In this document: piece after piece, positions 1 through 64,000 of the stretch
Position numbering within the stretch: position 1 is the first letter of the stretch
Layout of the letters: each line of letters starts with the position of its first letter
Origin: Microbacterium sp. SCN 70-27
GTDB lineage: Bacteria > Actinomycetota > Actinomycetes > Actinomycetales > Microbacteriaceae
Direction of reading: 5' to 3'
NCBI GenBank assembly: GCA_001724425.1
Contig: MEEK01000010.1
Coordinates: 71,058-135,057 of the forward strand
DNA: 64,000 nucleotides
Program-made: the position numbers and the translations under genes
The notes under the pieces: model-generated
Database searches by the model: none
What the model saw: only the letters and a program-made list of their open reading frames with translations
What the model was told of the DNA's origin: nothing

Positions 1-97
1 CTATCCAGCGGAGTCGGTCCACCGCAGAGCTTCCGCCGGGTGTGCACCCCACGCTCCAGGCGACGTTCAAACTCACCTCACACCATTCAGGAGAATT
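1..97 (+). other. Upstream region of rpsP
   Basis: The window opens in non-coding DNA just upstream of rpsP. An AGGAG ribosome binding site lies at 89-93, five bases before the GTG start. I see no convincing -35/-10 pair here; the promoter may lie outside the window. Confidence 0.6.
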
Positions 98-526
98 GTG
101 GCTGTCAAGATCCGTCTCAAGCGCCTCGGCAAGATCCGCGCGCCCTACTACCGCATCGTCGTCGCCGACTCGCGCACCAAGCGCGACGGTCGCGTGATCG
201 AGGAGATCGGTCAGTACCACCCCACCGAGGAGCCCTCGATCATCAAGGTCGACTCCGCGCGTGCGCAGTACTGGCTGTCCGTCGGCGCGCAGCCGACCGA
301 GCAGGTCACTGCGCTCCTCAAGCTCACGGGCGACTGGGGCCAGTTCAAGGGCGACAAGAACGCCGTCTCGACGGTGAAGGTCGCCGGCGAGAAGGACGAG
401 TTCGTCGCCGACACGGCGAAGAAGTCGGTCATCAAGCCGAAGGCGGAGAAGAAGGTCGAGGAGCCCGCCGACGACGCTGACGACGCCGCGGCCCCCGAGG
501 CCGCCGCCGAGACCGACGCAGAGTAA
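98..526 (+). CDS. rpsP: 30S ribosomal protein S16
   Basis: Structural protein of the small ribosomal subunit, binding 16S rRNA early in assembly. The S16 fold occupies about residues 1-85 ([12 protein letters not shown] start and the [11 protein letters not shown] stretch are typical). At 142 residues it is longer than the 80-90 of E. coli S16: the last third is a low-complexity tail of Ala, Glu, Asp and Lys, as in many actinobacteria. The GTG start at 98 follows AGGAG at the right distance. It heads the classic rpsP-KH-rimM-trmD operon, with only five bases before the next gene. Confidence 0.97.
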
Positions 527-531
527 TCGCG

Positions 532-762
532 TTGCTGTCCGCCGCGCTCGAGCACATCGTCAAGGGGATCGTCGATCACCCGGACGACGTCGTCATCCGC
601 TCCTCCTCGTCGCCCCGCGGCGAGGTCCTCGAGGTGCGTGTGCACCCCGATGACCGAGGTCGGGTGATCGGGCGCGGCGGTCGCACCGCCAAGGCGCTGC
701 GCACCCTCGTCTCCGCTCTCGCCGACGGCACGCGCGTGCGCGTCGACGTCGCGGACGACTGA
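532..762 (+). CDS. khpA: KH-domain RNA-binding protein (KhpA/YlqC type)
   Basis: Small single KH-domain protein of 76 residues. The KH loop signature GRGG lies at residues 47-50 (VIGRGGRTAKAL). Family members (KhpA in Firmicutes, the UPF0109 family elsewhere) bind RNA; in Streptococcus KhpA pairs with KhpB in cell elongation control, but a role here is only inferred. The start is a TTG at 532, five bases after the rpsP stop, and the frame has no better start. It ends one base before rimM, so translation is probably coupled. Function at family level is secure; the symbol is by homology. Confidence 0.9.
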   Translation: MLSAALEHIVKGIVDHPDDVVIRSSSSPRGEVLEVRVHPDDRGRVIGRGGRTAKALRTLVSALADGTRVRVDVADD

Positions 763-763
763 G

Positions 764-1357
764 ATGGCCGCCGCCGAACCGACCCGCACGCAACTGCGCG
801 TCGGGCGCCTCGTCAAGGCCCACGGCCTGAAGGGCGCGCTCAAGCTCGAGCTGTACACCGACGACCCGGACGGGCGCTTCGTCCCCGGTGCCGTCTTCAC
901 GCTGCAGGTGCCGGAGGCATCCCCCTGGCACGGCAAGACCGTGACCGTGCGCGAGTTCCGGTGGATGAACTCGCACCCCGTCGTCTTCTTCGAGGGCATC
1001 GACGACCGCACCGCCGCCGAGTCGATCGTGCGCGCGATCCTGTGGATCGACCAGGACGAGACCGCGGCGGCGGAAGATGATGCCTGGTACGACCATCAGC
1101 TGGTCGGCCTCGACGTCGTCCGCGACGGCACGGTCGTCGGTCGCGTCGTCCGTGTGGACCACTTCCCGGCGCAGGACCTGCTGATCGTCCGGCCGCTCGA
1201 GAGCGATGACGAGATCCTCGTCCCCTTCGTCTCGGCGATCGTTCCCGAGGTCGATGTCGTCGCGGGCCGCGTCGTCGTGACTCCGCCCGCGGGGCTCTTC
1301 GAGGCGCTGCCCGACGACCAGCCGGAGCCCGCCGAGGCCGACGCCGCAGAGGACTGA
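764..1357 (+). CDS. rimM: Ribosome maturation factor RimM
   Basis: Assembly factor for the 30S head that binds S19 and helps 16S rRNA processing. At 197 residues it has the two-domain layout of the family: an N-terminal RimM beta-barrel (about residues 10-95, with the [20 protein letters not shown] start typical of the family) and a C-terminal PRC barrel (about 105-180, DLLIVRP and [12 protein letters not shown]). A short acidic tail follows. Its ATG lies one base after the KH gene stop, and trmD starts one base after its own stop, so the four-gene operon is read as one message. Confidence 0.97.
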
Positions 1358-1358
1358 C

Positions 1359-2063
1359 GTGCGCATCGACGTCGTCACGATCTTCCCGGCGTTCTTCGAC
1401 GTGCTGGAGGTGTCCCTCCTCGGCAAGGCGCGCGGCAGGGGCATCCTCGACGTACGCGTGCATGACCTCCGCGATCACGCCCACGACAAGCACCGCACCG
1501 TCGACGACACCCCGTATGGCGGGGGAGCGGGCATGGTCATGAAGCCCGAGCCGTGGGGCCAGGTGCTCGACGAGATCGCCGAATCCGGCCCCGGGGATGC
1601 GCCGGTGTTCGTGTTCCCTTCACCTGCGGGCGAGGTGTTCACTCAGGCGACGGCGCGGGAGCTGGCGGAAGAGCCGCACCTCGTGTTCGGCTGCGGGCGG
1701 TACGAAGGCATCGACGAGCGCGTGTTCGAGTACGCCGCAACTCGCGGCCGCGTGCGTCTCGTGAGCCTGGGGGACTACGTCCTCAACGGCGGCGAGGTCG
1801 CGGCGATGGCGATGATCGAGGCGATCGGGCGTCTCATCCCGGGCGTCGTCGGCAACCCCGAGAGTCTCGTCGAGGAGTCCCACGAGGACGGGCTGCTCGA
1901 GTACCCCTCGTACACCAAGCCCGCCTCATGGCGTGGCCTGGAGGTGCCCGAGGTGCTGCTCAGCGGCCACCACGGCAAGGTCGCCGGGTGGCGCCACGAC
2001 CAGCAGGTCGAGCGCACGCGGGCGCGCCGCCCCGATCTGCTGCCGGCTCCCGACGAGGGCTGA
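1359..2063 (+). CDS. trmD: tRNA (guanine-N1-)-methyltransferase TrmD
   Basis: SPOUT-class enzyme that methylates G37 next to the anticodon using S-adenosylmethionine, preventing +1 frameshifts. The 234-residue protein shows the family signatures [14 protein letters not shown] (about residues 52-65), [12 protein letters not shown] (about 113-124) and the knot region [11 protein letters not shown], which binds SAM. The start is GTG at 1359, directly behind rimM. In many actinobacteria rplS follows directly; here map and a membrane-protein gene lie between, and a strong inverted repeat follows the stop. Confidence 0.98.
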
Positions 2064-2107
2064 CGCCGGGGCATCCGCCGGTGTCGGGGCATCCGCGGCG
2101 TCGCGCA

Positions 2108-2190
2108 TCACCGACGCAGGAGATCTCACCAAGACAGGCCGTTTCAGCCGCTTTCGTCCTGTGTCGGTGACATCTCCTGTCTCTGTGAGG
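2108..2190. repeat. Long inverted repeat between convergent trmD and map
   Basis: A left arm at 2116-2138 (GCAGGAGATCTCACC then AAGACAGG) pairs with a right arm at 2158-2181 (CCTGTGTC then GGTGACATCTCCTGT) over about 23 positions with about four mismatches, around a loop of about 19 nt. It lies between convergent genes, so it may act as a bidirectional terminator. The arm sequence is not a plain GC stem plus T-tract and looks like a REP-type palindrome. Confidence 0.75.
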
Positions 2191-2236
2191 CGGGGATGCC
2201 CGTATGCCCGGCCGCGCAAGGCGCCGGCGCACAGCC

Positions 2237-3019
2237 TCAGTCGACGCCGAGGAACGACCGGTCGGTGAGAATCAAGGGCCCGTCCGGCGTGATCGCGACG
2301 GTGTGCTCGGCGTGCGCGCCGCGGGAGCCGTCGGCACTGCGGAGCGTCCACCCGTCGGGGTCGGTGACGAGCTCGTCGGTCGTCTGCAGGAACCACGGCT
2401 CGAGCGCGAGGACGAGGCCCGCCCGCAGCGGGTAGCCGCGGTTCGGCTTGCCGTCGTTGGGGACGTGCGGATCGCCGTGCATCGTGCGCCCCACGCCGTG
2501 GCCGCCGAAGTCCGTGTTGATGCTGTACCCGTCGGCGTGCGCGACGGTGGCGATCGCCGCGGAGATGTCGCCGATCCGCGCCCCCTCGACGGCAGCGCCG
2601 ATCGCGGCATCCAGCGCCCGCTGCGTCGTGTCGATGAGCGCGAGATCCTCGTCGCGGGCCGTTCCGACGATGAACGAGACGGCGGAGTCGGCCACCCAGC
2701 CGTCGACGGATGCCGCGAAGTCGAGTGAGACGAGGTCGCCGTCGCGCAGTGTGTAGTCGAAGGGGAGGCCATGCAGCACGGCGTCGTTGATCGAGGTGCA
2801 GATCACCTTGCCGAAGGGCATCGCACCGAACGAGGGGTGATAGTCGATGTAGCAGGACTCGGCGCCGGCCCTCCGGATCATGTCGTGCGCGCGTCGGTCG
2901 ATCGTCAGCAGGTTCGTGCCGACTGTCGTCTCATCGCGAAGCGTCGCGAGCACCTCCGCGACGAAGCGTCCCGCCGGTCGCATCGCGTCGACCTCGGCAG
3001 GGGTGCGCAGCTCGATCAT
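2237..3019 (-). CDS. map: Methionine aminopeptidase, type I
   Basis: Metal-dependent enzyme that removes the initiator methionine from nascent proteins. The 260-residue protein has the pita-bread fold signatures: SINDAVLHG with the substrate-binding His, the metal ligands in VSLDFAASVDGWVADSAV (two Asp), GHGVGRTMHGDP (His), ALEPW (Glu) and AEHTVAI (Glu). The ATG at 3019 was chosen because a good AGGAAAGG ribosome binding site precedes it; in-frame ATGs at 3043 and 3073 lack one and overlap the divergent gene's start. It converges on trmD and diverges from the membrane-protein gene at 3072. Confidence 0.97.
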   Translation of the reverse strand: MIELRTPAEVDAMRPAGRFVAEVLATLRDETTVGTNLLTIDRRAHDMIRRAGAESCYIDYHPSFGAMPFGKVICTSINDAVLHGLPFDYTLRDGDLVSLDFAASVDGWVADSAVSFIVGTARDEDLALIDTTQRALDAAIGAAVEGARIGDISAAIATVAHADGYSINTDFGGHGVGRTMHGDPHVPNDGKPNRGYPLRAGLVLALEPWFLQTTDELVTDPDGWTLRSADGSRGAHAEHTVAITPDGPLILTDRSFLGVD

Positions 3020-3058
3020 GGTGTTCCTTTCCTCAGGTTCCATTCTGGTGGACGGGCG

Positions 3059-3064
3059 TACCAT
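3059..3064 (+). promoter_or_regulatory. Probable leaderless -10 element (TACCAT)
   Basis: TACCAT ends 7 nt before the ATG at 3072, and no ribosome binding site is present. This matches the window-wide TANNNT-N6/7-start pattern. Confidence 0.5.
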
Positions 3065-3071
3065 CGGGGGC

Positions 3072-3572
3072 ATGGCGTTGCGCAGTGGCTTCTACCGGTG
3101 GCTGATCCCGGCGGCGTTCGTGCTGCCGTTCTGGCTGTTCGTCGGTTGGATCATCTCCGGGGCGAGCGCCCTGTCGCTGCTGTGGGTGCTGCTGTCGGCG
3201 CCGATCGTCCTCGTCGGGCAGCTCATCCTCACGCTTCTCATCCGTGCGCGGGGAACGGCCCGCGCAGAGCGCGCCGTCTCGTGGACGGATCTGGCGCTCG
3301 TCGGCAGCTGGAACGTGCTCATCATCGCTCTGGGGTTCTTCCAGAACCCGTGGTGGTGGCTGCTGTTCGCCGTGACGGTCGTCGTGGGCATCGCCGCTCT
3401 GATCGGAGGCTTCCGCCAGCTGTGGCGCGAGGCGAAGCCGACCGCGCGGGTGCTGCACACGCCCGACGGGTTCGGCTACATCCCGCCGACGGCGGCCGCG
3501 GGCCGTCCGTCGCATACGGCGGATGCCGAGGTGATCGTCATCCACGAGAACGGCGCGCCGCCCGCCGTCTGA
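3072..3572 (+). CDS. Small integral membrane protein, function unknown
   Basis: A 166-residue protein with about four hydrophobic helices (roughly residues 8-33, 37-60, 75-92 and 95-115) followed by a soluble tail of about 45 residues. The stretch GFFQNPWWWLLFAVTVVVG is rich in Trp. I recognise no catalytic motif; relatives in Microbacteriaceae carry only vague transporter-like names. The ATG at 3072 is preferred over upstream in-frame starts, which would overlap map antisense and lack a translation signal. Between map and rplS it stands alone, so context does not reveal a role. Confidence 0.75.
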   Translation: MALRSGFYRWLIPAAFVLPFWLFVGWIISGASALSLLWVLLSAPIVLVGQLILTLLIRARGTARAERAVSWTDLALVGSWNVLIIALGFFQNPWWWLLFAVTVVVGIAALIGGFRQLWREAKPTARVLHTPDGFGYIPPTAAAGRPSHTADAEVIVIHENGAPPAV

Positions 3573-3578
3573 CTCGTT

Positions 3579-3607
3579 TTGGCTCGCGCGCCCGGACATG
3601 GCAGAAT
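3579..3607 (+). promoter_or_regulatory. Promoter of rplS
   Basis: TTGGCT at 3579-3584 and CAGAAT at 3602-3607 are separated by 17 bp, a good housekeeping-sigma match. Transcription would start near 3614, leaving an rplS leader of about 120 nt. Confidence 0.6.
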
Positions 3608-3735
3608 GGCTGTTTGTGCCCTGATCAGGCTCTGCCTCAGGGGAGCACGGCCGCGGATTCCGCAGTCTCGGGCACGCACCTTCCTTTTCAACTCATCTCG
3701 CGATCGACCTGTGGCGGTCGCAGGAAGTGACGATC

Positions 3736-4083
3736 ATGCAGATCCTCGACTCCGTCGACGCGGCATCACTGCGCAGCGACATCCCCGCCTTCGCCCCCGG
3801 CGACACCGTGAAGGTGCACGTCAACATCACCGAAGGAAGCCGCTCGCGCGTCCAGGTGTTCCAGGGCGTCGTCATCCGTCGCTCGGGCGACAGCGTCCGT
3901 GAGACCTTCACGGTCCGCAAGATCAGCTTCCAGGTGGGCGTCGAGCGCACCTTCCCGGTTCACTCCCCGGTGATCGACCACATCGAGGTCGTCACCCGCG
4001 GTGACGTGCGTCGCGCGAAGCTCTACTACCTGCGCGAACTGCGCGGCAAGAAGGCCAAGATCAAGGAGAAGCGCGACAACTGA
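3736..4083 (+). CDS. rplS: 50S ribosomal protein L19
   Basis: Large-subunit protein located at the interface with the 30S subunit. The 115-residue product has family landmarks [47 protein letters not shown] and the basic C-terminus [20 protein letters not shown]. The ATG at 3736 is chosen because AGGA at 3722-3725 sits 10 nt upstream; an in-frame GTG at 3727 is too close to that site. The gene has its own promoter and is closed by a strong hairpin, so it is probably monocistronic. Confidence 0.97.
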
Positions 4084-4100
4084 CGCGCGTCATCTCTTCG

Positions 4101-4140
4101 AGAGCCCCGAACCGGCATCCTGCCGTTCGGGGCTCTTGTC
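4101..4140 (+). terminator. Rho-independent terminator of rplS
   Basis: The arms AGAGCCCCGAACCGGCA and TGCCGTTCGGGGCTCT (4101-4136) form a stem of about 16 bp with a one-base bulge and a tiny loop, followed by TGTCAT. It lies 18 nt after the rplS stop. Confidence 0.85.
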
Positions 4141-4231
4141 ATACCGTGGCATGACACGCGGAGGGCGCCGAGTGTGCGACCCTTGAGGGGGCGCGTGCCG
4201 AGTCGTGGTGCGCTTATGAGATAGGGCGTGC

Positions 4232-4975
4232 ATGACCTCCGAGAACCTGGCCGCGCCCGAGGCCCCCGCGATGAGGCCGCGCCGTCGCCGACGCCGCGGG
4301 ATCTGGCCTCTTGTCCGCGACATCCTTGTGATCGTCGTCGTGGCCGTCCTCGTCTCGTTCGTCATCAAGACGTTCTTCGTGCGCTCGTTCTACATCCCGT
4401 CGGGATCGATGGAGCAGACGCTCCTCATCAAGGACCGGATCCTCGTCGACGAGTTCACCCCGCACTTCTCGGGGTACGAGCGCGGCGACGTCATCGTGTT
4501 CCGCGATCCGGGCGGCTGGCTTCCGGTCTCCGCGACGCCCCCGCGCCCCCCGCTCGTGGAGGCATGGGACTGGGTGCTCTCCCTCGTCGGCATCTCCGCA
4601 CCCGACAGCGAGGACCACCTCATCAAGCGGATCATCGGTGTCGGCGGAGACCACGTCGTCTGTTGCAACGCGCTCGGGCAGGTGACCGTCAACGGCACTC
4701 CGATCGACGAGACGCGGTACCTCGACCTCGCACCGGGCCAGAGCGCACCTGTCGTCAAGCCCTACGACGTCACCGTCCCCGAGGGATCCTTCTGGGTGCT
4801 GGGCGACAACCGCGATCACTCGCAGGATTCCCGCTACAACACCGACCAGCCCTCGCACGGCTTCGTCCCCGAGCAGAACGTCGTCGGACGGGCTTTCCTC
4901 ATCACCTGGCCGTTCTCGCGCTTCGGCGGCATCGACTTCCATCACGACGTGTTCGCCGGGGTGCCGAAGGGATGA
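4232..4975 (+). CDS. lepB: Signal peptidase I
   Basis: Membrane serine protease that cleaves Sec and Tat signal peptides outside the membrane. The 247-residue protein has a basic cytoplasmic N-terminus (a run of Arg at 16-22), one membrane helix (about 27-46) and the catalytic Ser/Lys dyad: Ser59 in IPSGSMEQTL and Lys132 in HLIKRIIGVGGD. The later boxes VLGDNRDHSQDSR and VGRAF complete the S26 family set. Its stop overlaps the rnhB start by four bases, as in many actinobacteria. Start ATG 4232; no clear ribosome binding site precedes it. Confidence 0.97.
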   Translation: MTSENLAAPEAPAMRPRRRRRRGIWPLVRDILVIVVVAVLVSFVIKTFFVRSFYIPSGSMEQTLLIKDRILVDEFTPHFSGYERGDVIVFRDPGGWLPVSATPPRPPLVEAWDWVLSLVGISAPDSEDHLIKRIIGVGGDHVVCCNALGQVTVNGTPIDETRYLDLAPGQSAPVVKPYDVTVPEGSFWVLGDNRDHSQDSRYNTDQPSHGFVPEQNVVGRAFLITWPFSRFGGIDFHHDVFAGVPKG

Positions 4976-5631
4976 CCGTGATCACGCCTCGCCTCACGGT
5001 CGAGCGTCGGCTGCTGCGGGAGCACGCCCTCATCATCGCGTGCGACGAGGTGGGCCGCGGGGCGCTTGCGGGCCCGGTCGCGGTCGGAGCGGTGACGGTG
5101 GATGCCGCGCGGGCCCGCCGCCGCGTGCCGGAGGGTCTGCGCGACTCGAAGCTCGTCGCCGAGCGGCGTCGCCCCGAGGTGGCGCAGCGTGCGGCGGACT
5201 GGGTGGGCGCGTCGGCTGTCGGGTGGGCGAGCGCCGCGGAGATCGACGAGGTCGGGATCCTCCGGGCACTCGGGCTTGCGGCACTGCGCGCGATCGCGGA
5301 CCTGCGCGCGGCGGGCGTCGTCCCGGAAGAGGCGGTGGTCGTCCTCGACGGCAACCACGACTACATCACGCCGGCGGGCGGCGCGGGCCTTCGGGTGCAG
5401 CCGATCGTGAAGGCAGACCGCGACCTGGCATCCGCCGCCGCGGCATCCGTTCTCGCGAAGGTCGCGCGCGACGACCTCATGGTGCGTCTGCACGACGAGG
5501 CGCCCGTATACCAGTGGTCGCGCAACAAGGGGTACGCGAGTGCGGAGCATCGTGCCGCGATCAGCTCGCACGGTCTCAGCGCGCACCACCGCGCCTCGTG
5601 GGCGATCGCCGATGCGCCGACGCTGTTCTGA
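4972..5631 (+). CDS. rnhB: Ribonuclease HII
   Basis: Removes RNA from RNA-DNA hybrids and starts excision of misincorporated ribonucleotides. The 219-residue protein carries the catalytic set of type 2 RNases H: Asp-Glu in ACDEVGRGALAGP, Asp in VVLDGNHDY, and Asp in KADRDLASAAAASVLAKVARD's first half. The ATG at 4972 overlaps the lepB stop (ATGA), which fixes the start and implies coupling. An upstream extension of this frame through lepB is only an antiphase shadow. Confidence 0.96.
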   Translation: MTVITPRLTVERRLLREHALIIACDEVGRGALAGPVAVGAVTVDAARARRRVPEGLRDSKLVAERRRPEVAQRAADWVGASAVGWASAAEIDEVGILRALGLAALRAIADLRAAGVVPEEAVVVLDGNHDYITPAGGAGLRVQPIVKADRDLASAAAASVLAKVARDDLMVRLHDEAPVYQWSRNKGYASAEHRAAISSHGLSAHHRASWAIADAPTLF

Positions 5632-5639
5632 GCGCCGCC

Positions 5640-5645
5640 TAGACT
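5640..5645 (+). promoter_or_regulatory. -10 element TAGACT before the DUF2469 gene
   Basis: TAGACT ends 9 nt before the ATG at 5655. A transcript starting about 7 nt after it would have almost no 5' leader. Confidence 0.5.
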
Positions 5646-5654
5646 GGACGCACC

Positions 5655-5978
5655 ATGGATGACGAAGTCTTCGAGGATTACGACCGCGAGCTCGAGCTGG
5701 CTCTGTACAAGGAGTACCGCGACGTCGTATCGCAGTTCGCGTATGTGATCGAGACCGAGCGGCGCTTCTATCTCGCGAACGACGTGAACGTCGTCCGCCG
5801 TGACACGGAGCACGACTTCTACTTCGAGATCTCGATGACCGATGTCTGGGTCTGGGACATCTATCGCGCCGACCGCTTCGTGAAGTCGGTCCGTGTGCTC
5901 ACGTTCAAGGACGTCAACGTCGAGGAGCTGCAGCGCCGCGACTTCCAGCTGCCCGAGGAACTGTCGCTCGACACCTGA
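5655..5978 (+). CDS. DUF2469 family protein
   Basis: Conserved actinobacterial protein of 107 residues with unknown biochemistry. The N-terminal MDDEVFEDYDRELELALYKEYRDVV and the aromatic core SMTDVWVWDIYRADRFV are diagnostic of the family. It is acidic, soluble and has no signal peptide. Its position, rnhB-DUF2469-yraN, is widely conserved in actinobacteria, suggesting a nucleic-acid or envelope-linked role, but that is only inference. It probably has its own near-leaderless promoter. Confidence 0.9.
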   Translation: MDDEVFEDYDRELELALYKEYRDVVSQFAYVIETERRFYLANDVNVVRRDTEHDFYFEISMTDVWVWDIYRADRFVKSVRVLTFKDVNVEELQRRDFQLPEELSLDT

Positions 5979-6079
5979 GCGCCGCATCGCCCTCTCCCCA
6001 GCAGGGGATTTCGTCGATCCATCCACGGATCGGCTGATTCGCCGGGCGCGGTGATCGCGGTTTCCGTCACGATGCCTGC

Positions 6080-6442
6080 ATGGCAGACAAGGACGTGCGA
6101 GGGCGCGCGGGCGAGGATCGCGCCGCCGCGTACCTGCGGACGCAGGGGTACGCCCTGCTCGACCGCAATTGGCGGTGCGCGCAGGGGGAGATCGACATCG
6201 TCGCGGCGCGCGGGGGAGAGCTCGTCGTCGTCGAGGTGAAGACCCGTCGGACGGAGTCGTTCGGCCACCCCTTCGAGGCCATCGATCGGCGCAAGCGGGA
6301 CCGGCTCTGGCGACTGTCGGCGGCGTGGGTCGCCGCACATCCGGATGCCGCGCGGCACCGCCGCCTGCGCATCGACGTCATCGGGATCATCGGTGACGAC
6401 CCCGCCCATGCGTCACTGGAACATCTCGAGGGGTTGGAATGA
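6080..6442 (+). CDS. YraN family protein (UPF0102), endonuclease-like fold
   Basis: A 120-residue member of the UPF0102 family, which adopts a Holliday-junction-resolvase/restriction-nuclease-like fold. The PD-(D/E)XK-type core is visible: Glu-Asp in GRAGEDRAAAYL, GEIDIVAAR and VVVEVKTRR. Family function is unknown. It overlaps comM by four bases (ATGA at 6439), and the yraN-comM-dprA order suggests involvement in processing incoming or damaged DNA. CACGAT ends 6 nt before the ATG, a weak match to the leaderless pattern; no ribosome binding site is evident. Confidence 0.92.
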   Translation: MADKDVRGRAGEDRAAAYLRTQGYALLDRNWRCAQGEIDIVAARGGELVVVEVKTRRTESFGHPFEAIDRRKRDRLWRLSAAWVAAHPDAARHRRLRIDVIGIIGDDPAHASLEHLEGLE

Positions 6443-7971
6443 CCGTCGCGCGCACGTGGGGTGTGGTCCTCACCGGCATTCAGGGCGACCTCGTCGAGGT
6501 CGAGGCAGACCTCTCGCAGCAGACACCGGGCTTCACGATCATCGGCCTTGCGGACAAGGCCATCGGCGAGGCGACGCAGCGCGTGCACAACGCGTGCGCG
6601 AACAGCGGGCTGCCGCTGCCGCGTCGGAAACTCACGGTGAATCTCTCGCCCGCGAGCCTCCCGAAACACGGGTCGGCTCTCGATCTGGCCATCGCGATCG
6701 CCGCGCTCGCGACGCAGGCGCCGATGGATGCCGCGTCGCTCCTCACCACGGCTCACATCGGCGAACTGGGGCTCGATGGGCGGTTGCGACCCGGCGCCGG
6801 TGTGCTCCCCGCCGTCGTCGCCGCGATGCGGGCGGGCGTGCGGAAGGTCGTCGTGCCGTGGGCGAACCGGGAAGAGGCGGGACTCGTCCCGGGAGTCGAG
6901 GTGTTCGGAGCGGTGTCACTGCGCGAGGTGGCGCGCCATCACGGGCTTGAGGTCGATCCCGTCGACGAGGAGCCGATGCCCCTGACCGGAACCGCCGATG
7001 CGCTCGAGGACACGGTGCCCGACCTCGAGGACGTGATCGGACAGCGAGATGCCGTCGAGGCGCTCATCCTCGCCGCCGCGGGTGGTCACCACGTGCTCAT
7101 GAGCGGGCCACCGGGGGCCGGCAAGACGATGCTCGCCCAGCGGATGCGGGGGATCCTGCCCGACCTCGGTGACGAGGAGGCGGTGCAGAGCGCCGCGCTG
7201 CGTTCCTTGTCGGGGGTTCCGGTTCGGAGCCTCACCCGGACGCCGCCCTTCGAAGCGCCGCACCACAGCGCGAGCATGGCGTCGCTCATCGGCGGCGGGA
7301 GCCGCACGGTGCGGCCCGGCGCGATCGCGCGCGCATCGGGAGGAATCCTGTTCCTCGATGAGGCGGGGGAGTACAGCGCCCACGCGCTCGATTCGCTGCG
7401 GCAGCCGCTCGAGTCGGGGAGTATCGAGATCCATCGGGCCGGGTTCCGCGCGGTCTTCCCCGCGCGGTTCCAACTCGTCCTCGCGACGAATCCGTGCCCG
7501 TGCGGCAACTACGGCGTGCCGCGCGCAGAATGCCGCTGCCCGTCGCTCGCGATCCGCCGCTACCTCGGGAAGCTGTCCGGTCCGCTTCTCGACCGGATCG
7601 ACATCGAGCTCTCCCTCCAACGGGTCGCGGTCGCGGGTCTCCGGGCGGATGACGGCACCCGGGTGACCACCGCCGTCGCGCGCGGACAGGTCGTCGAGGC
7701 GCGGGAGCGCGCGGCGCGACGCCTCGCCGGGACACCGTGGCGGACGAATGCGGACGTCGCGGGTGCCTGGCTCCGCGATGGGCCGCTCGCGCCCGACGCC
7801 GCGATCCGCCGGCCGCTCGATGCGGCGCTCCAGCGCGGGGCGCTGACCCTGCGGGGGTTCGATCGCGTGCTGCGAGTCGCCTGGTCGCACGCCGACATGG
7901 CGGGTCGCGAACGGCTCGCGCTCGAAGATGTCGGGCGTGCTCTTTCGCTGAAGCGCGGGGTGCGGTCATGA
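6439..7971 (+). CDS. comM: ComM/YifB-type Mg-chelatase-like AAA+ ATPase
   Basis: Hexameric AAA+ ATPase; in Vibrio and other naturally competent bacteria ComM is a branch-migration helicase that extends recombination with incoming DNA. The 510-residue protein has an N-terminal Lon-like/ChlI domain (about 1-190), Walker A GPPGAGKT (about residue 223), Walker B ILFLDEAGE, the Mg-chelatase signature NPCPCGNYG with CRCPS, and a C-terminal lid domain. It is translationally coupled to both yraN and dprA by four-base overlaps. Whether the organism is naturally competent cannot be read from this window. Confidence 0.94.
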   Translation: MTVARTWGVVLTGIQGDLVEVEADLSQQTPGFTIIGLADKAIGEATQRVHNACANSGLPLPRRKLTVNLSPASLPKHGSALDLAIAIAALATQAPMDAASLLTTAHIGELGLDGRLRPGAGVLPAVVAAMRAGVRKVVVPWANREEAGLVPGVEVFGAVSLREVARHHGLEVDPVDEEPMPLTGTADALEDTVPDLEDVIGQRDAVEALILAAAGGHHVLMSGPPGAGKTMLAQRMRGILPDLGDEEAVQSAALRSLSGVPVRSLTRTPPFEAPHHSASMASLIGGGSRTVRPGAIARASGGILFLDEAGEYSAHALDSLRQPLESGSIEIHRAGFRAVFPARFQLVLATNPCPCGNYGVPRAECRCPSLAIRRYLGKLSGPLLDRIDIELSLQRVAVAGLRADDGTRVTTAVARGQVVEARERAARRLAGTPWRTNADVAGAWLRDGPLAPDAAIRRPLDAALQRGALTLRGFDRVLRVAWSHADMAGRERLALEDVGRALSLKRGVRS

Positions 7972-9149
7972 CCGGCCTCGATCTGAGCCCCGCGCACGCC
8001 AGAACGCGGCTCGGAGCACTCATCGATGCGGGCGACGACGTCGACGCGGTCACCGCGTACGCGCGCGCCGTCTGGACGACGCTCATCGAACCCGGGGACC
8101 GCGTCGCCGGCGCCCTGATCGCCGCACTCGGGCCAGCCCGGGCACTCGAGGTCGCGCATGGGTCGGGAGCCGTCGATGCCGACGTCGATCCGGAGGAGGT
8201 CGCGCGCGGACGCGCGCGCTGGATGCCGCGAGCGCGTGCCGAATCGCATGACCTCGGTCTCGCGCAGCGCAGCCGTGTGCGGCTCGTGACGCCCGAGGAC
8301 TCCGCCTGGCCGACGGCACTGGACGACCTCGGTCCCTTCGCGCCCGTGTGCCTCTGGGTGCGGGGTGACGTCGACTGCCTCGGCGGCGCCGCAGTGGCCC
8401 TCGTCGGTGCACGCGCGTCGACGAGCTACGGCGAGATGGTGACTGCCGACATCGCCGCCGAGGCCGTCGTGGCCGGGGTGACCGTCTGCTCCGGTGGCGC
8501 GTACGGTATCGACGGTGCCGCGCACCGTGCGGCGCTCCTCGCCGGTGGTGTGACCGTCGCAGTGATGGCCGGTGGCGTCGAACGGGCCTACCCCGCAGGT
8601 CATCGCGACCTGCTGGAGCGGATCACCACCTCCGGCGCGGTCGTCTCGGAGGTTCCCTGCGGCTCGGCCCCCACCAAACACAGGTTTCTCGCCCGCAATC
8701 GCGTCATCGCGGCGCTGAGTGCTGCGACGGTCGTCGTCGAGGCGGGCTGGCGAAGCGGTGCTCTCAACACGGCGCATCACGCCGCAGCGATCGGGCGGCC
8801 GGTCGGGGCCGTGCCCGGTCCCGTCACGAGCGCCGCGTCGATGGGATGCCACCGGCTGCTGCGCGAGGGGAGTGCGGTCTGCGTCACCGGCTTTCCCGAT
8901 GTCGCAGACCTCCTCGGCGTCTCGCCGACTCCGATCGCGGCCGAGGGCGACGGTTACACCGGCGACCGCACCCGCATCCTCGATGCGCTGAGTGCGCGCA
9001 CGCCCCGTAGCACGGAGGACGTTGCGGGCCGTGCGGGGTTCGCGGTCGACGAGGCAGCCTCGCTCCTCGGATTGCTGGAGCTCGAGGGCCTCGTCGTCCG
9101 ACGTGCGATGGGATGGGTGCAGGAGTCACCCACCGCGACACTCTGGTGA
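7968..9149 (+). CDS. dprA: DNA-processing protein DprA (Smf)
   Basis: Binds incoming single-stranded DNA and loads RecA during transformation; widely kept even in species not known to be competent. The 393-residue protein holds the Rossmann-like DprA core: VALVGARAS, SGGAYGIDGAAHRAAL, AVMAGGVERAYP, FLARNRVIAALS and AGWRSGALNTA, in that order. A winged-helix-like C-terminal domain (about 325-385) follows. The ATG at 7968 overlaps the comM stop by four bases. The true start is not the upstream in-frame codon at 7737, which lies inside comM. Confidence 0.95.
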   Translation: MTGLDLSPAHARTRLGALIDAGDDVDAVTAYARAVWTTLIEPGDRVAGALIAALGPARALEVAHGSGAVDADVDPEEVARGRARWMPRARAESHDLGLAQRSRVRLVTPEDSAWPTALDDLGPFAPVCLWVRGDVDCLGGAAVALVGARASTSYGEMVTADIAAEAVVAGVTVCSGGAYGIDGAAHRAALLAGGVTVAVMAGGVERAYPAGHRDLLERITTSGAVVSEVPCGSAPTKHRFLARNRVIAALSAATVVVEAGWRSGALNTAHHAAAIGRPVGAVPGPVTSAASMGCHRLLREGSAVCVTGFPDVADLLGVSPTPIAAEGDGYTGDRTRILDALSARTPRSTEDVAGRAGFAVDEAASLLGLLELEGLVVRRAMGWVQESPTATLW

Positions 9150-9189
9150 CGTCCATCCGCGCTCGGCGTCGGCAGGGCATGCTGGCTGC

Positions 9190-10089
9190 ATGAGAGTGTC
9201 GGCGGCGGCGGAGCAGTATGCGACGCAGTTGACGCATGTGCGCCGGCTCTCACCGGCGACGGTCCGCGCCTATACGGGCGACCTCCGAGACCTCGCCGCA
9301 GCGACCGGCGACCCCGCTCTCGCCGACATCGACCTCGAGGCGCTCCGCGACTGGCTCTGGCGCGCCACGGAGCGCGGCGACGCGAAGAGCACGATCGCCC
9401 GCCGTACCGCCACGGCCCGCGGTTTTTTCGCCTGGGCCATGGACGAACAACTCCTCGCCGTCGACCCGAGTCTCAGACTCGTCGCTCCCAAACGCGGGCG
9501 CACGCTGCCGCGGGTCGCCACGACCGCCGCGTTGGACACCGTGCTCGATACCGCCACCGCGAACGCTGCCGACGGAGACCCGCTCGCGCTGCGGGATGCC
9601 GCGCTGCTCGAGCTGCTCTACGCCTCCGCCCTGCGCGTGGCGGAGCTGTGCGGCGCGGACATCGACGACCTCGACCGTTCCCGACGCACGATCCGGGTGG
9701 TCGGCAAGGGGTCCAAGGAACGCATCGTGCCGTACGGGGACCCCGCCGCGCGGGCTCTCGACGCGTACATCTCGCGCGCACGTCCGGTCCTCGCTGCACG
9801 CGGCGCCGGCAGTGCAGCGCTGTTCCTCGGCGCCCGCGGGGCCCGAATCGGCACGCGGGCCGTCTACGACGTCGTGGCGCGCGCGCTCGCGCCCGAACTC
9901 GGCGTCGAGACCGTCGGGCCGCACGCCTTGCGCCACGCCGCCGCGACCCATCTGCTTGACGGCGGGGCGGACCTGCGCACCGTGCAGGAGATGCTCGGCC
10001 ACGCGAGCCTCGGGACGACGCAGATCTACACCCACGTGTCCGCCGAGAAGCTCACCGCCGCCTACCGCCTCGCCCATCCGCGCGCCTGA
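9190..10089 (+). CDS. xerC: Tyrosine recombinase XerC
   Basis: Resolves chromosome dimers at dif together with XerD. The 299-residue protein has an N-terminal SAM-like core-binding domain (about 1-90) and the catalytic domain with all active residues: Arg149 (ALRVAEL), Lys173 (GKGSKER), His245 and Arg248 (HALRH), His271 (LGHASLG) and nucleophile Tyr280 (QIYTHV). Its position after dprA is the usual one for housekeeping XerC in actinobacteria, and no att-like duplication is nearby, so a phage integrase is unlikely. Start ATG 9190; CATGCT sits 6 nt upstream. Confidence 0.95.
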   Translation: MRVSAAAEQYATQLTHVRRLSPATVRAYTGDLRDLAAATGDPALADIDLEALRDWLWRATERGDAKSTIARRTATARGFFAWAMDEQLLAVDPSLRLVAPKRGRTLPRVATTAALDTVLDTATANAADGDPLALRDAALLELLYASALRVAELCGADIDDLDRSRRTIRVVGKGSKERIVPYGDPAARALDAYISRARPVLAARGAGSAALFLGARGARIGTRAVYDVVARALAPELGVETVGPHALRHAAATHLLDGGADLRTVQEMLGHASLGTTQIYTHVSAEKLTAAYRLAHPRA

Positions 10090-10117
10090 TCGCGTTCCCC
10101 CATCCGCCGAGCTGCGT

Positions 10118-10675
10118 TCAGCAGCAGGGCAGCAGCACCGCGCGCGGCACACCGGCGAGCAGCAGCATCGGATTGATGTACTCGCCGTCGCGCCGCACGC
10201 CGAAGTGGACCGTAGCCGGCGCCGCGTGACCGCCGACATCGACCCGTCCGACGAGGTCGCCCTGCGCCACCGCGTCGCCGACGTTCACCCCCGCCGCCAC
10301 CGGCTCGAGCGTCGTGACGAGTCCGTCACCGTGGTCGAGCGTGAGAACCGACCGCCCGGCCACCGCCCCCACGAACGCCACGATGCCGGCGGCCGGCGCG
10401 TGCACCTCGGCGCCAGGTTCCGCCGCGAGGTCGATGCCGCGATGCCCCGGCCCGTAGCGATGCGGCGGCGCCACGTAGGGCGCCACGATCCGAGGCGGCG
10501 ACACGGGCCACTCCCATCCGTCGAGTCCGGCGTCCACGGCGGCAGGCGGAGCGGACGGCGCGAAGCCTCGATCCGCCGCCGGGAGCGCCGCCGCGGCCGG
10601 CACCGCGCCGGTCGCCGCACCCGCGCAGGCCAAGAGCATCGCCGCCGCGAGGAGGCGTCCACGGATCGTCCTCAT
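10118..10675 (-). CDS. Secreted M23-family (LytM-like) protein, degenerate active site
   Basis: A 185-residue exported protein with an N-terminal signal peptide (about 1-30, MRTIRGRLLAAAMLLACAGA) and one M23/peptidase domain (about 62-172). The first metal motif is intact, His78 and Asp82 in HRGIDLAAEPG. In the final HxH motif the first His is Thr155 and only His157 remains (TVHFGVRR). It may therefore be a non-catalytic regulator of cell-wall hydrolysis, as for EnvC/NlpD-type proteins, or a member of the actinobacterial subgroup with altered ligands. Convergent with xerC and divergent from rpsB. Confidence 0.85.
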   Translation of the reverse strand: MRTIRGRLLAAAMLLACAGAATGAVPAAAALPAADRGFAPSAPPAAVDAGLDGWEWPVSPPRIVAPYVAPPHRYGPGHRGIDLAAEPGAEVHAPAAGIVAFVGAVAGRSVLTLDHGDGLVTTLEPVAAGVNVGDAVAQGDLVGRVDVGGHAAPATVHFGVRRDGEYINPMLLLAGVPRAVLLPCC

Positions 10676-10681
10676 CGCCAC

Positions 10682-10687
10682 AGTCTG
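10682..10687 (-). promoter_or_regulatory. Probable leaderless -10 element of the M23 gene
   Basis: On the minus strand CAGACT ends exactly 6 nt before the ATG at 10675, with no ribosome binding site between. Confidence 0.5.
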
Positions 10688-10777
10688 ACGACGCACGCCG
10701 GCCGCCGCCGCCGCAAACCGCGCATCTGTGGATGCCTCGAAAAGACCGGCCACGGGGGAGGAGGCGATGCGTGCTCC

Positions 10778-10786
10778 TGATACACT
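10778..10786 (+). promoter_or_regulatory. Extended -10 promoter of rpsB
   Basis: TGATACACT at 10778-10786 is an extended -10 element (TGn plus TACACT). No good -35 is visible at 17 bp. Transcription would start near 10793, giving a leader of about 175 nt. Confidence 0.6.
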
Positions 10787-10790
10787 GAGA

Positions 10791-10967
10791 GTCGCACCCC
10801 GCTGGTCGGGGTGACTACGCGTGCCCAGAGTGCGACCCGACCCGTTCGGCTCGCATGGCATCCAGATCCCGAGGTCCCACCGTGAAAGCGGCGGGCGGGT
10901 CTGTGCCGGGCGCCAGGAGCATCGGCCGTCGGCCGAGCGAAAACCCAGAGAACAAAGGAGAACGGCC
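10791..10967 (+). promoter_or_regulatory. Structured leader of rpsB
   Basis: The presumed 5' leader can form an outer helix GTCGC (10791-10795) with GCGAC (10832-10836), enclosing a hairpin ACCCCG (10796-10801) with CGGGGT (10807-10812). The rpsB ribosome binding site AAAGGAG ends at 10960. A structured leader here would suit feedback by S2, as described for E. coli rpsB, but that is inference. Confidence 0.45.
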
Positions 10968-11867
10968 ATGGCCGTCGTCACCATTCGCCAGCTGCTCGAC
11001 AGCGGCGTCCATTTCGGACACCAGACCCGCCGGTGGAACCCGAAGGTCAAGCGCTTCATCCTCACGGAGCGCTCCGGCATCCACATCATCGACCTGCAGC
11101 AGTCGCTCGGGTACATCGACAAGGCGTACGAGTACGTCCGCGAGACCGTCGCCCACGGCGGCACGGTCCTGTTCGTCGGCACCAAGAAGCAGGCGCAGGA
11201 AGTCATCGCCGAGCAGGCGACGCGCGTCGGCCAGCCCTTCGTGAACCAGCGTTGGCTCGGTGGTCTGCTGACCAACTTCCAGACCGTCAGCAAGCGTCTC
11301 GCGCGCATGAAGGAGCTCGAGGAGCTCGACTTCGACAACCCCGCCGACTCGGGCTTCACCAAGAAGGAGCTCCTGCTCAAGAAGCGTGAGCTCGACAAGC
11401 TGCACAAGTCGCTCGGTGGTATCCGCAACCTGCAGAAGACGCCGTCGGCCATCTGGGTCGTCGACGCCAAGCGCGAGCACCTCGCGATCGACGAGGCCAA
11501 GAAGCTCGGCATTCCCGTGATCGGCATCCTCGACACGAACGCCGACCCGGACGAGTTCCAGTTCCCGATCCCGGGCAACGACGACGCGATCCGCTCGGTG
11601 GGCCTGCTCACCCGCATCATCGCCGACGCCGCGGCCGAGGGCCTCATCCAGCGCCACCAGCCGACCGAGGAGTCGGCGGACGCCGAGCCGCTGGCCGACT
11701 GGGAGCGCGAGCTCCTCGAACAGGGCGGGTCGGCCGAGGCCGCCGCTGAGGCTCCCGTCGTCACCGACGTCGCCGAGGTCGAGACCATCGCGACCGAGTC
11801 GGCTGCCGACGAGGCCGGCGCCGAGGCGAAGGCCGAAGGCGACGCCGCGGCCGCCGCTGCCGAGTAA
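10968..11867 (+). CDS. rpsB: 30S ribosomal protein S2
   Basis: Small-subunit protein at the 16S rRNA head-body junction, needed for S1 or leader binding. The 299-residue protein begins [19 protein letters not shown] and keeps the family boxes RWNPKMK-like ([10 protein letters not shown]), [19 protein letters not shown] and [10 protein letters not shown]. The last 70 residues form an Ala/Glu-rich acidic tail absent from E. coli S2 but common in high-GC Gram-positives. AAAGGAG lies 7 nt before the ATG. It is followed by a partial hairpin and then tsf. Confidence 0.97.
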
Positions 11868-11889
11868 GACACCTCTTCCCGCTTCGCGG

Positions 11890-11912
11890 GGCCGTCGCCC
11901 ACCCGGCGGCGG
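11890..11912 (+). terminator. Hairpin between rpsB and tsf (possible attenuator)
   Basis: CCGTCGCC and GGCGGCGG pair around a short loop just after the rpsB stop, with no T-tract. It could reduce read-through into tsf rather than stop it. Limits are approximate. Confidence 0.4.
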
Positions 11913-11969
11913 TCCCGCGGCGGCATCCTCCGCACAGATCACTGAATTCCGACTAAGGAGCCACCACCC

Positions 11970-12711
11970 ATGGCCAACTTCACGATCGCCGACATCAAGG
12001 CGCTGCGCGAGCAGCTCGGCACCGGCATGGTCGACACCAAGAAGGCGCTCGAGGAGGCCGACGGCGACCTCGAGAAGGCCGTCGAGATCCTCCGCCTCAA
12101 GGGCGCGAAGGGCAACGCGAAGCGACTTCGTGGCGAAGAACGAGCGCTTCATCGCGCTGGCCGCGAAGGTCCTCGAGGCCGCCGCCGCGGTCGACGCCGA
12201 GTCGGCCGAGGCCGCCCTCGCCGCCCCCGCCGGTTCGCAGACGGTCGCGGAGCTCATCTCCGACGAGGCTGCGATCATCGGCGAGAAGGTCGAACTGCGC
12301 CGCGTGCGCACGCTCTCGGGCGACAAGTTCGAGATCTACCTGCACAAGACGAGCAAGGATCTGCCCCCGCAGGTCGGCGTCGTCCTCGCCTACACGGGCG
12401 ATGACGCGGAGACGGCTCGCTCGATCGCGCAGCACATCTCGTTCGCTAACCCCTCCTACCTGACCCGCGAGGACGTCCCCGCGGCCGAGGTCGAGAAGGA
12501 GCGCGAGATCGTCACCGAGATCTCCCGCAACGAGGGCAAGCCCGAGGCGGCGCTGCCGAAGATCGTCGAAGGCCGCGTCAACGCGTTCTTCAAGCAGGTG
12601 GCCCTGCTCGACCAGGACTACGCGAAGGACAACAAGCTGTCCGTCGCGAAGGTCGCCGGCGACGCAGGCATCACGATCACCGACTTCGCCCGCTTCAAGG
12701 TCGGCGCGTAA
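11970..12711 (+). pseudogene. tsf: Elongation factor Ts gene with internal deletion and frameshift
   Basis: EF-Ts recycles EF-Tu-GDP to EF-Tu-GTP and is normally essential. Residues 1-52 read correctly from ATG 11970 ([20 protein letters not shown] through GNAKR). At 12123 the frame then shifts: [16 protein letters not shown] and the rest of EF-Ts to KVGA continue in the +2 frame to 12711. Compared with family members, about 29 residues between GNAKR and TDF are missing, including the Thr of the EF-Tu-contacting TDF motif; the loss is near 89 nt. Neighbours rpsB, pyrH and frr are intact. A separate 193-codon frame could begin at GTG 12130 but has no ribosome binding site. This is either an assembly error or a real lesion. 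Confidence 0.9.
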
Positions 12712-12720
12712 GTTCCGGAC

Positions 12721-12756
12721 GGGGGTTCGCATTCTCACGGATGCGGGCCCCCTTTT
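12721..12756 (+). terminator. Rho-independent terminator of rpsB-tsf
   Basis: GGGGGTTCGCAT (12721-12732) pairs fully with ATGCGGGCCCCC (12741-12752), allowing two G-U pairs, around an 8-nt loop, and TTTT follows. Confidence 0.9.
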
Positions 12757-12816
12757 CCGTGCCCGGTATCCGTGCTGGGCGCTGCGCTACTCTGCAACCA
12801 GACGAGAGGAATCCCC

Positions 12817-13536
12817 GTGACCGATGAGACCACCGGACGCCGCCGCGTCCTGCTGAAGCTGTCCGGCGAAGCGTTCGGCGGGGGGCAGTTGGGCGTCAAC
12901 CCCGACGTGGTCGGCCAGATCGCGCGCGAGATCGCCGCGGCGGTCGACCGGGTCGAGGTCGCGATCGTCGTCGGCGGCGGCAACTTCTTCCGCGGCGCGG
13001 AGCTCAGCCAGCGCGGCATGGATCGCGGTCGCGCTGACTACATGGGCATGCTCGGCACGGTCATGAACGCCCTCGCACTCCAGGACTTCCTCGAGCAGGC
13101 GGGTGCCGCGACCCGCGTGCAGTCGGCGATCTCGATGACGCAGGTCGCCGAACCGTACATCCCGCGGCGTGCCGAACGGCACATGGAGAAGGGGCGCGTC
13201 GTGATCTTCGGCGCCGGTGCGGGGCTGCCGTACTTCTCCACCGACACGGTCGCCGCGCAACGCGCGCTCGAGATCGGCGCCGACGAGGTGCTCGTCGCGA
13301 AGAACGGCGTCGACGGCGTCTACACCGCCGACCCGAAGAAGGATGCCTCGGCGACGAAGATCGACACGATCACCTACCAGGACGCGCTGCAGCGGGGTCT
13401 CAAAGTCGTCGACTCCACCGCGTTCAGCCTCTGCATGGACAACCGGATGGGTATGCGCGTGTTCGGCATGGAGCCCGCGGGGAACGTGACGCGGGCGCTC
13501 CTGGGCGAGCCCATCGGCACGCTCGTCACGGTCTGA
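12817..13536 (+). CDS. pyrH: UMP kinase
   Basis: Phosphorylates UMP to UDP in pyrimidine nucleotide synthesis. The 239-residue amino-acid-kinase-fold protein has [11 protein letters not shown] near the start, the nucleotide/UMP loop [13 protein letters not shown], and [14 protein letters not shown] near residue 170, all typical of bacterial PyrH. GTG 12817 was chosen because AGAGGA sits 6 nt upstream; an in-frame start at 12772 falls in the promoter/terminator region. TACTCT at 12788-12793 is a possible -10. It follows the tsf terminator and precedes frr. Confidence 0.96.
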
Positions 13537-13551
13537 GCAGCCCCGCGCCAC

Positions 13552-13557
13552 TAGACT
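13552..13557 (+). promoter_or_regulatory. -10 element TAGACT upstream of frr
   Basis: TAGACT lies 31 nt before the chosen frr start, so this transcript would have a short leader that includes the GGAG ribosome binding site at 13580-13583. No clear -35 is seen. Confidence 0.45.
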
Positions 13558-13588
13558 CGACACCGACGCAACAACGAATGGAGTGACC

Positions 13589-14143
13589 GTGATCGCCGAG
13601 ATCCTGGCCGACACGTCCGGGCGCATGGACCGCGCCGTCGAGGCCGCGAAGGACGACTTCGCCACCGTCCGCACGGGCCGAGCGAACCCGCAGCTGTTCC
13701 AGAAGGTCATGGTCGACTACTACGGCACGCCGACCCCGCTGTCCCAGCTCGCGTCGCTCAACGCGCCCGAGGCGCGCATGCTCGTCGTGACGCCGTACGA
13801 CAAGTCGGCGCTGAAGGCCATCGAGCAGGCGATCCGGGACATCCCGAACCTGGGGGTCAACCCCACGAACGACGGCAACCTCGTCCGCATCACGATGCCC
13901 GAGCTCACCGCCGACCGCCGCAAGGAGTATGTGAAGCTCGTCCGCACCAAGGGTGAGGACGCCAAGGTGCACCTGCGCGGCATCCGGCGCAAGGCGAAGG
14001 ACGAACTCGACGCGCTCAAGAGCGAGGTCGGCGAAGACGACCTCGTGCGCGCGGAGAAGGAGCTCGACGCGGTCACGCGCACGCACGTCGACGAGATCGA
14101 CGAGGCGCTCAAGCGCAAAGAGGCAGAGCTTCTCGAGGTCTGA
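13589..14143 (+). CDS. frr: Ribosome recycling factor
   Basis: Splits post-termination ribosomes together with EF-G. The 184-residue protein has the family's length and motifs: [16 protein letters not shown] in the first helix, [29 protein letters not shown] and the C-terminal [24 protein letters not shown]-type helix. GTG 13589 is preferred: GGAG at 13580-13583 then sits 5 nt upstream and the length matches the family, whereas GTG 13583 overlaps that site. It is followed five bases later by cdsA. Confidence 0.94.
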
Positions 14144-14147
14144 GGCG

Positions 14148-15170
14148 ATGACCGATCCTTCCGGTGAGCCCGCCGAAGGCTCGGACACCCCGTCGACCCG
14201 CGCGCAGGCTCGCCGTGCGGGGGAGTCGTCATCGTCGTTCCAGGAGCACGTCCGGGCGGCGCGCAGCGAGTTCGAGCACCAAGTCGCGAGCGCCCGCGCC
14301 GACTTCGAACAGGTCAACGACCGCATCAATGCCCGTACGGGGCGGAACCTCCTCATGGCGATCCTCATCGGGGTCGCCATCGGGGCTGTGGTCCTTGCGT
14401 CGCTTCTGTTCGTGAAGGGATTGTTCCTCGTCTTCGCGATCCCGGTGTGTCTGCTCGGCATCTTCGAGTTCACCCGGGCGCTCCAGACGGCGGGCTATCG
14501 AGTGGATCTCATCCCGCAGCTGGCGGCGGGTGCCGTCGTCACCCTCGTGGGTTATCTGCAGGGGTACCTGACGCACGTCGTGCTGACCTTCGCGTGCATC
14601 GCGCTGGTCATCGTGTGGCGCCTGATCGCACAGATGGTCGCACGGGACGCTCGACGCTACGGCGAGGTGCTCGGCGACGTCCTGGTGTCGTCGTTCGTGC
14701 TGCTCTACGTGCCGTTCCTCGCCTCGTTCACCCTCGTGCTGCTGCGTCAGGACCAGGGAGAGTTCTGGCTCCTCGGCATGGTGCTCGCCGTCGTCGCAGC
14801 CGATACCGGCGCCTATGCGAGCGGCCTCGCGTTCGGGGCCCATCCGATGGCGCCGCGCATCAGCCCGAAGAAGACGTGGGAAGGCTTCGCCGGCGGCGCG
14901 CTGCTGACGGTGGGCGTATCCATCGCCTACGGCATCTTCGTGCTCGGCATCCCTTGGTGGGCGGGCGCCGTCTTCGGTGTCGTCATGCTGGGCTGCGCGA
15001 CGGCAGGTGACCTCGGCGAGTCGATGATCAAGCGCGATCTCGGCATCAAGGACATGAGCTCCTGGCTCCCCGGGCACGGCGGCGTGCTCGACCGTCTCGA
15101 CTCGATCCTCCCGTCCGCCGCGGCGGCACTCGCGATGTACTTCCTCTTCTTCCCCTTGGTGACCGCATGA
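14148..15170 (+). CDS. cdsA: Phosphatidate cytidylyltransferase
   Basis: Integral membrane enzyme that makes CDP-diacylglycerol from phosphatidic acid and CTP, the branch point to all phospholipids. The 340-residue protein has a hydrophilic N-terminal extension of about 65 residues, then about eight membrane helices. The CDS signature is present at the C-terminus (GDLGESMIKRDLGIKDMSS and PGHGGVLDRLDS) as is SPKKTWEGFAGG. Start ATG 14148; its stop overlaps the next gene's ATG by four bases. The charged N-terminal extension is longer than in E. coli CdsA, as in other actinobacteria. Confidence 0.95.
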   Translation: MTDPSGEPAEGSDTPSTRAQARRAGESSSSFQEHVRAARSEFEHQVASARADFEQVNDRINARTGRNLLMAILIGVAIGAVVLASLLFVKGLFLVFAIPVCLLGIFEFTRALQTAGYRVDLIPQLAAGAVVTLVGYLQGYLTHVVLTFACIALVIVWRLIAQMVARDARRYGEVLGDVLVSSFVLLYVPFLASFTLVLLRQDQGEFWLLGMVLAVVAADTGAYASGLAFGAHPMAPRISPKKTWEGFAGGALLTVGVSIAYGIFVLGIPWWAGAVFGVVMLGCATAGDLGESMIKRDLGIKDMSSWLPGHGGVLDRLDSILPSAAAALAMYFLFFPLVTA

Positions 15171-15724
15171 CAGACGAGACCACGCCCGCTCCCTTCCCGC
15201 GCGCCACGGGGCGCACGAAGGGGTACAGCCCCGTCGATGTCGACGCGTTCCTGGCGCGTGCCCGCTCGTCCTTCGAGTCTCCCGACGGCGATGTCGATGC
15301 CGGCGTCATCCGGACGGCGGCCTTCCCGCTCGTCAAGCACGGTTATCAGGTCGGCGCGGTCGACGCGGCGCTCGGGCGGATCGAGGATGCCTTCGCAGCG
15401 CGTGAGCGAGAGCAGGCACTGGGCCGCGCCGGCGCGCGTGCCTGGGTCGGCCAGTCGCGGGAGCTCGCTCAAGAGGTGCTCGACCGACTGTCGCGCCCGA
15501 AGGGAAAGCGGTTCCGCCGCGTCGGCCCGTTGCGCTTCGGCTACCGCATCGACGAAGTCGACATCGTCGCCGACAAGCTCGCCCGCTTCCTCGAGTCGGG
15601 GGAGCCGCTGTCGGTCGAACAGGTGCGCAGTGTGGCCTTCCGCATGCAGCGTCGGGGCTACAGCGAGACCCAGGTGGACGCCGTGCTCGATGCTGTCGTG
15701 GAGGTCATGCTCGCCGTCGTCTGA
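15167..15724 (+). CDS. Small protein with two DivIVA-like domains
   Basis: A 185-residue cytoplasmic protein with two copies of the short DivIVA-like segment: about residues 18-63 (GYSPVDVDAFLARARSSFE, then VIRTAAFPLVKHGYQVGAVD) and about 121-182 (YRIDEVDIVADKLARFLE, then RSVAFRMQRRGYSETQVD). Such segments mark proteins that resemble the N-terminus of the polar-growth organiser DivIVA/Wag31, but this protein lacks the long coiled coil. The gene overlaps cdsA by four bases, so co-translation with a phospholipid enzyme is likely. A role at the cell pole or septum is an inference. Confidence 0.85.
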   Translation: MTDETTPAPFPRATGRTKGYSPVDVDAFLARARSSFESPDGDVDAGVIRTAAFPLVKHGYQVGAVDAALGRIEDAFAAREREQALGRAGARAWVGQSRELAQEVLDRLSRPKGKRFRRVGPLRFGYRIDEVDIVADKLARFLESGEPLSVEQVRSVAFRMQRRGYSETQVDAVLDAVVEVMLAVV

Positions 15725-15767
15725 CGACACCCGTCGGTCGCGCCTGGCAGTGCGACGGCCGCGCCGA

Positions 15768-15773
15768 TAGACT
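15768..15773 (+). promoter_or_regulatory. -10 element TAGACT before the transglycosylase gene
   Basis: TAGACT ends 9 nt before the GTG at 15783; no ribosome binding site is present, so the transcript is probably leaderless or nearly so. Confidence 0.5.
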
Positions 15774-15782
15774 CGGAGCACT

Positions 15783-16496
15783 GTGACTTCCGACGTCGAG
15801 CTGCACCCGAACGCAGAACGCGGTGAATCGCCGCGCTCGTTCGCCGCGACGCGCCCGCCGACGACCCGCTGGTCGCGTCGGCGTGGCGTGGTCAGCGTGT
15901 TCGCGGCCTTCGCGGTCGCCGGTCTCGCGGCGGCCTATGTCGGACCGCTCGCCGCGATGACAACCCCCGCCGAAGCCGCCGAACTCGACCCCGTGTCGCT
16001 GTATGCGAGCACGATCGCCGACGCGCAGGAGTTCATCGCCGCGTCCGACGGCAAGATCTCCCTCGGTCGGGAGCAGATCGTGTACACCGTCTACGTCGCT
16101 CCAAAGCCGACGCCGACGCCGACATCCACGGTGAAGGAATCGACGGCGTCCACCGGCGGCGGCGGTTGGTCGCCGCCGTTCGTCGCGCCCGACCCCGGCA
16201 CCGCCCAGGCGATCGCGTACGGGATGGTTCAGGAGCGTGGCTGGGGCGACAGCGAGTTCGCCTGCCTCGTGGCGCTGTGGAACAAGGAGTCGGGCTGGCG
16301 AGTTAACGCCTTCAACAAGGGCAGCGGCGCCTATGGCATCCCGCAGGCTCTTCCCGGCAGCAAGATGGCTTCCGCAGGTGCGGATTGGGAGACGAACCCG
16401 GCGACGCAGATCGCGTGGGGCCTCGGGTACATCGGCGGGCGATACAGCTCGCCGTGCGGTGCGTGGGGACACTCGCAGTCCAAGGGCTGGTACTGA
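15783..16496 (+). CDS. Lytic transglycosylase-like exported protein
   Basis: A 237-residue protein with a cytoplasmic basic start, one membrane helix or uncleaved signal anchor (about 35-58), a Pro/Thr linker (PTPTPTSTVKES, about 108-122) and a C-terminal SLT-like domain (about 135-237). The domain keeps a candidate catalytic Glu169 in ALWNKESGWR and the GAYGIPQALPGSKM box found in actinobacterial lysozyme-like domains. It probably cuts or remodels peptidoglycan outside the membrane. Conserved Cys161 and Cys225 may form a disulfide. A 93-residue gene follows four bases later. Confidence 0.88.
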   Translation: MTSDVELHPNAERGESPRSFAATRPPTTRWSRRRGVVSVFAAFAVAGLAAAYVGPLAAMTTPAEAAELDPVSLYASTIADAQEFIAASDGKISLGREQIVYTVYVAPKPTPTPTSTVKESTASTGGGGWSPPFVAPDPGTAQAIAYGMVQERGWGDSEFACLVALWNKESGWRVNAFNKGSGAYGIPQALPGSKMASAGADWETNPATQIAWGLGYIGGRYSSPCGAWGHSQSKGWY

Positions 16497-16500
16497 GCGG

Positions 16501-16782
16501 ATGCCTCGCTCCAACCGTCGTCGCAGAGAACCCGACGACGCCTCGTTCGACCGCCTGCTGAGCGGCTGGAAGCGCACCGAGACCCGCCGCGGGATCACCT
16601 GGACCGTGCAGCCGGTGGGAGCGGCGCAGGCCCAGAAGGCGTACACGTGTCCCGGTTGCGGGCGGGAGATCGCGCCCGGCACGGCCCACCTCGTCGCCTG
16701 GCGTGCGGACGGTGTGCTCGGCGACGCGGCCGACCTGGCGGCGCGGCGGCACTGGCATTCGAACTGCTGGAGGATCGGCTGA
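16501..16782 (+). CDS. Small Cys/His protein, probable zinc-binding
   Basis: A 93-residue basic protein. Cys50 and Cys53 (CPGC) together with His63, His84, His86 and Cys89 (HWHSNCW) could form a treble-clef or HNH-like zinc site. The N-terminal half carries a basic patch (RSNRRRR). Homologues occur across actinobacteria as uncharacterised proteins sometimes named ATP/GTP-binding; I see no P-loop. It lies four bases after the transglycosylase gene and one base before a hydrolase, so it is part of that operon. Function unknown. Confidence 0.75.
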   Translation: MPRSNRRRREPDDASFDRLLSGWKRTETRRGITWTVQPVGAAQAQKAYTCPGCGREIAPGTAHLVAWRADGVLGDAADLAARRHWHSNCWRIG

Positions 16783-16783
16783 C

Positions 16784-17497
16784 ATGGAGATTCGCGGACC
16801 CGTGCTCCTTCCCGCGCGACGCGAGGAGATCGAACTGCACACCCTGGATGGGCTCACGCTCGTCGGAGAGCTGGCACTGCCCGAGCATCGGGATCCTGTG
16901 GCCACGCTCGTGACCCTCCACCCGCTCCCGACCGCGGGCGGTTTCATGGATTCCCACATCCTCCGCAAAGCCGCAGGAAGGCTGCCTGCCCTCGCCGATC
17001 TCGCCGTCCTCCGCTTCAACACGCGCGGGACGACATCGCCCCGTGGGACGAGCGAGGGCGCGTTCGACGGTGGCGGTGCGGAGGCGTTCGACGTCGCCGC
17101 GGCGATGGAGTTCGTCCGTGAGCGCGGCCTTCCGCATCCGTGGCTCGTGGGCTGGTCGTTCGGCACCGAGTTGGCACTGAAGTACGGTCGCGATCATGAT
17201 GTCGACGGCGTCATCCTGCTGTCGCCGCCGCTGCATCGCGCGACGGCGGAAGAGGTGGCGGCGTGGGCGGGCGACACGCGCCGCATGGTCGTCGTGGTGC
17301 CGGAGTTCGACGACTACCTTCGACCGGCCGAGGCGCGGGAGCGCTTCGCGAGCGTGCCCGGGGCGACCATCATCGCGGTCGACGGTGGCAGACACCTCTG
17401 GGTGGGGGAGACGCAGACGCGACGCGTGCTCACGGAGATCGTGGCGGCGGTCAACCCGGATGCCCTGCCGCTGCCGACCGAGTGGGACGACGCCTGA
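16784..17497 (+). CDS. Alpha/beta hydrolase
   Basis: A 237-residue serine-hydrolase-fold protein. The nucleophile elbow is GWSFG (Ser125), and the catalytic His is probably in DGGRHLWVG (about residue 206). TLHPLPTAGG and LRFNTRGTTSP match the oxyanion-hole region of the small dienelactone-hydrolase-like group that includes the plant and bacterial CAP10/YpfH-type esterases. The substrate cannot be predicted. It begins one base after the zinc-protein gene and converges with the AI-2E-type gene only four bases away. Confidence 0.88.
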   Translation: MEIRGPVLLPARREEIELHTLDGLTLVGELALPEHRDPVATLVTLHPLPTAGGFMDSHILRKAAGRLPALADLAVLRFNTRGTTSPRGTSEGAFDGGGAEAFDVAAAMEFVRERGLPHPWLVGWSFGTELALKYGRDHDVDGVILLSPPLHRATAEEVAAWAGDTRRMVVVVPEFDDYLRPAEARERFASVPGATIIAVDGGRHLWVGETQTRRVLTEIVAAVNPDALPLPTEWDDA

Positions 17498-17501
17498 CGC
17501 G

Positions 17502-18581
17502 TCACCTCTCGTTCTGCCGCGGGATGATCACCTGCCGGTAGATGATCAGGACGCTCGCGGCGACGGGGATCGCGATGAGCGCGCCGAGAAGCCCGAGCAG
17601 CGAGCCGCCGGCGAGGGCCGCGATCACGACGACGGCGCCCGGCACCGAGACGGCCCGGTTCATGATGCGCGGCGAGAGCACGTAGGCCTCGACCTGCATG
17701 TAGATCGCGTAGTAGATGAGCGCGACGAGTGCCGTGAGAGGCGACCCGAGGCCCGGGATGAGGCAGGTCAGCACGATGATCGCCGAGCCGGTGAGCGTTC
17801 CGACGAGCGGGATCAGCGAGAAGAAGAATGCGACGACGGCGAGGACGGCGGGGAACGGCGCCTGGATGATCGTCAGGAAGATCGCGCTCAGGATGCCGTT
17901 GATGACGCCGAGCGTCACCTGGCCCATGACGTAATACCCCACCGACGCGGTGATCTGGTCGGCGAGGTCGACGAACCGGGCGCGCTTGGAGGCGGGGACG
18001 AGCTGCGCGACGGCATTCTTCAGGCTCGGGGTGGATGCCGTGAAGTAGATCGTCAGGATGAGGACGATCAGCGCTCCGGTGAATCCGGCGATGATCGCCG
18101 CACCGATCCCGAGAAGTGCGCCGGTCGCAGCGCTGCCGATCTGGCCGTAGTCGAGCGACTGGAACCACTGGGAGATGTACGACAGCACGACGTCGACCTT
18201 GAGGTTCGGGAACGTCGCCGAGAGCCAATCCGATACCTCCTTCACCGGATCCCATTCGCCTGCCACCGCCGATTGAACGAGCTTCTGGATCTGCGTGACG
18301 AGCTGGGAGATCTGCCCGACGAGCACGGGGATGACGATGAGGATGATCCCGGCGAAGACGGCGAGAACCCCGGCGAAGGTGATGAGCAGCGCCGCCCAGC
18401 GGGGGAGTCCCTTCCGCTCGAGCCACGACACCGCCGGGTCGAGGCCGAGAGCGAGGAAGAGCGCCGTTCCGACGTAGAGAAGGATCGTCGACAGGGACTG
18501 CACGCTCGTGATGAGCAAGATGCCGACGCCGACGCCGAGCGTTGCGACCAACGCGGTGCGGAACGGGTGCTGGATCTTCAC
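17502..18581 (-). CDS. AI-2E family (PerM/YdiK-type) transporter
   Basis: A 359-residue polytopic membrane protein of the AI-2E transporter superfamily. Paired N-terminal helices (about 8-50), a helix at about 60-85, an amphipathic middle segment (about 120-185) and a C-terminal bundle with PLVGTLTGSAIIVL and PRIMNRAVSVP are typical. Family members export diverse small molecules or sodium; most are not shown to move AI-2. GTG 18581 was chosen over an upstream in-frame start (18605) because AAGGAG lies 6 nt before it. Divergent from the 593-residue envelope gene. Confidence 0.9.
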   Translation of the reverse strand: MKIQHPFRTALVATLGVGVGILLITSVQSLSTILLYVGTALFLALGLDPAVSWLERKGLPRWAALLITFAGVLAVFAGIILIVIPVLVGQISQLVTQIQKLVQSAVAGEWDPVKEVSDWLSATFPNLKVDVVLSYISQWFQSLDYGQIGSAATGALLGIGAAIIAGFTGALIVLILTIYFTASTPSLKNAVAQLVPASKRARFVDLADQITASVGYYVMGQVTLGVINGILSAIFLTIIQAPFPAVLAVVAFFFSLIPLVGTLTGSAIIVLTCLIPGLGSPLTALVALIYYAIYMQVEAYVLSPRIMNRAVSVPGAVVVIAALAGGSLLGLLGALIAIPVAASVLIIYRQVIIPRQNER

Positions 18582-18758
18582 GGGCGTCTCCTTCGGATTC
18601 CGCACGCGGCGGTGTTGTCAGGATATGCACAGTAGTGTGCGACGCCGCGCAGGACGCGAGGGTTGACACCCTCCCGGGCGGCACACAGGAGGTTTTCGGT
18701 AGTCTGGAACGTCGTATGCGCGCCGGAAGATCGCTCCGGCGCCGGGGAGGTAGAACTC
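18582..18758. promoter_or_regulatory. Divergent promoter region
   Basis: This region separates the AI-2E-type gene from the 593-residue protein gene. It contains TAGTCT at about 18709-18714, a possible -10 for the rightward gene, and an inverted repeat GCACA-N4-TGTGC near 18627-18640. TTGACA at 18663-18668 has no -10 at a workable distance. Confidence 0.4.
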
Positions 18759-20540
18759 GTGCGTTTCGTCTGGGCCGTCGCCGCCTTCGTGCTGGCCGCC
18801 CTCATGATCGGCGCGGGCATCGCCCAGCGCACCGTCTTCGAGGGGCCGAAGTCCGAGAGCGAGACCATCTCCGTCCCCGGCGACGCCCCCTACATCCTGA
18901 TCGACGGTGCCGTCCTGAACAGCCACGCCGGCTCGCAGACGCTGCGCGTCGAAGGCGCCGACACGATCTTCGCCGCCTACGGACGCACTGCCGATCTCAA
19001 GGCCTGGTTGCAGAAGGCCGACTACACGGACGTCGCTGTCACGGACGGAAAGGTCGGCACGACGCCGGTCCGCCAGTCGGTGCGGCTCGCGGAGGGCGAG
19101 AGCGCCCTGACCCCGCAGGGGTCTGATCTGTGGCTCGAGGAGTTCTCGGAGAAGAACGTCCTCACGACGCCGCTGCAGCTGCCGGAGGACATGAGCATGC
19201 TCGTCGCCTCAGACGGCGTTGCAGCGGCCCCGCACACCCTCACTTTGACGTGGCCGATCGACCATGCGACACCGTGGGCCGGGCCGCTCATCGTCGGCGG
19301 AGCGCTCGTCCTGGCCGGCGGCATCGTGCTGTATGTGCTGGGCGTCCGTCATGTGCGACGCTCGCGGGGGCCGCGCCGAAAGGGGCTTCCGGTCCCCGTG
19401 ACCGAGCCGATCGATCTGGCGGTCGACGGCGCGGACAAGGGTGTCATCTCCGCCACGCCGACGCGGCGGCAGCTCACCCGCGGGCGACGCACATTCGCCG
19501 TCGTGCCTGTGGTCGCTGTCTCGGCGCTCTTGTTCAGCGGCTGCTCGGCGGATGCCTGGCCCCAGTTCACCCCCTCGGCGACGCCCTCTCCGACCCGAAC
19601 GGTGGTGGCGCCGAAAGACCAGGAGAGCCCCGTCGTGACGGAGGCTCAGGCCGAACGCATCGTCGCTCAGATCGCGACGACGGTTGCCGCCGCCGACGAG
19701 GCACGCGACGCGACGGCCGCGGCATCGCGGCTTGCCGGAACCGCCCTCGCGGTCCGCGAGACGAACTACGTCCTGCGCGGCGCGCTGCCCGATCTCGCCG
19801 CCCTCCCCGCGGTGCCGACGGGCAAGCTCGAGGTGACCCTTCCCGAGGCCAACGACAACTGGCCGAGGACCTTCCTCGCCGTCGCACCGGCGGCGACGGG
19901 GGACGGCAAAGTCATGATGAGCGTCACCCAGAACGACGCCTGGAGCGACTACAAGCTCACCTACACGGCGGACCTGACCTCCAACACCGCGCTGAACCTC
20001 GCGCCGCCGTACGTGGGTGCCATCTCGATCCCGCTGGATTCGCCCTTCCTCGCGATCTCGCCGGAGAAGCTCGCCGGCGCGTACGCCGACGTGCTCACCA
20101 AGGGTGCCGACAGCGAGTTCGCCAGCCTCTTCGACCGAGAGGACGACGTCTTCCAGACGACGCTCGAGGCCGATCGCGCGAGCCGGCTCGAGGCGTTCAA
20201 CCAGACGGGCGCGCAGACCGGCACGATGACGTTCTCCTCGATCGCGGGCACCAGCGCGCCTTCTGCGCTTGCCACGCTCGACTCCGGTGCGATCGTCGCG
20301 GTCACCGTCGATGACCTCGACACCGTGAAGCCGACGAGCGCCGACGCCGTGATCAAGGTCGACGGCGACCCCGGGAACAAGGTCGTCCAGACGCTCTCGG
20401 GCGTGACGCAGTCGAGCACCGGCTTCGTGTCGACCTACGCCAACCAGCTCTTCTTCTTCGTTCCGAGTCAGAGTTCCAAGGAACGCATCCAACTGCTCGG
20501 ATTCAGCTCCCAGATCCTCGACGCGAAGGCGGCACCCTGA
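18759..20540 (+). CDS. Large envelope protein with an internal lipobox
   Basis: A 593-residue protein I do not recognise by function. Helix 1 spans about residues 4-22, an extracytoplasmic segment follows, and helix 2 spans about 175-196. After a basic cytoplasmic stretch (about 198-245) comes a hydrophobic run ending LLFSGCSADAW at Cys262, which looks exactly like a lipoprotein signal peptide and lipobox. A large Thr/Pro-flanked C-terminal domain (about 290-593) follows. It reads like a membrane protein fused to a lipoprotein. GTG 18759 is preceded by GGGGAGG. The stop overlaps the thioredoxin-like gene by one base. Confidence 0.8.
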   Translation: MRFVWAVAAFVLAALMIGAGIAQRTVFEGPKSESETISVPGDAPYILIDGAVLNSHAGSQTLRVEGADTIFAAYGRTADLKAWLQKADYTDVAVTDGKVGTTPVRQSVRLAEGESALTPQGSDLWLEEFSEKNVLTTPLQLPEDMSMLVASDGVAAAPHTLTLTWPIDHATPWAGPLIVGGALVLAGGIVLYVLGVRHVRRSRGPRRKGLPVPVTEPIDLAVDGADKGVISATPTRRQLTRGRRTFAVVPVVAVSALLFSGCSADAWPQFTPSATPSPTRTVVAPKDQESPVVTEAQAERIVAQIATTVAAADEARDATAAASRLAGTALAVRETNYVLRGALPDLAALPAVPTGKLEVTLPEANDNWPRTFLAVAPAATGDGKVMMSVTQNDAWSDYKLTYTADLTSNTALNLAPPYVGAISIPLDSPFLAISPEKLAGAYADVLTKGADSEFASLFDREDDVFQTTLEADRASRLEAFNQTGAQTGTMTFSSIAGTSAPSALATLDSGAIVAVTVDDLDTVKPTSADAVIKVDGDPGNKVVQTLSGVTQSSTGFVSTYANQLFFFVPSQSSKERIQLLGFSSQILDAKAAP

Positions 20541-21475
20541 TGAGCGACCCCCGTCCCGGCGCCGTCCTCCGCGGAGCGGTCGACCTCTCGGCCCTGCGCT
20601 CGCGCTCGGCCGCCCCTGCCTCAGTCGGAGACGCACCGGCTGCTGAGGCCTCGCGCCTCGTCTTCGACGTGACGGATGCCTCGTTCGGCCAGGTTCTCGA
20701 ACTCAGCCGCACCGTGCCCGTCGTGGTCGACCTCTGGGCCGAGTGGTGCGGGCCGTGCAAGCAGTTGAGCCCCGTCCTCGAGAAGGTCGTCGTGGAACTC
20801 GCGGGCCGACTGGTGCTCGCCAAGGTCGACGTGGATGCCAACCCGCAGCTCGCGCAGGGTTTCCGCGCGCAGTCGATTCCGATGGTCGTCGCACTCGTCG
20901 CCGGACAGCCGGTTCCGCTGTTCACGGGTGCCGTTCCGGAGGAGCAGGTGCGCGCGGTCTTCGACCAGCTGCTCCAGCTGGCGGCCCAGCAGGGGGTCAC
21001 CGGGGTGATCCCGACGACCGACGGCGAGCCCGAGGCATCCGATGACGAGGGCGAAGCGCCGCTCCCGCCGCACCACCAGGAGGCCTTCGACGCCGTCGAG
21101 GCGGGCGACTACGCGCGCGCCGTCACGGCGTACGAAGCGGCGCTTGCGGAGAACCCGCGTGATGAGGAGGCTCGCGCAGGTCTCGGCCAGGTTCGGCTCC
21201 TGGAACGTGTGCAGCACCTCGATCTGCAGGAAGCGCGGGCTGCCGCCGCCGCAGAGCCCCTCGACCTCCGCGCGCAGTTCGATGTGGCCGACCTCGACCT
21301 CGCGGGCGGGCACGTGGACGACGCCTTCGCGCGCCTGCTGGACCTGTTCGCCGCCCTCCCCGCCGACGAGCGCGGGCCCGTGCGCGAGCGGCTGCTGGAG
21401 CTGTTCGGGCTCGTCGGGGACGCCGACGCGCGGGTCATCCGTGCACGCGGGCGACTGTCGAGCCTGCTGTTCTGA
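20540..21475 (+). CDS. Thioredoxin-domain protein with TPR-like C-terminus (CnoX/YbbN-like)
   Basis: A 311-residue cytoplasmic protein with an N-terminal extension, a thioredoxin fold (about 40-150) with an intact redox motif WCGPCK (Cys70, Cys73), and a helical TPR-like half (about 175-311; AFDAVEAGDYARAVTAYEAAL). This layout matches YbbN/CnoX, a chaperedoxin that protects substrates from oxidation and hands them to chaperones in E. coli, where the redox motif differs. Its ATG overlaps the upstream stop (TGATG), so the two are coupled. It converges with glgB 12 nt downstream. Confidence 0.9.
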   Translation: MSDPRPGAVLRGAVDLSALRSRSAAPASVGDAPAAEASRLVFDVTDASFGQVLELSRTVPVVVDLWAEWCGPCKQLSPVLEKVVVELAGRLVLAKVDVDANPQLAQGFRAQSIPMVVALVAGQPVPLFTGAVPEEQVRAVFDQLLQLAAQQGVTGVIPTTDGEPEASDDEGEAPLPPHHQEAFDAVEAGDYARAVTAYEAALAENPRDEEARAGLGQVRLLERVQHLDLQEARAAAAAEPLDLRAQFDVADLDLAGGHVDDAFARLLDLFAALPADERGPVRERLLELFGLVGDADARVIRARGRLSSLLF

Positions 21476-21487
21476 TACCCGGCTCGC

Positions 21488-23623
21488 TCAGGAGCTGTGG
21501 CCGAGCCACAGCACGCCGAGCGGGGGGAGGGTGAGCGTCGCCCGGCCGTGGTCGTCGGCTTCGACAGCCCCGTAGTTGCCGACCCCCGACCCGCCGTACG
21601 CCTCGGCGTCGGAGTTCAGCAGCTCGCGCCATGTCCCGCCGGCCGGAAGGTCGAGCACGTAGTCGCGCAGCGGCTCGCCGGAGAAGTTGCACACGACCGC
21701 GACCGTGTTGCCGTGGTGGTCGACGCGGGAGAAGGCAATGACGTTCGGGTTCCACGACGGGTCGCCGAGGCGCCGGAAGGCACTCCCGTCGGAGTCGCGC
21801 GACCACAGCGGCGAATGCTCCTTGTAGACGCGGTTGAGCGCGCCGACGAAGTCGAGCAGCTGCCGGTGCGGGGGCTGGTCGAGCATCCACCAGTCCAGGC
21901 CGCGGCTCTCCGACCACTCCGAGAGCTGTCCGAAGTCCTGCCCCATGAACAGGAGCTGCTTGCCCGGGTGGCCCCACATGTACGCGAGGAAGGCGCGGAC
22001 GTTCGCGAGCTTCTGCCAGTGATCTCCCGGCATGCGGGTGAAGAGCGTCCCCTTGCCGTGCACGACCTCGTCGTGGCTGATCGGCAGGACGAAGTGCTCG
22101 CTGAACGCGTAGACGAACGAGAACGACAGCTCGCCCTCGTGGTGGGAGCGGTACATCGGGTCGCGCTGGAAGTACACGAGCGTGTCGTTCATCCAGCCCA
22201 TGTTCCACTTGAGTCCGAATCCGAGTCCGCCGGCGCTCGTGGGGGCCGTCACCCCCGGGAAGCTCGTCGACTCCTCCGCGATCATCGCGATGCCGGGGTA
22301 GCGCTTGTACGCCGTGGCGTTGACCTCCTGGAGGAAGCGGATCGCCTCGAGATTCTCGCGCCCGCCGTAGATGTTGGGCTCCCACTCGCCGGCCTCGCGC
22401 GAGTAGTCGAGGTAGAGCATGGATGCCACGGCATCCACCCGCAGTCCGTCGACGTGGAATTCCTCGAACCAGTACAGCGCGTTCGCGACGAGGAAGTTGC
22501 GCACTTCGTTGCGGCCGTAGTCGAAGATGAGGGTGCCCCAGTCCTTGTGCTCGCCGCGGCGCGGGTCGGGGTGCTCGTAGAGCGGCACGCCGTCGAAGCG
22601 GGCGAGCGCGAACGAGTCCTTCGGGAAGTGTCCGGGGACCCAGTCCATGATGACGCCGAAGCCGGCGCGGTGGAGCCGGTCGATGAGATAACGGAGGTCG
22701 TCGGGCGTGCCGAAGCGGCTCGTCGGGGCGTAGTACCCCGACACCTGATAGCCCCACGAACCGCCGAAAGGGTGCTCTGCGAGCGGGAGGAACTCGACGT
22801 GGGTGTAGCCCGTCTCGGTGAGGTAGTCGATGAGCGGATCGGCGGCGTCGCGGTAGCCGAGCCCGGGGCGCCACGATCCGAGGTGCAGCTCGTACGTCGA
22901 CATCGGCTGGTCGGCGGGGGAGCGGCGCGCCCGCGCCGTCATCCACTCGTCGTCTTCCCACGTGTAGTGCGATTCGGTGACGACGGATGCCGTGGCAGGC
23001 GGCACCTCCGCCCACTGCGCCATCGGATCGGCCTTCATGATCCAGCCGTCGTACGGCGTCAGGATCTCGTACTTGTAGGACGTGCCGGCGCCAAGGCCCG
23101 GGACGAACAGCTCCCAGACGCCCGACGATCCGAGGCTCCGCATGGCGTGCGCACTGCCGTCCCAGCCGTTGAGGTCGCCGGCGACGCGCACGGCGCGCGC
23201 ATCGGGGGCCCACACCGCGAAGGAGACGCCCTCCACGCCTGCGTAGTGCCGGACGTGCGAGCCGAGCACGCGCCAGAGCTCCTCATGGCGGCCTTCTCGG
23301 ATGAGATGCTGATCCATCTCTCCGAGGCTCGGCAGATGCCGGTACGGATCGTCGGCGCGGTAGTCGGGTCCGTCGGTGTACGTGGCGACGAGCTCATAGG
23401 CATCGGGGCGCGAGGCCGCCGCACCCTCCCAGATGCCGCCGCGGACGTGATGCAGCGGGATCTCGGCGCCGTCGGCGGCGATCGCCGTGACCGTCGCGGC
23501 CATCGGGCGTCGTGCCCGAATCACCCAGCCCTCGCCCTGCTCGTGAACCCCGAGGACGTCGTGCGGCGCGTGATACGCGCCGGCGGCGACGGCGTCGAGG
23601 ATGTTGTCGGGCACGGTGCTCAT
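21488..23623 (-). CDS. glgB: 1,4-alpha-glucan branching enzyme
   Basis: GH13 enzyme that creates alpha-1,6 branches in glycogen or GlgE-made alpha-glucan. The 711-residue protein has an N-terminal extension and CBM48 domain (to about residue 215), then a GH13 barrel starting YELHLGSWR. Catalytic residues are visible in GLRVDAVASML (nucleophile Asp), AEESTSFPGV (acid Glu) and ISHDEVVHGKG (Asp). AAGGAG precedes the ATG at 23623, which overlaps the glgE stop by four bases, as for the glgE-glgB pair of mycobacteria and streptomycetes. A 731-codon open frame on the other strand is a shadow. Confidence 0.97.
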   Translation of the reverse strand: MSTVPDNILDAVAAGAYHAPHDVLGVHEQGEGWVIRARRPMAATVTAIAADGAEIPLHHVRGGIWEGAAASRPDAYELVATYTDGPDYRADDPYRHLPSLGEMDQHLIREGRHEELWRVLGSHVRHYAGVEGVSFAVWAPDARAVRVAGDLNGWDGSAHAMRSLGSSGVWELFVPGLGAGTSYKYEILTPYDGWIMKADPMAQWAEVPPATASVVTESHYTWEDDEWMTARARRSPADQPMSTYELHLGSWRPGLGYRDAADPLIDYLTETGYTHVEFLPLAEHPFGGSWGYQVSGYYAPTSRFGTPDDLRYLIDRLHRAGFGVIMDWVPGHFPKDSFALARFDGVPLYEHPDPRRGEHKDWGTLIFDYGRNEVRNFLVANALYWFEEFHVDGLRVDAVASMLYLDYSREAGEWEPNIYGGRENLEAIRFLQEVNATAYKRYPGIAMIAEESTSFPGVTAPTSAGGLGFGLKWNMGWMNDTLVYFQRDPMYRSHHEGELSFSFVYAFSEHFVLPISHDEVVHGKGTLFTRMPGDHWQKLANVRAFLAYMWGHPGKQLLFMGQDFGQLSEWSESRGLDWWMLDQPPHRQLLDFVGALNRVYKEHSPLWSRDSDGSAFRRLGDPSWNPNVIAFSRVDHHGNTVAVVCNFSGEPLRDYVLDLPAGGTWRELLNSDAEAYGGSGVGNYGAVEADDHGRATLTLPPLGVLWLGHSS

Positions 23624-25713
23624 CGGGACTCCTTGACGTGCAGGATGTGGACAGGCTCGTGGAACGCGTCGAGGCGGACGAAGGCATCCTGATTCCACGT
23701 CCACTCGGCCCCGGTGATGAGGTCTTCGACGACGTAGTCGGCGCCGCGCGGGATGCCCCAGACGGTGGAGTCGAGGTGGATCATCGTCTGTCGCGTCGAG
23801 TGCGGGTCGACGTTGGCGACGACGAGGATCGTGTCGGACTGCCCGGTCTCGGTCAGCGCCCCGTCGAGATGCTTGCTGTAGACGAGGATCGCGTCGTCGT
23901 CGCTCCAGTGCAGGCTGAGGCCGCGCAGCTGGCGGAGGGCCGGGTGCGCGCGGCGGATCTCGTTGAGACGCGTGAGGTAGGGCGCGAGCGTGGCATCCGC
24001 CGCGTCGGCCGCGGCCCAGTCTCGCAGCTTGTACTCGTACTTCTCGTTGTCGATGTTCTCTTCGGAGCCGGGTCTTGCCACGTTCTCGTAGAGCTCGTAC
24101 CCCGCGTACACCCCGTAGGACGCACCGCCGGTCGCCGCGAGGGCCGCGCGGATCTTGTACGCGGGCCGGCCGCCGTACTGGAGGTACTCGGTGAGGATGT
24201 CGGGAGTGTTGACGAACAGGTTCGGGCGCATGATGTCGGCGGTGTCGCCGGAGATCCATGTGAGGAACTCCTCGAGCTCGGCCTTCGTGTTGCGCCACGT
24301 GAAGTACGAGTAGCTCTGCTGGAAGCCGGCCTGCGCGAGACCCAGGAGCGGAGCGGGGCGTGTGAACGCCTCGGCGAGGAAGACGACGTCGGGGTGCTCG
24401 TCCTTGACGGTTCCGATCAGCCACTCCCAGAACTGCAGGGGCTTCGTGTGCGGATTGTCGACGCGGAAGATCTTCACGCCCTGCGCGATCCAGTGCCGGA
24501 CGATCCGCAGCACTTCCGCGCGGATGCCCGCCGGGTCGTTGTCGAAGTTGATCGGGTAGATGTCCTGGTACTTCTTCGGCGGGTTCTCGGCGTACGCGAT
24601 CGACCCGTCGGGGAGCGTCGTGAACCACTCCGGGTGTGCGCTCACCCAGGGGTGATCGGGCGCGGCCTGCAGCGCGAGATCGAGGGCGACCTCGAGCCCC
24701 TCGGCGCGGGCCGCACGGACGAAGGCACGGAAGTCGGCGAGCGTGCCGAGATCGGGATGCACGGCGTCGTGGCCGCCCGCCGACGACCCGATCGCCCACG
24801 GTGAGCCGGGGTCTCCGGGCCCCGCGGTCAGGGTGTTGTTCGGTCCCTTGCGGTTGACTTCGCCGATCGGGTGGATGGGCGGCAGGTACAGGACGTCGAA
24901 GCCCATCGCGGCGACGGCCGGAAGGCGCTTGGTCGCGGTGCGGAAGGTTCCGCTTTTGATCGTGCCGTCCTTCAGCCGCTTCGCGCCCTCCGAGCGCGGG
25001 AAGAACTCGTACCAGGCGCCGACGCCCGCGCGCTCGCGCTCGACGAGCAGCTCGCGCGTCTCGCCGACCGTCAGCAGGGACTGCAGCGGACGGTCGCGGA
25101 ACAGGGCAGCGAGCGAGGGGTCGCGCACCACGATGAGCGCGGATTCGTCGGTCTGTGTCTCGTCGCGGAGCGCCGCGGCTGCGACCGTGAGTGCCCGGAC
25201 GTCCGCTGCGCCGCGGCCCTTTTCGCTGGCGGCGCGCTCGAACAGGCGCGCGCCCATCTCGCGCATGAGCGCGGCATCCACGCCCGCCGCGATCTTCAGG
25301 TCGGCGGCATGCTCCCACGTGAGGAACTCGTCGGCGAACGCCTCGAAGCGGAACTGCCACACGCCCTCTTCGAGCGGGGCGATCAGGGTGCGCCACCGGT
25401 CGAAGCCGTCGCCGAGAGGGCTCAGCCGGTGGAGGGATTCGGCGCCGCTCGGCGACGTGAGCCGGACGTGCACGCCGATGATGTCGTGCCCCTCGCGGAA
25501 GGCCGTGACACCGAAGGGCACGGCCTCGCCGGAGAACGCCGACGGGCGGAACGAGGCATCCGGTGCCGTCGGGTGCGGCAACGCCATCGGGATGCGACCG
25601 GTCCGCGTGTCGGCATCGGTCTGCCAGGGCTTCCCCGAGCGGAGCGGGATCTGCGACGTGCTGCGCAGTGCGGGCGGGGTCTCGGGCTTCGGCGCGCGGG
25701 TCTTGGTGGCCAC
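23620..25713 (-). CDS. glgE: Alpha-1,4-glucan:maltose-1-phosphate maltosyltransferase
   Basis: GH13_3 enzyme that transfers maltose from maltose-1-phosphate to the end of alpha-1,4-glucans. The 697-residue protein has the GRIP box of the family N-terminus (TGRIPMA, residue about 40), the S/N domains, and the catalytic barrel with FDVLYLPPIHPIGEVNRKGPNN, nucleophile Asp in KIFRVDNPHTKPLQFWEW and acid Glu in VFLAEAFTRP. GTG 25713 is used; TAGGTT lies exactly 6 nt upstream, suggesting a leaderless message. Maltose-1-phosphate would come from GlgM or TreS-Pep2, neither of which is in this window. Confidence 0.96.
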   Translation of the reverse strand: MATKTRAPKPETPPALRSTSQIPLRSGKPWQTDADTRTGRIPMALPHPTAPDASFRPSAFSGEAVPFGVTAFREGHDIIGVHVRLTSPSGAESLHRLSPLGDGFDRWRTLIAPLEEGVWQFRFEAFADEFLTWEHAADLKIAAGVDAALMREMGARLFERAASEKGRGAADVRALTVAAAALRDETQTDESALIVVRDPSLAALFRDRPLQSLLTVGETRELLVERERAGVGAWYEFFPRSEGAKRLKDGTIKSGTFRTATKRLPAVAAMGFDVLYLPPIHPIGEVNRKGPNNTLTAGPGDPGSPWAIGSSAGGHDAVHPDLGTLADFRAFVRAARAEGLEVALDLALQAAPDHPWVSAHPEWFTTLPDGSIAYAENPPKKYQDIYPINFDNDPAGIRAEVLRIVRHWIAQGVKIFRVDNPHTKPLQFWEWLIGTVKDEHPDVVFLAEAFTRPAPLLGLAQAGFQQSYSYFTWRNTKAELEEFLTWISGDTADIMRPNLFVNTPDILTEYLQYGGRPAYKIRAALAATGGASYGVYAGYELYENVARPGSEENIDNEKYEYKLRDWAAADAADATLAPYLTRLNEIRRAHPALRQLRGLSLHWSDDDAILVYSKHLDGALTETGQSDTILVVANVDPHSTRQTMIHLDSTVWGIPRGADYVVEDLITGAEWTWNQDAFVRLDAFHEPVHILHVKESR

Positions 25714-25719
25714 GTTTCG

Positions 25720-25725
25720 AACCTA
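25720..25725 (-). promoter_or_regulatory. Probable leaderless -10 element of glgE
   Basis: On the minus strand TAGGTT ends 6 nt before the GTG start of glgE. The run of C/G between glgX and glgE holds no other signal. Confidence 0.5.
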
Positions 25726-25734
25726 CCCCCCGGG

Positions 25735-27810
25735 TCACTCCATCCGGAACAGGTGAAGCGCCGTGCCCGGGAGTGCGATCGCCTCGCCCGGGCCGTACAC
25801 CGGTCGCTCGTCGTCGGGACGCTCGGGGACGCTCGACCACAGCGACGTGTACCGCGTGATGCCGTCGACGCGTGGGAGCGTCACCTGGATCGGCTTCTCG
25901 ATGCCGTGCACGATCAGCAGCACCCGGTTGGGGTCCTCGTGCTCGGGCAGGGACAGGGCGTCGTACTGGAGGGTGCGGTGCGCGGGATCGTTCCAGCGCT
26001 CGAGCGACATCGTCTGCCCGTTCTCGTCGTACCAGTCGATGACGGACGAGCCGGGAACGGGATGCGCGGCGTCCGCGAAGTGCTGCGGGCGCAGCGCCGG
26101 GTTGTCGCGTCGGAGTTCGAGCAGCCGACGCGCGTGCGCCTGAAGATCCTCCTGCCACGGCGCATGCTCCCAGTCGACCCACGTCAGCGCGGAGTCGTGG
26201 CAATACGGGTTGTTGTTGCCGCGCTGCGTACGGCCGAACTCGTCGCCCGCAGTGACCATCGGAACACCCGCGGACAACAGGAGCGTGCCGAGGAGGTTCC
26301 GCGCCGCCTTGCGGCGGCTCGCGAGGATCCGCTCGTCGGTCGTGGCGCCTTCCGCCCCGTGGTTGAACGAGCGGTTCGTGTCGGCACCGTCGCGGTTCTG
26401 CTCGCCGTTGCCCATGTTGTGCTTGACGTCGTACGACACGAGGTCGCGGAGCGTGAAGCCGTCGTGCGCGGTGACGAAGTTGATGCTCGCGAGGGGTCCC
26501 CGCTCGCGGCTGAACGTGTTCGACGAGCCCGCGAGGCGTGTCGCGAACCCGCCGATGCCCGCCGGCGACGTGGAGGCCCGGCGGGCATAGTCGATGTCGC
26601 TCAGCCAGAAGTTCCGCACCCGGTCGCGGTACCGGTCGTTCCACTCGCTCCAGCCGGGCCCGAAGTTGCCGGTCTGCCACCCGTCCATGCCGACGTCCCA
26701 GGGCTCCGCGATCAGTTTCAGCTCGCGAAGCTCCGGGTCCGTCGCGATCGCGCGCAGGAGCGGATGCTCGGCGGAGAAGGCGTGGTCCGCGCCGCGGCCG
26801 AGCGTCGGTGCCAGGTCGAATCGGAAGCCGTCGACCTGCACCTCGCGCGCCCAGTAGTGGAGCGAATCGAGGACGAGGCGCGCCGCGGCATCCGTCGACG
26901 TATTGACCGCGTTGCCGCAGCCGGTGACGTCGATGTACGCGCCGTCCGGCTGCTGCCGGTAGTAGGCCGCGTTGTCGATGCCGCGGAAGCTCGACCGCGG
27001 GCCGCCGATGTCGAGTTCCGACGTGTGGTTGTAGACGACGTCGAGGATGACTTCGATTCCCGCCGCATGCAGCGTCCGTACCGTGTCCTTCACTTCGCGC
27101 AGCACGGCCTCCGGCCCCGCGGCGATCGCCTCGGCGGTGGCGTAGGCGCCGTGCGGGGTGAAGAAGTTCAGGGTGTTGTAGCCCCAGTAGTTCGTCAGCC
27201 CGTGGGTGAGCAGGCGCGGCTCGGTCTCGAAGGCGTGGATCGGGAGCAGTTCGACCGCCGTCACGCCGAGCGAGGTCAGATGCGAGATCATCGCGGGGTG
27301 TGCGAGGCCCGCATACGTGCCGTGGAGGGCCGGCGGGATGTCCGGATGCCGCTTGGTGAGGCCCTTCGTGTGCGCCTCGTAGATGACGGTGCGATGCATC
27401 GGCGTCCGCGGCCGCTCGACACCCTGCCAGTCGTAGGCGCCGTCGACGACGACGCAGCGCCACTCGCCGAGGCGCACCGGCGCGAGCCCTCGCGCGTACG
27501 GGTCGAGCAGGAGGGTCTCCTTGTTGAACGTGTTGCGCGGCGCGCTCGGACCGTCCACGCGCAGGGCGTAGTGGGTGCCGAGGGCGAGCTTCGGCGTCGT
27601 CACCTGCCAGACGCCGTTCCCTGCCGGGGTGAGCGGGATCGCGGCGGTGATCCAGTCGAGGTCGGTGGGATCGACGATCACGAGTTCGACGCTCGAGGCG
27701 TGCTCCGACCAGACGCGGAGAGTGCCGCCGCCTGCCCCGAGGGTCACGCCGAGCGCGTCGTACGCGGGGTCGAGGAAGGAGGGGGGAGCGGTCGGCGTGG
27801 GGCTGGCCAT
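25735..27810 (-). CDS. glgX: Glycogen debranching enzyme GlgX
   Basis: GH13_11 isoamylase-type enzyme that hydrolyses alpha-1,6 links of short branches. The 691-residue protein has an N-terminal CBM48 domain (VTLGAGGGTLRVWSEHAS, to about 150) and a barrel with VIYEAHTKGLTKRHPD, VYNHTSE, nucleophile Asp in VDGFRFDLAPTLGR, acid Glu in LIAEPWDVG and THDG-like AHDGFTLRDLVSY. ATG 27810 was chosen because a -10 element sits 7 nt upstream and the sequence beyond is not conserved. It ends 21 nt before glgE on the same strand, and the three glg genes share orientation. Confidence 0.95.
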   Translation of the reverse strand: MASPTPTAPPSFLDPAYDALGVTLGAGGGTLRVWSEHASSVELVIVDPTDLDWITAAIPLTPAGNGVWQVTTPKLALGTHYALRVDGPSAPRNTFNKETLLLDPYARGLAPVRLGEWRCVVVDGAYDWQGVERPRTPMHRTVIYEAHTKGLTKRHPDIPPALHGTYAGLAHPAMISHLTSLGVTAVELLPIHAFETEPRLLTHGLTNYWGYNTLNFFTPHGAYATAEAIAAGPEAVLREVKDTVRTLHAAGIEVILDVVYNHTSELDIGGPRSSFRGIDNAAYYRQQPDGAYIDVTGCGNAVNTSTDAAARLVLDSLHYWAREVQVDGFRFDLAPTLGRGADHAFSAEHPLLRAIATDPELRELKLIAEPWDVGMDGWQTGNFGPGWSEWNDRYRDRVRNFWLSDIDYARRASTSPAGIGGFATRLAGSSNTFSRERGPLASINFVTAHDGFTLRDLVSYDVKHNMGNGEQNRDGADTNRSFNHGAEGATTDERILASRRKAARNLLGTLLLSAGVPMVTAGDEFGRTQRGNNNPYCHDSALTWVDWEHAPWQEDLQAHARRLLELRRDNPALRPQHFADAAHPVPGSSVIDWYDENGQTMSLERWNDPAHRTLQYDALSLPEHEDPNRVLLIVHGIEKPIQVTLPRVDGITRYTSLWSSVPERPDDERPVYGPGEAIALPGTALHLFRME

Positions 27811-27817
27811 GCGCTCT

Positions 27818-27823
27818 ACAGTA
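27818..27823 (-). promoter_or_regulatory. Probable leaderless -10 element of glgX
   Basis: On the minus strand TACTGT ends 7 nt before the ATG at 27810; no ribosome binding site is present. Confidence 0.5.
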
Positions 27824-27870
27824 GTAATGCCGCGCGGCGGTCGGCTCACGCGACGCGGAAGGAGGACGCC

Positions 27871-29043
27871 ATGATCTATCTCGATCATGCGGCGTCCACC
27901 CCGCTTCGCCCCGCGGCGCAGGCGGCCTGGATCCGGGCGTCCGCCGAGGTCGGCAACGCCTCGTCGGTGCACGGCGCGGGCCAGTATGCCCGGCGCTCGC
28001 TCGAGGAATCGCGGGAGCGTGTCGCGGCGCTCCTCGACTGCGAGCCGATCGAGGTGGTCTTCACCGGCGGCGGCACCGAATCGGTGAACCTCGCGCTGAA
28101 GGGGCTGTGGTGGGCGCGCCGGACGGCCTCCGACGCGGTCGTGATGCCGGACGGCGAGCATCATGCGACGCTCGACTCGGTCGCCTGGCTCCAGACGCAG
28201 GGCGCGACCGTCCGGGCCGTCGGCCTCGATGAGGTCGGGCGGATCGCTCCCGAACGGTTCGCCGCGGCCCTCCCGGATGCCGCGCTGGCGACGGCCCTCG
28301 TCGTGAACAACGAGATCGGGACGATCCAGGATGCCGCGGTGCTGGCCGAGGCTTCGGCCGCAGCGGGGGTGCCGCTGCACCTCGACGCCGTCGGCGCGGT
28401 GGGGCACATTCCCGTGTCGTTCGCGGCATGGCGGGGTAGTGCCGCCGGGGCGACGGGGCTCGTCGCGCTGAGCCTGTCGGGGCACAAGTTCGGGGCTCCC
28501 GTCGGCACGGGCGCTCTCGTCGTCTCGCGCCATGCGACGCCGACCCCCGTGCTGCACGGGGGCGGACAGCAGCGGGGTCTCCGGTCCGGAACACCCGATG
28601 TCGCGGGTGCGGCGGCGCTCGCGGCCGCACTCGATGAGGCCCTCGGCGAGCTCGACGCGGAGACCACGCGCCTGCGCACTCTGCAGGAGCGGCTCGCGAC
28701 GGGCATCCTCGAGACGGTGCCGGAGGCGTCGATTCTCGGCGATCCCGTCCGGCGCGTTCCGGGCAACGTGCATGCGCTCTTCCCGGGGGCGGCGGGGGAG
28801 TCGCTGCTGTTCCTCCTGGACCAGGCGGGGATCGCCGTCTCGACCGGGTCGGCGTGCCAGGCGGGCGTCGCCGAACCCTCGCACGTCGTTCTCGCGCTCG
28901 GCCGGGATGAGCGGGACGCGCGCTCGGTCCTGCGCATGACGCTCGGACGCGGCTCGACCGACGCCGACGTGGAGGCCGTCCTCGCCGTCCTCCCCGAGGC
29001 GTACGCGCGGGCATCCGGGGCCCGCTCAGCACGACGCTCGTAG
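27871..29043 (+). CDS. Cysteine desulfurase (IscS/NifS family)
   Basis: PLP enzyme that takes sulfur from cysteine as a persulfide. The 390-residue protein begins MIYLDHAASTPLRP; the PLP lysine is in SLSGHKFGAPVG (about residue 210) and the persulfide Cys in STGSACQAG (about residue 330). AAGGAGG lies 5 nt before the ATG at 27871. It ends nine bases before mnmA, so its likely job is to supply sulfur for tRNA thiolation; in many actinobacteria Fe-S assembly is handled by a separate suf operon, though that lies outside this window. The large in-frame extension upstream is antisense to glg genes and not coding. Confidence 0.95.
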   Translation: MIYLDHAASTPLRPAAQAAWIRASAEVGNASSVHGAGQYARRSLEESRERVAALLDCEPIEVVFTGGGTESVNLALKGLWWARRTASDAVVMPDGEHHATLDSVAWLQTQGATVRAVGLDEVGRIAPERFAAALPDAALATALVVNNEIGTIQDAAVLAEASAAAGVPLHLDAVGAVGHIPVSFAAWRGSAAGATGLVALSLSGHKFGAPVGTGALVVSRHATPTPVLHGGGQQRGLRSGTPDVAGAAALAAALDEALGELDAETTRLRTLQERLATGILETVPEASILGDPVRRVPGNVHALFPGAAGESLLFLLDQAGIAVSTGSACQAGVAEPSHVVLALGRDERDARSVLRMTLGRGSTDADVEAVLAVLPEAYARASGARSARRS

Positions 29044-29046
29044 ACT
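29041..29046 (+). promoter_or_regulatory. Probable leaderless -10 element of mnmA
   Basis: TAGACT, overlapping the desulfurase stop codon, ends exactly 6 nt before the mnmA ATG. mnmA can therefore be transcribed alone as well as with the desulfurase. Confidence 0.6.
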
Positions 29047-29052
29047 GGAACG

Positions 29053-30150
29053 ATGAGGATCCTTGCGGCGATGAGCGGCGGCGTCGATTCCGCCGTCGCG
29101 GCCGCCCGGGCCGTCGACGCGGGTCATGACGTCGTCGGTGTGCACCTCGCGCTCTCGCGCGCGGGCGGGGCGCTGCGCACCGGCAGCCGCGGGTGCTGCA
29201 CGATCGAGGACGCGATGGATGCCCGGCGCGCGGCCGACCTCCTCGGCATCCCGTTCTACGTGTGGGATTTCTCCGAGCGATTCCGTGCCGACGTCATCGA
29301 CGACTTCGTCAGCGAGTACCAGGCGGGACGCACCCCGAATCCGTGCATGCGCTGCAACGAGAAGATCAAGTTCGCGGCGCTCCTGGAGCGCGCCGTCGAG
29401 CTCGGCTTCGATGCCGTGTGCACGGGACACTACGCGACGCTCGTCGACGGGCCCGAGGGGCGCGAGCTACACCGCGCGAGCGACGAGGCCAAGGACCAGT
29501 CCTACGTCCTCGGGGTCCTCACCGCCGAGCAGTTGGCGCACACGATGTTCCCGCTCGGCGACACGCCGTCGAAGGCGCTCGTGCGCGCCGAGGCCGCGAA
29601 GCGCGGGCTCACGGTCGCGCAGAAGCCCGACAGCCACGACATCTGCTTCATCCCCGACGGTGACACGCGCGGCTGGCTCGCGGAGAAGGTCGGCGCGGAG
29701 CGCGGCGAGATCCTCGATCAGTCGGGCGCCGTCGTGGGCCGGCACGAGGGGGCGCACGCGTACACGGTGGGTCAGCGCCGCGGGTTGTCTCTCGGCGTTC
29801 CCGCGCCCGACGGCAGGCCGCGGTTCGTGCTGGAGGTCCGTCCCGTCTCGAACACCGTCGTGGTCGGCCCGAAGGAGGCTCTCGCGACGGCGGAGATCGG
29901 GGGCGTCCGGCTGAGCTGGGCGGGGCGCGCGCCCCGGGAGCGCTCGTTCGCGTGCCACGTGCAGATCCGGGCGCACGCCGATCCCGTGCCCGCATACGCG
30001 CAGTGGTCGGATGCCGGGCTCACCGTCACCCCGGAGACGCCGTTCGACGGCGTCGCACCGGGGCAGACGGCCGTTCTCTACGACGGCACGCGCGTGATCG
30101 GGCAGTTCACGATCGACCGGACGGTCTCGGCCGTGCCGGCTCTCGCGTAG
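29053..30150 (+). CDS. mnmA: tRNA 2-thiouridylase MnmA
   Basis: Thiolates U34 of tRNAs for Lys, Glu and Gln using ATP and a persulfide. The 365-residue protein has the PP-loop [10 protein letters not shown] (residues 8-17), the nucleophile Cys98 in NPCMRC (with Cys101), and the second catalytic Cys198 in HDICFIPDG, close to E. coli Cys102 and Cys199. An additional Cys pair is at 48-49. It follows the desulfurase gene by nine bases. A TAGACT -10 element sits six bases before the ATG and no ribosome binding site is visible. Confidence 0.96.
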
Positions 30151-30208
30151 TGACGCGCTCGACGGCGGCCGCGGCAGCGACCCACCCGCGTGTGTCGGTC
30201 CCGCTCCC

Positions 30209-32545
<2,337 letters not shown>

Positions 32546-32551
32546 CGCAGG

Positions 32552-34255
32552 TCAGCCTTCGGGGTGTGTGAGCGTCACGAGCGACTCGCGCACCTGACGG
32601 CGCAGCACCTTGCCGATGAGGGATCGGGGGAGCTCGTCCACGACGTAGATGCGGCGCGGCACCTTGTACGGCGTGAGGATGCCGCGGGCGAACTCGCGGA
32701 TCGAATCCACGTCGACGTCTCCGGAGCCATCGAGGACGACCGCCGCGACGACCTCTTCGCCGGAGTGCTCGCTCGGCAGGCCCACGACGGCGGCATCCAC
32801 GACGTGCGGATGCTGGCGCAGCGCGTTCTCCACCTCGGTGGGCGCGACGTTGAAGCCCCCCGTGATGATGAGCTCCTTGATGCGGTCGACGATCCGGACG
32901 AAGCCGTCTTCGTCGATCTGGACGATGTCGCCGGTGCGGAACCACCCGTCGACGAACACCTCCTCCGTCGCCTCCGGCTTGCCGTAGTAGCCCTGGAACA
33001 CCTGCGGCCCGCGCACGATGAGCTCGCCGCGCTCGCCCGCCGGAACGTCCACCGAGGGCTGATCGGGGTCGACGACGCGGCATTCGGTGCCCGGGAGGGG
33101 CAGCCCGACCGTGCCGGGTTTGCGGTTGTGTGCTACGGGATTCGCCATGAGCACGGGCGAGCACTCCGACAGGCCGTATCCCTCGACGAGGTAGCCGCCG
33201 GTCGCGGCTTCGAACGGCACGACGAGTTCGTGCGGCAGTGCCATGGCGCCCGAGATCGCGACCTCCGTGCCCGCGAGCGACACGCCCTCCGCCTTCGCGG
33301 CGGCGAGCAGGCGGTCGGCGATCGGCGGGACGAGCGGGAGGAACGTCGCGGGGTGCTTCTTCGTCACTTCCAGCACCATCGCCGGCTCGAACCGGGGGAA
33401 GAGCACGAGTCGAGCACCCATCGACATCGCGAAGGTGAGGCACAGGGTGAGCCCGTACGCATGGAACATCGGGAGGACGGCGTAGACGACGCAGCCCTTC
33501 CCGCGCTGGATCTGCGGCACCCACGCCTGCGCCTGACGGGCATTCGACAGGAGGTTCCGGTGCGTGAGCACAGCGCCCTTCGGGGTGCCCGTCGTGCCGC
33601 TCGTGTACTGGATGATCGCCACGTCATCCGTCGCCGGCGCGGGGAAGGATGCCGGGAGGGGCGGCGCCTGCAGGAGCTTCTCCCAGGCGATCGCTCCCGA
33701 CGTCCGCTCCGTGAGCGCGGCACGTGACTCGCGGGCCTTCGCGAGCGGAAGGTGCAGTGCGAAGCGGAGCGTCGCCGGCATGGCGCGCGTGACGTCGACA
33801 GAGACGACGTTCGTGACCGCCACGTCGGCAGGGAACTGCTGGACGGTCGAGACGACCTTGCTCCACACGATCGCCGTCTTGGCGCCGTGATCCTCGAACT
33901 GCTTGCGCAGCTCCCGCGGCGTGTAGAGCGGGTTGTGCTCGACAGCGACGGCACCGAGACGCAGGATCGCGTAGAACGCGATGATGTGCTGCGGGCAGTT
34001 CGGCAGGACGATCGCGACGGTGTCGCCCCGCGAGACGCCGAGTGCGCGCAGCCCCGCCGCGGCGCGCTCGATGGCATCCTCCAACTCGCGATAGGACGTC
34101 GTGCGCCCGAAGAACTGGAGCGCCGGGGCCTCGGGGTAGTCGCGGGCCGAGGCGTCGACGATGTCGAGGAGATTGCCGCTGACGGGGTCGAGATCAGCGG
34201 GAACGCCGTCCGCGTAGCTGCGGATCCAGGGGCGGGGCGGGTCGTAGCTCGTCAC
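32552..34255 (-). CDS. Long-chain acyl-CoA synthetase (AMP-forming)
   Basis: ANL-superfamily enzyme that activates fatty acids with ATP and CoA. The 567-residue protein is complete: the phosphate-binding loop YTSGTTGTPKGAVLTHRN (about residues 216-233), GYGLSECSP (A5), GWFRTGDI (A7), DRIKELIITGGFNVAPTE (A8 hinge) and LPRSLIGKVLRR with the catalytic Lys near the C-terminus. Start GTG 34255 has TAGGCT 6 nt upstream. It converges with ligA (6 nt apart). A broken second synthetase lies immediately upstream on the same strand. Confidence 0.94.
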   Translation of the reverse strand: MTSYDPPRPWIRSYADGVPADLDPVSGNLLDIVDASARDYPEAPALQFFGRTTSYRELEDAIERAAAGLRALGVSRGDTVAIVLPNCPQHIIAFYAILRLGAVAVEHNPLYTPRELRKQFEDHGAKTAIVWSKVVSTVQQFPADVAVTNVVSVDVTRAMPATLRFALHLPLAKARESRAALTERTSGAIAWEKLLQAPPLPASFPAPATDDVAIIQYTSGTTGTPKGAVLTHRNLLSNARQAQAWVPQIQRGKGCVVYAVLPMFHAYGLTLCLTFAMSMGARLVLFPRFEPAMVLEVTKKHPATFLPLVPPIADRLLAAAKAEGVSLAGTEVAISGAMALPHELVVPFEAATGGYLVEGYGLSECSPVLMANPVAHNRKPGTVGLPLPGTECRVVDPDQPSVDVPAGERGELIVRGPQVFQGYYGKPEATEEVFVDGWFRTGDIVQIDEDGFVRIVDRIKELIITGGFNVAPTEVENALRQHPHVVDAAVVGLPSEHSGEEVVAAVVLDGSGDVDVDSIREFARGILTPYKVPRRIYVVDELPRSLIGKVLRRQVRESLVTLTHPEG

Positions 34256-34261
34256 GGCGTC

Positions 34262-34267
34262 AGCCTA
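34262..34267 (-). promoter_or_regulatory. Probable leaderless -10 element of the acyl-CoA synthetase gene
   Basis: On the minus strand TAGGCT ends 6 nt before the GTG at 34255. Confidence 0.5.
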
Positions 34268-34316
34268 GCGGCGGGTGTCGACGGGTGGTCGTCCGCCGCT
34301 CGCGGGGTGCGCGAAC

Positions 34317-34913
34317 TCAGTCGACGAACTCGGTGTGGAAGCTGAACGCAGCGAGCGCCCGTCGCAGCGCATCGGGCTCGCCCGCGGCCCGCACCCGCAC
34401 GACGTGCCCGCGGGCGGGATCCTGCGCGGCCTCGACGGAGGCGAGGGGGACCCGGAGCTCCTCGGCGACCGCCATGCAGACGTCCTCGATCTCCCGCAGG
34501 ACGAGGCTCGGCTTGAAGATCTTGCCGACAGCGGTCGTCGGTAGCTGATCGACGATGCGGACGACGCGCGGGCGGGCGGCCCGCTCGCCGACGTGGGCGG
34601 TCGCGTACGCGAGCAGTTCCTCCTCCGTCGCCGCGGCGCCCGGGGTGAGCTGCACGTAGACGACCGGCACCTCGCCCGCGTGGGCGTCAGGCCGCCCCAC
34701 GGCGGCGGCGAGTGCCACGGCGGGATGCTCGTGCAGGCCGATCGATCCGACCCGTACGGCCGCATCGGCGGGGTTGACGCTCGAGGCGCAGGTTCCCTCC
34801 GTGAGACCGTATGCCTCGAGTACGCGCACGCCCGTGCGCCGCGGGAACTCACGGAACAGCTCCTCGGGCAGTGGCGCCGCCCCGCAGATCCATTGGCGCA
34901 TCCGGATGAGCAT
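34317..34913 (-). pseudogene. Eroded acyl-CoA synthetase (N-terminus and hinge missing)
   Basis: An open frame of 198 codons from ATG 34913 encodes only parts of an AMP-forming acyl-CoA synthetase. It starts in the middle of the fold (ICGAAPLPEELF, then LEAYGLTEGTCAS), then jumps from RVGSIG directly to LHEHPAVALAAAVGRPDAHAGE, skipping about 100 residues that normally carry the TGD and hinge motifs, and ends with the C-terminal domain (PTTAVGKIFKPSLV). The ATP-binding loop is absent, so it cannot be an active ligase. Frame is kept throughout the remaining parts. It sits beside an intact relative and before gatC on the other strand. Confidence 0.8.
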
Positions 34914-34964
34914 GAGTGATAGTTGCATCAAATCTGATACGCAGGTCAAGTGCTGAGCCGCCCG
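34914..34964. promoter_or_regulatory. AT-rich palindrome-like segment between the eroded gene and gatC
   Basis: TTGCATCA and TGATACGCA face each other around AATC at about 34923-34943, an imperfect inverted repeat in unusually AT-rich DNA. TTGACC follows on the minus strand. It may be the old promoter/operator of the eroded acyl-CoA synthetase gene. Confidence 0.35.
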
Positions 34965-34970
34965 TAGACT
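34965..34970 (+). promoter_or_regulatory. Probable leaderless -10 element of gatCAB
   Basis: TAGACT ends 6 nt before the GTG start of gatC at 34977; no ribosome binding site is present. Confidence 0.6.
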
Positions 34971-34976
34971 GGGGCG

Positions 34977-35276
34977 GTGTCTGAAATCACCCCTGAACTC
35001 GTGCGCCATCTCGGCGTCCTCGCACGGATCCAGCTCGACGACGGCGAGGTCGAGCGTCTGACGGGCCAGCTCTCCGCGATCGTCGACAACATCGCGAAGG
35101 TCTCCGAAGTCGCGACGCCCGACGTTCCCGCGACGAGCCACCCGATTGCGCTGGAGAATGTGTTCCGCCCCGACGTCGTCGGCGAGATGCTGACGATCGC
35201 GCAGGTGCTCCAGAATGCGCCGGATGCCACCGAAGACCGCTTCAAGGTCACCGCGATCCTGGGGGAGGAGCAGTGA
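34977..35276 (+). CDS. gatC: Asp/Glu-tRNA amidotransferase subunit C
   Basis: Small helical subunit of 99 residues that wraps around GatA and stabilises the GatCAB complex, which converts misacylated Glu-tRNA(Gln) and/or Asp-tRNA(Asn). Family features are the start [23 protein letters not shown] and the PLRPDVV-like [13 protein letters not shown]. The stop overlaps the gatA GTG by four bases. GTG start behind a TAGACT -10 element at 6 nt. Confidence 0.96.
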
Positions 35277-36793
35277 GCGACATCATCCGGCTGACCGCCG
35301 CAGAGCTCTCCGCGAAGCTCGCCTCCGGCGAGGTCTCGAGCGTCGAGGCCACCCGCGCCCACCTCGACCGCATCGCCGCCGTCGACGGCGACGTGCACGC
35401 GTTCCTCCACGTGAGCGACCACGCCCTCGACGTCGCAGCCGACATCGACCGCCGTCGCGCGGACGGAGAGCGACTCGGCGAACTCGCCGGTGTGCCGCTC
35501 GCCGTCAAGGACGTGCTCGTCACGACCGACATGCCCTCCACGAGCGGGTCGCGCATCCTCGAGGGGTTCCTGTCGCCGTACGACGCGACCCCCGTCGCAC
35601 GTTCGCGCGCCGCGGGCCTCGTGCCCCTCGGCAAGACCAACATGGACGAGTTCGCGATGGGCTCCTCCACCGAGCACTCCGCCTACGGCCCGACGCACAA
35701 CCCGTGGGACCTCGACCGGATCCCGGGTGGCTCGGGCGGCGGATCGGCTGCCGCCGTCGCAGCATTCGAGGCGCCGCTCGCCCTCGGCTCCGACACCGGC
35801 GGGTCTATCCGTCAGCCCGCGCACGTCACCGGCACCGTCGGCGTCAAGCCCACCTACGGGGGAGTGAGCCGCTACGGCTCGATCGCCCTGGCATCCTCGC
35901 TCGATCAGGTCGGGCCCGTCGCCCGCACGGTGCTCGACGCGGCGCTGCTGCACGATGTCATCGGCGGTCACGACCCGCACGATGCGACCTCCCTCGAGCA
36001 GGACTGGCCGTCCTTCGCCGCCGCTGCGCGTGAAGGTGCGAACGGGCAGGCGCTCAAGGGCCTGCGGGTCGGCGTCATCCGCGAGCTCCCCGACACCGGT
36101 TTCCAGACCGGCGTCGCGGAGTCCTTCCGCGCGTCGCTCGCGCTCCTGGAGGCACAGGGTGCCGAGATCGTCGAGATCAGCGCTCCGCACTTCGAGTACG
36201 GCGTGGCCGCGTACTACCTGATCCTCCCGGCCGAGGCATCCAGCAACCTCGCGAAGTTCGACTCGGTGCGGTTCGGCCTGCGCGTCGACGTGCCCGGGGG
36301 GACCGTCGAGGACGTCATGGCTCGCTCGCGCGACGTCGGCTTCGGCGACGAGGTCAAGCGCCGCATCATCCTCGGCACCTACGCCCTGTCGGCGGGGTAC
36401 TACGACGCCTACTACGGCAGCGCGCAGAAGGTGCGGACGCTCATCCAGCGCGACTTCGACAATGCGTTCGCGGAGGTGGATGTCATCGCGACGCCGTCCG
36501 CGCCGACGACCGCGTTCCGGCTCGGCGAGCAGCTCGACGACCCGCTGCAGATGTACCTCAACGACGTCACGACGATCCCCGTCAACCTCGCCGGTGTCCC
36601 CGGGATCTCGATCCCGTCGGGCCTCGCGGCGGAGGACGGGCTGCCCGTCGGCATCCAGTTCATCGCGCCCGCCCGCGAGGACGCGCGCCTCTACCGCGTC
36701 GGCGCGGCGCTCGAGGCGCTCCTCGTGGACTCGTGGGGCGGACCCCTGCTCGATCGTGCGCCGGTGCTCGGCGCGAACGGAGGCGCACGCTGA
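35273..36793 (+). CDS. gatA: Asp/Glu-tRNA amidotransferase subunit A
   Basis: Amidase subunit that releases ammonia from glutamine for transamidation. The 506-residue protein has the amidase-signature triad at Lys79 (PLAVKDV), Ser154 ([10 protein letters not shown]) and Ser178 ([12 protein letters not shown]), the same numbering as reported for Staphylococcus aureus GatA. GTG 35273 overlaps the gatC stop and its own stop overlaps gatB by one base, so the three subunits are made together. Confidence 0.97.
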
Positions 36794-38307
36794 TGGCCAA
36801 GGCCGCTCTCATGGACTTCGACAAGGCGCTGGAACTCTACGAGCCGGTGCTCGGCTTCGAGGTGCACGTCGAACTGAACACCGAGACGAAGATGTTCTCC
36901 GCGGCGGCGAACCCCGCCAACGAGAAGAACCACGGCGCGACGCCCAACACCCTCGTCGCCCCCGTCGACATGGGGCTTCCCGGCTCCCTCCCCGTCGTCA
37001 ACGAGACGGCGGTGCGCTACTCGATCAGCCTCGGGCTCGCGCTCGGATGCCAGATCGCGCCGTCGAGCCGGTTCGCGCGGAAGAACTACTTCTACCCCGA
37101 CCTCGGCAAGAACTACCAGATCTCGCAGTACGACGAGCCGATCGCGTTCGAGGGGCAGGTCGAGGTCGAGCTCGAGGGCGGCGACATCGTCACCGTGCCG
37201 ATCGAGCGCGCGCATATGGAAGAGGACGCCGGAAAGCTCACCCACGTCGGCGGTTCGACCGGCCGCATCCAGGGCGCCGAGTACTCGCTCGTCGACTACA
37301 ACCGGGCCGGCGTCCCGCTCGTCGAGATCGTCACGAAGCCGATCTTCGGCGCCGAGCACCGCGCTCCCGAACTCGCCGCGGCGTATGTGCGGGCGATCCG
37401 CGACATCGTCATCGGTCTCGGCATCTCCGAGGCGCGCATGGAGCGCGGCAACCTCCGGTGCGACGCGAACGTGTCGATCCGCCCCCGCGGGCAGGAGAAG
37501 CTCGGCACCCGCACCGAGACGAAGAACGTCAACTCGATGCGCTCGGTCGAGCGCGCCGTCCGCTACGAGATCCAGCGTCAGGCCGCGATCCTCTCCGCCG
37601 GTGGGACGATCACGCAGGAGACGCGGCACTGGCACGAGGACACCGGGACGACCTCGCCCGGCCGTCCCAAGTCGGATGCCGACGACTACCGCTACTTCCC
37701 GGAGCCCGACCTGCTGCCGGTGGCGCCGTCGGTCGAGCTCATCGAGAGCCTCCGGGCGGCCCTCCCCGAGCCCCCTGCCGTGCGTCGGCGTCGCCTCAAT
37801 GCCGAGTGGGGCTTCGCGGACATCGACTTCCAAGGTGTCGTCAACGCGGGGCTGCTGAACGAGGTCGAGGCCACGGTCGCCGCGGGCGCAGCGCCCGCCG
37901 CCGCGCGCAAGTGGTGGATGTCGGAGATCTCCCGCATCGCGAACGCGGAGGGCGTCGAGCCGTCGTCGCTCGTCTCGCCGGCATCCGTCGCCGCCCTCCA
38001 GCAGCTCGTCGACAACGGGACCCTCACGGACAAGCTCGCACGTCAGGTGCTCGAGGGCGTCATCGCCGGCGAGGGCACTCCGCAGGAGGTCGTGGACGCC
38101 CGCGGCCTCGCGGTCGTCTCGGATGACGGCGCGCTCATAGCCGCCATCGACGAGGCGCTGGCCGCACAGCCCGACGTGCTCGAGAAGATCCGCGACGGCA
38201 AGGTCCAGGCGGCCGGCGCCGTCATCGGAGCGGTCATGAAGGCGATGAAAGGTCAGGCGGACGCGGCACGCGTGCGCGAACTGGTGCTGGAGCGCGCCGC
38301 GGGCTGA
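36793..38307 (+). CDS. gatB: Asp/Glu-tRNA amidotransferase subunit B
   Basis: Kinase/transferase subunit that binds the misacylated tRNA and activates the carboxylate with ATP. The 504-residue protein has the cradle domain with [40 protein letters not shown] around residue 285, and the C-terminal YqeY-like tail (about 355-504). ATG 36793 overlaps the gatA stop (TGATG). An internal metal site is suggested by His/Glu residues in the cradle. No gene follows in the operon; dinB starts 66 nt later. Confidence 0.97.
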
Positions 38308-38373
38308 CCCCTGTCGTCCCGCCGCCTGGCCGTTTCGGCGAGCCGTGTCGGTGGTGTGCGGGAGGATGGGACC

Positions 38374-39633
38374 GTGGGACGCGGAGACGGATCGGGCAGG
38401 CGCACGTCGCCTCCGGGTGCCGATGACACCGGCACCCGGATCCTGCACGTCGACATGGATGCCTTCTATGCATCCGTCGAGATCCTGGACGACCCGTCGC
38501 TCGGGGGAAAGCCGGTCATCGTCGGAGGCATGGAGGGGCGCGGCGTCGTCTCCAGCTGCTCGTACGAGGCACGCCGCTACGGCGTGCGGTCGGCGATGAA
38601 CATGTCGCAGGCGTTGCGACTGTGCCCCACCGCGATCGTCGTCGACCATCACTTCGAGCGCTACCGGGCCCTGTCGCAGCAGGTGATGGGGATCTTCCAC
38701 GACGTGACGCCCCTCGTCGAGCCGCTGTCGATCGACGAGGCGTTCCTCGACGTGTCGGGTGCGCGGCGCCTGTGGGGCTCGCCGGGCGAGATCGCGACCC
38801 GGCTGCGGGCGCGTGTGAAGGCAGAGACGGGGCTCGTCTGCAGCGTCGGCGTCGCCGCGACGAAGCACGTCGCGAAGATCGCGTCGACGCTCTCGAAGCC
38901 CGATGGCCTCCTCATCGTGAACGAGGCCGACACGCGTGCGTTCCTCGCGGCGCTGCCCGTGCGCGCGCTGTGGGGGATCGGCCCGAAGGCCGCGGAGTCC
39001 CTCGAGACGCGCGGCATCCGGCTCGTCGCCGACATCCTCGCCGCACCCCGCTCGGTGATCGAGCGCGCGCTCGGGCGTGCGGGCGGGGAGCGCATCTGGG
39101 AGCTCGCCCAGGGCCGTGATGCGCGGGAGGTCGAGACGGAGCGCACCGAGAAGAGCATCGGCCACGAGGAGACGTTCCTGCAGGACATCGGCGATCGCGC
39201 GGTGCTCCGCAGCGAATTGCGGCGCTTGGCGGACAGGGTGGCGACCCGCCTGCGCGCGAGCGGGTGGGAGGCCGGCGGGATCGCGCTGAAGCTGCGGTAC
39301 GCCGACTTCACGACGCTGTCGCGTTCGCTCACGCTACCGGAGCCCACCGACGTCGGCCAACGCATCGGCGATGTCGCGATCGGACTGTTCGACGCCATCG
39401 CGCTGGTGCAGCCTGTCCGACTCATCGGCGTACGCGCGGAGCGCCTGCGGCCGGGCGGTGCCGCCGCGCTCGCCCTGTGGGATGACGACGAGGATTGGCG
39501 CCGGGTGGACGCGGCGCTCGACGACGCCCGCGACCGGTTCGGTGGGGGCGCGGTCACGCGCGCGAGCATCCTGGGGCCGCGTCGCGACCTCGATGCCCTT
39601 CCGACGAACCCTCGCCTCCCTCGCGGGGACTGA
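38374..39633 (+). CDS. dinB: DNA polymerase IV (Y-family)
   Basis: Error-prone translesion polymerase. The 419-residue protein has the three acidic residues of the palm (HVDMDAFYASVE near residue 30 and SIDEAFLDVSG near 128), the YEARRYGVRSAM substrate loop and the little-finger domain (about 265-370). A C-terminal extension of about 45 residues lacks a clear beta-clamp motif. GTG 38374 is preferred to GTG 38356: GAGGAT ends 6 nt upstream, consistent with other leaderless starts here. No SOS box was found. Confidence 0.93.
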   Translation: MGRGDGSGRRTSPPGADDTGTRILHVDMDAFYASVEILDDPSLGGKPVIVGGMEGRGVVSSCSYEARRYGVRSAMNMSQALRLCPTAIVVDHHFERYRALSQQVMGIFHDVTPLVEPLSIDEAFLDVSGARRLWGSPGEIATRLRARVKAETGLVCSVGVAATKHVAKIASTLSKPDGLLIVNEADTRAFLAALPVRALWGIGPKAAESLETRGIRLVADILAAPRSVIERALGRAGGERIWELAQGRDAREVETERTEKSIGHEETFLQDIGDRAVLRSELRRLADRVATRLRASGWEAGGIALKLRYADFTTLSRSLTLPEPTDVGQRIGDVAIGLFDAIALVQPVRLIGVRAERLRPGGAAALALWDDDEDWRRVDAALDDARDRFGGGAVTRASILGPRRDLDALPTNPRLPRGD

Positions 39634-39643
39634 GCGCACCGGC

Positions 39644-39649
39644 TACGGT
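39644..39649 (+). promoter_or_regulatory. Probable leaderless -10 element (TACGGT)
   Basis: TACGGT ends 6 nt before the ATG at 39656. Confidence 0.45.
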
Positions 39650-39655
39650 GGGGAC

Positions 39656-39976
39656 ATGCCCAATCTCGCACTCGAACTCGGCAAGCAGACCGCCTCTCTC
39701 GGCGTCACGAGCGCCTACGGAGAACAGCAGGACGTCGACGGGGTGCGCTTCATCCCCGTCGCGCTGTCGTGGTCGGGCTTCGGCGCCGGCGAGGAGACGG
39801 GCGGCGGCAGTGGGGGTGGCGGTGGCGGCGTCGCGATCCCGCTCGGCGCCTACATCCGCAAGGGCGACGATCTGCGGTTCGAGCCGAACGTCATCTCCCT
39901 CCTCACGGTCGGCATCCCGTTCGTGTGGGTCGCCGGGCGCGTGCTCAGCCGTCTGATCCGTGCCCTCAAGCGCTGA
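39656..39976 (+). CDS. Small glycine-rich protein, GerW/YtfJ-like
   Basis: A 106-residue protein with a hydrophilic N-terminal half, a run of Gly with few Ser (GGGSGGGGGGVAIPLGAY, about residues 47-64) and a hydrophobic C-terminal segment (about 78-96). The Gly-rich loop followed by a hydrophobic strand resembles GerW/YtfJ-type proteins, a family first met in spore formers but also found widely in actinobacteria. Its job in a non-sporulating cell is unknown. The next gene overlaps its 3' end by 17 nt if the upstream GTG is used. Confidence 0.7.
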   Translation: MPNLALELGKQTASLGVTSAYGEQQDVDGVRFIPVALSWSGFGAGEETGGGSGGGGGGVAIPLGAYIRKGDDLRFEPNVISLLTVGIPFVWVAGRVLSRLIRALKR

Positions 39977-40538
39977 CGGGTTCGACGCCGCGATCGAGTA
40001 CGCCGCCCGGAGCGTGCAGGATGCCCTGCAGGCGCTGCCGACAGGCGGCTCCGCGCCGGTCATCGTGATCGACGGACGATCGGGTTCCGGCAAGACGACC
40101 CTCGCCGGCCGCCTCCGGACGATGCTCGGGAGCGACGTCCACGTGGTCGCGCTCGACGACCTCTACCCCGGGTGGGACGGGCTCGCCTCCGGTGCCGAGG
40201 TAGCCCGGCTGGCGATCATGGAACCGGTCGCCGCGGGGTGCGACGCTCGATGGCACCGGTGGGATTGGGCACGCGATGCCCCGGGTGAGCAGATGATCAC
40301 GCCGGCAGACGGGCCGTTGATCGTCGAGGGGTGCGGGGCTCTCACCGCGGCATCCGCCGCCGTCGCGCAGATCCGGGTGTGGCTGGAGTCGCCCGTGTCC
40401 TCGCGGCGGGAACGCGCGCTCGCGCGCGACGGTGAGGCGTACCGCCCGCACTGGGAGCGGTGGGCCGCACAGGAGGTCGTCCACCTCGCCGACGACGACC
40501 CGATCGCGCACGCGACGATCGTCGTCGACGTTCCCTGA
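39960..40538 (+). CDS. P-loop kinase-like protein (uridine-kinase-like fold)
   Basis: A 192-residue NTP-binding protein with Walker A DGRSGSGKTT (residues 38-47), the LDDLYPGWDG motif typical of uridine kinase and phosphoribulokinase-like proteins, and VEGCGALT as a possible Walker B strand. The substrate is unknown; a nucleoside or small-molecule kinase is plausible. The start is uncertain: GTG 39960 overlaps the previous gene by 17 nt, and GTG 40014 gives a protein 18 residues shorter that still keeps the P-loop. Convergent with the DUF2017 gene, directly abutting. Confidence 0.8.
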   Translation: MPSSADGFDAAIEYAARSVQDALQALPTGGSAPVIVIDGRSGSGKTTLAGRLRTMLGSDVHVVALDDLYPGWDGLASGAEVARLAIMEPVAAGCDARWHRWDWARDAPGEQMITPADGPLIVEGCGALTAASAAVAQIRVWLESPVSSRRERALARDGEAYRPHWERWAAQEVVHLADDDPIAHATIVVDVP

Positions 40539-41036
40539 TCAGGGTGCGGAATCGAGCGCCTCGACGAGTCCGTCCAATCGGTACCCAAGCCAGTTGTAGA
40601 CGCCGAACCGCGGGTGTGCGACGTCATCGGCATCGTCTGTGATGCCCAGACGCGTCGCGAGGACGAGGCGGATCGCCGTGAGGGTGCGCAGCCACGCGGC
40701 CGCCTCGGCGGGGCCGAGCCGGATCTCGAAGGTCGAGGCCGCGTCCTGCGCGTCGATGCTCTCGGGGGTGAGCTCCTCACCATCGCGGCGGAGAGTCGTC
40801 GCGACGAGTGCGGCATCGTCGCGACGACGATCCAGCAGATCCGCCTGGGTCAGGCGACGGAACTCGTCCGCCGCGTCGGCATCGTCGCGATAGGCATCGG
40901 GAACCAGGCGCGCGACGGCGGGATCGTCCGCTGCATCTTCGTCGACGGTGTCCTGGAGGAGGCTCAGGAACTGCTGGACGAGGTCGGTGAGGTGCGCCGC
41001 CTCGATGAGCGACAGGTCGAGGACGAGAGAGGTCAC
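40539..41036 (-). CDS. DUF2017 family protein
   Basis: A 165-residue acidic protein of the actinobacterial DUF2017 family, found next to clpS in many genomes. It is mostly helical, with LSLIEAAHLTDLVQQFLSLL near the N-terminus and WLRTLTAIRLVLATRLGI near residue 125, and contains no obvious catalytic motif. The GTG at 41036 overlaps the clpS stop (GTGA), so translation is coupled. A role with ClpS in selecting or regulating Clp substrates is a guess from context. Confidence 0.85.
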   Translation of the reverse strand: MTSLVLDLSLIEAAHLTDLVQQFLSLLQDTVDEDAADDPAVARLVPDAYRDDADAADEFRRLTQADLLDRRRDDAALVATTLRRDGEELTPESIDAQDAASTFEIRLGPAEAAAWLRTLTAIRLVLATRLGITDDADDVAHPRFGVYNWLGYRLDGLVEALDSAP

Positions 41037-41323
41037 GCCGCGCCCTCCCGCACGGTCGCCCAGAGCCCGTAGTCGTGCATCGCCTGCACGTGAAGCTCCA
41101 TCTGCTCGCGCGCGCCCTCCGCGACGATCGCGTGACCGTCGTGGTGCACGGCGAGCATGAGATTCTCCGCGCGTTCGCGCGAGTAGCCGAAGTACGTGCG
41201 GAAGACGTAGGTCACGTAGCTCATGAGATTGACGGGGTCGTTCCACACCACCGCCTGCCACGGCCCCGACGTGTGCGTCTCGGATGCCAGATCGACGTCT
41301 TCGAGGGGGAGGACGGTGCTCAT
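41033..41323 (-). CDS. clpS: ATP-dependent Clp protease adaptor ClpS
   Basis: Adaptor that delivers N-degron proteins to ClpC/ClpA with ClpP. The 96-residue protein has a flexible N-terminus and the core motif VVWNDPVNLMSYVTYVF (substrate-pocket Asn and Asp), AVHHDGHAIVAEG and the last strand. ATG 41323 overlaps the metallopeptidase stop by one base (TGATG) and is preferred over the ATG three codons upstream, which lies inside the previous gene. It is followed by DUF2017 with a four-base overlap. Confidence 0.95.
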   Translation of the reverse strand: MSTVLPLEDVDLASETHTSGPWQAVVWNDPVNLMSYVTYVFRTYFGYSRERAENLMLAVHHDGHAIVAEGAREQMELHVQAMHDYGLWATVREGAA

Positions 41324-41673
41324 CACGCCCATCCGAGTTCGTGCAGGCGCTCGTCGTCGATCCCGTAGAAGTGCGCGATCTCGTGCACCAGCGTCGTGTG
41401 CACCTCGTCGCGCAGTTCGTCGAGGTCGTCGCAGGCCGCCAGGTGTGCGTCGCGGTACACGATGATGCGATCGGGGAGCTCACCGACGCCGTACCGGTCG
41501 CGTTCTGTCAGGGCGAGGCCGTCGTAGAGTCCGAGCAGGTCGAGCGTGCCGTCGTCGGCGCGGTCCTCGACGACGAAGACGACGTTGTCGAGCCCCGCGA
41601 CCATCTCCTCGGGCAGGGCGTCGAGCTCGTCCGCGACGAGAGCGTCGAAGGCGTCGGCATCCAGCTCGATCAT
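41323..41673 (-). CDS. Metallopeptidase family protein (zincin-like)
   Basis: A 116-residue member of the zincin-like metallopeptidase family (PF06262 type). The metal site HEIAHFYGIDD lies at residues 97-107: His97, Glu98, His101 and a downstream Asp as third ligand. No signal peptide is present, so it acts in the cytoplasm. ATG 41673 is preceded by GGAAGGA. It is the first gene of a tightly coupled group with clpS and DUF2017, hinting at a shared proteolysis role, though no substrate is known for the family. Confidence 0.88.
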   Translation of the reverse strand: MIELDADAFDALVADELDALPEEMVAGLDNVVFVVEDRADDGTLDLLGLYDGLALTERDRYGVGELPDRIIVYRDAHLAACDDLDELRDEVHTTLVHEIAHFYGIDDERLHELGWA

Positions 41674-41725
41674 GCGGTCCTTCCCGTGCGGCGAGCACCG
41701 CACATTCGTCGCGCCCGCCCTGACG

Positions 41726-41731
41726 ATTTTA
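41726..41731 (-). promoter_or_regulatory. -10 element TAAAAT upstream of metallopeptidase-clpS
   Basis: On the minus strand TAAAAT, rare in this GC-rich DNA, lies at 41731-41726 at the end of the preceding gene, about 52 nt before the ATG. No clear -35 is seen. Confidence 0.45.
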
Positions 41732-42502
41732 CCGGGGCGGCGCGTTGTCCCGGCGCCGTGCCTGGAGCCAGTCGTCGAAGGTCGTTCGCCCGTAGACCGG
41801 GCCTGGGTTGCCGGTGGGGTCGCCTCTGAGCCGGCCGGATGCCAGACACCGGCCGTAGGCGCCGGGGAAGCGCACTTCTCGTACCACGCGGGTGATGCCG
41901 TCTGCGCGGAGCTGACGTCGGGCGAGGTCGGCGAGCACCTCGTCCCGCGGTCCGATGAGGTCGGCAACGCGACCCTGCGGTCCCGCGTCTGCGAGCATCG
42001 CGAGGCGCTCCGCGACCTCGTGCACCGCGACGGGGCGGACGAGGGTGCGCGGCAGCAGCGCGAGCGGCCCGCGCTGGGTGTCAAGGAGCTGGCCGGCGAA
42101 CTCATGGAACTGTGTGGCCCGCGCGATCGTGAAGGGGGTGTCACCGTTCAGGACGCGCTGCTCCTGCGCGAGCTTTCCTGCGTAGTACGCGGCGTCGACG
42201 CCGTCGATTCCGACGATCGAGAGGATCAGGTGGTGGGTCACTCCGGCGCGTCGCTCGGCGCGGAGGAGATTCGTCGTGACCGTCTGGAAGAACGTCCGCG
42301 CGCGCCGACGGGACAGCGTCATGACGTTCGTGACGTCGAGGACCGTGTCCATGCCGTCGAGCGCTTGCACGAGCCCGGATCCGTCGCGGAGGTCGATGCC
42401 CGCTCTGCGGCTGAGGATCGAGACCTCGTGCCCGCGTGCCCGGAGCGTGTCGACGCACTGGGCGCCGACGGTTCCGCTCCCGCCGGCGACAGCGATCCTC
42501 AC
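41729..42502 (-). CDS. NAD(P)-binding SDR/NmrA-like protein
   Basis: A 257-residue extended-SDR-like protein with the dinucleotide loop AVAGGSGTVGAQ at residues 4-15. The usual YxxxK pair is not clear: YYAGKLAQE (Tyr and Lys about residues 114-119) is the nearest match. NmrA-like proteins sense redox state or act on quinones. GTG 42502 overlaps the stop of the quinone-oxidoreductase-like gene by four bases, so the two are co-translated, as the last gene of a four-gene operon. Substrate unknown. Confidence 0.88.
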   Translation of the reverse strand: MRIAVAGGSGTVGAQCVDTLRARGHEVSILSRRAGIDLRDGSGLVQALDGMDTVLDVTNVMTLSRRRARTFFQTVTTNLLRAERRAGVTHHLILSIVGIDGVDAAYYAGKLAQEQRVLNGDTPFTIARATQFHEFAGQLLDTQRGPLALLPRTLVRPVAVHEVAERLAMLADAGPQGRVADLIGPRDEVLADLARRQLRADGITRVVREVRFPGAYGRCLASGRLRGDPTGNPGPVYGRTTFDDWLQARRRDNAPPR

Positions 42503-43497
42503 GCCGCCCCCGATGTCGCGCGCGACGCCGCGGGGGAGACGGTGACGACGACTTTGCCGCGCGCATGGTGGGTCGCGAGCTTCGCGAGTGCCCGGGGCGC
42601 CTCGTCCAGCGGGTGAACGTCGTCGAGGAGCGGGCGGAGACGTCCGGCCGCGAGCAGGTCGACGAGTTCCGTCAGTGCTTCCGACGTGACGGTTCCGGAG
42701 AAGACCCGCACGCGCTGGGGTGCGACGAGGCCGTGCCACGTCGCCTTGGCGACGCGCATGAGCGCGCCGCCGTCGGGACCCCGCACACCGCTGTTGGGCA
42801 GGATCGCCCCGCCCGGGACGACGACTCGGCGCCAATCGCGGATGCGGATGCCACCGGCGTTGTCGATCACGGCGTCATAGGGCGCCGTCGTCCGAAGCAC
42901 GTCTTCGGTCTCATAGTCCAGCACGGTGTCGATACCGCGCGAGCGTACCCTCGCGACGTTGCGGCCGGAACAGACCGCGATGACCTCCGCGCCGCGAAGC
43001 GCGGCGAGTTGTGCCGCGAACTGCCCGACGCCGCCCGCGGCGCCGGTGACGACGACACGCGTGCCGGGCCCGATCGCCGCCACGTCGAGGGCTCGGAGTG
43101 CGGTGGTCCCCGCGATCGGGAGCGTCGCGGCATCCATGGGATCGACGCCCATCGGCAGTGCGGCGAGCCGGTCTTCGTCGGCGAGCGCGTACTCGGCGAA
43201 CGTGCCGATGCCCTCCCCGAACACGGCGTCACCGGCGCGCCACCGGGTCACTCCGGATCCGACGGCGGAGACGACACCCGCGAGATCCATGCCGAGCAGG
43301 CGTCGCTTCGGGCGCCGCATTCCGTTGCCGACGCGGAGCATCCGCGGGATGCCGCGCATCCGGAACACATCGGCCGCGTTGACGGATGCCGCTGCGACCT
43401 GCACCACGACCTGTCGTGTACCGGGCGACGGCTGGGGTGCGTCGCCCACCGTCAGAGCGTTCGCCTCGCCGTAGGAGGAGTGGAGAAGTGCGCGCAT
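42499..43497 (-). CDS. Zinc-independent MDR oxidoreductase (quinone oxidoreductase-like)
   Basis: A 332-residue medium-chain dehydrogenase/reductase. The GroES-like domain (about 1-125) lacks the catalytic-zinc ligands, and the NADPH loop GAAGGVGQFAAQL is near residue 150, as for quinone oxidoreductase (QOR) proteins. ATG 43497 was chosen because MRALLHSSYGEAN is a typical family start; upstream codons belong to the regulator's tail region. Only 37 nt separate it from the XRE regulator gene, and I see no own promoter, so it probably responds to the same operators. Confidence 0.9.
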   Translation of the reverse strand: MRALLHSSYGEANALTVGDAPQPSPGTRQVVVQVAAASVNAADVFRMRGIPRMLRVGNGMRRPKRRLLGMDLAGVVSAVGSGVTRWRAGDAVFGEGIGTFAEYALADEDRLAALPMGVDPMDAATLPIAGTTALRALDVAAIGPGTRVVVTGAAGGVGQFAAQLAALRGAEVIAVCSGRNVARVRSRGIDTVLDYETEDVLRTTAPYDAVIDNAGGIRIRDWRRVVVPGGAILPNSGVRGPDGGALMRVAKATWHGLVAPQRVRVFSGTVTSEALTELVDLLAAGRLRPLLDDVHPLDEAPRALAKLATHHARGKVVVTVSPAASRATSGAA

Positions 43498-43534
43498 GAT
43501 GATTCCGATCTGAGATGTGTTTCTGCAGGAGAGG

Positions 43535-43765
43535 TCAGGGCGTCTCGTCGGCCCGGTAGGTGAAGACCTCATCGAGCCGCACGCCGAGGGCTCGTGCGGT
43601 CTGGAAGGCCAGTTCGCGTGAGGGGGAGTACCGGCCCTGTTCGATCGCGATGACCGTCTGTCTCGTGACCCCGAGCGTCTCTGCGAGGTCTGCTTGCGTG
43701 ACACCGCGCTCGGCGCGCAGTTCGCGGATGCGGTTCGACACCCGTGTGGGTTTCGGCCCGGCCAT
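43535..43765 (-). CDS. XRE-family transcriptional regulator
   Basis: A 76-residue DNA-binding protein that is little more than one Cro/CI helix-turn-helix (about residues 10-65): RIRELRAERGVTQADLAETL, then GVTRQTVIAIEQGRYSPS with the recognition helix. Short regulators of this YozG-like kind usually sit beside a membrane protein and control their own operon. ATG 43765 overlaps the membrane-protein stop (TGATG). It is the best candidate to bind the AAGAATTnTTTACAT repeats upstream of the operon. Confidence 0.92.
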   Translation of the reverse strand: MAGPKPTRVSNRIRELRAERGVTQADLAETLGVTRQTVIAIEQGRYSPSRELAFQTARALGVRLDEVFTYRADETP

Positions 43766-44187
43766 CAGAAGCCCCTGCGGTAGGCGACGAGCGTGACGCC
43801 GATGCTCGCGAGCGAGCCGAGGAACGAGCCGGTGAACAGCACCATCGCCGTCCAGAACGTCGGGGCGCCGAGCGCCAGCATGACGAGGGTCGCGAGGACG
43901 GCGAGCGCGGTGATGCCTCCACCCGAGGCCGTCGCGTAGCGTTCGATCTCGTGGTCGCGGGCGTCGGTGTGCGCGTGCCCGCGGACACCGAGCCACAGCA
44001 CCAGCAGGGTCAGCGCGTACAGCCCGCCGCCGACGATGAGCGCCCACAGCAGGGGTCCCTGCCAGTCGACGTCGACCAGGAGACGCCCGCTGGTGCCGGC
44101 TCGGACGAGGATGACCACCCAGTATGTGACGAACGTCACGACGGCGATGACGAGGCCCGCCCAGGTGTACCGCTCGGTGAAAGTCAC
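43765..44187 (-). CDS. Four-helix membrane protein of an XRE operon
   Basis: A 140-residue protein with about four membrane helices (roughly residues 8-28, 42-64, 84-104 and 110-133) and a charged central loop (RGHAHTDARDHEIERY). Such small membrane proteins (DUF2178-like) are often paired with XRE regulators. GTG 44187 is preceded by GGAGG at the right distance. It is the first gene of the operon that also encodes the regulator, an MDR oxidoreductase and an NAD(P)-binding protein. Function unknown. Confidence 0.8.
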   Translation of the reverse strand: MTFTERYTWAGLVIAVVTFVTYWVVILVRAGTSGRLLVDVDWQGPLLWALIVGGGLYALTLLVLWLGVRGHAHTDARDHEIERYATASGGGITALAVLATLVMLALGAPTFWTAMVLFTGSFLGSLASIGVTLVAYRRGF

Positions 44188-44198
44188 GATGCCTCCAG

Positions 44199-44218
44199 AT
44201 GTGAAGAATTCTTTACAT
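44199..44218. promoter_or_regulatory. Operator-like palindrome, downstream site
   Basis: A 20-bp near-perfect palindrome centred on GAATTC, with the core AAGAATTCTTTACAT. It lies just after the -10 element and before the ribosome binding site of the membrane-protein gene, where a bound repressor would block transcription. Confidence 0.75.
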
Positions 44219-44221
44219 CGG

Positions 44222-44250
44222 ACGATATGCGCCGCGCAGCAGCGTGTCAA
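44222..44250 (-). promoter_or_regulatory. Promoter of the membrane protein-XRE operon
   Basis: On the minus strand a perfect -35 TTGACA (44250-44245) is 17 bp from -10 TATCGT (44227-44222), the best sigma-A-type promoter in the window. The predicted start is near 44215, inside the downstream operator. Confidence 0.85.
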
Positions 44251-44263
44251 GAATTATTTACAT
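44249..44263. promoter_or_regulatory. Operator-like repeat, upstream site
   Basis: AAGAATTATTTACAT repeats the core of the downstream palindrome with one change, and its edge touches the -35 hexamer. The two sites are 50 bp apart on one face, about five helical turns. Confidence 0.7.
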
Positions 44264-44298
44264 GCGGGCGGGAAGCGAGGGGATCCCGCGACGAGAAA

Positions 44299-44334
44299 GG
44301 GCCAGGGGTGAACGTCGAGCGTTCACACCTGGCC
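44299..44334 (-). terminator. Terminator after tRNA-His
   Basis: GGGCCAGGGGTGAACG and CGTTCACACCTGGCCC pair over 16 positions with one mismatch around a 4-nt loop. On the minus strand CTTTCTC follows. It lies just 3' of tRNA-His. Confidence 0.85.
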
Positions 44335-44338
44335 CTGC

Positions 44339-44415
44339 TGGGGTGGCTAACGGGGCTTGAACCCGCGACCCCCGCGACCACAACGCGGTGCTCTACCAAC
44401 TGAGCTATAGCCACC
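44339..44415 (-). tRNA. tRNA-His (GTG anticodon)
   Basis: Cloverleaf with acceptor stem GTGGCTA/TAGCCAC, D arm GCTC/GAGC, anticodon stem CCGCG/CGCGG around TTGTGGT, and T arm GCGGG/CCCGT-type with TTCAAGC. The extra 5' G (G-1) opposite C73, which is diagnostic of tRNA-His, is present, and the 3' CCA is encoded. It is 35 nt downstream of orn on the same strand, a common actinobacterial pairing. Confidence 0.97.
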
Positions 44416-44449
44416 ATGCCGCCCGCTTCCGGGCAACCAGACGATTCTA

Positions 44450-45073
44450 TTACACGCCCGGCGCGAATGACGACACGGCGGAGGCCGCGGCTTCGCGCGC
44501 CTCGTCGCTCGTGGGGCCGGGCTCGGGCACGAACACCGCCTGGCGGTAGTAGGCGAGCTCGCGGATCGACTCGCGGATGTCGGCGAGGGCGCGGTGTCCG
44601 CCGTCCTTCGCCGGGGCGTTGAAGTACGCCCGCGGATACCACCGACGCGAGAGCTCCTTGATGCTCGAGACATCGACGTTGCGGTAGTGCAGCCAACGGT
44701 CGATGCGCGGCATGTACTTCGCGAGGAACATCCGATCGGTGCCGATCGTGTTGCCGGCGAGGGGCGCCTTGCCCTCGGAGACGAAGCGCTGGATGTACTC
44801 GAGGGCCTCGAACTCGGCCTCGGCGAGGCTCACACCGCCGGGGATCTCCTCCAGGAGCCCCGACCGCTCGTGCATCGCGGTGACGAAATCGTTCATGTGC
44901 TCGAGCGCGGAGGCATCCGGCTTGATCACGATCTGGAAGCCCGGATCGAGGACGTTGAGGTCGAAGTCCGTGACGACGATCGCGATCTCGACGAGTTCGT
45001 CGACGTCGAGATCGAGGCCCGTCATCTCGCAGTCGATCCAGACGAGGCGGTCGTTCTCCGCGGCATTCACCAT
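44450..45073 (-). CDS. orn: Oligoribonuclease
   Basis: DEDDh 3'-5' exonuclease that clears 2-4-nt RNAs and dinucleotides such as pGpG. The 207-residue protein shows the acidic set: Asp and Glu in VWIDCEMTGLD (about 12-22), Asp in NTIGTDRMFL and the final His-Asp in HRALADIRES (about 158-167). ATG 45073 has TAGGAT 6 nt upstream and no ribosome binding site. The tRNA-His gene follows, so both may share the terminator at 44299. Confidence 0.96.
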   Translation of the reverse strand: MVNAAENDRLVWIDCEMTGLDLDVDELVEIAIVVTDFDLNVLDPGFQIVIKPDASALEHMNDFVTAMHERSGLLEEIPGGVSLAEAEFEALEYIQRFVSEGKAPLAGNTIGTDRMFLAKYMPRIDRWLHYRNVDVSSIKELSRRWYPRAYFNAPAKDGGHRALADIRESIRELAYYRQAVFVPEPGPTSDEAREAAASAVSSFAPGV

Positions 45074-45079
45074 GTGTTC

Positions 45080-45085
45080 ATCCTA
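45080..45085 (-). promoter_or_regulatory. Probable leaderless -10 element of orn
   Basis: On the minus strand TAGGAT ends 6 nt before the ATG at 45073. Confidence 0.55.
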
Positions 45086-45134
45086 ACGATCGGCTCCGAC
45101 GCTCATCGAAGAGCGGCGGTACGCTGGATGCCAC

Positions 45135-45209
45135 GCCTCCGTAGCTCAGTGGAAGAGCATCGGCTTTCTAATCCGTTGGTCGTAGGTTCGAATCCTGCCG
45201 GGGGCACCA
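45135..45209 (+). tRNA. tRNA-Arg (TCT anticodon)
   Basis: Acceptor GCCTCCG pairs with CGGGGGC through one T-G wobble; D arm GCTC/GAGC, anticodon loop TTTCTAA with TCT in the centre, T arm GTAGG/CCTGC with TTCGAAT, and encoded CCA. The anticodon stem is weak: C-T at position 31:39 and T-T at 27:43. The D loop is one base short of the commoner form. It would read AGA and AGG codons, which are rare in this window. Confidence 0.88.
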
Positions 45210-45220
45210 GAGGAGGACCA

Positions 45221-48145
45221 GTGAAGGATTTCGCGGAGTTTCTCTTCGGCCTCGCGGTCACGAATCCGCGCGAGTACCGCCGCCTGCTCGGCATCCGGCG
45301 GAGGATCTACCGCCGCCTCGCGCCGCTCGACGCGCGGATCGCGCGCTCCGCAGAGCCCGTCCGCTTCGCCGACCTCGACCGCGCCGCGTTCGTCCCGCTG
45401 CGCCCGGGGACGGCGTGGGGCGGCGTCTTCGACTGCGCGTGGCTCGAGATCACGGGCGAGGTCCCGGCGGGCGCCGAGAACGCGGTCGTGCTCCTCGGCA
45501 TCCGCGGGGAGGGACTCGTGCACGACACGGACGGCACGCCGCTCGACGCCGTGACCACGGTGTTCCAGCAGGCCGACCTGCCGCACTCCGGCGGGAAGTA
45601 CCGCCCCGTGCGCGGAGTCGACCTGTCGACCGGGCGGATTCAGCTCTATGCCGATGTCACGCACAACGGCGTGCTCCTGTGCGAGGTGGGCAAGGCCGTG
45701 TACCACGGGGCGTGGCTCGCCGACCGTGATGACGACGCGTTCGCGCTCTACTACGACTACCTGACGCTCGTGGTGCTCGCGGATGCGACGGATGACGCGT
45801 CGCTCTCGTCGGTCCTGCGGCATGATCTCGGCGTGGCGTACTCACGCTTCCGTGCGGGCGATGTCGCCGGCGCGCGAGGCGTCCTTGCTCCGCACCTGGC
45901 CGCTCCCGCAGAGAGCGACTTCACCTACACCGCGATCGGGCACGGCCACCTCGACATGGCCTGGTTGTGGCCGCTGCGCGAGACGCACCGCAAGGCCGCA
46001 CGCACCTACATCCGTCAACTCCAGAACCTCGAAGATGACTCGGCGTTCCTCTACGGGACGAGCCAGCCGCAGCAGCTCCAGTGGATCAAGGCAGAGCACC
46101 CGGACCTGTTCGCGCGGCTGCAGCAGGCACACGCCGACGGGCGGCTCGAACTGCAGGGGGCCTTCTGGGTGGAGCCGGACACGAACCTTCCGAGCGGTGA
46201 GTCGCTCATCCGCCAGGCGCTGTTCGGGCGGCGGTTCTGGGAGGAGGAGTTCGGGGTCAGCCCCGACGACCTGCGCGTGTGCTGGCTGCCCGACACGTTC
46301 GGCTACTCCGGCAACCTGCCCCAGATCCTCCGCGGCACCGGCATGGACTTCTTCCAGACCATCAAGCTCGCCTGGAACAAGGTCACGACGTTCCCGCACC
46401 GCACGTTCCGGTGGCAGGGGATCGATGGATCCGAGGTGCTCGTCCACATGCCACCCGAGGGCGACTACAACAGTCGCGGTGCGGCGGACGGGCTCCTGAA
46501 AGGCGTCCGGCAGTACCCGGAGGCCGACCTCGGCACCGCTCTGCTGGTGTTCGGCTCGGGAGATGGTGGCGGTGGTCCCGGCGAGATCCATCTCGAACTG
46601 CAGCGGCGGGAGCGCTCGCTGCGCGGGCTGCCGCAGGTCGTGCCGGGGACGGCGGATGCCTTCTTCCGTGCCCTCGAGGGGCGCGACATCTCGCACACGC
46701 ATCGCGGTGAGCTCTACCTCGAAGCACATCAGGGCACCTACACGACGGCCGCCGCCACGAAGATGCACAACCGTCGGAGTGAGCGACTCCTGCACGACGC
46801 AGAGGCGCTGGGGGCGATCACGGGCACCGCGACCCGCGACGTGCTCGACCCGCTGTGGCGCGACGTGCTGCTGAACCAGTTCCACGACATCATCCCCGGC
46901 TCGTCCATCGAACGCGTGAATCGGGAGGCCGCCGAGACCTACGAGCGCGTCGAGGCCGCGCTCGAGACCGACATCGCCCGGCGGATCGCGCTGCTGCCGA
47001 TGGATGCCGGTGACTCCGCCGCGTTGAACCTGACCTCCTTCGATCGGCGCGAACATGTCCGCGCCGATGGTCGGTGGCAGTTGGCGGAGGTCGGACCGTA
47101 CGCGGCGGGCCGCCTTTCCGATCCGGTGATCGCCCCCGAACTCGTCGCAGGCGAGACGATGCTCGGCAACGGCATTCTCACACTCCATTTCGGCGAGGAC
47201 GGATCGATCATCCGGTGTCTCGACGCCGCCGGTGTGGATCACGCCGGCGGGGGACTGAATCGCCTCACGCTCCATGAAGACCCGTACGTGTTCCCCTTCA
47301 ACGCGTGGGACATCGACCCGGGCTACGTGGACAGACCCGTCGTGGTCCTCCGGCCCGTGCGGATCGAGCACACCCTCGACGGCCCCATGGCCGTGCGTCG
47401 CACCCGCTACCGTGCACCGGGCGTGGAGGTCGTGCAGACGGTGACGCTCGAGAGCGGGTCGGCCGTCGTGCGACTGCGGACACAGGTCGAATGGCGTCAG
47501 CAGCACCACATGCTGCGCGCGGAGTTCCGCCCGACGCATTTCGGTGACACCGTGCGTTCGGAGATCCAGTTCGGTCACATCGACCGCCCGACGACGGAAT
47601 CGACCGACGCGGAGAGGGCGCAGTTCGAGGTCTGCGCGCACAAGTGGATCGCCGTCGGCGACGACCGAGCCGGGTTCGCACTGCTCAACGACGCGAAGTA
47701 CGGGCACCGGGCGAAGAACGGACTGCTGAGCCTCAACCTCCTCCGGTCGCCCACCTTCCCCGATCCGACGGTCGACCGCGGAGCCCACGAGTTCACCTAC
47801 GCGTTCCTCCCGCTCGACGCCGGAGACGTGTCGGCGGCCGTGCGGGAGGGCTATCGACTCAACAATCCGCTTCGTATCGTGTCCGCCGCGCCGTTCGACA
47901 GCGTCGTGCGCTCCCGCGAGCCGGGTGTCGTCATCGAGACGCTCAAGCCTGCGGAGGACGGCGACGGCGTCATCTTGCGCCTCTACGAGTCGCTCGGCGT
48001 CGTGTGCGAGACGGCGCTCGTCACGACGCTCCCGCATCGGCTCGCGGTCGAGACCGACATGCTCGAGCGGGGCGGAGCGCCCGTCGATCTCACCCACCTC
48101 GCATTCCGCCCGTTCGAGGTGAAAACGGTCCGTCTGCGCGCCTGA
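45221..48145 (+). CDS. GH38 alpha-mannosidase
   Basis: Cytoplasmic-type glycoside hydrolase of family 38 that removes alpha-mannose from glycans. The 974-residue protein has no signal peptide. The metal site is seen in IGHGHLDMAWLWPLRET (His and Asp) and the nucleophile Asp in CWLPDTFGYSGNLP; QFHDIIPGSS supplies a further ligand. A beta-rich C-terminal half (about 520-974) completes the fold. GTG 45221 is preceded by GAGGAGG that starts at the first base after the tRNA-Arg CCA, so no promoter fits between them and the gene is probably read through from the tRNA. Confidence 0.95.
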   Translation: MKDFAEFLFGLAVTNPREYRRLLGIRRRIYRRLAPLDARIARSAEPVRFADLDRAAFVPLRPGTAWGGVFDCAWLEITGEVPAGAENAVVLLGIRGEGLVHDTDGTPLDAVTTVFQQADLPHSGGKYRPVRGVDLSTGRIQLYADVTHNGVLLCEVGKAVYHGAWLADRDDDAFALYYDYLTLVVLADATDDASLSSVLRHDLGVAYSRFRAGDVAGARGVLAPHLAAPAESDFTYTAIGHGHLDMAWLWPLRETHRKAARTYIRQLQNLEDDSAFLYGTSQPQQLQWIKAEHPDLFARLQQAHADGRLELQGAFWVEPDTNLPSGESLIRQALFGRRFWEEEFGVSPDDLRVCWLPDTFGYSGNLPQILRGTGMDFFQTIKLAWNKVTTFPHRTFRWQGIDGSEVLVHMPPEGDYNSRGAADGLLKGVRQYPEADLGTALLVFGSGDGGGGPGEIHLELQRRERSLRGLPQVVPGTADAFFRALEGRDISHTHRGELYLEAHQGTYTTAAATKMHNRRSERLLHDAEALGAITGTATRDVLDPLWRDVLLNQFHDIIPGSSIERVNREAAETYERVEAALETDIARRIALLPMDAGDSAALNLTSFDRREHVRADGRWQLAEVGPYAAGRLSDPVIAPELVAGETMLGNGILTLHFGEDGSIIRCLDAAGVDHAGGGLNRLTLHEDPYVFPFNAWDIDPGYVDRPVVVLRPVRIEHTLDGPMAVRRTRYRAPGVEVVQTVTLESGSAVVRLRTQVEWRQQHHMLRAEFRPTHFGDTVRSEIQFGHIDRPTTESTDAERAQFEVCAHKWIAVGDDRAGFALLNDAKYGHRAKNGLLSLNLLRSPTFPDPTVDRGAHEFTYAFLPLDAGDVSAAVREGYRLNNPLRIVSAAPFDSVVRSREPGVVIETLKPAEDGDGVILRLYESLGVVCETALVTTLPHRLAVETDMLERGGAPVDLTHLAFRPFEVKTVRLRA

Positions 48146-48210
48146 GCCCGTCGAAGGCTGGTGTCTCGAGGTTCGGAGGCGTAGCGTCGGCACAGACGAG
48201 AGGAGTCACC

Positions 48211-48420
48211 ATGAGCACCACTTCGTCCGCCCTCTGGGTCGCCTACGGCGCCGAGGGGAAAGTCGTCGGCACGATCCGCCACGTCGATGACGGATACATC
48301 GCCACGATCGCCGATGCCGACAGCAGCCTCGGCACCTATCCGACGATGGAGGTCGCCAAGAGCGCCCTCCACGGTCACCTTCCGCCCGGCTCGGATTGGC
48401 CGCGCTTCACGCAGCACTGA
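48211..48420 (+). CDS. Small conserved protein, function unknown
   Basis: A 69-residue protein with no signal peptide or membrane helix. WVAYGAEGKVVGTIRHVDDGYIATIADADS looks like a small beta-sheet domain, followed by TYPTMEVAKSALHGHLPPGSDWPRF. Related short proteins occur in Microbacteriaceae without a known role. AGAGGAG precedes the ATG at 48211, which supports translation. TAGCGT at about 48182 may be its -10. Its last 14 nt overlap the convergent YczE-like gene. Confidence 0.7.
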   Translation: MSTTSSALWVAYGAEGKVVGTIRHVDDGYIATIADADSSLGTYPTMEVAKSALHGHLPPGSDWPRFTQH

Positions 48421-49054
48421 CCTCGCCGCCGGTCGTCACCGGGGTCGCTTCGCCCGCACGGGCGGTGTTCGTCGTGCCGCGACGGCGGGAATCGAACAAC
48501 GGCAGGGTTCTGTGCACGAGCGGCCCGATTCCTGCGGCGAAGAGCACGGTGCCGAGTCCGACGGTTCCCCCGAGCAGCCACCCGGCCAGGAGCACGGCGG
48601 CTTCGACGCCGAGACGCGCCGCCCAGATCGGCCACCCGAAGCGGGAATTGAGCCCGGTCATGAGCCCGTCGCGTGGCCCCGCTCCGAACCGTGAGCCGAT
48701 GTAGAGGCCGGATGCCAGAGCGACGAGCACCATGCCGCCGACGAACGTGAGCAGCTGCCACACGAAGCCGTGCACGTCGGGCATGACCGCGAGCGTCGCC
48801 TGCATGCTCGTGCCGACCAGGAGGATGTTCGCGATCGTGCCGGGGCCGGGACGCTGACGGAGTGGAATCCACAGCAGCAGCACGAGGAAGCCGACGATGT
48901 TGGCGATCCACCCGATCCCGACGCCCGTCTGGATCGACAGGCCCTGCGCGAACACGGTCCAGGGGTCGAGCCCGATGCCGGCGCGCACCATGATCCCGCA
49001 GCCGGCACCGAAGAGCACCAGGCCGACGAGGAGTTGCGCGACGCGGAGGATCAT
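48407..49054 (-). CDS. YczE/YyaS/YitT-like membrane protein
   Basis: A 215-residue integral membrane protein with about five helices, similar to Bacillus YczE. GLVLFGAGCGIMVRAGIGLDPW near the N-terminus and SRFGAGPRDGLMTGL near residue 125 are typical. It is transcribed divergently from a MocR-type regulator, as yczE/yczR are in several bacteria, so the regulator probably controls it. The transported substrate is unknown. ATG 49054 has TAACGT 6 nt upstream. Confidence 0.88.
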   Translation of the reverse strand: MILRVAQLLVGLVLFGAGCGIMVRAGIGLDPWTVFAQGLSIQTGVGIGWIANIVGFLVLLLWIPLRQRPGPGTIANILLVGTSMQATLAVMPDVHGFVWQLLTFVGGMVLVALASGLYIGSRFGAGPRDGLMTGLNSRFGWPIWAARLGVEAAVLLAGWLLGGTVGLGTVLFAAGIGPLVHRTLPLFDSRRRGTTNTARAGEATPVTTGGEVSAA

Positions 49055-49060
49055 GAGGGC

Positions 49061-49066
49061 ACGTTA
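49061..49066 (-). promoter_or_regulatory. Probable leaderless -10 element of the YczE-like gene
   Basis: On the minus strand TAACGT ends 6 nt before the ATG at 49054. Confidence 0.5.
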
Positions 49067-49073
49067 TCGCAGG

Positions 49074-49098
49074 ATTGGACCGTGAACACCAGTCCAAT
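49074..49098. promoter_or_regulatory. Operator-like inverted repeat between YczE-like and MocR genes
   Basis: ATTGGAC (49074-49080) and GTCCAAT (49092-49098) form a perfect 7-bp inverted repeat with an 11-bp spacer. It sits over the -35 regions of both divergent promoters, the expected place for a MocR-type regulator. Confidence 0.8.
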
Positions 49099-49103
49099 TG
49101 CAC

Positions 49104-49109
49104 TATCGT
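49104..49109 (+). promoter_or_regulatory. Probable leaderless -10 element of the MocR gene
   Basis: TATCGT ends 6 nt before the ATG at 49116. This decides against the in-frame ATG at 49098, which lies inside the operator. Confidence 0.55.
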
Positions 49110-49115
49110 GGCCGC

Positions 49116-50534
49116 ATGGATTCACGGATCACGGCGCGACGGCTCGCGGCGTCCCTCGGCGGGTGGCGCGCGCGGGAACCCGCCTATGAAGCGCTGGCCG
49201 ACGGTATCCGCCTGTTGTGCCTGGACAACCGCATCGCCGCGCGCACGGCGCTGCCTGCCGAGCGCGAGCTGGCCGCAGAGCTCGGTCTCAGTCGCGCGAC
49301 CGTCGCGGCGGCCTACCGGAGCCTCCGCGACTCGGGGCACATCCTGAGCGTGCGTGGATCGGGGAGCATCACACTGCCGCAGGCGGGTCGCGAACCCGGA
49401 CGTGTCGCGGTGGGAGCCGACGAGATCGACCTGCAGCAGGCCAGTCCCGCGGCGTGGCCGGGCCTCGCGGCCGTCATGAGCGAGGTTGCGCAGGATGCGG
49501 CGACGATCGTCTCCCGCGCGGGCTACGACGTGCGCGGCTCTCTCGCGCTGCGGTCGGCGATCGCCGACTACTACGGGGCGCGGGGAGTGCCCACACGCCC
49601 TGACGAGGTGCTCGTGACGACGGGCGCCCAGTCGGCGATCCATCTCCTCGCTCAGACGCTGCTCCGGCGGGGGGATCGGGTGCTGATCGAGACGCCCACC
49701 TACCCGCACGCCGCGGAAGCGCTTCGCGGCGCCGGCGCGCGGCTCGTGGGCGTGCCGGTGAGCACTGCGGAGGGATGGGATCTCGACCGTGCGGCGCAGG
49801 GCTTCGCGCGGACCCGCCCGCGCCTGGCCTACCTGATGCCGACGTATCAGAATCCCACCGGTCGTTCCATGAGCGACATCGAACAGGCGGAGATCGCACG
49901 CACCGCGGACGAGGCGGGAACGACGCTCATCGTCGACGACACGACCGCGGATCTGGCGATCGACGAAGCATTGGTCCGCGGAGCCGCCCTCGCGTCGCAT
50001 CCGGTGGTCCGAGTCGGCTCTCTCGGCAAGACGGTGTGGGGAGGGCTCCGCATCGGCTGGATCCGTGGCGACGAAGAGCTCCTTGCCGATGTCGCTGCGG
50101 CTCGCCCGCCGCGCGATCTCGGGACGCCCGAGTTCGAGCAGGTCGTGGCGACCGGCGTCCTCGCCCGAATGCCCGAAGTGCTCGCGCAGCGTGCACAGCT
50201 GCTCCGCGAAGGGCGCGATGCCGTGGCATCCGCTCTTCGTGCACTTCTTCCGCAGTGGCGCGTTCCGCACGTCGGGGGAGGTGTTGCGCTGTGGGTGGAA
50301 CTCGATGCGCCGCTCAGTACCGGACTCGTGCTCGCCGCGCGCGAGCACGGCGTCTACCTCTCCGCCGGCTCGCGTTTCGCGGTGGACGGCACTCACGACC
50401 GCCATCTGCGGATCCCCTTCACGGCACCGGCGACCGATCTCGAACGCGCCGTGGCGACGTTGGCGGCTGTCTGGCCCGACGTGCGGGCCGGCGCGCGAGC
50501 GGCGGTGCTGGATCGCGGCGACATCCTCGTTTGA
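49116..50534 (+). CDS. MocR-type transcriptional regulator (GntR HTH + aminotransferase fold)
   Basis: A 472-residue fusion of an N-terminal winged helix (about 20-90; LPAERELAAELGLSRATVAAAY) and a type I aminotransferase domain (about 110-460). The PLP lysine is in RVGSLGKTVWGGLRIGW (about residue 306), and NPTGRSM and IDDT-like VDDTTADLAI are present. MocR proteins bind PLP or its derivatives and regulate a neighbouring gene; here that is the divergent YczE-like membrane protein. It ends 7 nt before a convergent small gene. Confidence 0.94.
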   Translation: MDSRITARRLAASLGGWRAREPAYEALADGIRLLCLDNRIAARTALPAERELAAELGLSRATVAAAYRSLRDSGHILSVRGSGSITLPQAGREPGRVAVGADEIDLQQASPAAWPGLAAVMSEVAQDAATIVSRAGYDVRGSLALRSAIADYYGARGVPTRPDEVLVTTGAQSAIHLLAQTLLRRGDRVLIETPTYPHAAEALRGAGARLVGVPVSTAEGWDLDRAAQGFARTRPRLAYLMPTYQNPTGRSMSDIEQAEIARTADEAGTTLIVDDTTADLAIDEALVRGAALASHPVVRVGSLGKTVWGGLRIGWIRGDEELLADVAAARPPRDLGTPEFEQVVATGVLARMPEVLAQRAQLLREGRDAVASALRALLPQWRVPHVGGGVALWVELDAPLSTGLVLAAREHGVYLSAGSRFAVDGTHDRHLRIPFTAPATDLERAVATLAAVWPDVRAGARAAVLDRGDILV

Positions 50535-50541
50535 CTCCGGA

Positions 50542-50787
50542 TCAGCGCAGATATCGCACACAATCGACGGCGTCGTCCACCGACCAGAACGAGCCGAGCT
50601 CTCGCATGCGGGCACGCGCGAGATCGAACTTCTCCGCGTGGTACCGGGTGGCGCCCGCCTCTCTGGATGCGCGGATGTGACCGATGACGCGACCGGCGCG
50701 ATCGAGCACGCGCCAGCGGCGGGGCGACACGCGATGGAGTCGCGTTCCTCGGACGGTCGTGCGGTCCAGATCTTCGATGATGGTCAT
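50542..50787 (-). CDS. Small basic protein, function unknown
   Basis: An 81-residue protein rich in Arg, without signal peptide or membrane helix. RVLDRAGRVIGHIRASREAGATRYHAEKFD suggests a small beta-hairpin domain. GAGGAGG precedes the ATG at 50787, which supports expression. It lies divergently to ssb. CGAAGATATGTACG at 50804-50817 partly resembles an actinobacterial SOS box (8 of 10 positions) but is weak. I do not recognise the family. Confidence 0.7.
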   Translation of the reverse strand: MTIIEDLDRTTVRGTRLHRVSPRRWRVLDRAGRVIGHIRASREAGATRYHAEKFDLARARMRELGSFWSVDDAVDCVRYLR

Positions 50788-50928
50788 GATGCCTCCTCGA
50801 CTTCGAAGATATGTACGACCTCCGACACTCGGGAGACCTGGCGTCATCGCGCCCTCCACAGGTCTCGAACGCGGCGGATGCATCCACAGATCCTCGGAAT
50901 GGGCCGAACTCGGCGGCTCGCGCGCGTC

Positions 50929-50991
50929 ATGCTGAGCGTGCTCCGGCGTCCGACCGGGCACACGGACGCCGGAGCGATCCACGCTCAGCAT
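50929..50991. repeat. Long perfect-stem inverted repeat in the ssb upstream region
   Basis: ATGCTGAGCGTG (50929-50940) pairs with CACGCTCAGCAT (50980-50991), and CTCCGGCGTCCG (50941-50952) pairs with CGGACGCCGGAG (50963-50974). That is 24 perfect pairs with a 10-nt loop and one 5-nt bulge. It lies between divergent genes, 30 nt before the ssb start, without a T-tract. Confidence 0.85.
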
Positions 50992-51021
50992 CGTGCCCCT
51001 CACTCGAAAGGACATGCGTTC

Positions 51022-51567
51022 ATGTCTGATCTCATCACCATCACGGGGAACCTCACCTCCGCCCCGGAGCGTCGCGAGGTGGGCGGCGGCGCCGTCATGG
51101 CCACCTTCGGGCTCGCGAGCACCGAGCGTCGCCTGGAGAACGGTTCCTGGGTCGATGGGCATACGAACTTCTACAACGTGTCCGTCTTCCGCCGGCTCGC
51201 CGAACACACGCTCCGCTCGCTCGAGAAGGGCCAGCGCGTGATCGTCGTCGGCAAGCTGCGGGTCCGCCGATGGGAGGTGAACGGGCGCACCGGAGTGAGC
51301 GTCGACCTCGAGGCCTCGAGTCTCGGACCCGATCTGATGTTCGGCGTCGCGACTTTCGAGAAGGACCTCGCGTCTTCGGCGTCCGCCACGAGCGCGACTC
51401 AGCACGGCACCGATGGCTGGGCCGCAGACGGCGCCGACATCCCGGGCGCGGCACAGACCGGTGCCGGGGGCCTCGATGACGATCAACGCGAGGCCGCGCC
51501 CGTCCCCGACCTCGTCGGCGCGGGAGCGTGGGGAGCGCCCGGCGCCGAAGAGCAGACACCCTTCTGA
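51022..51567 (+). CDS. ssb: Single-stranded DNA-binding protein (additional copy)
   Basis: A 181-residue SSB with an N-terminal OB fold (about 1-110; SDLITITGNLTSAPERREV, NFYNVSVFRRLAEHTLRSL, KGQRVIVVGKLRVRRWE) and a Gly/Ala/Asp-rich tail that ends in EEQTPF, matching the acidic-Pro-Phe tip that binds partner proteins. Housekeeping ssb in actinobacteria normally lies between rpsF and rpsR; this isolated gene is probably the second copy. AAAGGA lies about 9 nt before ATG 51022. The strong hairpin at 50929-50991 may shape its leader. Confidence 0.92.
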   Translation: MSDLITITGNLTSAPERREVGGGAVMATFGLASTERRLENGSWVDGHTNFYNVSVFRRLAEHTLRSLEKGQRVIVVGKLRVRRWEVNGRTGVSVDLEASSLGPDLMFGVATFEKDLASSASATSATQHGTDGWAADGADIPGAAQTGAGGLDDDQREAAPVPDLVGAGAWGAPGAEEQTPF

Positions 51568-51600
51568 GCGGCACGGGCAGGGCGCCCGGCAGAGCCACCG

Positions 51601-51606
51601 TAGACT
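51601..51606 (+). promoter_or_regulatory. Probable leaderless -10 element of the lipoprotein gene
   Basis: TAGACT ends 6 nt before the GTG at 51613. Confidence 0.55.
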
Positions 51607-51612
51607 CGTGGC

Positions 51613-52101
51613 GTGCATCGCGCCGAGTCAACTCTCACCCGCAGACGCGCCGGCATCCTCTGGGCGGTGCTCGCGATCGCCCTCGTCGGGTGCACGCCGC
51701 AGCCGGGCCCCGACCCGACCCCCTCGGCGTCCTCGGCCACCGAGTCACCGACGCCCGGCGTGACAGGCCCCGTCCTCGTTCCCGACGGGACGGCGGAGGA
51801 CAACCTGCCGCTGTTCGCCGCCGTGATGGAGCAGGTCGCCGCGACGGATGCCCGAGCGCAGGGCCGCGCGTACGTCGACGCCCTCGTGCAGGCGGGGTTC
51901 TCGAAGGCCGACATGGAGGTCACGAACGATCTCACGACGGTCGGAAACCCTGCCGACTCGATCCAGTTCTCGGTGCGCTGGGGCGGAGAGTGCCTCGTCG
52001 GTCAGGTGGGGCCGTCGACGCCCGCCCCGACGGCGCTTGTTCTGCCCCTCGTCCCGGGCGACACGTGCCTCATCGGCCAGACGCGACCCATCGACTGGTG
52101 A
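51613..52101 (+). CDS. Small lipoprotein (DUF6993-like)
   Basis: A 162-residue exported protein with a signal peptide ending in the lipobox ALVGC (Cys27), a Pro/Ser/Thr linker (about 28-50) and a compact C-terminal domain (about 58-162) with two Cys (Cys126 and Cys151) that could form a disulfide. It should be anchored to the outer face of the membrane by lipid. Homologues are common in Microbacteriaceae and uncharacterised. GTG start with a leaderless-type promoter. ettA follows after 38 nt. Confidence 0.85.
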   Translation: MHRAESTLTRRRAGILWAVLAIALVGCTPQPGPDPTPSASSATESPTPGVTGPVLVPDGTAEDNLPLFAAVMEQVAATDARAQGRAYVDALVQAGFSKADMEVTNDLTTVGNPADSIQFSVRWGGECLVGQVGPSTPAPTALVLPLVPGDTCLIGQTRPIDW

Positions 52102-52124
52102 GCACCGGGGCTGGTCGCCCCGCG

Positions 52125-52130
52125 TAGACT
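52125..52130 (+). promoter_or_regulatory. -10 element TAGACT before ettA
   Basis: TAGACT ends 9 nt before the ATG at 52140; no ribosome binding site intervenes. Confidence 0.5.
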
Positions 52131-52139
52131 TGGCGCGTT

Positions 52140-53811
<1,672 letters not shown>

Positions 53812-53819
<8 letters not shown>

Positions 53820-54291
53820 CGCGACGCGCATCCACGTCCCCATCCACCTCCGATGGGGCGATCTCGACGCGTTCAACCACGTCAACAACGCGACGATGCT
53901 GAAGCTCCTCGAAGAGGCGCGCGTGCGCGTCTTCTGGTCGCCGATCGCGGGGGAGGACGCGCCCCACACGGCCGTCATCGACGCGGGGCTGGATGCCGGT
54001 GAACTCACCCTCATCGCGCGTCAGGAGATCGAGTACCTCGCGCCGGTGCCCTACCGTCGCGAACCGCTCGACATCCAGATGTGGTTCGGCAAGCTCGGCG
54101 GATCGAGCATCGAGGTCTGCTACGAGGTGTACAGCCCGCTCAGCGACGCGGACCAGACGCTCTACGCCCGGGCATCCTCCGCGGTGGTGCTCGTCGACGC
54201 GGCTACTTTCCGACCGGTGCGGCTCAGCGCGCGCATGCGGGAGGCCTGGGAACCGTACCTCGGCGACCCGGTGGTGTTCAGCCGCCGCTGA
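53812..54291 (+). CDS. Acyl-CoA thioesterase (hotdog fold)
   Basis: A 159-residue hotdog-fold thioesterase of the 4-hydroxybenzoyl-CoA thioesterase/FcbC type. The active-site Asp is in RWGDLDAFNHVNNATML (Asp17 or Asp19), and the rest is the usual helix-plus-sheet hotdog. The acyl-CoA substrate is unknown. GTG 53812 overlaps ettA by eight bases, which makes co-transcription certain. The 3' end overlaps the convergent tesB-like gene by 14 nt. Confidence 0.9.
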
Positions 54292-55174
54292 CCGCCTCCG
54301 CGTCGGGGACGCGCACCATGATCTCCTGTGCCACCGTGGCCACCAGCACGCCCTCGCGGGTGAACAGCCGCCCTGTCGCGAGGCCGCGCCCGCCGCGCGC
54401 GCTGGGCGACTCCTGCGCGTAGAGCAGCCACTCGTCGACGCGCGCGGGGCGGTGCCACCACATCGCGTGGTCGAGGCTCGCGACTTTCAGCCCGGGCGTC
54501 GACCACGCGACTCCGTGCGCGCGCAGCACCGACTCCTGGATCGTGAGATCGCTCATGTAGGCGAGGACGGCGCGGTGGAGCGCCGGGTCATCGCCGATCC
54601 GAGTCCGCGTGCGCATCCACACGTTCTGTCGGGGGACCTGCTCGCCCTCGACCCGGTCGTAGATTCCACCGTCGGCATGCACGACTTCGATCGGGTTGGC
54701 GTCGATCAGCCGTCGCGAGAGCGGGTGGTGCGCGACACGTTCCCGCGCGGCGAGTGCCACTTCCGGCGCGATCACACCTTCGGGCGCAACGACGGCATGT
54801 TCGAGACCGGGGTCCTCCCGCTCGAACGAGGCGATCATCGAGAAGATCGGCACGCCCTGTTGGTACGCCTGGGTCCGCCGCGTCGAGAAGGAGCGCCCGT
54901 CGTGGATCCGATCGACCGACAGCGTGAGCCCCTGGCTCGCATCGCCCGGACGCAGGAAGTAGCCGTGCATCGAGTGGGGGACCCGATCGTCGTCTGTCGT
55001 GCGGTCGGCGGCGATGATGGCCTGCGCGAGCACCTGACCGCCGAAGATCCGCCCGGTCGGCATCGGGTGCGAATGGCCCGTGAAGATGTCCTCGGTCGTG
55101 CGCGCCGCGCTGGAATCGAGATCCAGGACGCCGAGCATCATGGCGACGGGGTCTGTGGGCTCGACGTGACTCAC
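54278..55174 (-). CDS. tesB: Acyl-CoA thioesterase II (TesB)
   Basis: Double-hotdog thioesterase that hydrolyses medium- and long-chain acyl-CoAs. The 298-residue protein has two hotdog repeats (about 10-120 and 165-295). GRIFGGQVLAQAI and the C-terminal HAMWWHRPARVDEWLLY with ARGGRGLATGRLF are diagnostic of TesB. GTG 55174 is preceded by AGGAG. It faces a second thioesterase gene tail-to-tail, so two thioesterases of different classes lie together. Confidence 0.93.
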   Translation of the reverse strand: MSHVEPTDPVAMMLGVLDLDSSAARTTEDIFTGHSHPMPTGRIFGGQVLAQAIIAADRTTDDDRVPHSMHGYFLRPGDASQGLTLSVDRIHDGRSFSTRRTQAYQQGVPIFSMIASFEREDPGLEHAVVAPEGVIAPEVALAARERVAHHPLSRRLIDANPIEVVHADGGIYDRVEGEQVPRQNVWMRTRTRIGDDPALHRAVLAYMSDLTIQESVLRAHGVAWSTPGLKVASLDHAMWWHRPARVDEWLLYAQESPSARGGRGLATGRLFTREGVLVATVAQEIMVRVPDAEAVSGG

Positions 55175-55214
55175 GATTCTCCTGTCCTCGCGCGCCCATC
55201 CTGCGCACCCTTGG

Positions 55215-55220
55215 TAGTTT
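55215..55220 (+). promoter_or_regulatory. Probable leaderless -10 element (TAGTTT)
   Basis: TAGTTT ends 7 nt before the ATG at 55228; no ribosome binding site is present. Confidence 0.5.
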
Positions 55221-55227
55221 AGGGCGG

Positions 55228-55896
55228 ATGCCAGAGCGTCTGATCTTCCCCGACCCCCGTGCCGCAGCCGACGTGCTCGTGTTCGCGCAACGCGCCGTAC
55301 GACTCGGAGACGGCACCGTGCGACTCCTCGCGCGAGACGGCATCCTCGCGCTCACCGCAGCGCCCCTCGCACCGCGGACCCTCCTCGACCAGGCCCCGAC
55401 GATCCTGGGGCTACGTGCCGTCGCGGTGGACGCAGAACTCGTCTGCGACCTCGTCGTGGACGCCACCGCGGTACAGGCATCCGATGACCCGCACGCCCTG
55501 GATCTCCCCGAGCACGCCGTGACCGCCGCGTGGGCGGGGATCTCCGCGCCCCGGTCGGGTTGGATCGCAGACGGGGAGATCTCCGCGGCGGTTCTCGCGG
55601 CACGCTCGCAATGGGGGATCGCGGCGGTCGCCGAAGCCGTGCCGACGGATGCCGGCGACGACGCCGTCCACGCCGTGCGCACGGCGGTGTGGGGAGCGCC
55701 GGACGACGACCTCGGCGGACTCCCGCTCGGCGTCGCCTTCGCCGCCTTCGCGCTCGGGTTCATCGGCGGGGAGGAGCGCGCCGCGGTGCGTCGCAACGGC
55801 CCGTGGGCCCGTGTGAGCCTCTCCCGCGGGCACGTCCTCGTCCGCTCCCGCGTGACGACCGGGCTCACCGGCGTGCGCAGCACCGGGCGAGCATAG
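55228..55896 (+). CDS. Conserved actinobacterial protein, function unknown
   Basis: A 222-residue cytoplasmic protein rich in Ala and Asp. It has no transmembrane helix or recognisable catalytic motif. PRAAADVLVFAQRAVRLGDGTVRLL at the start and AFAALGFIGGEE-like and RVSLSRGHVLVRSR at the end mark conserved parts known from related genera. ATG 55228 fits the -10 at 7 nt. corA follows 27 nt later behind its own -10 element. Function unknown. Confidence 0.75.
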   Translation: MPERLIFPDPRAAADVLVFAQRAVRLGDGTVRLLARDGILALTAAPLAPRTLLDQAPTILGLRAVAVDAELVCDLVVDATAVQASDDPHALDLPEHAVTAAWAGISAPRSGWIADGEISAAVLAARSQWGIAAVAEAVPTDAGDDAVHAVRTAVWGAPDDDLGGLPLGVAFAAFALGFIGGEERAAVRRNGPWARVSLSRGHVLVRSRVTTGLTGVRSTGRA

Positions 55897-55911
55897 CCGC
55901 AGCGGCGCTGG

Positions 55912-55917
55912 CAGACT
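55912..55917 (+). promoter_or_regulatory. Probable leaderless -10 element of corA
   Basis: CAGACT ends 6 nt before GTG 55924. This decides the start: GTG 55918 would begin directly after the -10 element and leave no room for transcription to start. Confidence 0.5.
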
Positions 55918-55923
55918 GTGTCG

Positions 55924-56931
55924 GTGACCGTCATCGACAACGCCGTGTACGTCGCGGGGCGCCGCGCCGCCTCCCCGCCGACCCTCGCCCGCACCGCCGC
56001 CGCGCTCTCCGAGCACGGGGGCTTCGCCTGGGTCGGTCTCTACCGCCCCGAGGCCGTGCAGCTGAACATCCTCGCCGCCGAGTTCGACCTGCACCCGCTG
56101 GCCGTCGAGGACGCCCTGCTCGGTCATCAGCGTGCCAAGCTCGAGCGGTACGGCGACACGCGCTTCCTCGTGCTGCGGCCGGCCCGCTATCTCGATGAGA
56201 GCGAGACCGTCGAGTTCGGCGAGGTCGAGCTCTTCGTCGGGAAGAACTTCGTGATCGCCATCCGGCAGGCCGAATCCCCTGACCTCGCCGCCGTGCGCGA
56301 GCGGCTGGAGGGCACCCCGGACCTTCTCGGACGCGGACCACTCGGAGTGCTCTACGCGATCCTCGACCGCGTCGTCGACGATTACGTGCCGGTGATCGCG
56401 GGCCTCCAGAACGACATCGATGAGATCGAGGCGCAGCTGTTCAGCGGCGACCGCGCGGTCACGAGGCGCATCTACGACCTGTCCGGCGAGGTCATGGAGA
56501 TCCAGCGCGCGGTGCGTCCTCTCGTCGGCATGATCGAGACGCTGCGGGGCGAACTCGAGACCGAGTACGGCGACGATCCCGGCGCCCTCGAGCTGCGGCG
56601 ATCCTTCCGCGACGTCCTCGACCACGTGATCGGCGTCGTGCAGTTGGCGGACGAGTTCCGGCAGACCCTGCAGAACGCGTTGACGGTGCATGCCACCCTC
56701 GTCGCCCAGCAGCAGAACGAGACGAGCCTCGCGCAGTCCGAGCAGACGAAGCGCATCTCCAGCTGGGCCGCAATCATCTTCGCCCCGTCGCTCATCACCG
56801 GCATCTACGGCATGAACTTCGCGCACATGCCGGAACTCGAATCGCCGTGGGGCTACCCGCTCGCGCTCGTCGGGATGCTCGCGTTCGCGGGCGCCCTGTT
56901 CGCGGTCTTCCGTTCGCGCAACTGGCTGTAG
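55924..56931 (+). CDS. corA: CorA-type magnesium/cobalt transporter
   Basis: Pentameric divalent-cation channel. The 335-residue protein has a long soluble N-terminal domain (about 1-265) and two C-terminal membrane helices (about 275-297 and 307-327) with the pore signature YGMNF between them; FAHMPEL follows in place of the usual loop. It probably brings in Mg2+ and also Co2+ or Ni2+. GTG 55924 was chosen from the -10 spacing. The convergent FAD dehydrogenase gene ends 7 nt downstream. Confidence 0.94.
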   Translation: MTVIDNAVYVAGRRAASPPTLARTAAALSEHGGFAWVGLYRPEAVQLNILAAEFDLHPLAVEDALLGHQRAKLERYGDTRFLVLRPARYLDESETVEFGEVELFVGKNFVIAIRQAESPDLAAVRERLEGTPDLLGRGPLGVLYAILDRVVDDYVPVIAGLQNDIDEIEAQLFSGDRAVTRRIYDLSGEVMEIQRAVRPLVGMIETLRGELETEYGDDPGALELRRSFRDVLDHVIGVVQLADEFRQTLQNALTVHATLVAQQQNETSLAQSEQTKRISSWAAIIFAPSLITGIYGMNFAHMPELESPWGYPLALVGMLAFAGALFAVFRSRNWL

Positions 56932-56938
56932 CGACCGC

Positions 56939-58609
56939 TCAGACGGCAGCAGCCGCCGCGCGGCCCGCGATGCGCCCGGAGAACAGGCATCCACCGACGA
57001 AGGTGCCTTCGAGCGCGCGGTACCCGTGCACGCCTCCGCCGCCGAAGCCGGATGCCTCGCCCGCCGCGTAGAGGCCCGGCACCGGCTGTCCGTCGGCACC
57101 GAGCGCGCGCGCGGACAGGTCCGTCTCGATGCCGCCGAGCGACTTCCGGGTGAGCACGTGCAGCTTGACGGCGATGAGCGGACCCGCGGCGGGATCGAGG
57201 ATCCGGTGCGGCGCCGCCGTGCGCACGAGCCTGTCGCCGCGGTAGGAACGCGCGGAGCGGAGCATCGCGATCTGGGCATCCTTCGTGAAGTCGTTCTCCA
57301 TCTCGCGGTCGCGCGCCTCGACCTCGCGGCGCACTCGCGCAGGATCGAGCGCGTCGCCCCCCGGGAGGGCCTGCATCGCGGAGATGAGCTCGCCGAGGGT
57401 CCGACGCACGACGAAGTCGGCGCCGTGGTCGAGGAAGGCCTGCACGGGCCCGGCAGCCCCCTTGCCGAGGCGCGACTTCACGAGGAGAGGCAGGTCCTTA
57501 TCGGTGAGGTCGGGGTTCTGCTCGCTGCCCGACAGCGTGAACTCCTTCTCGATGATCTTCTGCGAGAGGACGAACCAGGAGTGGTCGTGCCCGGTCGCCC
57601 GCAGGTGGGCGAGCGTGCCGAGCGTGTCGAACCCCGGGAACAGGGGGACGGGAAGGCGGGCGCCGGTGGCATCCAGCCAGATGGACGACGGCCCGGGGAG
57701 GATGCGGATGCCGTGTTGCGGCCAGATCGGGTCCCAGTTCTGGATGCCCTCGACGTAGTGCCACATCCGGTCGCCGTTGATGAGCCGGGCGCCCGCGGCC
57801 TCCGAGACCGGCTGCATCGAGCCGTCGACGTATGCGGGGACGCCCGTGATCATGTGCTCGGGCGGCGTGCCGAGGCGCGCGGGCCACTGCGCGCGGACGA
57901 GGTCGTGGTTGCCGCCGATGCCGCCCGACGCGACGATCGTCGCGCCCGCGGTGATCTCGAACGAGCCGACCACGGTGCGGGTCGTCGCCACGCCGCGCTC
58001 GGCACCGGATGGCTCGAGGACTTCACCCGTGGCTCCCACGACGCCACCCTCGGACAGGGTCAGCGACGTCACGCGATGGCGGGGGAGGATCCGCACACGA
58101 CCCGCCTGCTCGCCGGCCTCGACCGCGGCCTCGAACGGGGCGACGAGCCCAGGTCCCGTACCCCATGTGATGTGGAAGCGGGGGACGGAGTTGCCGGGCC
58201 CGGTCGCCGTGTAGCCGCCGCGCTCGGCCCACCCGACGACGGGGAAGAACCCGACGCCCTTCTCGCGCAGCCAGGCGCGCTTCTCGCCGTGCGCGAAGTG
58301 CAGGTACGCCTCCGCCCACTGGCGCGGCCAGTGGTCCTCGGCGCGGTCGAAGCCCGCCGTGTCGAACCAGTCCTGCCGGGCGAGGTCGAGGGAGTCCGAG
58401 ATCCCCATCCGGCGCTGTTCGGGGGAGTCGATGAACAGCAGCCCGCCGAACGACCAGAACGCCTGTCCGCCGAGGTTCGTGCGCGGCTCTTGATCGACGA
58501 TCACGACGCTCTTGCCGGCGGCGGATGCCTCGGAGGCTGCCACGAGCCCGGCGAGCCCCCATCCGATCACGAGCACGTCGGTCTGGTACGAGGCGGGGGT
58601 GGTGGTCAC
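56939..58609 (-). CDS. FAD-binding dehydrogenase (KstD/fumarate-reductase-like)
   Basis: A 556-residue flavoprotein of the succinate dehydrogenase/fumarate reductase flavoprotein group. The FAD loop VLVIGWGLAGLVAASEA is at about residues 14-30, followed by NLGGQAFWSFGGL. The C-terminal FAD loop is GLYAAGEASGFGGGGVHGYR. Homologues are named FAD-binding dehydrogenase or 3-ketosteroid-delta1-dehydrogenase-like; the steroid-enzyme catalytic Tyr set is not certain here, so the substrate is open. GTG 58609 is preceded by AAGGAG at 5 nt. It has no sterol-gene neighbours. Confidence 0.9.
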   Translation of the reverse strand: MTTTPASYQTDVLVIGWGLAGLVAASEASAAGKSVVIVDQEPRTNLGGQAFWSFGGLLFIDSPEQRRMGISDSLDLARQDWFDTAGFDRAEDHWPRQWAEAYLHFAHGEKRAWLREKGVGFFPVVGWAERGGYTATGPGNSVPRFHITWGTGPGLVAPFEAAVEAGEQAGRVRILPRHRVTSLTLSEGGVVGATGEVLEPSGAERGVATTRTVVGSFEITAGATIVASGGIGGNHDLVRAQWPARLGTPPEHMITGVPAYVDGSMQPVSEAAGARLINGDRMWHYVEGIQNWDPIWPQHGIRILPGPSSIWLDATGARLPVPLFPGFDTLGTLAHLRATGHDHSWFVLSQKIIEKEFTLSGSEQNPDLTDKDLPLLVKSRLGKGAAGPVQAFLDHGADFVVRRTLGELISAMQALPGGDALDPARVRREVEARDREMENDFTKDAQIAMLRSARSYRGDRLVRTAAPHRILDPAAGPLIAVKLHVLTRKSLGGIETDLSARALGADGQPVPGLYAAGEASGFGGGGVHGYRALEGTFVGGCLFSGRIAGRAAAAAV

Positions 58610-58661
58610 GTCGACTCCTTCGTCGAGGGGATGGAGAACCCCCACGAAGGGGGAGGGGAGT

Positions 58662-59117
58662 TCAGTCCGTTTCGGGGTGGACCTGAAGCGTCGGAGACGA
58701 GGACGGGCGCTCGGGGCCGATACCCGTCGGTTCGAACGAGTTGACCATCGCGAACGCGGCGCGCTGCAGATAGTCCCAGAGCGTCGCCTCGTGGAGCGGC
58801 GGGAGGGCGAGTTCGTCGAGCGCGGTGCGCATGTGCGCGAGCCAGCGGTCGCGGGCATCCGGGTTCACCTGGAAGGGCACGTGCCGCATGCGCAGGCGCG
58901 GGTGCCCTCGGCGCTCGCTGTAGGTCGACGGGCCGCCCCAGTACTGCTCGAGGAACATCGTGAGGCGCTCGGCCGCGGGCCCGAGATCCTCCTCGGGGTA
59001 CATCGGCTTCAGCACCTCATCGTCGGCGACACCGCGGTAGAAGATGTCGACGAGCCGGACGAACGTGTCATGCCCGCCGACCTCCTCGTAGAAGCTCAGG
59101 GGAGCGGCATCCGTCAT
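58662..59117 (-). CDS. Truncated hemoglobin, group II (GlbO type)
   Basis: A 151-residue 2-on-2 globin. The proximal His is in HPRLRMRHVPFQV, the TrHbII motif, and SFYEEVGGHDTFVRLVDIFY at the N-terminus and FLEQYWGGPSTYSERRGH complete the pattern; Trp in DRWLAHM is the group-II G8 Trp. It probably binds oxygen or detoxifies NO/peroxide. ATG 59117 overlaps the MscS-type gene stop by four bases, so it is the second gene of that operon. Confidence 0.93.
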   Translation of the reverse strand: MTDAAPLSFYEEVGGHDTFVRLVDIFYRGVADDEVLKPMYPEEDLGPAAERLTMFLEQYWGGPSTYSERRGHPRLRMRHVPFQVNPDARDRWLAHMRTALDELALPPLHEATLWDYLQRAAFAMVNSFEPTGIGPERPSSSPTLQVHPETD

Positions 59118-60232
59118 TCGTTCTTCCCTTCCGGCGCGGCACCGGTCGTTCCGGGGTCCGGAGCCGTCTCGGCTCCCGTTTTCGCGTTCGTCGCCTTCGT
59201 GCCGCGCTTCGGCTTCCAGACGACGCCGTCGGCGCTCGTGACCGGTGTCGGCTTCGTCTTCGGCGGGTTGGCGCCGCGCACGCGCTGGGCGCCCTCGAGG
59301 CCCGTGAGGGTCATGGAGTTCATCGACGGCAGCGTCACGCCGAGGTCGTCGATCGCGCGCTTGAGGCGCATGCGCAGTTCGCGGGCGACGTCGTCCTTCG
59401 CGTTGGCACGCGTCTTCATGACAAGACGGATGACGAGCGCGTCGCCCGTGATGGACTCGAGCCCCCACACCTCCGGCTGCTCGAGGACGCGGGAGCGCCA
59501 CTTCGGGTCCTTGTAGACGCTCTTCGCGGCGTCGTACATCGCCTTCTCGACCTCAGCGATGTCGGCGTCCGTCGAGACGGCGAGATCGATGATGACGCGC
59601 GACCACCCCTGCGACATGTTGCCGATGCGCAGGATCTCGCCGTTGCGCACGTACCAGAGGGTGCCGTTCACGTCGCGCACGTGGGTGACGCGGATCGCGA
59701 CGTACTCGACGACGCCGGTCGCCAGACCCAGGTCGACGACGTCGCCGATGCCGATCTGGTCCTCGGCGACGATGAAGATGCCGTTCAGCACGTCCTTGAC
59801 GATGTTCTGCGCGCCGAAGCCGAGCCCTGCGCCGACCGCTGCGCTGAGGAGGGTCAGTGAGCCGAGGGCGTCTTTGTTGAGGACGAGCACGATGAGCGTG
59901 AGGGCGACGATCACGATCGCGACGTTGACGACGTTCTGCAGGATCGACCCGAGCGTGCGGGTGCGCTGTACGAGACGGACGCTCGCGAGCGGGGAGCGCT
60001 CGAGGGCTTGGGTGTCGTCGACGTTCGCCTTCGTCTTCGCGCCTTGGACGATGCGCTTGACGACCCGCCGGATGACGATCCGGAGGAGCCACGCGACGAC
60101 GATGGCGCCGAGGATGATGCCGGCGATCTTCAGGAGGTTGAGCCCCGCGTCCGCCAGCCACACGAGCGCATCCGTCCAGAGCCCGGGGGCGGCGGGCGGC
60201 GCGTCGGCGGCCGAATCGGCGAAGTACAGCAT
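59114..60232 (-). CDS. Mechanosensitive channel, MscS family
   Basis: A 372-residue small-conductance channel protein that opens under membrane tension. It has about three membrane helices (about 18-50, 98-118 and 125-145); the pore helix contains LLSAAVGAGLGFGAQNIVKDVLNGIFI, followed by the beta domain with GDVVDLGLATGVVEYVAIRVT and a long Lys/Thr/Pro tail (about 320-372). ATG 60232 was chosen because TAGGAT lies 7 nt upstream and further in-frame codons overlap the response regulator. It is coupled to the hemoglobin gene. Confidence 0.92.
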   Translation of the reverse strand: MLYFADSAADAPPAAPGLWTDALVWLADAGLNLLKIAGIILGAIVVAWLLRIVIRRVVKRIVQGAKTKANVDDTQALERSPLASVRLVQRTRTLGSILQNVVNVAIVIVALTLIVLVLNKDALGSLTLLSAAVGAGLGFGAQNIVKDVLNGIFIVAEDQIGIGDVVDLGLATGVVEYVAIRVTHVRDVNGTLWYVRNGEILRIGNMSQGWSRVIIDLAVSTDADIAEVEKAMYDAAKSVYKDPKWRSRVLEQPEVWGLESITGDALVIRLVMKTRANAKDDVARELRMRLKRAIDDLGVTLPSMNSMTLTGLEGAQRVRGANPPKTKPTPVTSADGVVWKPKRGTKATNAKTGAETAPDPGTTGAAPEGKNE

Positions 60233-60239
60233 CGCTTCG

Positions 60240-60245
60240 ATCCTA
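60240..60245 (-). promoter_or_regulatory. Probable leaderless -10 element of the MscS-type gene
   Basis: On the minus strand TAGGAT overlaps the stop codon of the response regulator and ends 7 nt before the ATG at 60232. Confidence 0.5.
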
Positions 60246-60953
60246 CTGAGTGGTCCCTCCGGGAGGCCTGAGCGGGTCCGCCGTGCCGGCACGGTCGGGC
60301 GGTGGGACATAGCCGTGGCGGTGCGCGATGATGACGGCCTGCACGCGGTCACGAGCGCCGAGCTTTCCGAGGATGCGGCCCACGTGGGTCTTCACGGTGG
60401 CCTCGCCCAGGTGGAGCTCTGCGGCGATCTCGCCGTTCGTGAGGCCGCGCGCGATCGCGCGGAACACGTCGACCTCGCGCGGTGTGAGGTCCTCCGCCGG
60501 GTCGGGTTCAGTCGGAGAGCCGGCCTCCGGCGCGCGCCGTGCCAGCACCTCGCGAGTGATCCGCGGCGAGAGCACGGCGTCGCCCGCCGCGACGGCGCGC
60601 ACGGCGCGGATGAGCTCGACGCCCTCGACATCCTTCAGGAGGAACCCGCTCGCTCCGGCATCCAGCGCGCCGAACGCGTACTCGTCGAGGTCGAACGTCG
60701 TGAGGACGATGACCCGCACCTCCGGGTGGCGGGCGCTGATGCGGGCGGTCGCGGTCACGCCGTCGGTACGGGGCATCCGGACGTCCATGAGTACGACGTC
60801 GGGCCGGAGCGCCGCGACCTGTTCGAGGGCCGCCTCGCCGTCGGCCGCCTCGCCGACGACAGCGATTCCCGGCACCGCCTCAAGCACCATGCGGAACCCG
60901 AGCCGGATCAGCTGCTGGTCGTCGACGAGCAGCACGCGGATGTCATCGTTCAT
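60243..60953 (-). CDS. Response regulator, NarL/LuxR family
   Basis: A 236-residue two-component regulator. The receiver domain (about 1-120) has the acidic pair VLLVDDQQLIR, phospho-Asp in VVLMDVRMPRTDG (Asp54) and Lys in FLLKDVEG. The C-terminal LuxR-type HTH (about 165-225) contains LTPREVDVFRAIARGLTNGEIA and EATVKTHVGRIL. ATG 60953 overlaps the kinase stop by four bases. The pair probably controls the ABC exporter upstream on the same strand. Confidence 0.95.
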   Translation of the reverse strand: MNDDIRVLLVDDQQLIRLGFRMVLEAVPGIAVVGEAADGEAALEQVAALRPDVVLMDVRMPRTDGVTATARISARHPEVRVIVLTTFDLDEYAFGALDAGASGFLLKDVEGVELIRAVRAVAAGDAVLSPRITREVLARRAPEAGSPTEPDPAEDLTPREVDVFRAIARGLTNGEIAAELHLGEATVKTHVGRILGKLGARDRVQAVIIAHRHGYVPPPDRAGTADPLRPPGGTTQ

Positions 60954-62203
60954 GCCGGCTCCTCCTTCAGTTCCAGGGGAATCCGCACGTCGAGGCGCCA
61001 CCAGCCGGGGCGATCACTGCCGGCGTGGAAGCTCCCGCCCACGTGGTCGACGCGCTCGCGGATGCCGCGGAGACCATAGCCGGGGCGGCCCGACGGGGCG
61101 GATGCCGCCGGGACACCGTCGTTCTGAATCGAGAGCTCCACACCGTCACCGGCATAGACGAGGTCCACCTCGACGCTTCGCGCGCCCGGGGCGTGGCGCA
61201 GCACGTTCGTGAGGCCCTCCTGCACGACGCGGGCGAGGGCGAGTCGTACCGGTCGGGAGCCGGTCGGACGTCCCGTCACCGCGAGGCGCACCGGCGCGCC
61301 CGCTGCGCGGGCCGCTTCCACCGCGCCCTGGATCGTGTCCTCGTCGACGGGGCTCAGCGGCACATCGGCGGCGCTCTCGTCGCGGAGGACTCCGAGCATG
61401 CCGCGCATCTCGCCGAGGGCGGCGCGCGCAGTCGAGGCGACGAGGCTCGTCGCCTCGCGGCTGCGCTCGCGGTCATCGGTCGCCGTCGCGCCCTCCGCGA
61501 GCGCGACGATCACGGTGAGCGAGTGCGACACGATATCGTGCATCTCGCGCGCGATGCGGGTGCGTTCTGCGGCGGCGGCGAGTCTCGCGTGCTGTTCGCG
61601 CTCGACCCACAGCTGCCGCGAACGGTCGAGCAGCGCCTCGAGATAGCGCTTGCGGTTGCCGACGTTGACGCCGATGAGCGCACCGATGAGCCCGCTGACA
61701 GCCGAGCCCAGCAGCACGTTCAACGCGACCTGGATCGTGATCACCGACGACCAGACGAGCGGTGCGGCCACGGCCGACGTCACCAGCAGCGCGGACCCCA
61801 ATGCGATCCACGCCGCGCGGCTGGAACGGTAGACCGCGACGGCGTAGATCGCGGTGGGCAGGAGGATGCCTGCCGAGCCCCCGGGCGTGAACAGGTACGC
61901 GATGGTCGCGGCGAGCGTTCCGCCGTAGAAGGCGAACGGCCATCGGCGACGGACGATCGCGAGCGCGGCAGCGCACAGAACGACCACGATCACCACGGGG
62001 CGCGCCGCATCCCACGCGGCCCAGTTGCTGTCGGGGTTGTACCCGAACATCGGTGGGAAGGAGAAGACGACGCACAGGAGCGCGATCAGGACGTCTGCGA
62101 AGCGTGGATGGCGCGCCCAGAACCTGCGGATAACGCCGGGCGGACGCGGAAGCCGCAGTTCGGCGGAGTCATCCTCCGACGAACTGCGGCTGGCTCTCGT
62201 CAC
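60950..62203 (-). CDS. Sensor histidine kinase, NarL-partner (HPK7) type
   Basis: A 417-residue membrane kinase with about five to six helices in the N-terminal half (about 38-190), a HisKA_3 dimerisation domain with phospho-His in REMHDIVSHSLTV (about residue 222), and an ATPase domain ending GYGLRGIRERV. The sensor domain is almost wholly in the membrane, as in intramembrane-sensing kinases beside ABC exporters that respond to cell-envelope stress. GTG 62203 has TAGGCT 7 nt upstream. Coupled with the response regulator. Confidence 0.93.
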   Translation of the reverse strand: MTRASRSSSEDDSAELRLPRPPGVIRRFWARHPRFADVLIALLCVVFSFPPMFGYNPDSNWAAWDAARPVVIVVVLCAAALAIVRRRWPFAFYGGTLAATIAYLFTPGGSAGILLPTAIYAVAVYRSSRAAWIALGSALLVTSAVAAPLVWSSVITIQVALNVLLGSAVSGLIGALIGVNVGNRKRYLEALLDRSRQLWVEREQHARLAAAAERTRIAREMHDIVSHSLTVIVALAEGATATDDRERSREATSLVASTARAALGEMRGMLGVLRDESAADVPLSPVDEDTIQGAVEAARAAGAPVRLAVTGRPTGSRPVRLALARVVQEGLTNVLRHAPGARSVEVDLVYAGDGVELSIQNDGVPAASAPSGRPGYGLRGIRERVDHVGGSFHAGSDRPGWWRLDVRIPLELKEEPA

Positions 62204-62210
62204 GGAATCG

Positions 62211-62216
62211 AGCCTA
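62211..62216 (-). promoter_or_regulatory. Probable leaderless -10 element of the histidine-kinase gene
   Basis: On the minus strand TAGGCT overlaps the stop codon of the ABC permease gene and ends 7 nt before the GTG at 62203. Confidence 0.5.
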
Positions 62217-63017
62217 GGCGTCGCGCGTGCGCAGCACGCCCCAGGCGCCGACGAGTAGCGCCGCGGGCCAGGCGACGAGCGTCAGCGCACCGCGGAGGAC
62301 GTCGTCGCCCCCGGGCGCCGTCGCGACCTGTGCGCCCGACATCGGCAGGTACTTCCCGGCTTCGACGATCCACTGCCATCCGTCGCCGGCCATCACGAAC
62401 ATGTTGAACACGATCGGGAGGACGAACAGCAGCCCGACCGTGGCGGCGATCGCACCGGCGCCATTGCGGATGAGGAACCCGAAGCCGAGTCCGATGAACG
62501 CGAAGGTCACCATCGCGAGGATGCTCATGAGGAGCGGAATGGTCGACTGCGCGGCATCCGCCCAGTCGATCGGGCTGTCGGAGACGATCGGGGCGGTCGC
62601 GGCGACGGCGATCACCGACGTGAGGAGCGTCGTCACCGCCAGCACGACGGCCACGACGAGCGCCTTCGCGAGGAGGACCGTGCCGCGGCTCGGGACGGCG
62701 GCGAACGTCGAGCGGATCATGCCGGTCGAGTACTCGCCGGTGATCGCGATCGCTCCGAGGATGCCGGCGACGAGCATCGTGAACTGCATCGGGGAGACGA
62801 TCGCCATGACGGCCGGGTAGCCCCCTTCGAAGCCGCGGGACGCGCCCGCGATCATCAGGGCGATGCCGATCGTGAGCACGGCCGTGATGCCGAGCGACCA
62901 CCACGTGGACCGCAGGGTCAGCAGCTTGATGAACTCGCTCCGCACCACCCGCGCGAACGACAGTCGGTAGGGGGACGAGGTCGTTCCGGCCGTCGGGGCC
63001 GTCAGTTGGGCGGTCAT
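62214..63017 (-). CDS. ABC-2 type permease
   Basis: A 267-residue polytopic permease with about six membrane helices and the extracytoplasmic loops typical of ABC-2 exporters. FARVVRSEFIKLLTLRSTWW near the N-terminus is the usual cytoplasmic coupling start. GEYSTGMIRSTFAAVPSR follows helix 2. ATG 63017 overlaps the ATPase stop by four bases. With the ATPase it forms a complete exporter; antibiotic or lantibiotic export is common for such pairs but unproven here. Confidence 0.92.
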   Translation of the reverse strand: MTAQLTAPTAGTTSSPYRLSFARVVRSEFIKLLTLRSTWWSLGITAVLTIGIALMIAGASRGFEGGYPAVMAIVSPMQFTMLVAGILGAIAITGEYSTGMIRSTFAAVPSRGTVLLAKALVVAVVLAVTTLLTSVIAVAATAPIVSDSPIDWADAAQSTIPLLMSILAMVTFAFIGLGFGFLIRNGAGAIAATVGLLFVLPIVFNMFVMAGDGWQWIVEAGKYLPMSGAQVATAPGGDDVLRGALTLVAWPAALLVGAWGVLRTRDA

Positions 63018-63925
63018 GCGATGTCCTTCGTCTTGTACTCGACGGACTGCTCCGTGAGGGCCATGTAGGCCTCTTCGAGTGATCCGGTGCGCGGGGTGAG
63101 TTCGTGCAGGGCGATGTCGTGATCGCGGGCGATGTCTCCGATCGCGGGAGCCGAGATGCCCGTGACGAGCAGCGTTCCGTCGCCCGGATCGGCGACCGTC
63201 ACATCGGGGCCGGCGATGGCGGCGACGAGGTCGGATGCCTGCGGGGTGCGCACCGCGACGGTGCTCGTGGTCCAGGCGTGCACGAGGTCGGTGAGCGACG
63301 CGTCCGCCAGCACGCGACCGCGCCCGAGCACGATCAGGTGATCGGCGGTCTGCGACATCTCGCTCATCAGGTGGCTGGAGAGCAGCACGGTGCGCCCCTC
63401 CGCGGCGAGGTGGCGCACGAGGTCGCGGACCCAGCGCACGCCCTCGGGGTCGAGGCCGTTGACGGGCTCGTCGAGGATGAGCGTGCGCGGGTCGCCGAGG
63501 AGGGCCGCGGCGATGCCGAGCCGCTGCCCCATGCCGAGCGAGAACTTGCCCGCACGTTTGCGTGCCACGGCGTCGAGGCCCGTGAGCGCGATCACCTCGT
63601 CCACCCGCCGGTTCGGGATGCCATGGGTCGCGGCCATCGCGCGCAGGTGGTCGCGTGCGCTGCGTCCGGTGTGCACGGCCTTGGCATCCAGCAGCACGCC
63701 GACCTCTGTGAGCGGCGAGCGCAGCTGTCCGTACTGCGAGCCGTTCACCTCGACGCGGCCGGACGTAGGGGCGTCGAGGCCGACGATCATGCGCATCGTG
63801 GTGGACTTGCCGGCCCCGTTCGGGCCGAGGAACCCCGTGACGGTGCCCGGGCGGACGGTGAAGCTCACCCCGTCCACGGCGGTCTTGGACCCGTATCTTT
63901 TGGTGACGTTCTCAGCGACGATCAT
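63014..63925 (-). CDS. ABC transporter ATP-binding protein
   Basis: A 303-residue ATPase of the ABC-2 exporter class. Walker A GPNGAGKST (about residues 35-43), signature SLGMGQRLGIA, Walker B LILDEPVNGLD and the switch His in LLSSHLMSEM are present. The C-terminal DUF4162-like extension (about 215-303) is typical of drug-export ATPases. ATG 63925 has TAGCGT exactly 6 nt upstream. First gene of the minus-strand group ATPase-permease-kinase-regulator. Confidence 0.95.
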   Translation of the reverse strand: MIVAENVTKRYGSKTAVDGVSFTVRPGTVTGFLGPNGAGKSTTMRMIVGLDAPTSGRVEVNGSQYGQLRSPLTEVGVLLDAKAVHTGRSARDHLRAMAATHGIPNRRVDEVIALTGLDAVARKRAGKFSLGMGQRLGIAAALLGDPRTLILDEPVNGLDPEGVRWVRDLVRHLAAEGRTVLLSSHLMSEMSQTADHLIVLGRGRVLADASLTDLVHAWTTSTVAVRTPQASDLVAAIAGPDVTVADPGDGTLLVTGISAPAIGDIARDHDIALHELTPRTGSLEEAYMALTEQSVEYKTKDIA

Positions 63926-63931
63926 GCTTCG

Positions 63932-63937
63932 ACGCTA
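63932..63937 (-). promoter_or_regulatory. Probable leaderless -10 element of the ABC ATPase gene
   Basis: On the minus strand TAGCGT ends 6 nt before the ATG at 63925. Confidence 0.55.
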
Positions 63938-64000
63938 CGCAGGTTCGTCGGTCGTCGCGTCCGCCTTCGGACGGAAAACACGGCGGCCGGGGTCCCCCCA

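Follow-up and report, generated by a model that had tools for sequence, protein, structure and literature searches.

The tsf gene of the window, by which we mean the whole 64,000-nucleotide stretch of DNA analysed here (G000:C10:71058-135057, from the draft genome of Microbacterium sp. SCN 70-27), is split in two pieces at position 12124, where the sequence and its ORF translations reveal a change of frame together with 86 missing nucleotides. We regard an artefact of assembly or consensus as the most likely origin of this break, and in the cells tsf is most likely intact, as it is in PS02067, a relative bearing the same species label. Four points chiefly favour this reading: nearly all genomes of the genus have EF-Ts, the PS02067 tsf is whole, the remainder of the gene shows no decay and the draft is visibly incomplete.

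The 5' piece (11970..12124, plus strand) translates to EF-Ts residues 1-52 and matches TIGR00116 positions 1-53. The 3' piece (12124..12711, plus strand) lies in another frame, runs from D81 (DFVAKNERF) through KVGA to the stop codon, and matches TIGR00116 positions 81-273. Both pieces thus resemble the EF-Ts family (TIGR00116, PF00889), but profile positions 54-80 are absent, the two pieces lie in different frames, and no single open frame covers the whole of TIGR00116. Taken alone, the 3' piece exceeds the curated cut-offs (143.5 bits vs 104.05 for TIGR00116; 185.6 vs 27 for PF00889), and the 5' piece, at 47.7 bits, stays under that of TIGR00116. Beyond the break, the 5' frame runs on out of frame to a stop (12125..12404, plus strand) without similarity to EF-Ts in translation or profile search. 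Of the TDFVAKN motif only the T is gone, together with the 27 residues preceding it; DFVAKN is kept.

Aligned to PS02067 (locus L032), the missing stretch comprises residues A53-T80, that is 28 residues, plus 2 nt (86 mod 3 = 2), and the junction falls at 12122..12125 on the plus strand. Its placement can slide by 2 nt (CG), which is uninformative because 21% of all 86-nt gap placements in tsf reach 2 nt or more. The neighbouring frames, all on the plus strand, are open and intact: 10968..11867 and 12817..13536, with start codons picked by reading the sequence, and 13583..14143, with the longest start. From the order rpsB-tsf-pyrH-frr, we take these to be rpsB, pyrH and frr, respectively. The frames and profile matches therefore bear out a preliminary description of this DNA, which had reported a deletion and frameshift in tsf within an otherwise intact cluster; its estimate of about 29 residues, close to 89 nt, is revised to 86 nt. 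Over the parts of the window matching the genome of a relative, G177, which leave out stretches such as ~45.2-48.2 and 55.8-58.7 kb, four entries matched G177 ORFs in two frames: tsf, two ORFs overlapping tRNA genes, and a fourth whose second match scored weakly, at 56.6 bits. We read tsf as the sole broken gene among these parts.

PS02067 (Microbacteriaceae bacterium; JASCPG010000004.1) is the only genome labelled as the same species among the 366 compared; its entries L032 and G198 were treated as one assembly, their coordinates being identical in ten matches. It shares the rpsB-tsf-pyrH-frr order with the window but carries the 86 nt, and its tsf is one open frame of 275 codons, with a single match spanning 1-275 without a stop. 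Save for the gap, the window is identical to PS02067 over 11768-12124 and 12125-12338 (357 nt to the left and 214 nt to the right). The remaining tsf codons differ at four places, of which codons 152, 159 and 188 are synonymous and codon 194 changes Ala to Thr, and the 3' piece holds no additional stop or indel. There has therefore been no time of decay and, with only four differing codons, three of them synonymous, the lesion is either very recent or not real. A chimera of two strains at the junction was considered and rejected, the nearest mismatches to PS02067 lying 357 nt to the left and 215 nt to the right; there are 6 mismatches in 2,915 nt to the left and 55 in 3,585 nt to the right, and their density is unchanged at the junction itself.

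EF-Ts is essential in the bacteria tested. With the PS02067 protein as query, matches were found in 364 of 366 genomes; among the matches listed, all alignments span residues 1-275 without a stop. Six genomes gave two matches (the own one, G091, G136, G184, G308 and G354); among the other 358, two gave weak partial matches (G163 and G348) and 356 gave one match with an E value of 2.0e-122 or better, as counted by eye from the table. In the same protein search of 366 genomes, no tsf match was found in G171 or in G053, the latter called 100% complete in 150 contigs. At the DNA level, 197 of 198 genomes searched gave a match, and each of the 80 loci L032-L111 contains one full-length open tsf match.

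Seven other assemblies of the 366 also have a tsf that cannot be read as one frame. In G091, G136, G184 and G354, all single-contig assemblies, it is broken by 1-nt indels, and in G163, G308 and G348 by contig ends; in G163, residues 45-83 are lost between two contig ends, a segment that covers the residues 53-80 lost here. We read these seven as having technical-looking causes, none of them proved to be an error. They differ from the present case in kind, being 1-nt indels or contig ends rather than a clean internal gap, and no clean internal tsf loss of this size was found in the other assemblies of the 366. The junction itself was sought in relatives by a pattern search tolerating up to 3 mismatches, from which a strongly diverged copy could escape; of the 366 genomes, the own one alone showed it.

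The quality of the draft also bears on the question. It comprises 2,654,246 bases in 69 contigs and is 95.37% complete. Contig C10 has 135,057 bases, and its two ends lie ~83 kb and 52 kb away from the junction. One PF00889 match is present in the draft, and a search with the PS02067 tsf DNA returned no second copy, so that the duplicate tsf offered as one alternative in the preliminary description is excluded within this 95.4% complete draft; among the other alternatives given there, a wrong assembly and a suppressor or tolerated lesion, circumstances favour the first. The missing 86 nt recur elsewhere in the draft only as a 35-nt match of 89% identity on C32 (E 2.6e-5), which we rejected as the displaced stretch and took as chance.

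The gene for EF-Tu, tuf, is also largely missing from the draft: EF-Tu is represented by its last third only (profile positions 262-394), cut at the start of C1. When 9 kb of PS02067 around tuf were compared with the draft, C48 and C1 covered positions 28-1727 and 5749-9000 with 99% identity, and positions 1728-5748 found only short repeat-like or distant matches. The draft thus breaks in tuf between C1:1 and the end of C48 (19433), with ~4 kb of PS02067, holding most of tuf and its upstream neighbour, lacking a close match; a 707-aa frame in this PS02067 region, with a weak EF-Tu profile match, is probably fusA. Technical causes have therefore cost this draft indispensable genes, but these losses sit at contig ends, unlike the gap in tsf. 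A repeat of ~80 nt (PS02067 C138 2364-2443 and 4752-4835) is dispersed through the draft in many copies, several of them at contig starts (e.g., C52:1-81, C65:16-55, C20:19-107 and C14:4-42). All of 20 contigs sampled have at least 5,566 bases, as if shorter ones had been removed, which is common practice for metagenome bins, and the draft may be such a bin. It may then stem from a mixed population in which a rare deleted variant or subclone became the consensus while most cells kept an intact gene, but the assembler would have needed to prefer the rarer path, and we consider this account very doubtful.

The alternative that deserves most weight is a genuine, recent deletion in the strain or population, leaving a tsf null that is tolerated for now, either through a suppressor, such as an EF-Tu with faster nucleotide exchange of its own, or by an organism that has no strict requirement for EF-Ts. 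We judge this unlikely. It is consistent with the single clean junction far from the ends of a long contig, with flanks otherwise identical to PS02067 and with further clean gaps relative to PS02067, which indicate that deletions do occur between the two. Against it stand the presence of EF-Ts across the genus, remaining codons that give no hint of relaxed selection, and the role of the protein itself: EF-Ts is stated to be required for EF-Tu recycling (PMC8343077, PMC3938643). Among the titles and abstract openings returned by a literature search, we recognised no description of a bacterium without EF-Ts, and nothing related to PS02067 was found. Any compensating EF-Tu would be encoded by tuf, most of which is missing from the draft.

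The further differences from PS02067 were seen along the whole of C10, for which only matches of >350 nt and >93% identity were kept; the alignment covers 125,777 bases and contains 1,991 mismatches, along with 25 small indels whose length ranges over 1-32 nt. An in-frame gap of 300 nt lies at window position 34736, with GCAG at both ends, in a minus-strand AMP-binding gene (acyl-CoA synthetase-like) whose N-terminal part seems truncated in the two strains alike. At C10 69788, to the left of the window, ~2.8 kb of PS02067, including open frames of 819 and 383 codons, is absent from the draft. Two stretches of C10 of ~4 kb (13.7-18.0 and 21.8-25.8 kb) did not align to PS02067, nor did ~1 kb at 31.4-32.5 kb, where one PS02067 contig gives way to another. 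A further such change falls at window position 7479, within a comM-like gene of the Mg-chelatase type (6427-7968, PF01078), beyond which the window is collinear with a different PS02067 contig; the window is collinear with G177 at this point, and PS02067 may therefore carry an insertion or a misassembly. These comparisons show that the two strains differ by gaps that look real, which favours a genuine deletion in tsf, and the gaps at 34736 and C10 69788 could be real deletions. The scarcity of small indels relative to PS02067 also raised the idea of a reference-guided consensus, which we rejected as unsupported because the pair L073/L089 likewise has 0 gaps, at 3.9% mismatches, and because 25 small indels do occur over 125.8 kb of C10; two further pairs of relatives have 29 and 35 gaps.

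A real deletion might also be bridged by a +1 frameshift at the junction, yielding a shortened but working EF-Ts, an idea to which the two open and conserved halves of the gene lend themselves. The junction codons (AAC GCG AAG CGA CTT CGT), however, contain no stop and no known slippery site when read by eye against familiar slippery-site motifs, in agreement with the preliminary description, which had seen no slippery heptamer at the break. The frame change is moreover not conserved in relatives, given the single occurrence of the junction and the 80 open loci. Residues 53-80, which the shortened protein would not have, align gap-free to residues 52-79 of the E. coli EF-Ts chain 1efu_B and directly precede TDFVAK, a motif that contacts EF-Tu. 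Such a product is unlikely to be functional, and we find this account the least credible, with hardly any probability attached to it.

An assembly or consensus error, which we prefer, would consist of a chimeric or deleted read path in the draft or its reads, or of a faulty join over thin coverage; both the absence of the gap from the cells and the way in which the assembler made it are what we infer. The own draft without a second tsf, the seven other assemblies with a broken tsf and the loss of most of tuf count in its favour. Several observations count against it. First, the gap is internal to a contig of 135 kb and not at a contig end like the loss of tuf, and the two nucleotides shared across the junction are too short for a k-mer assembler to join without some spanning read. 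Second, the lost stretch is ordinary in composition (G+C 67.4% vs 68.0% for tsf) and in folding, with no unusual hairpin (z -0.07), so that nothing explains a coverage hole at the gap; no direct repeat bridging the gap was found beyond CG. Finally, the other clean gaps relative to PS02067 weigh on the same side, as does the finding that the other assemblies of the 366 show no clean internal tsf loss of similar size.

In summary, if the break is an artefact, it matters for annotation only, and the appropriate label for tsf would be a gene broken in the assembly and not a lost one. If real, the deletion would, as far as the sequence indicates, be very young. It seems to us improbable that a clean deletion of 86 nt has, very recently, left a free-living actinobacterium to grow without EF-Ts, presumably by means of an altered EF-Tu that exchanges nucleotide unaided; were it true, the missing tuf of the draft would hold the clue, and nature would have put to the test whether free-living bacteria can dispense with the exchange factor of EF-Tu.
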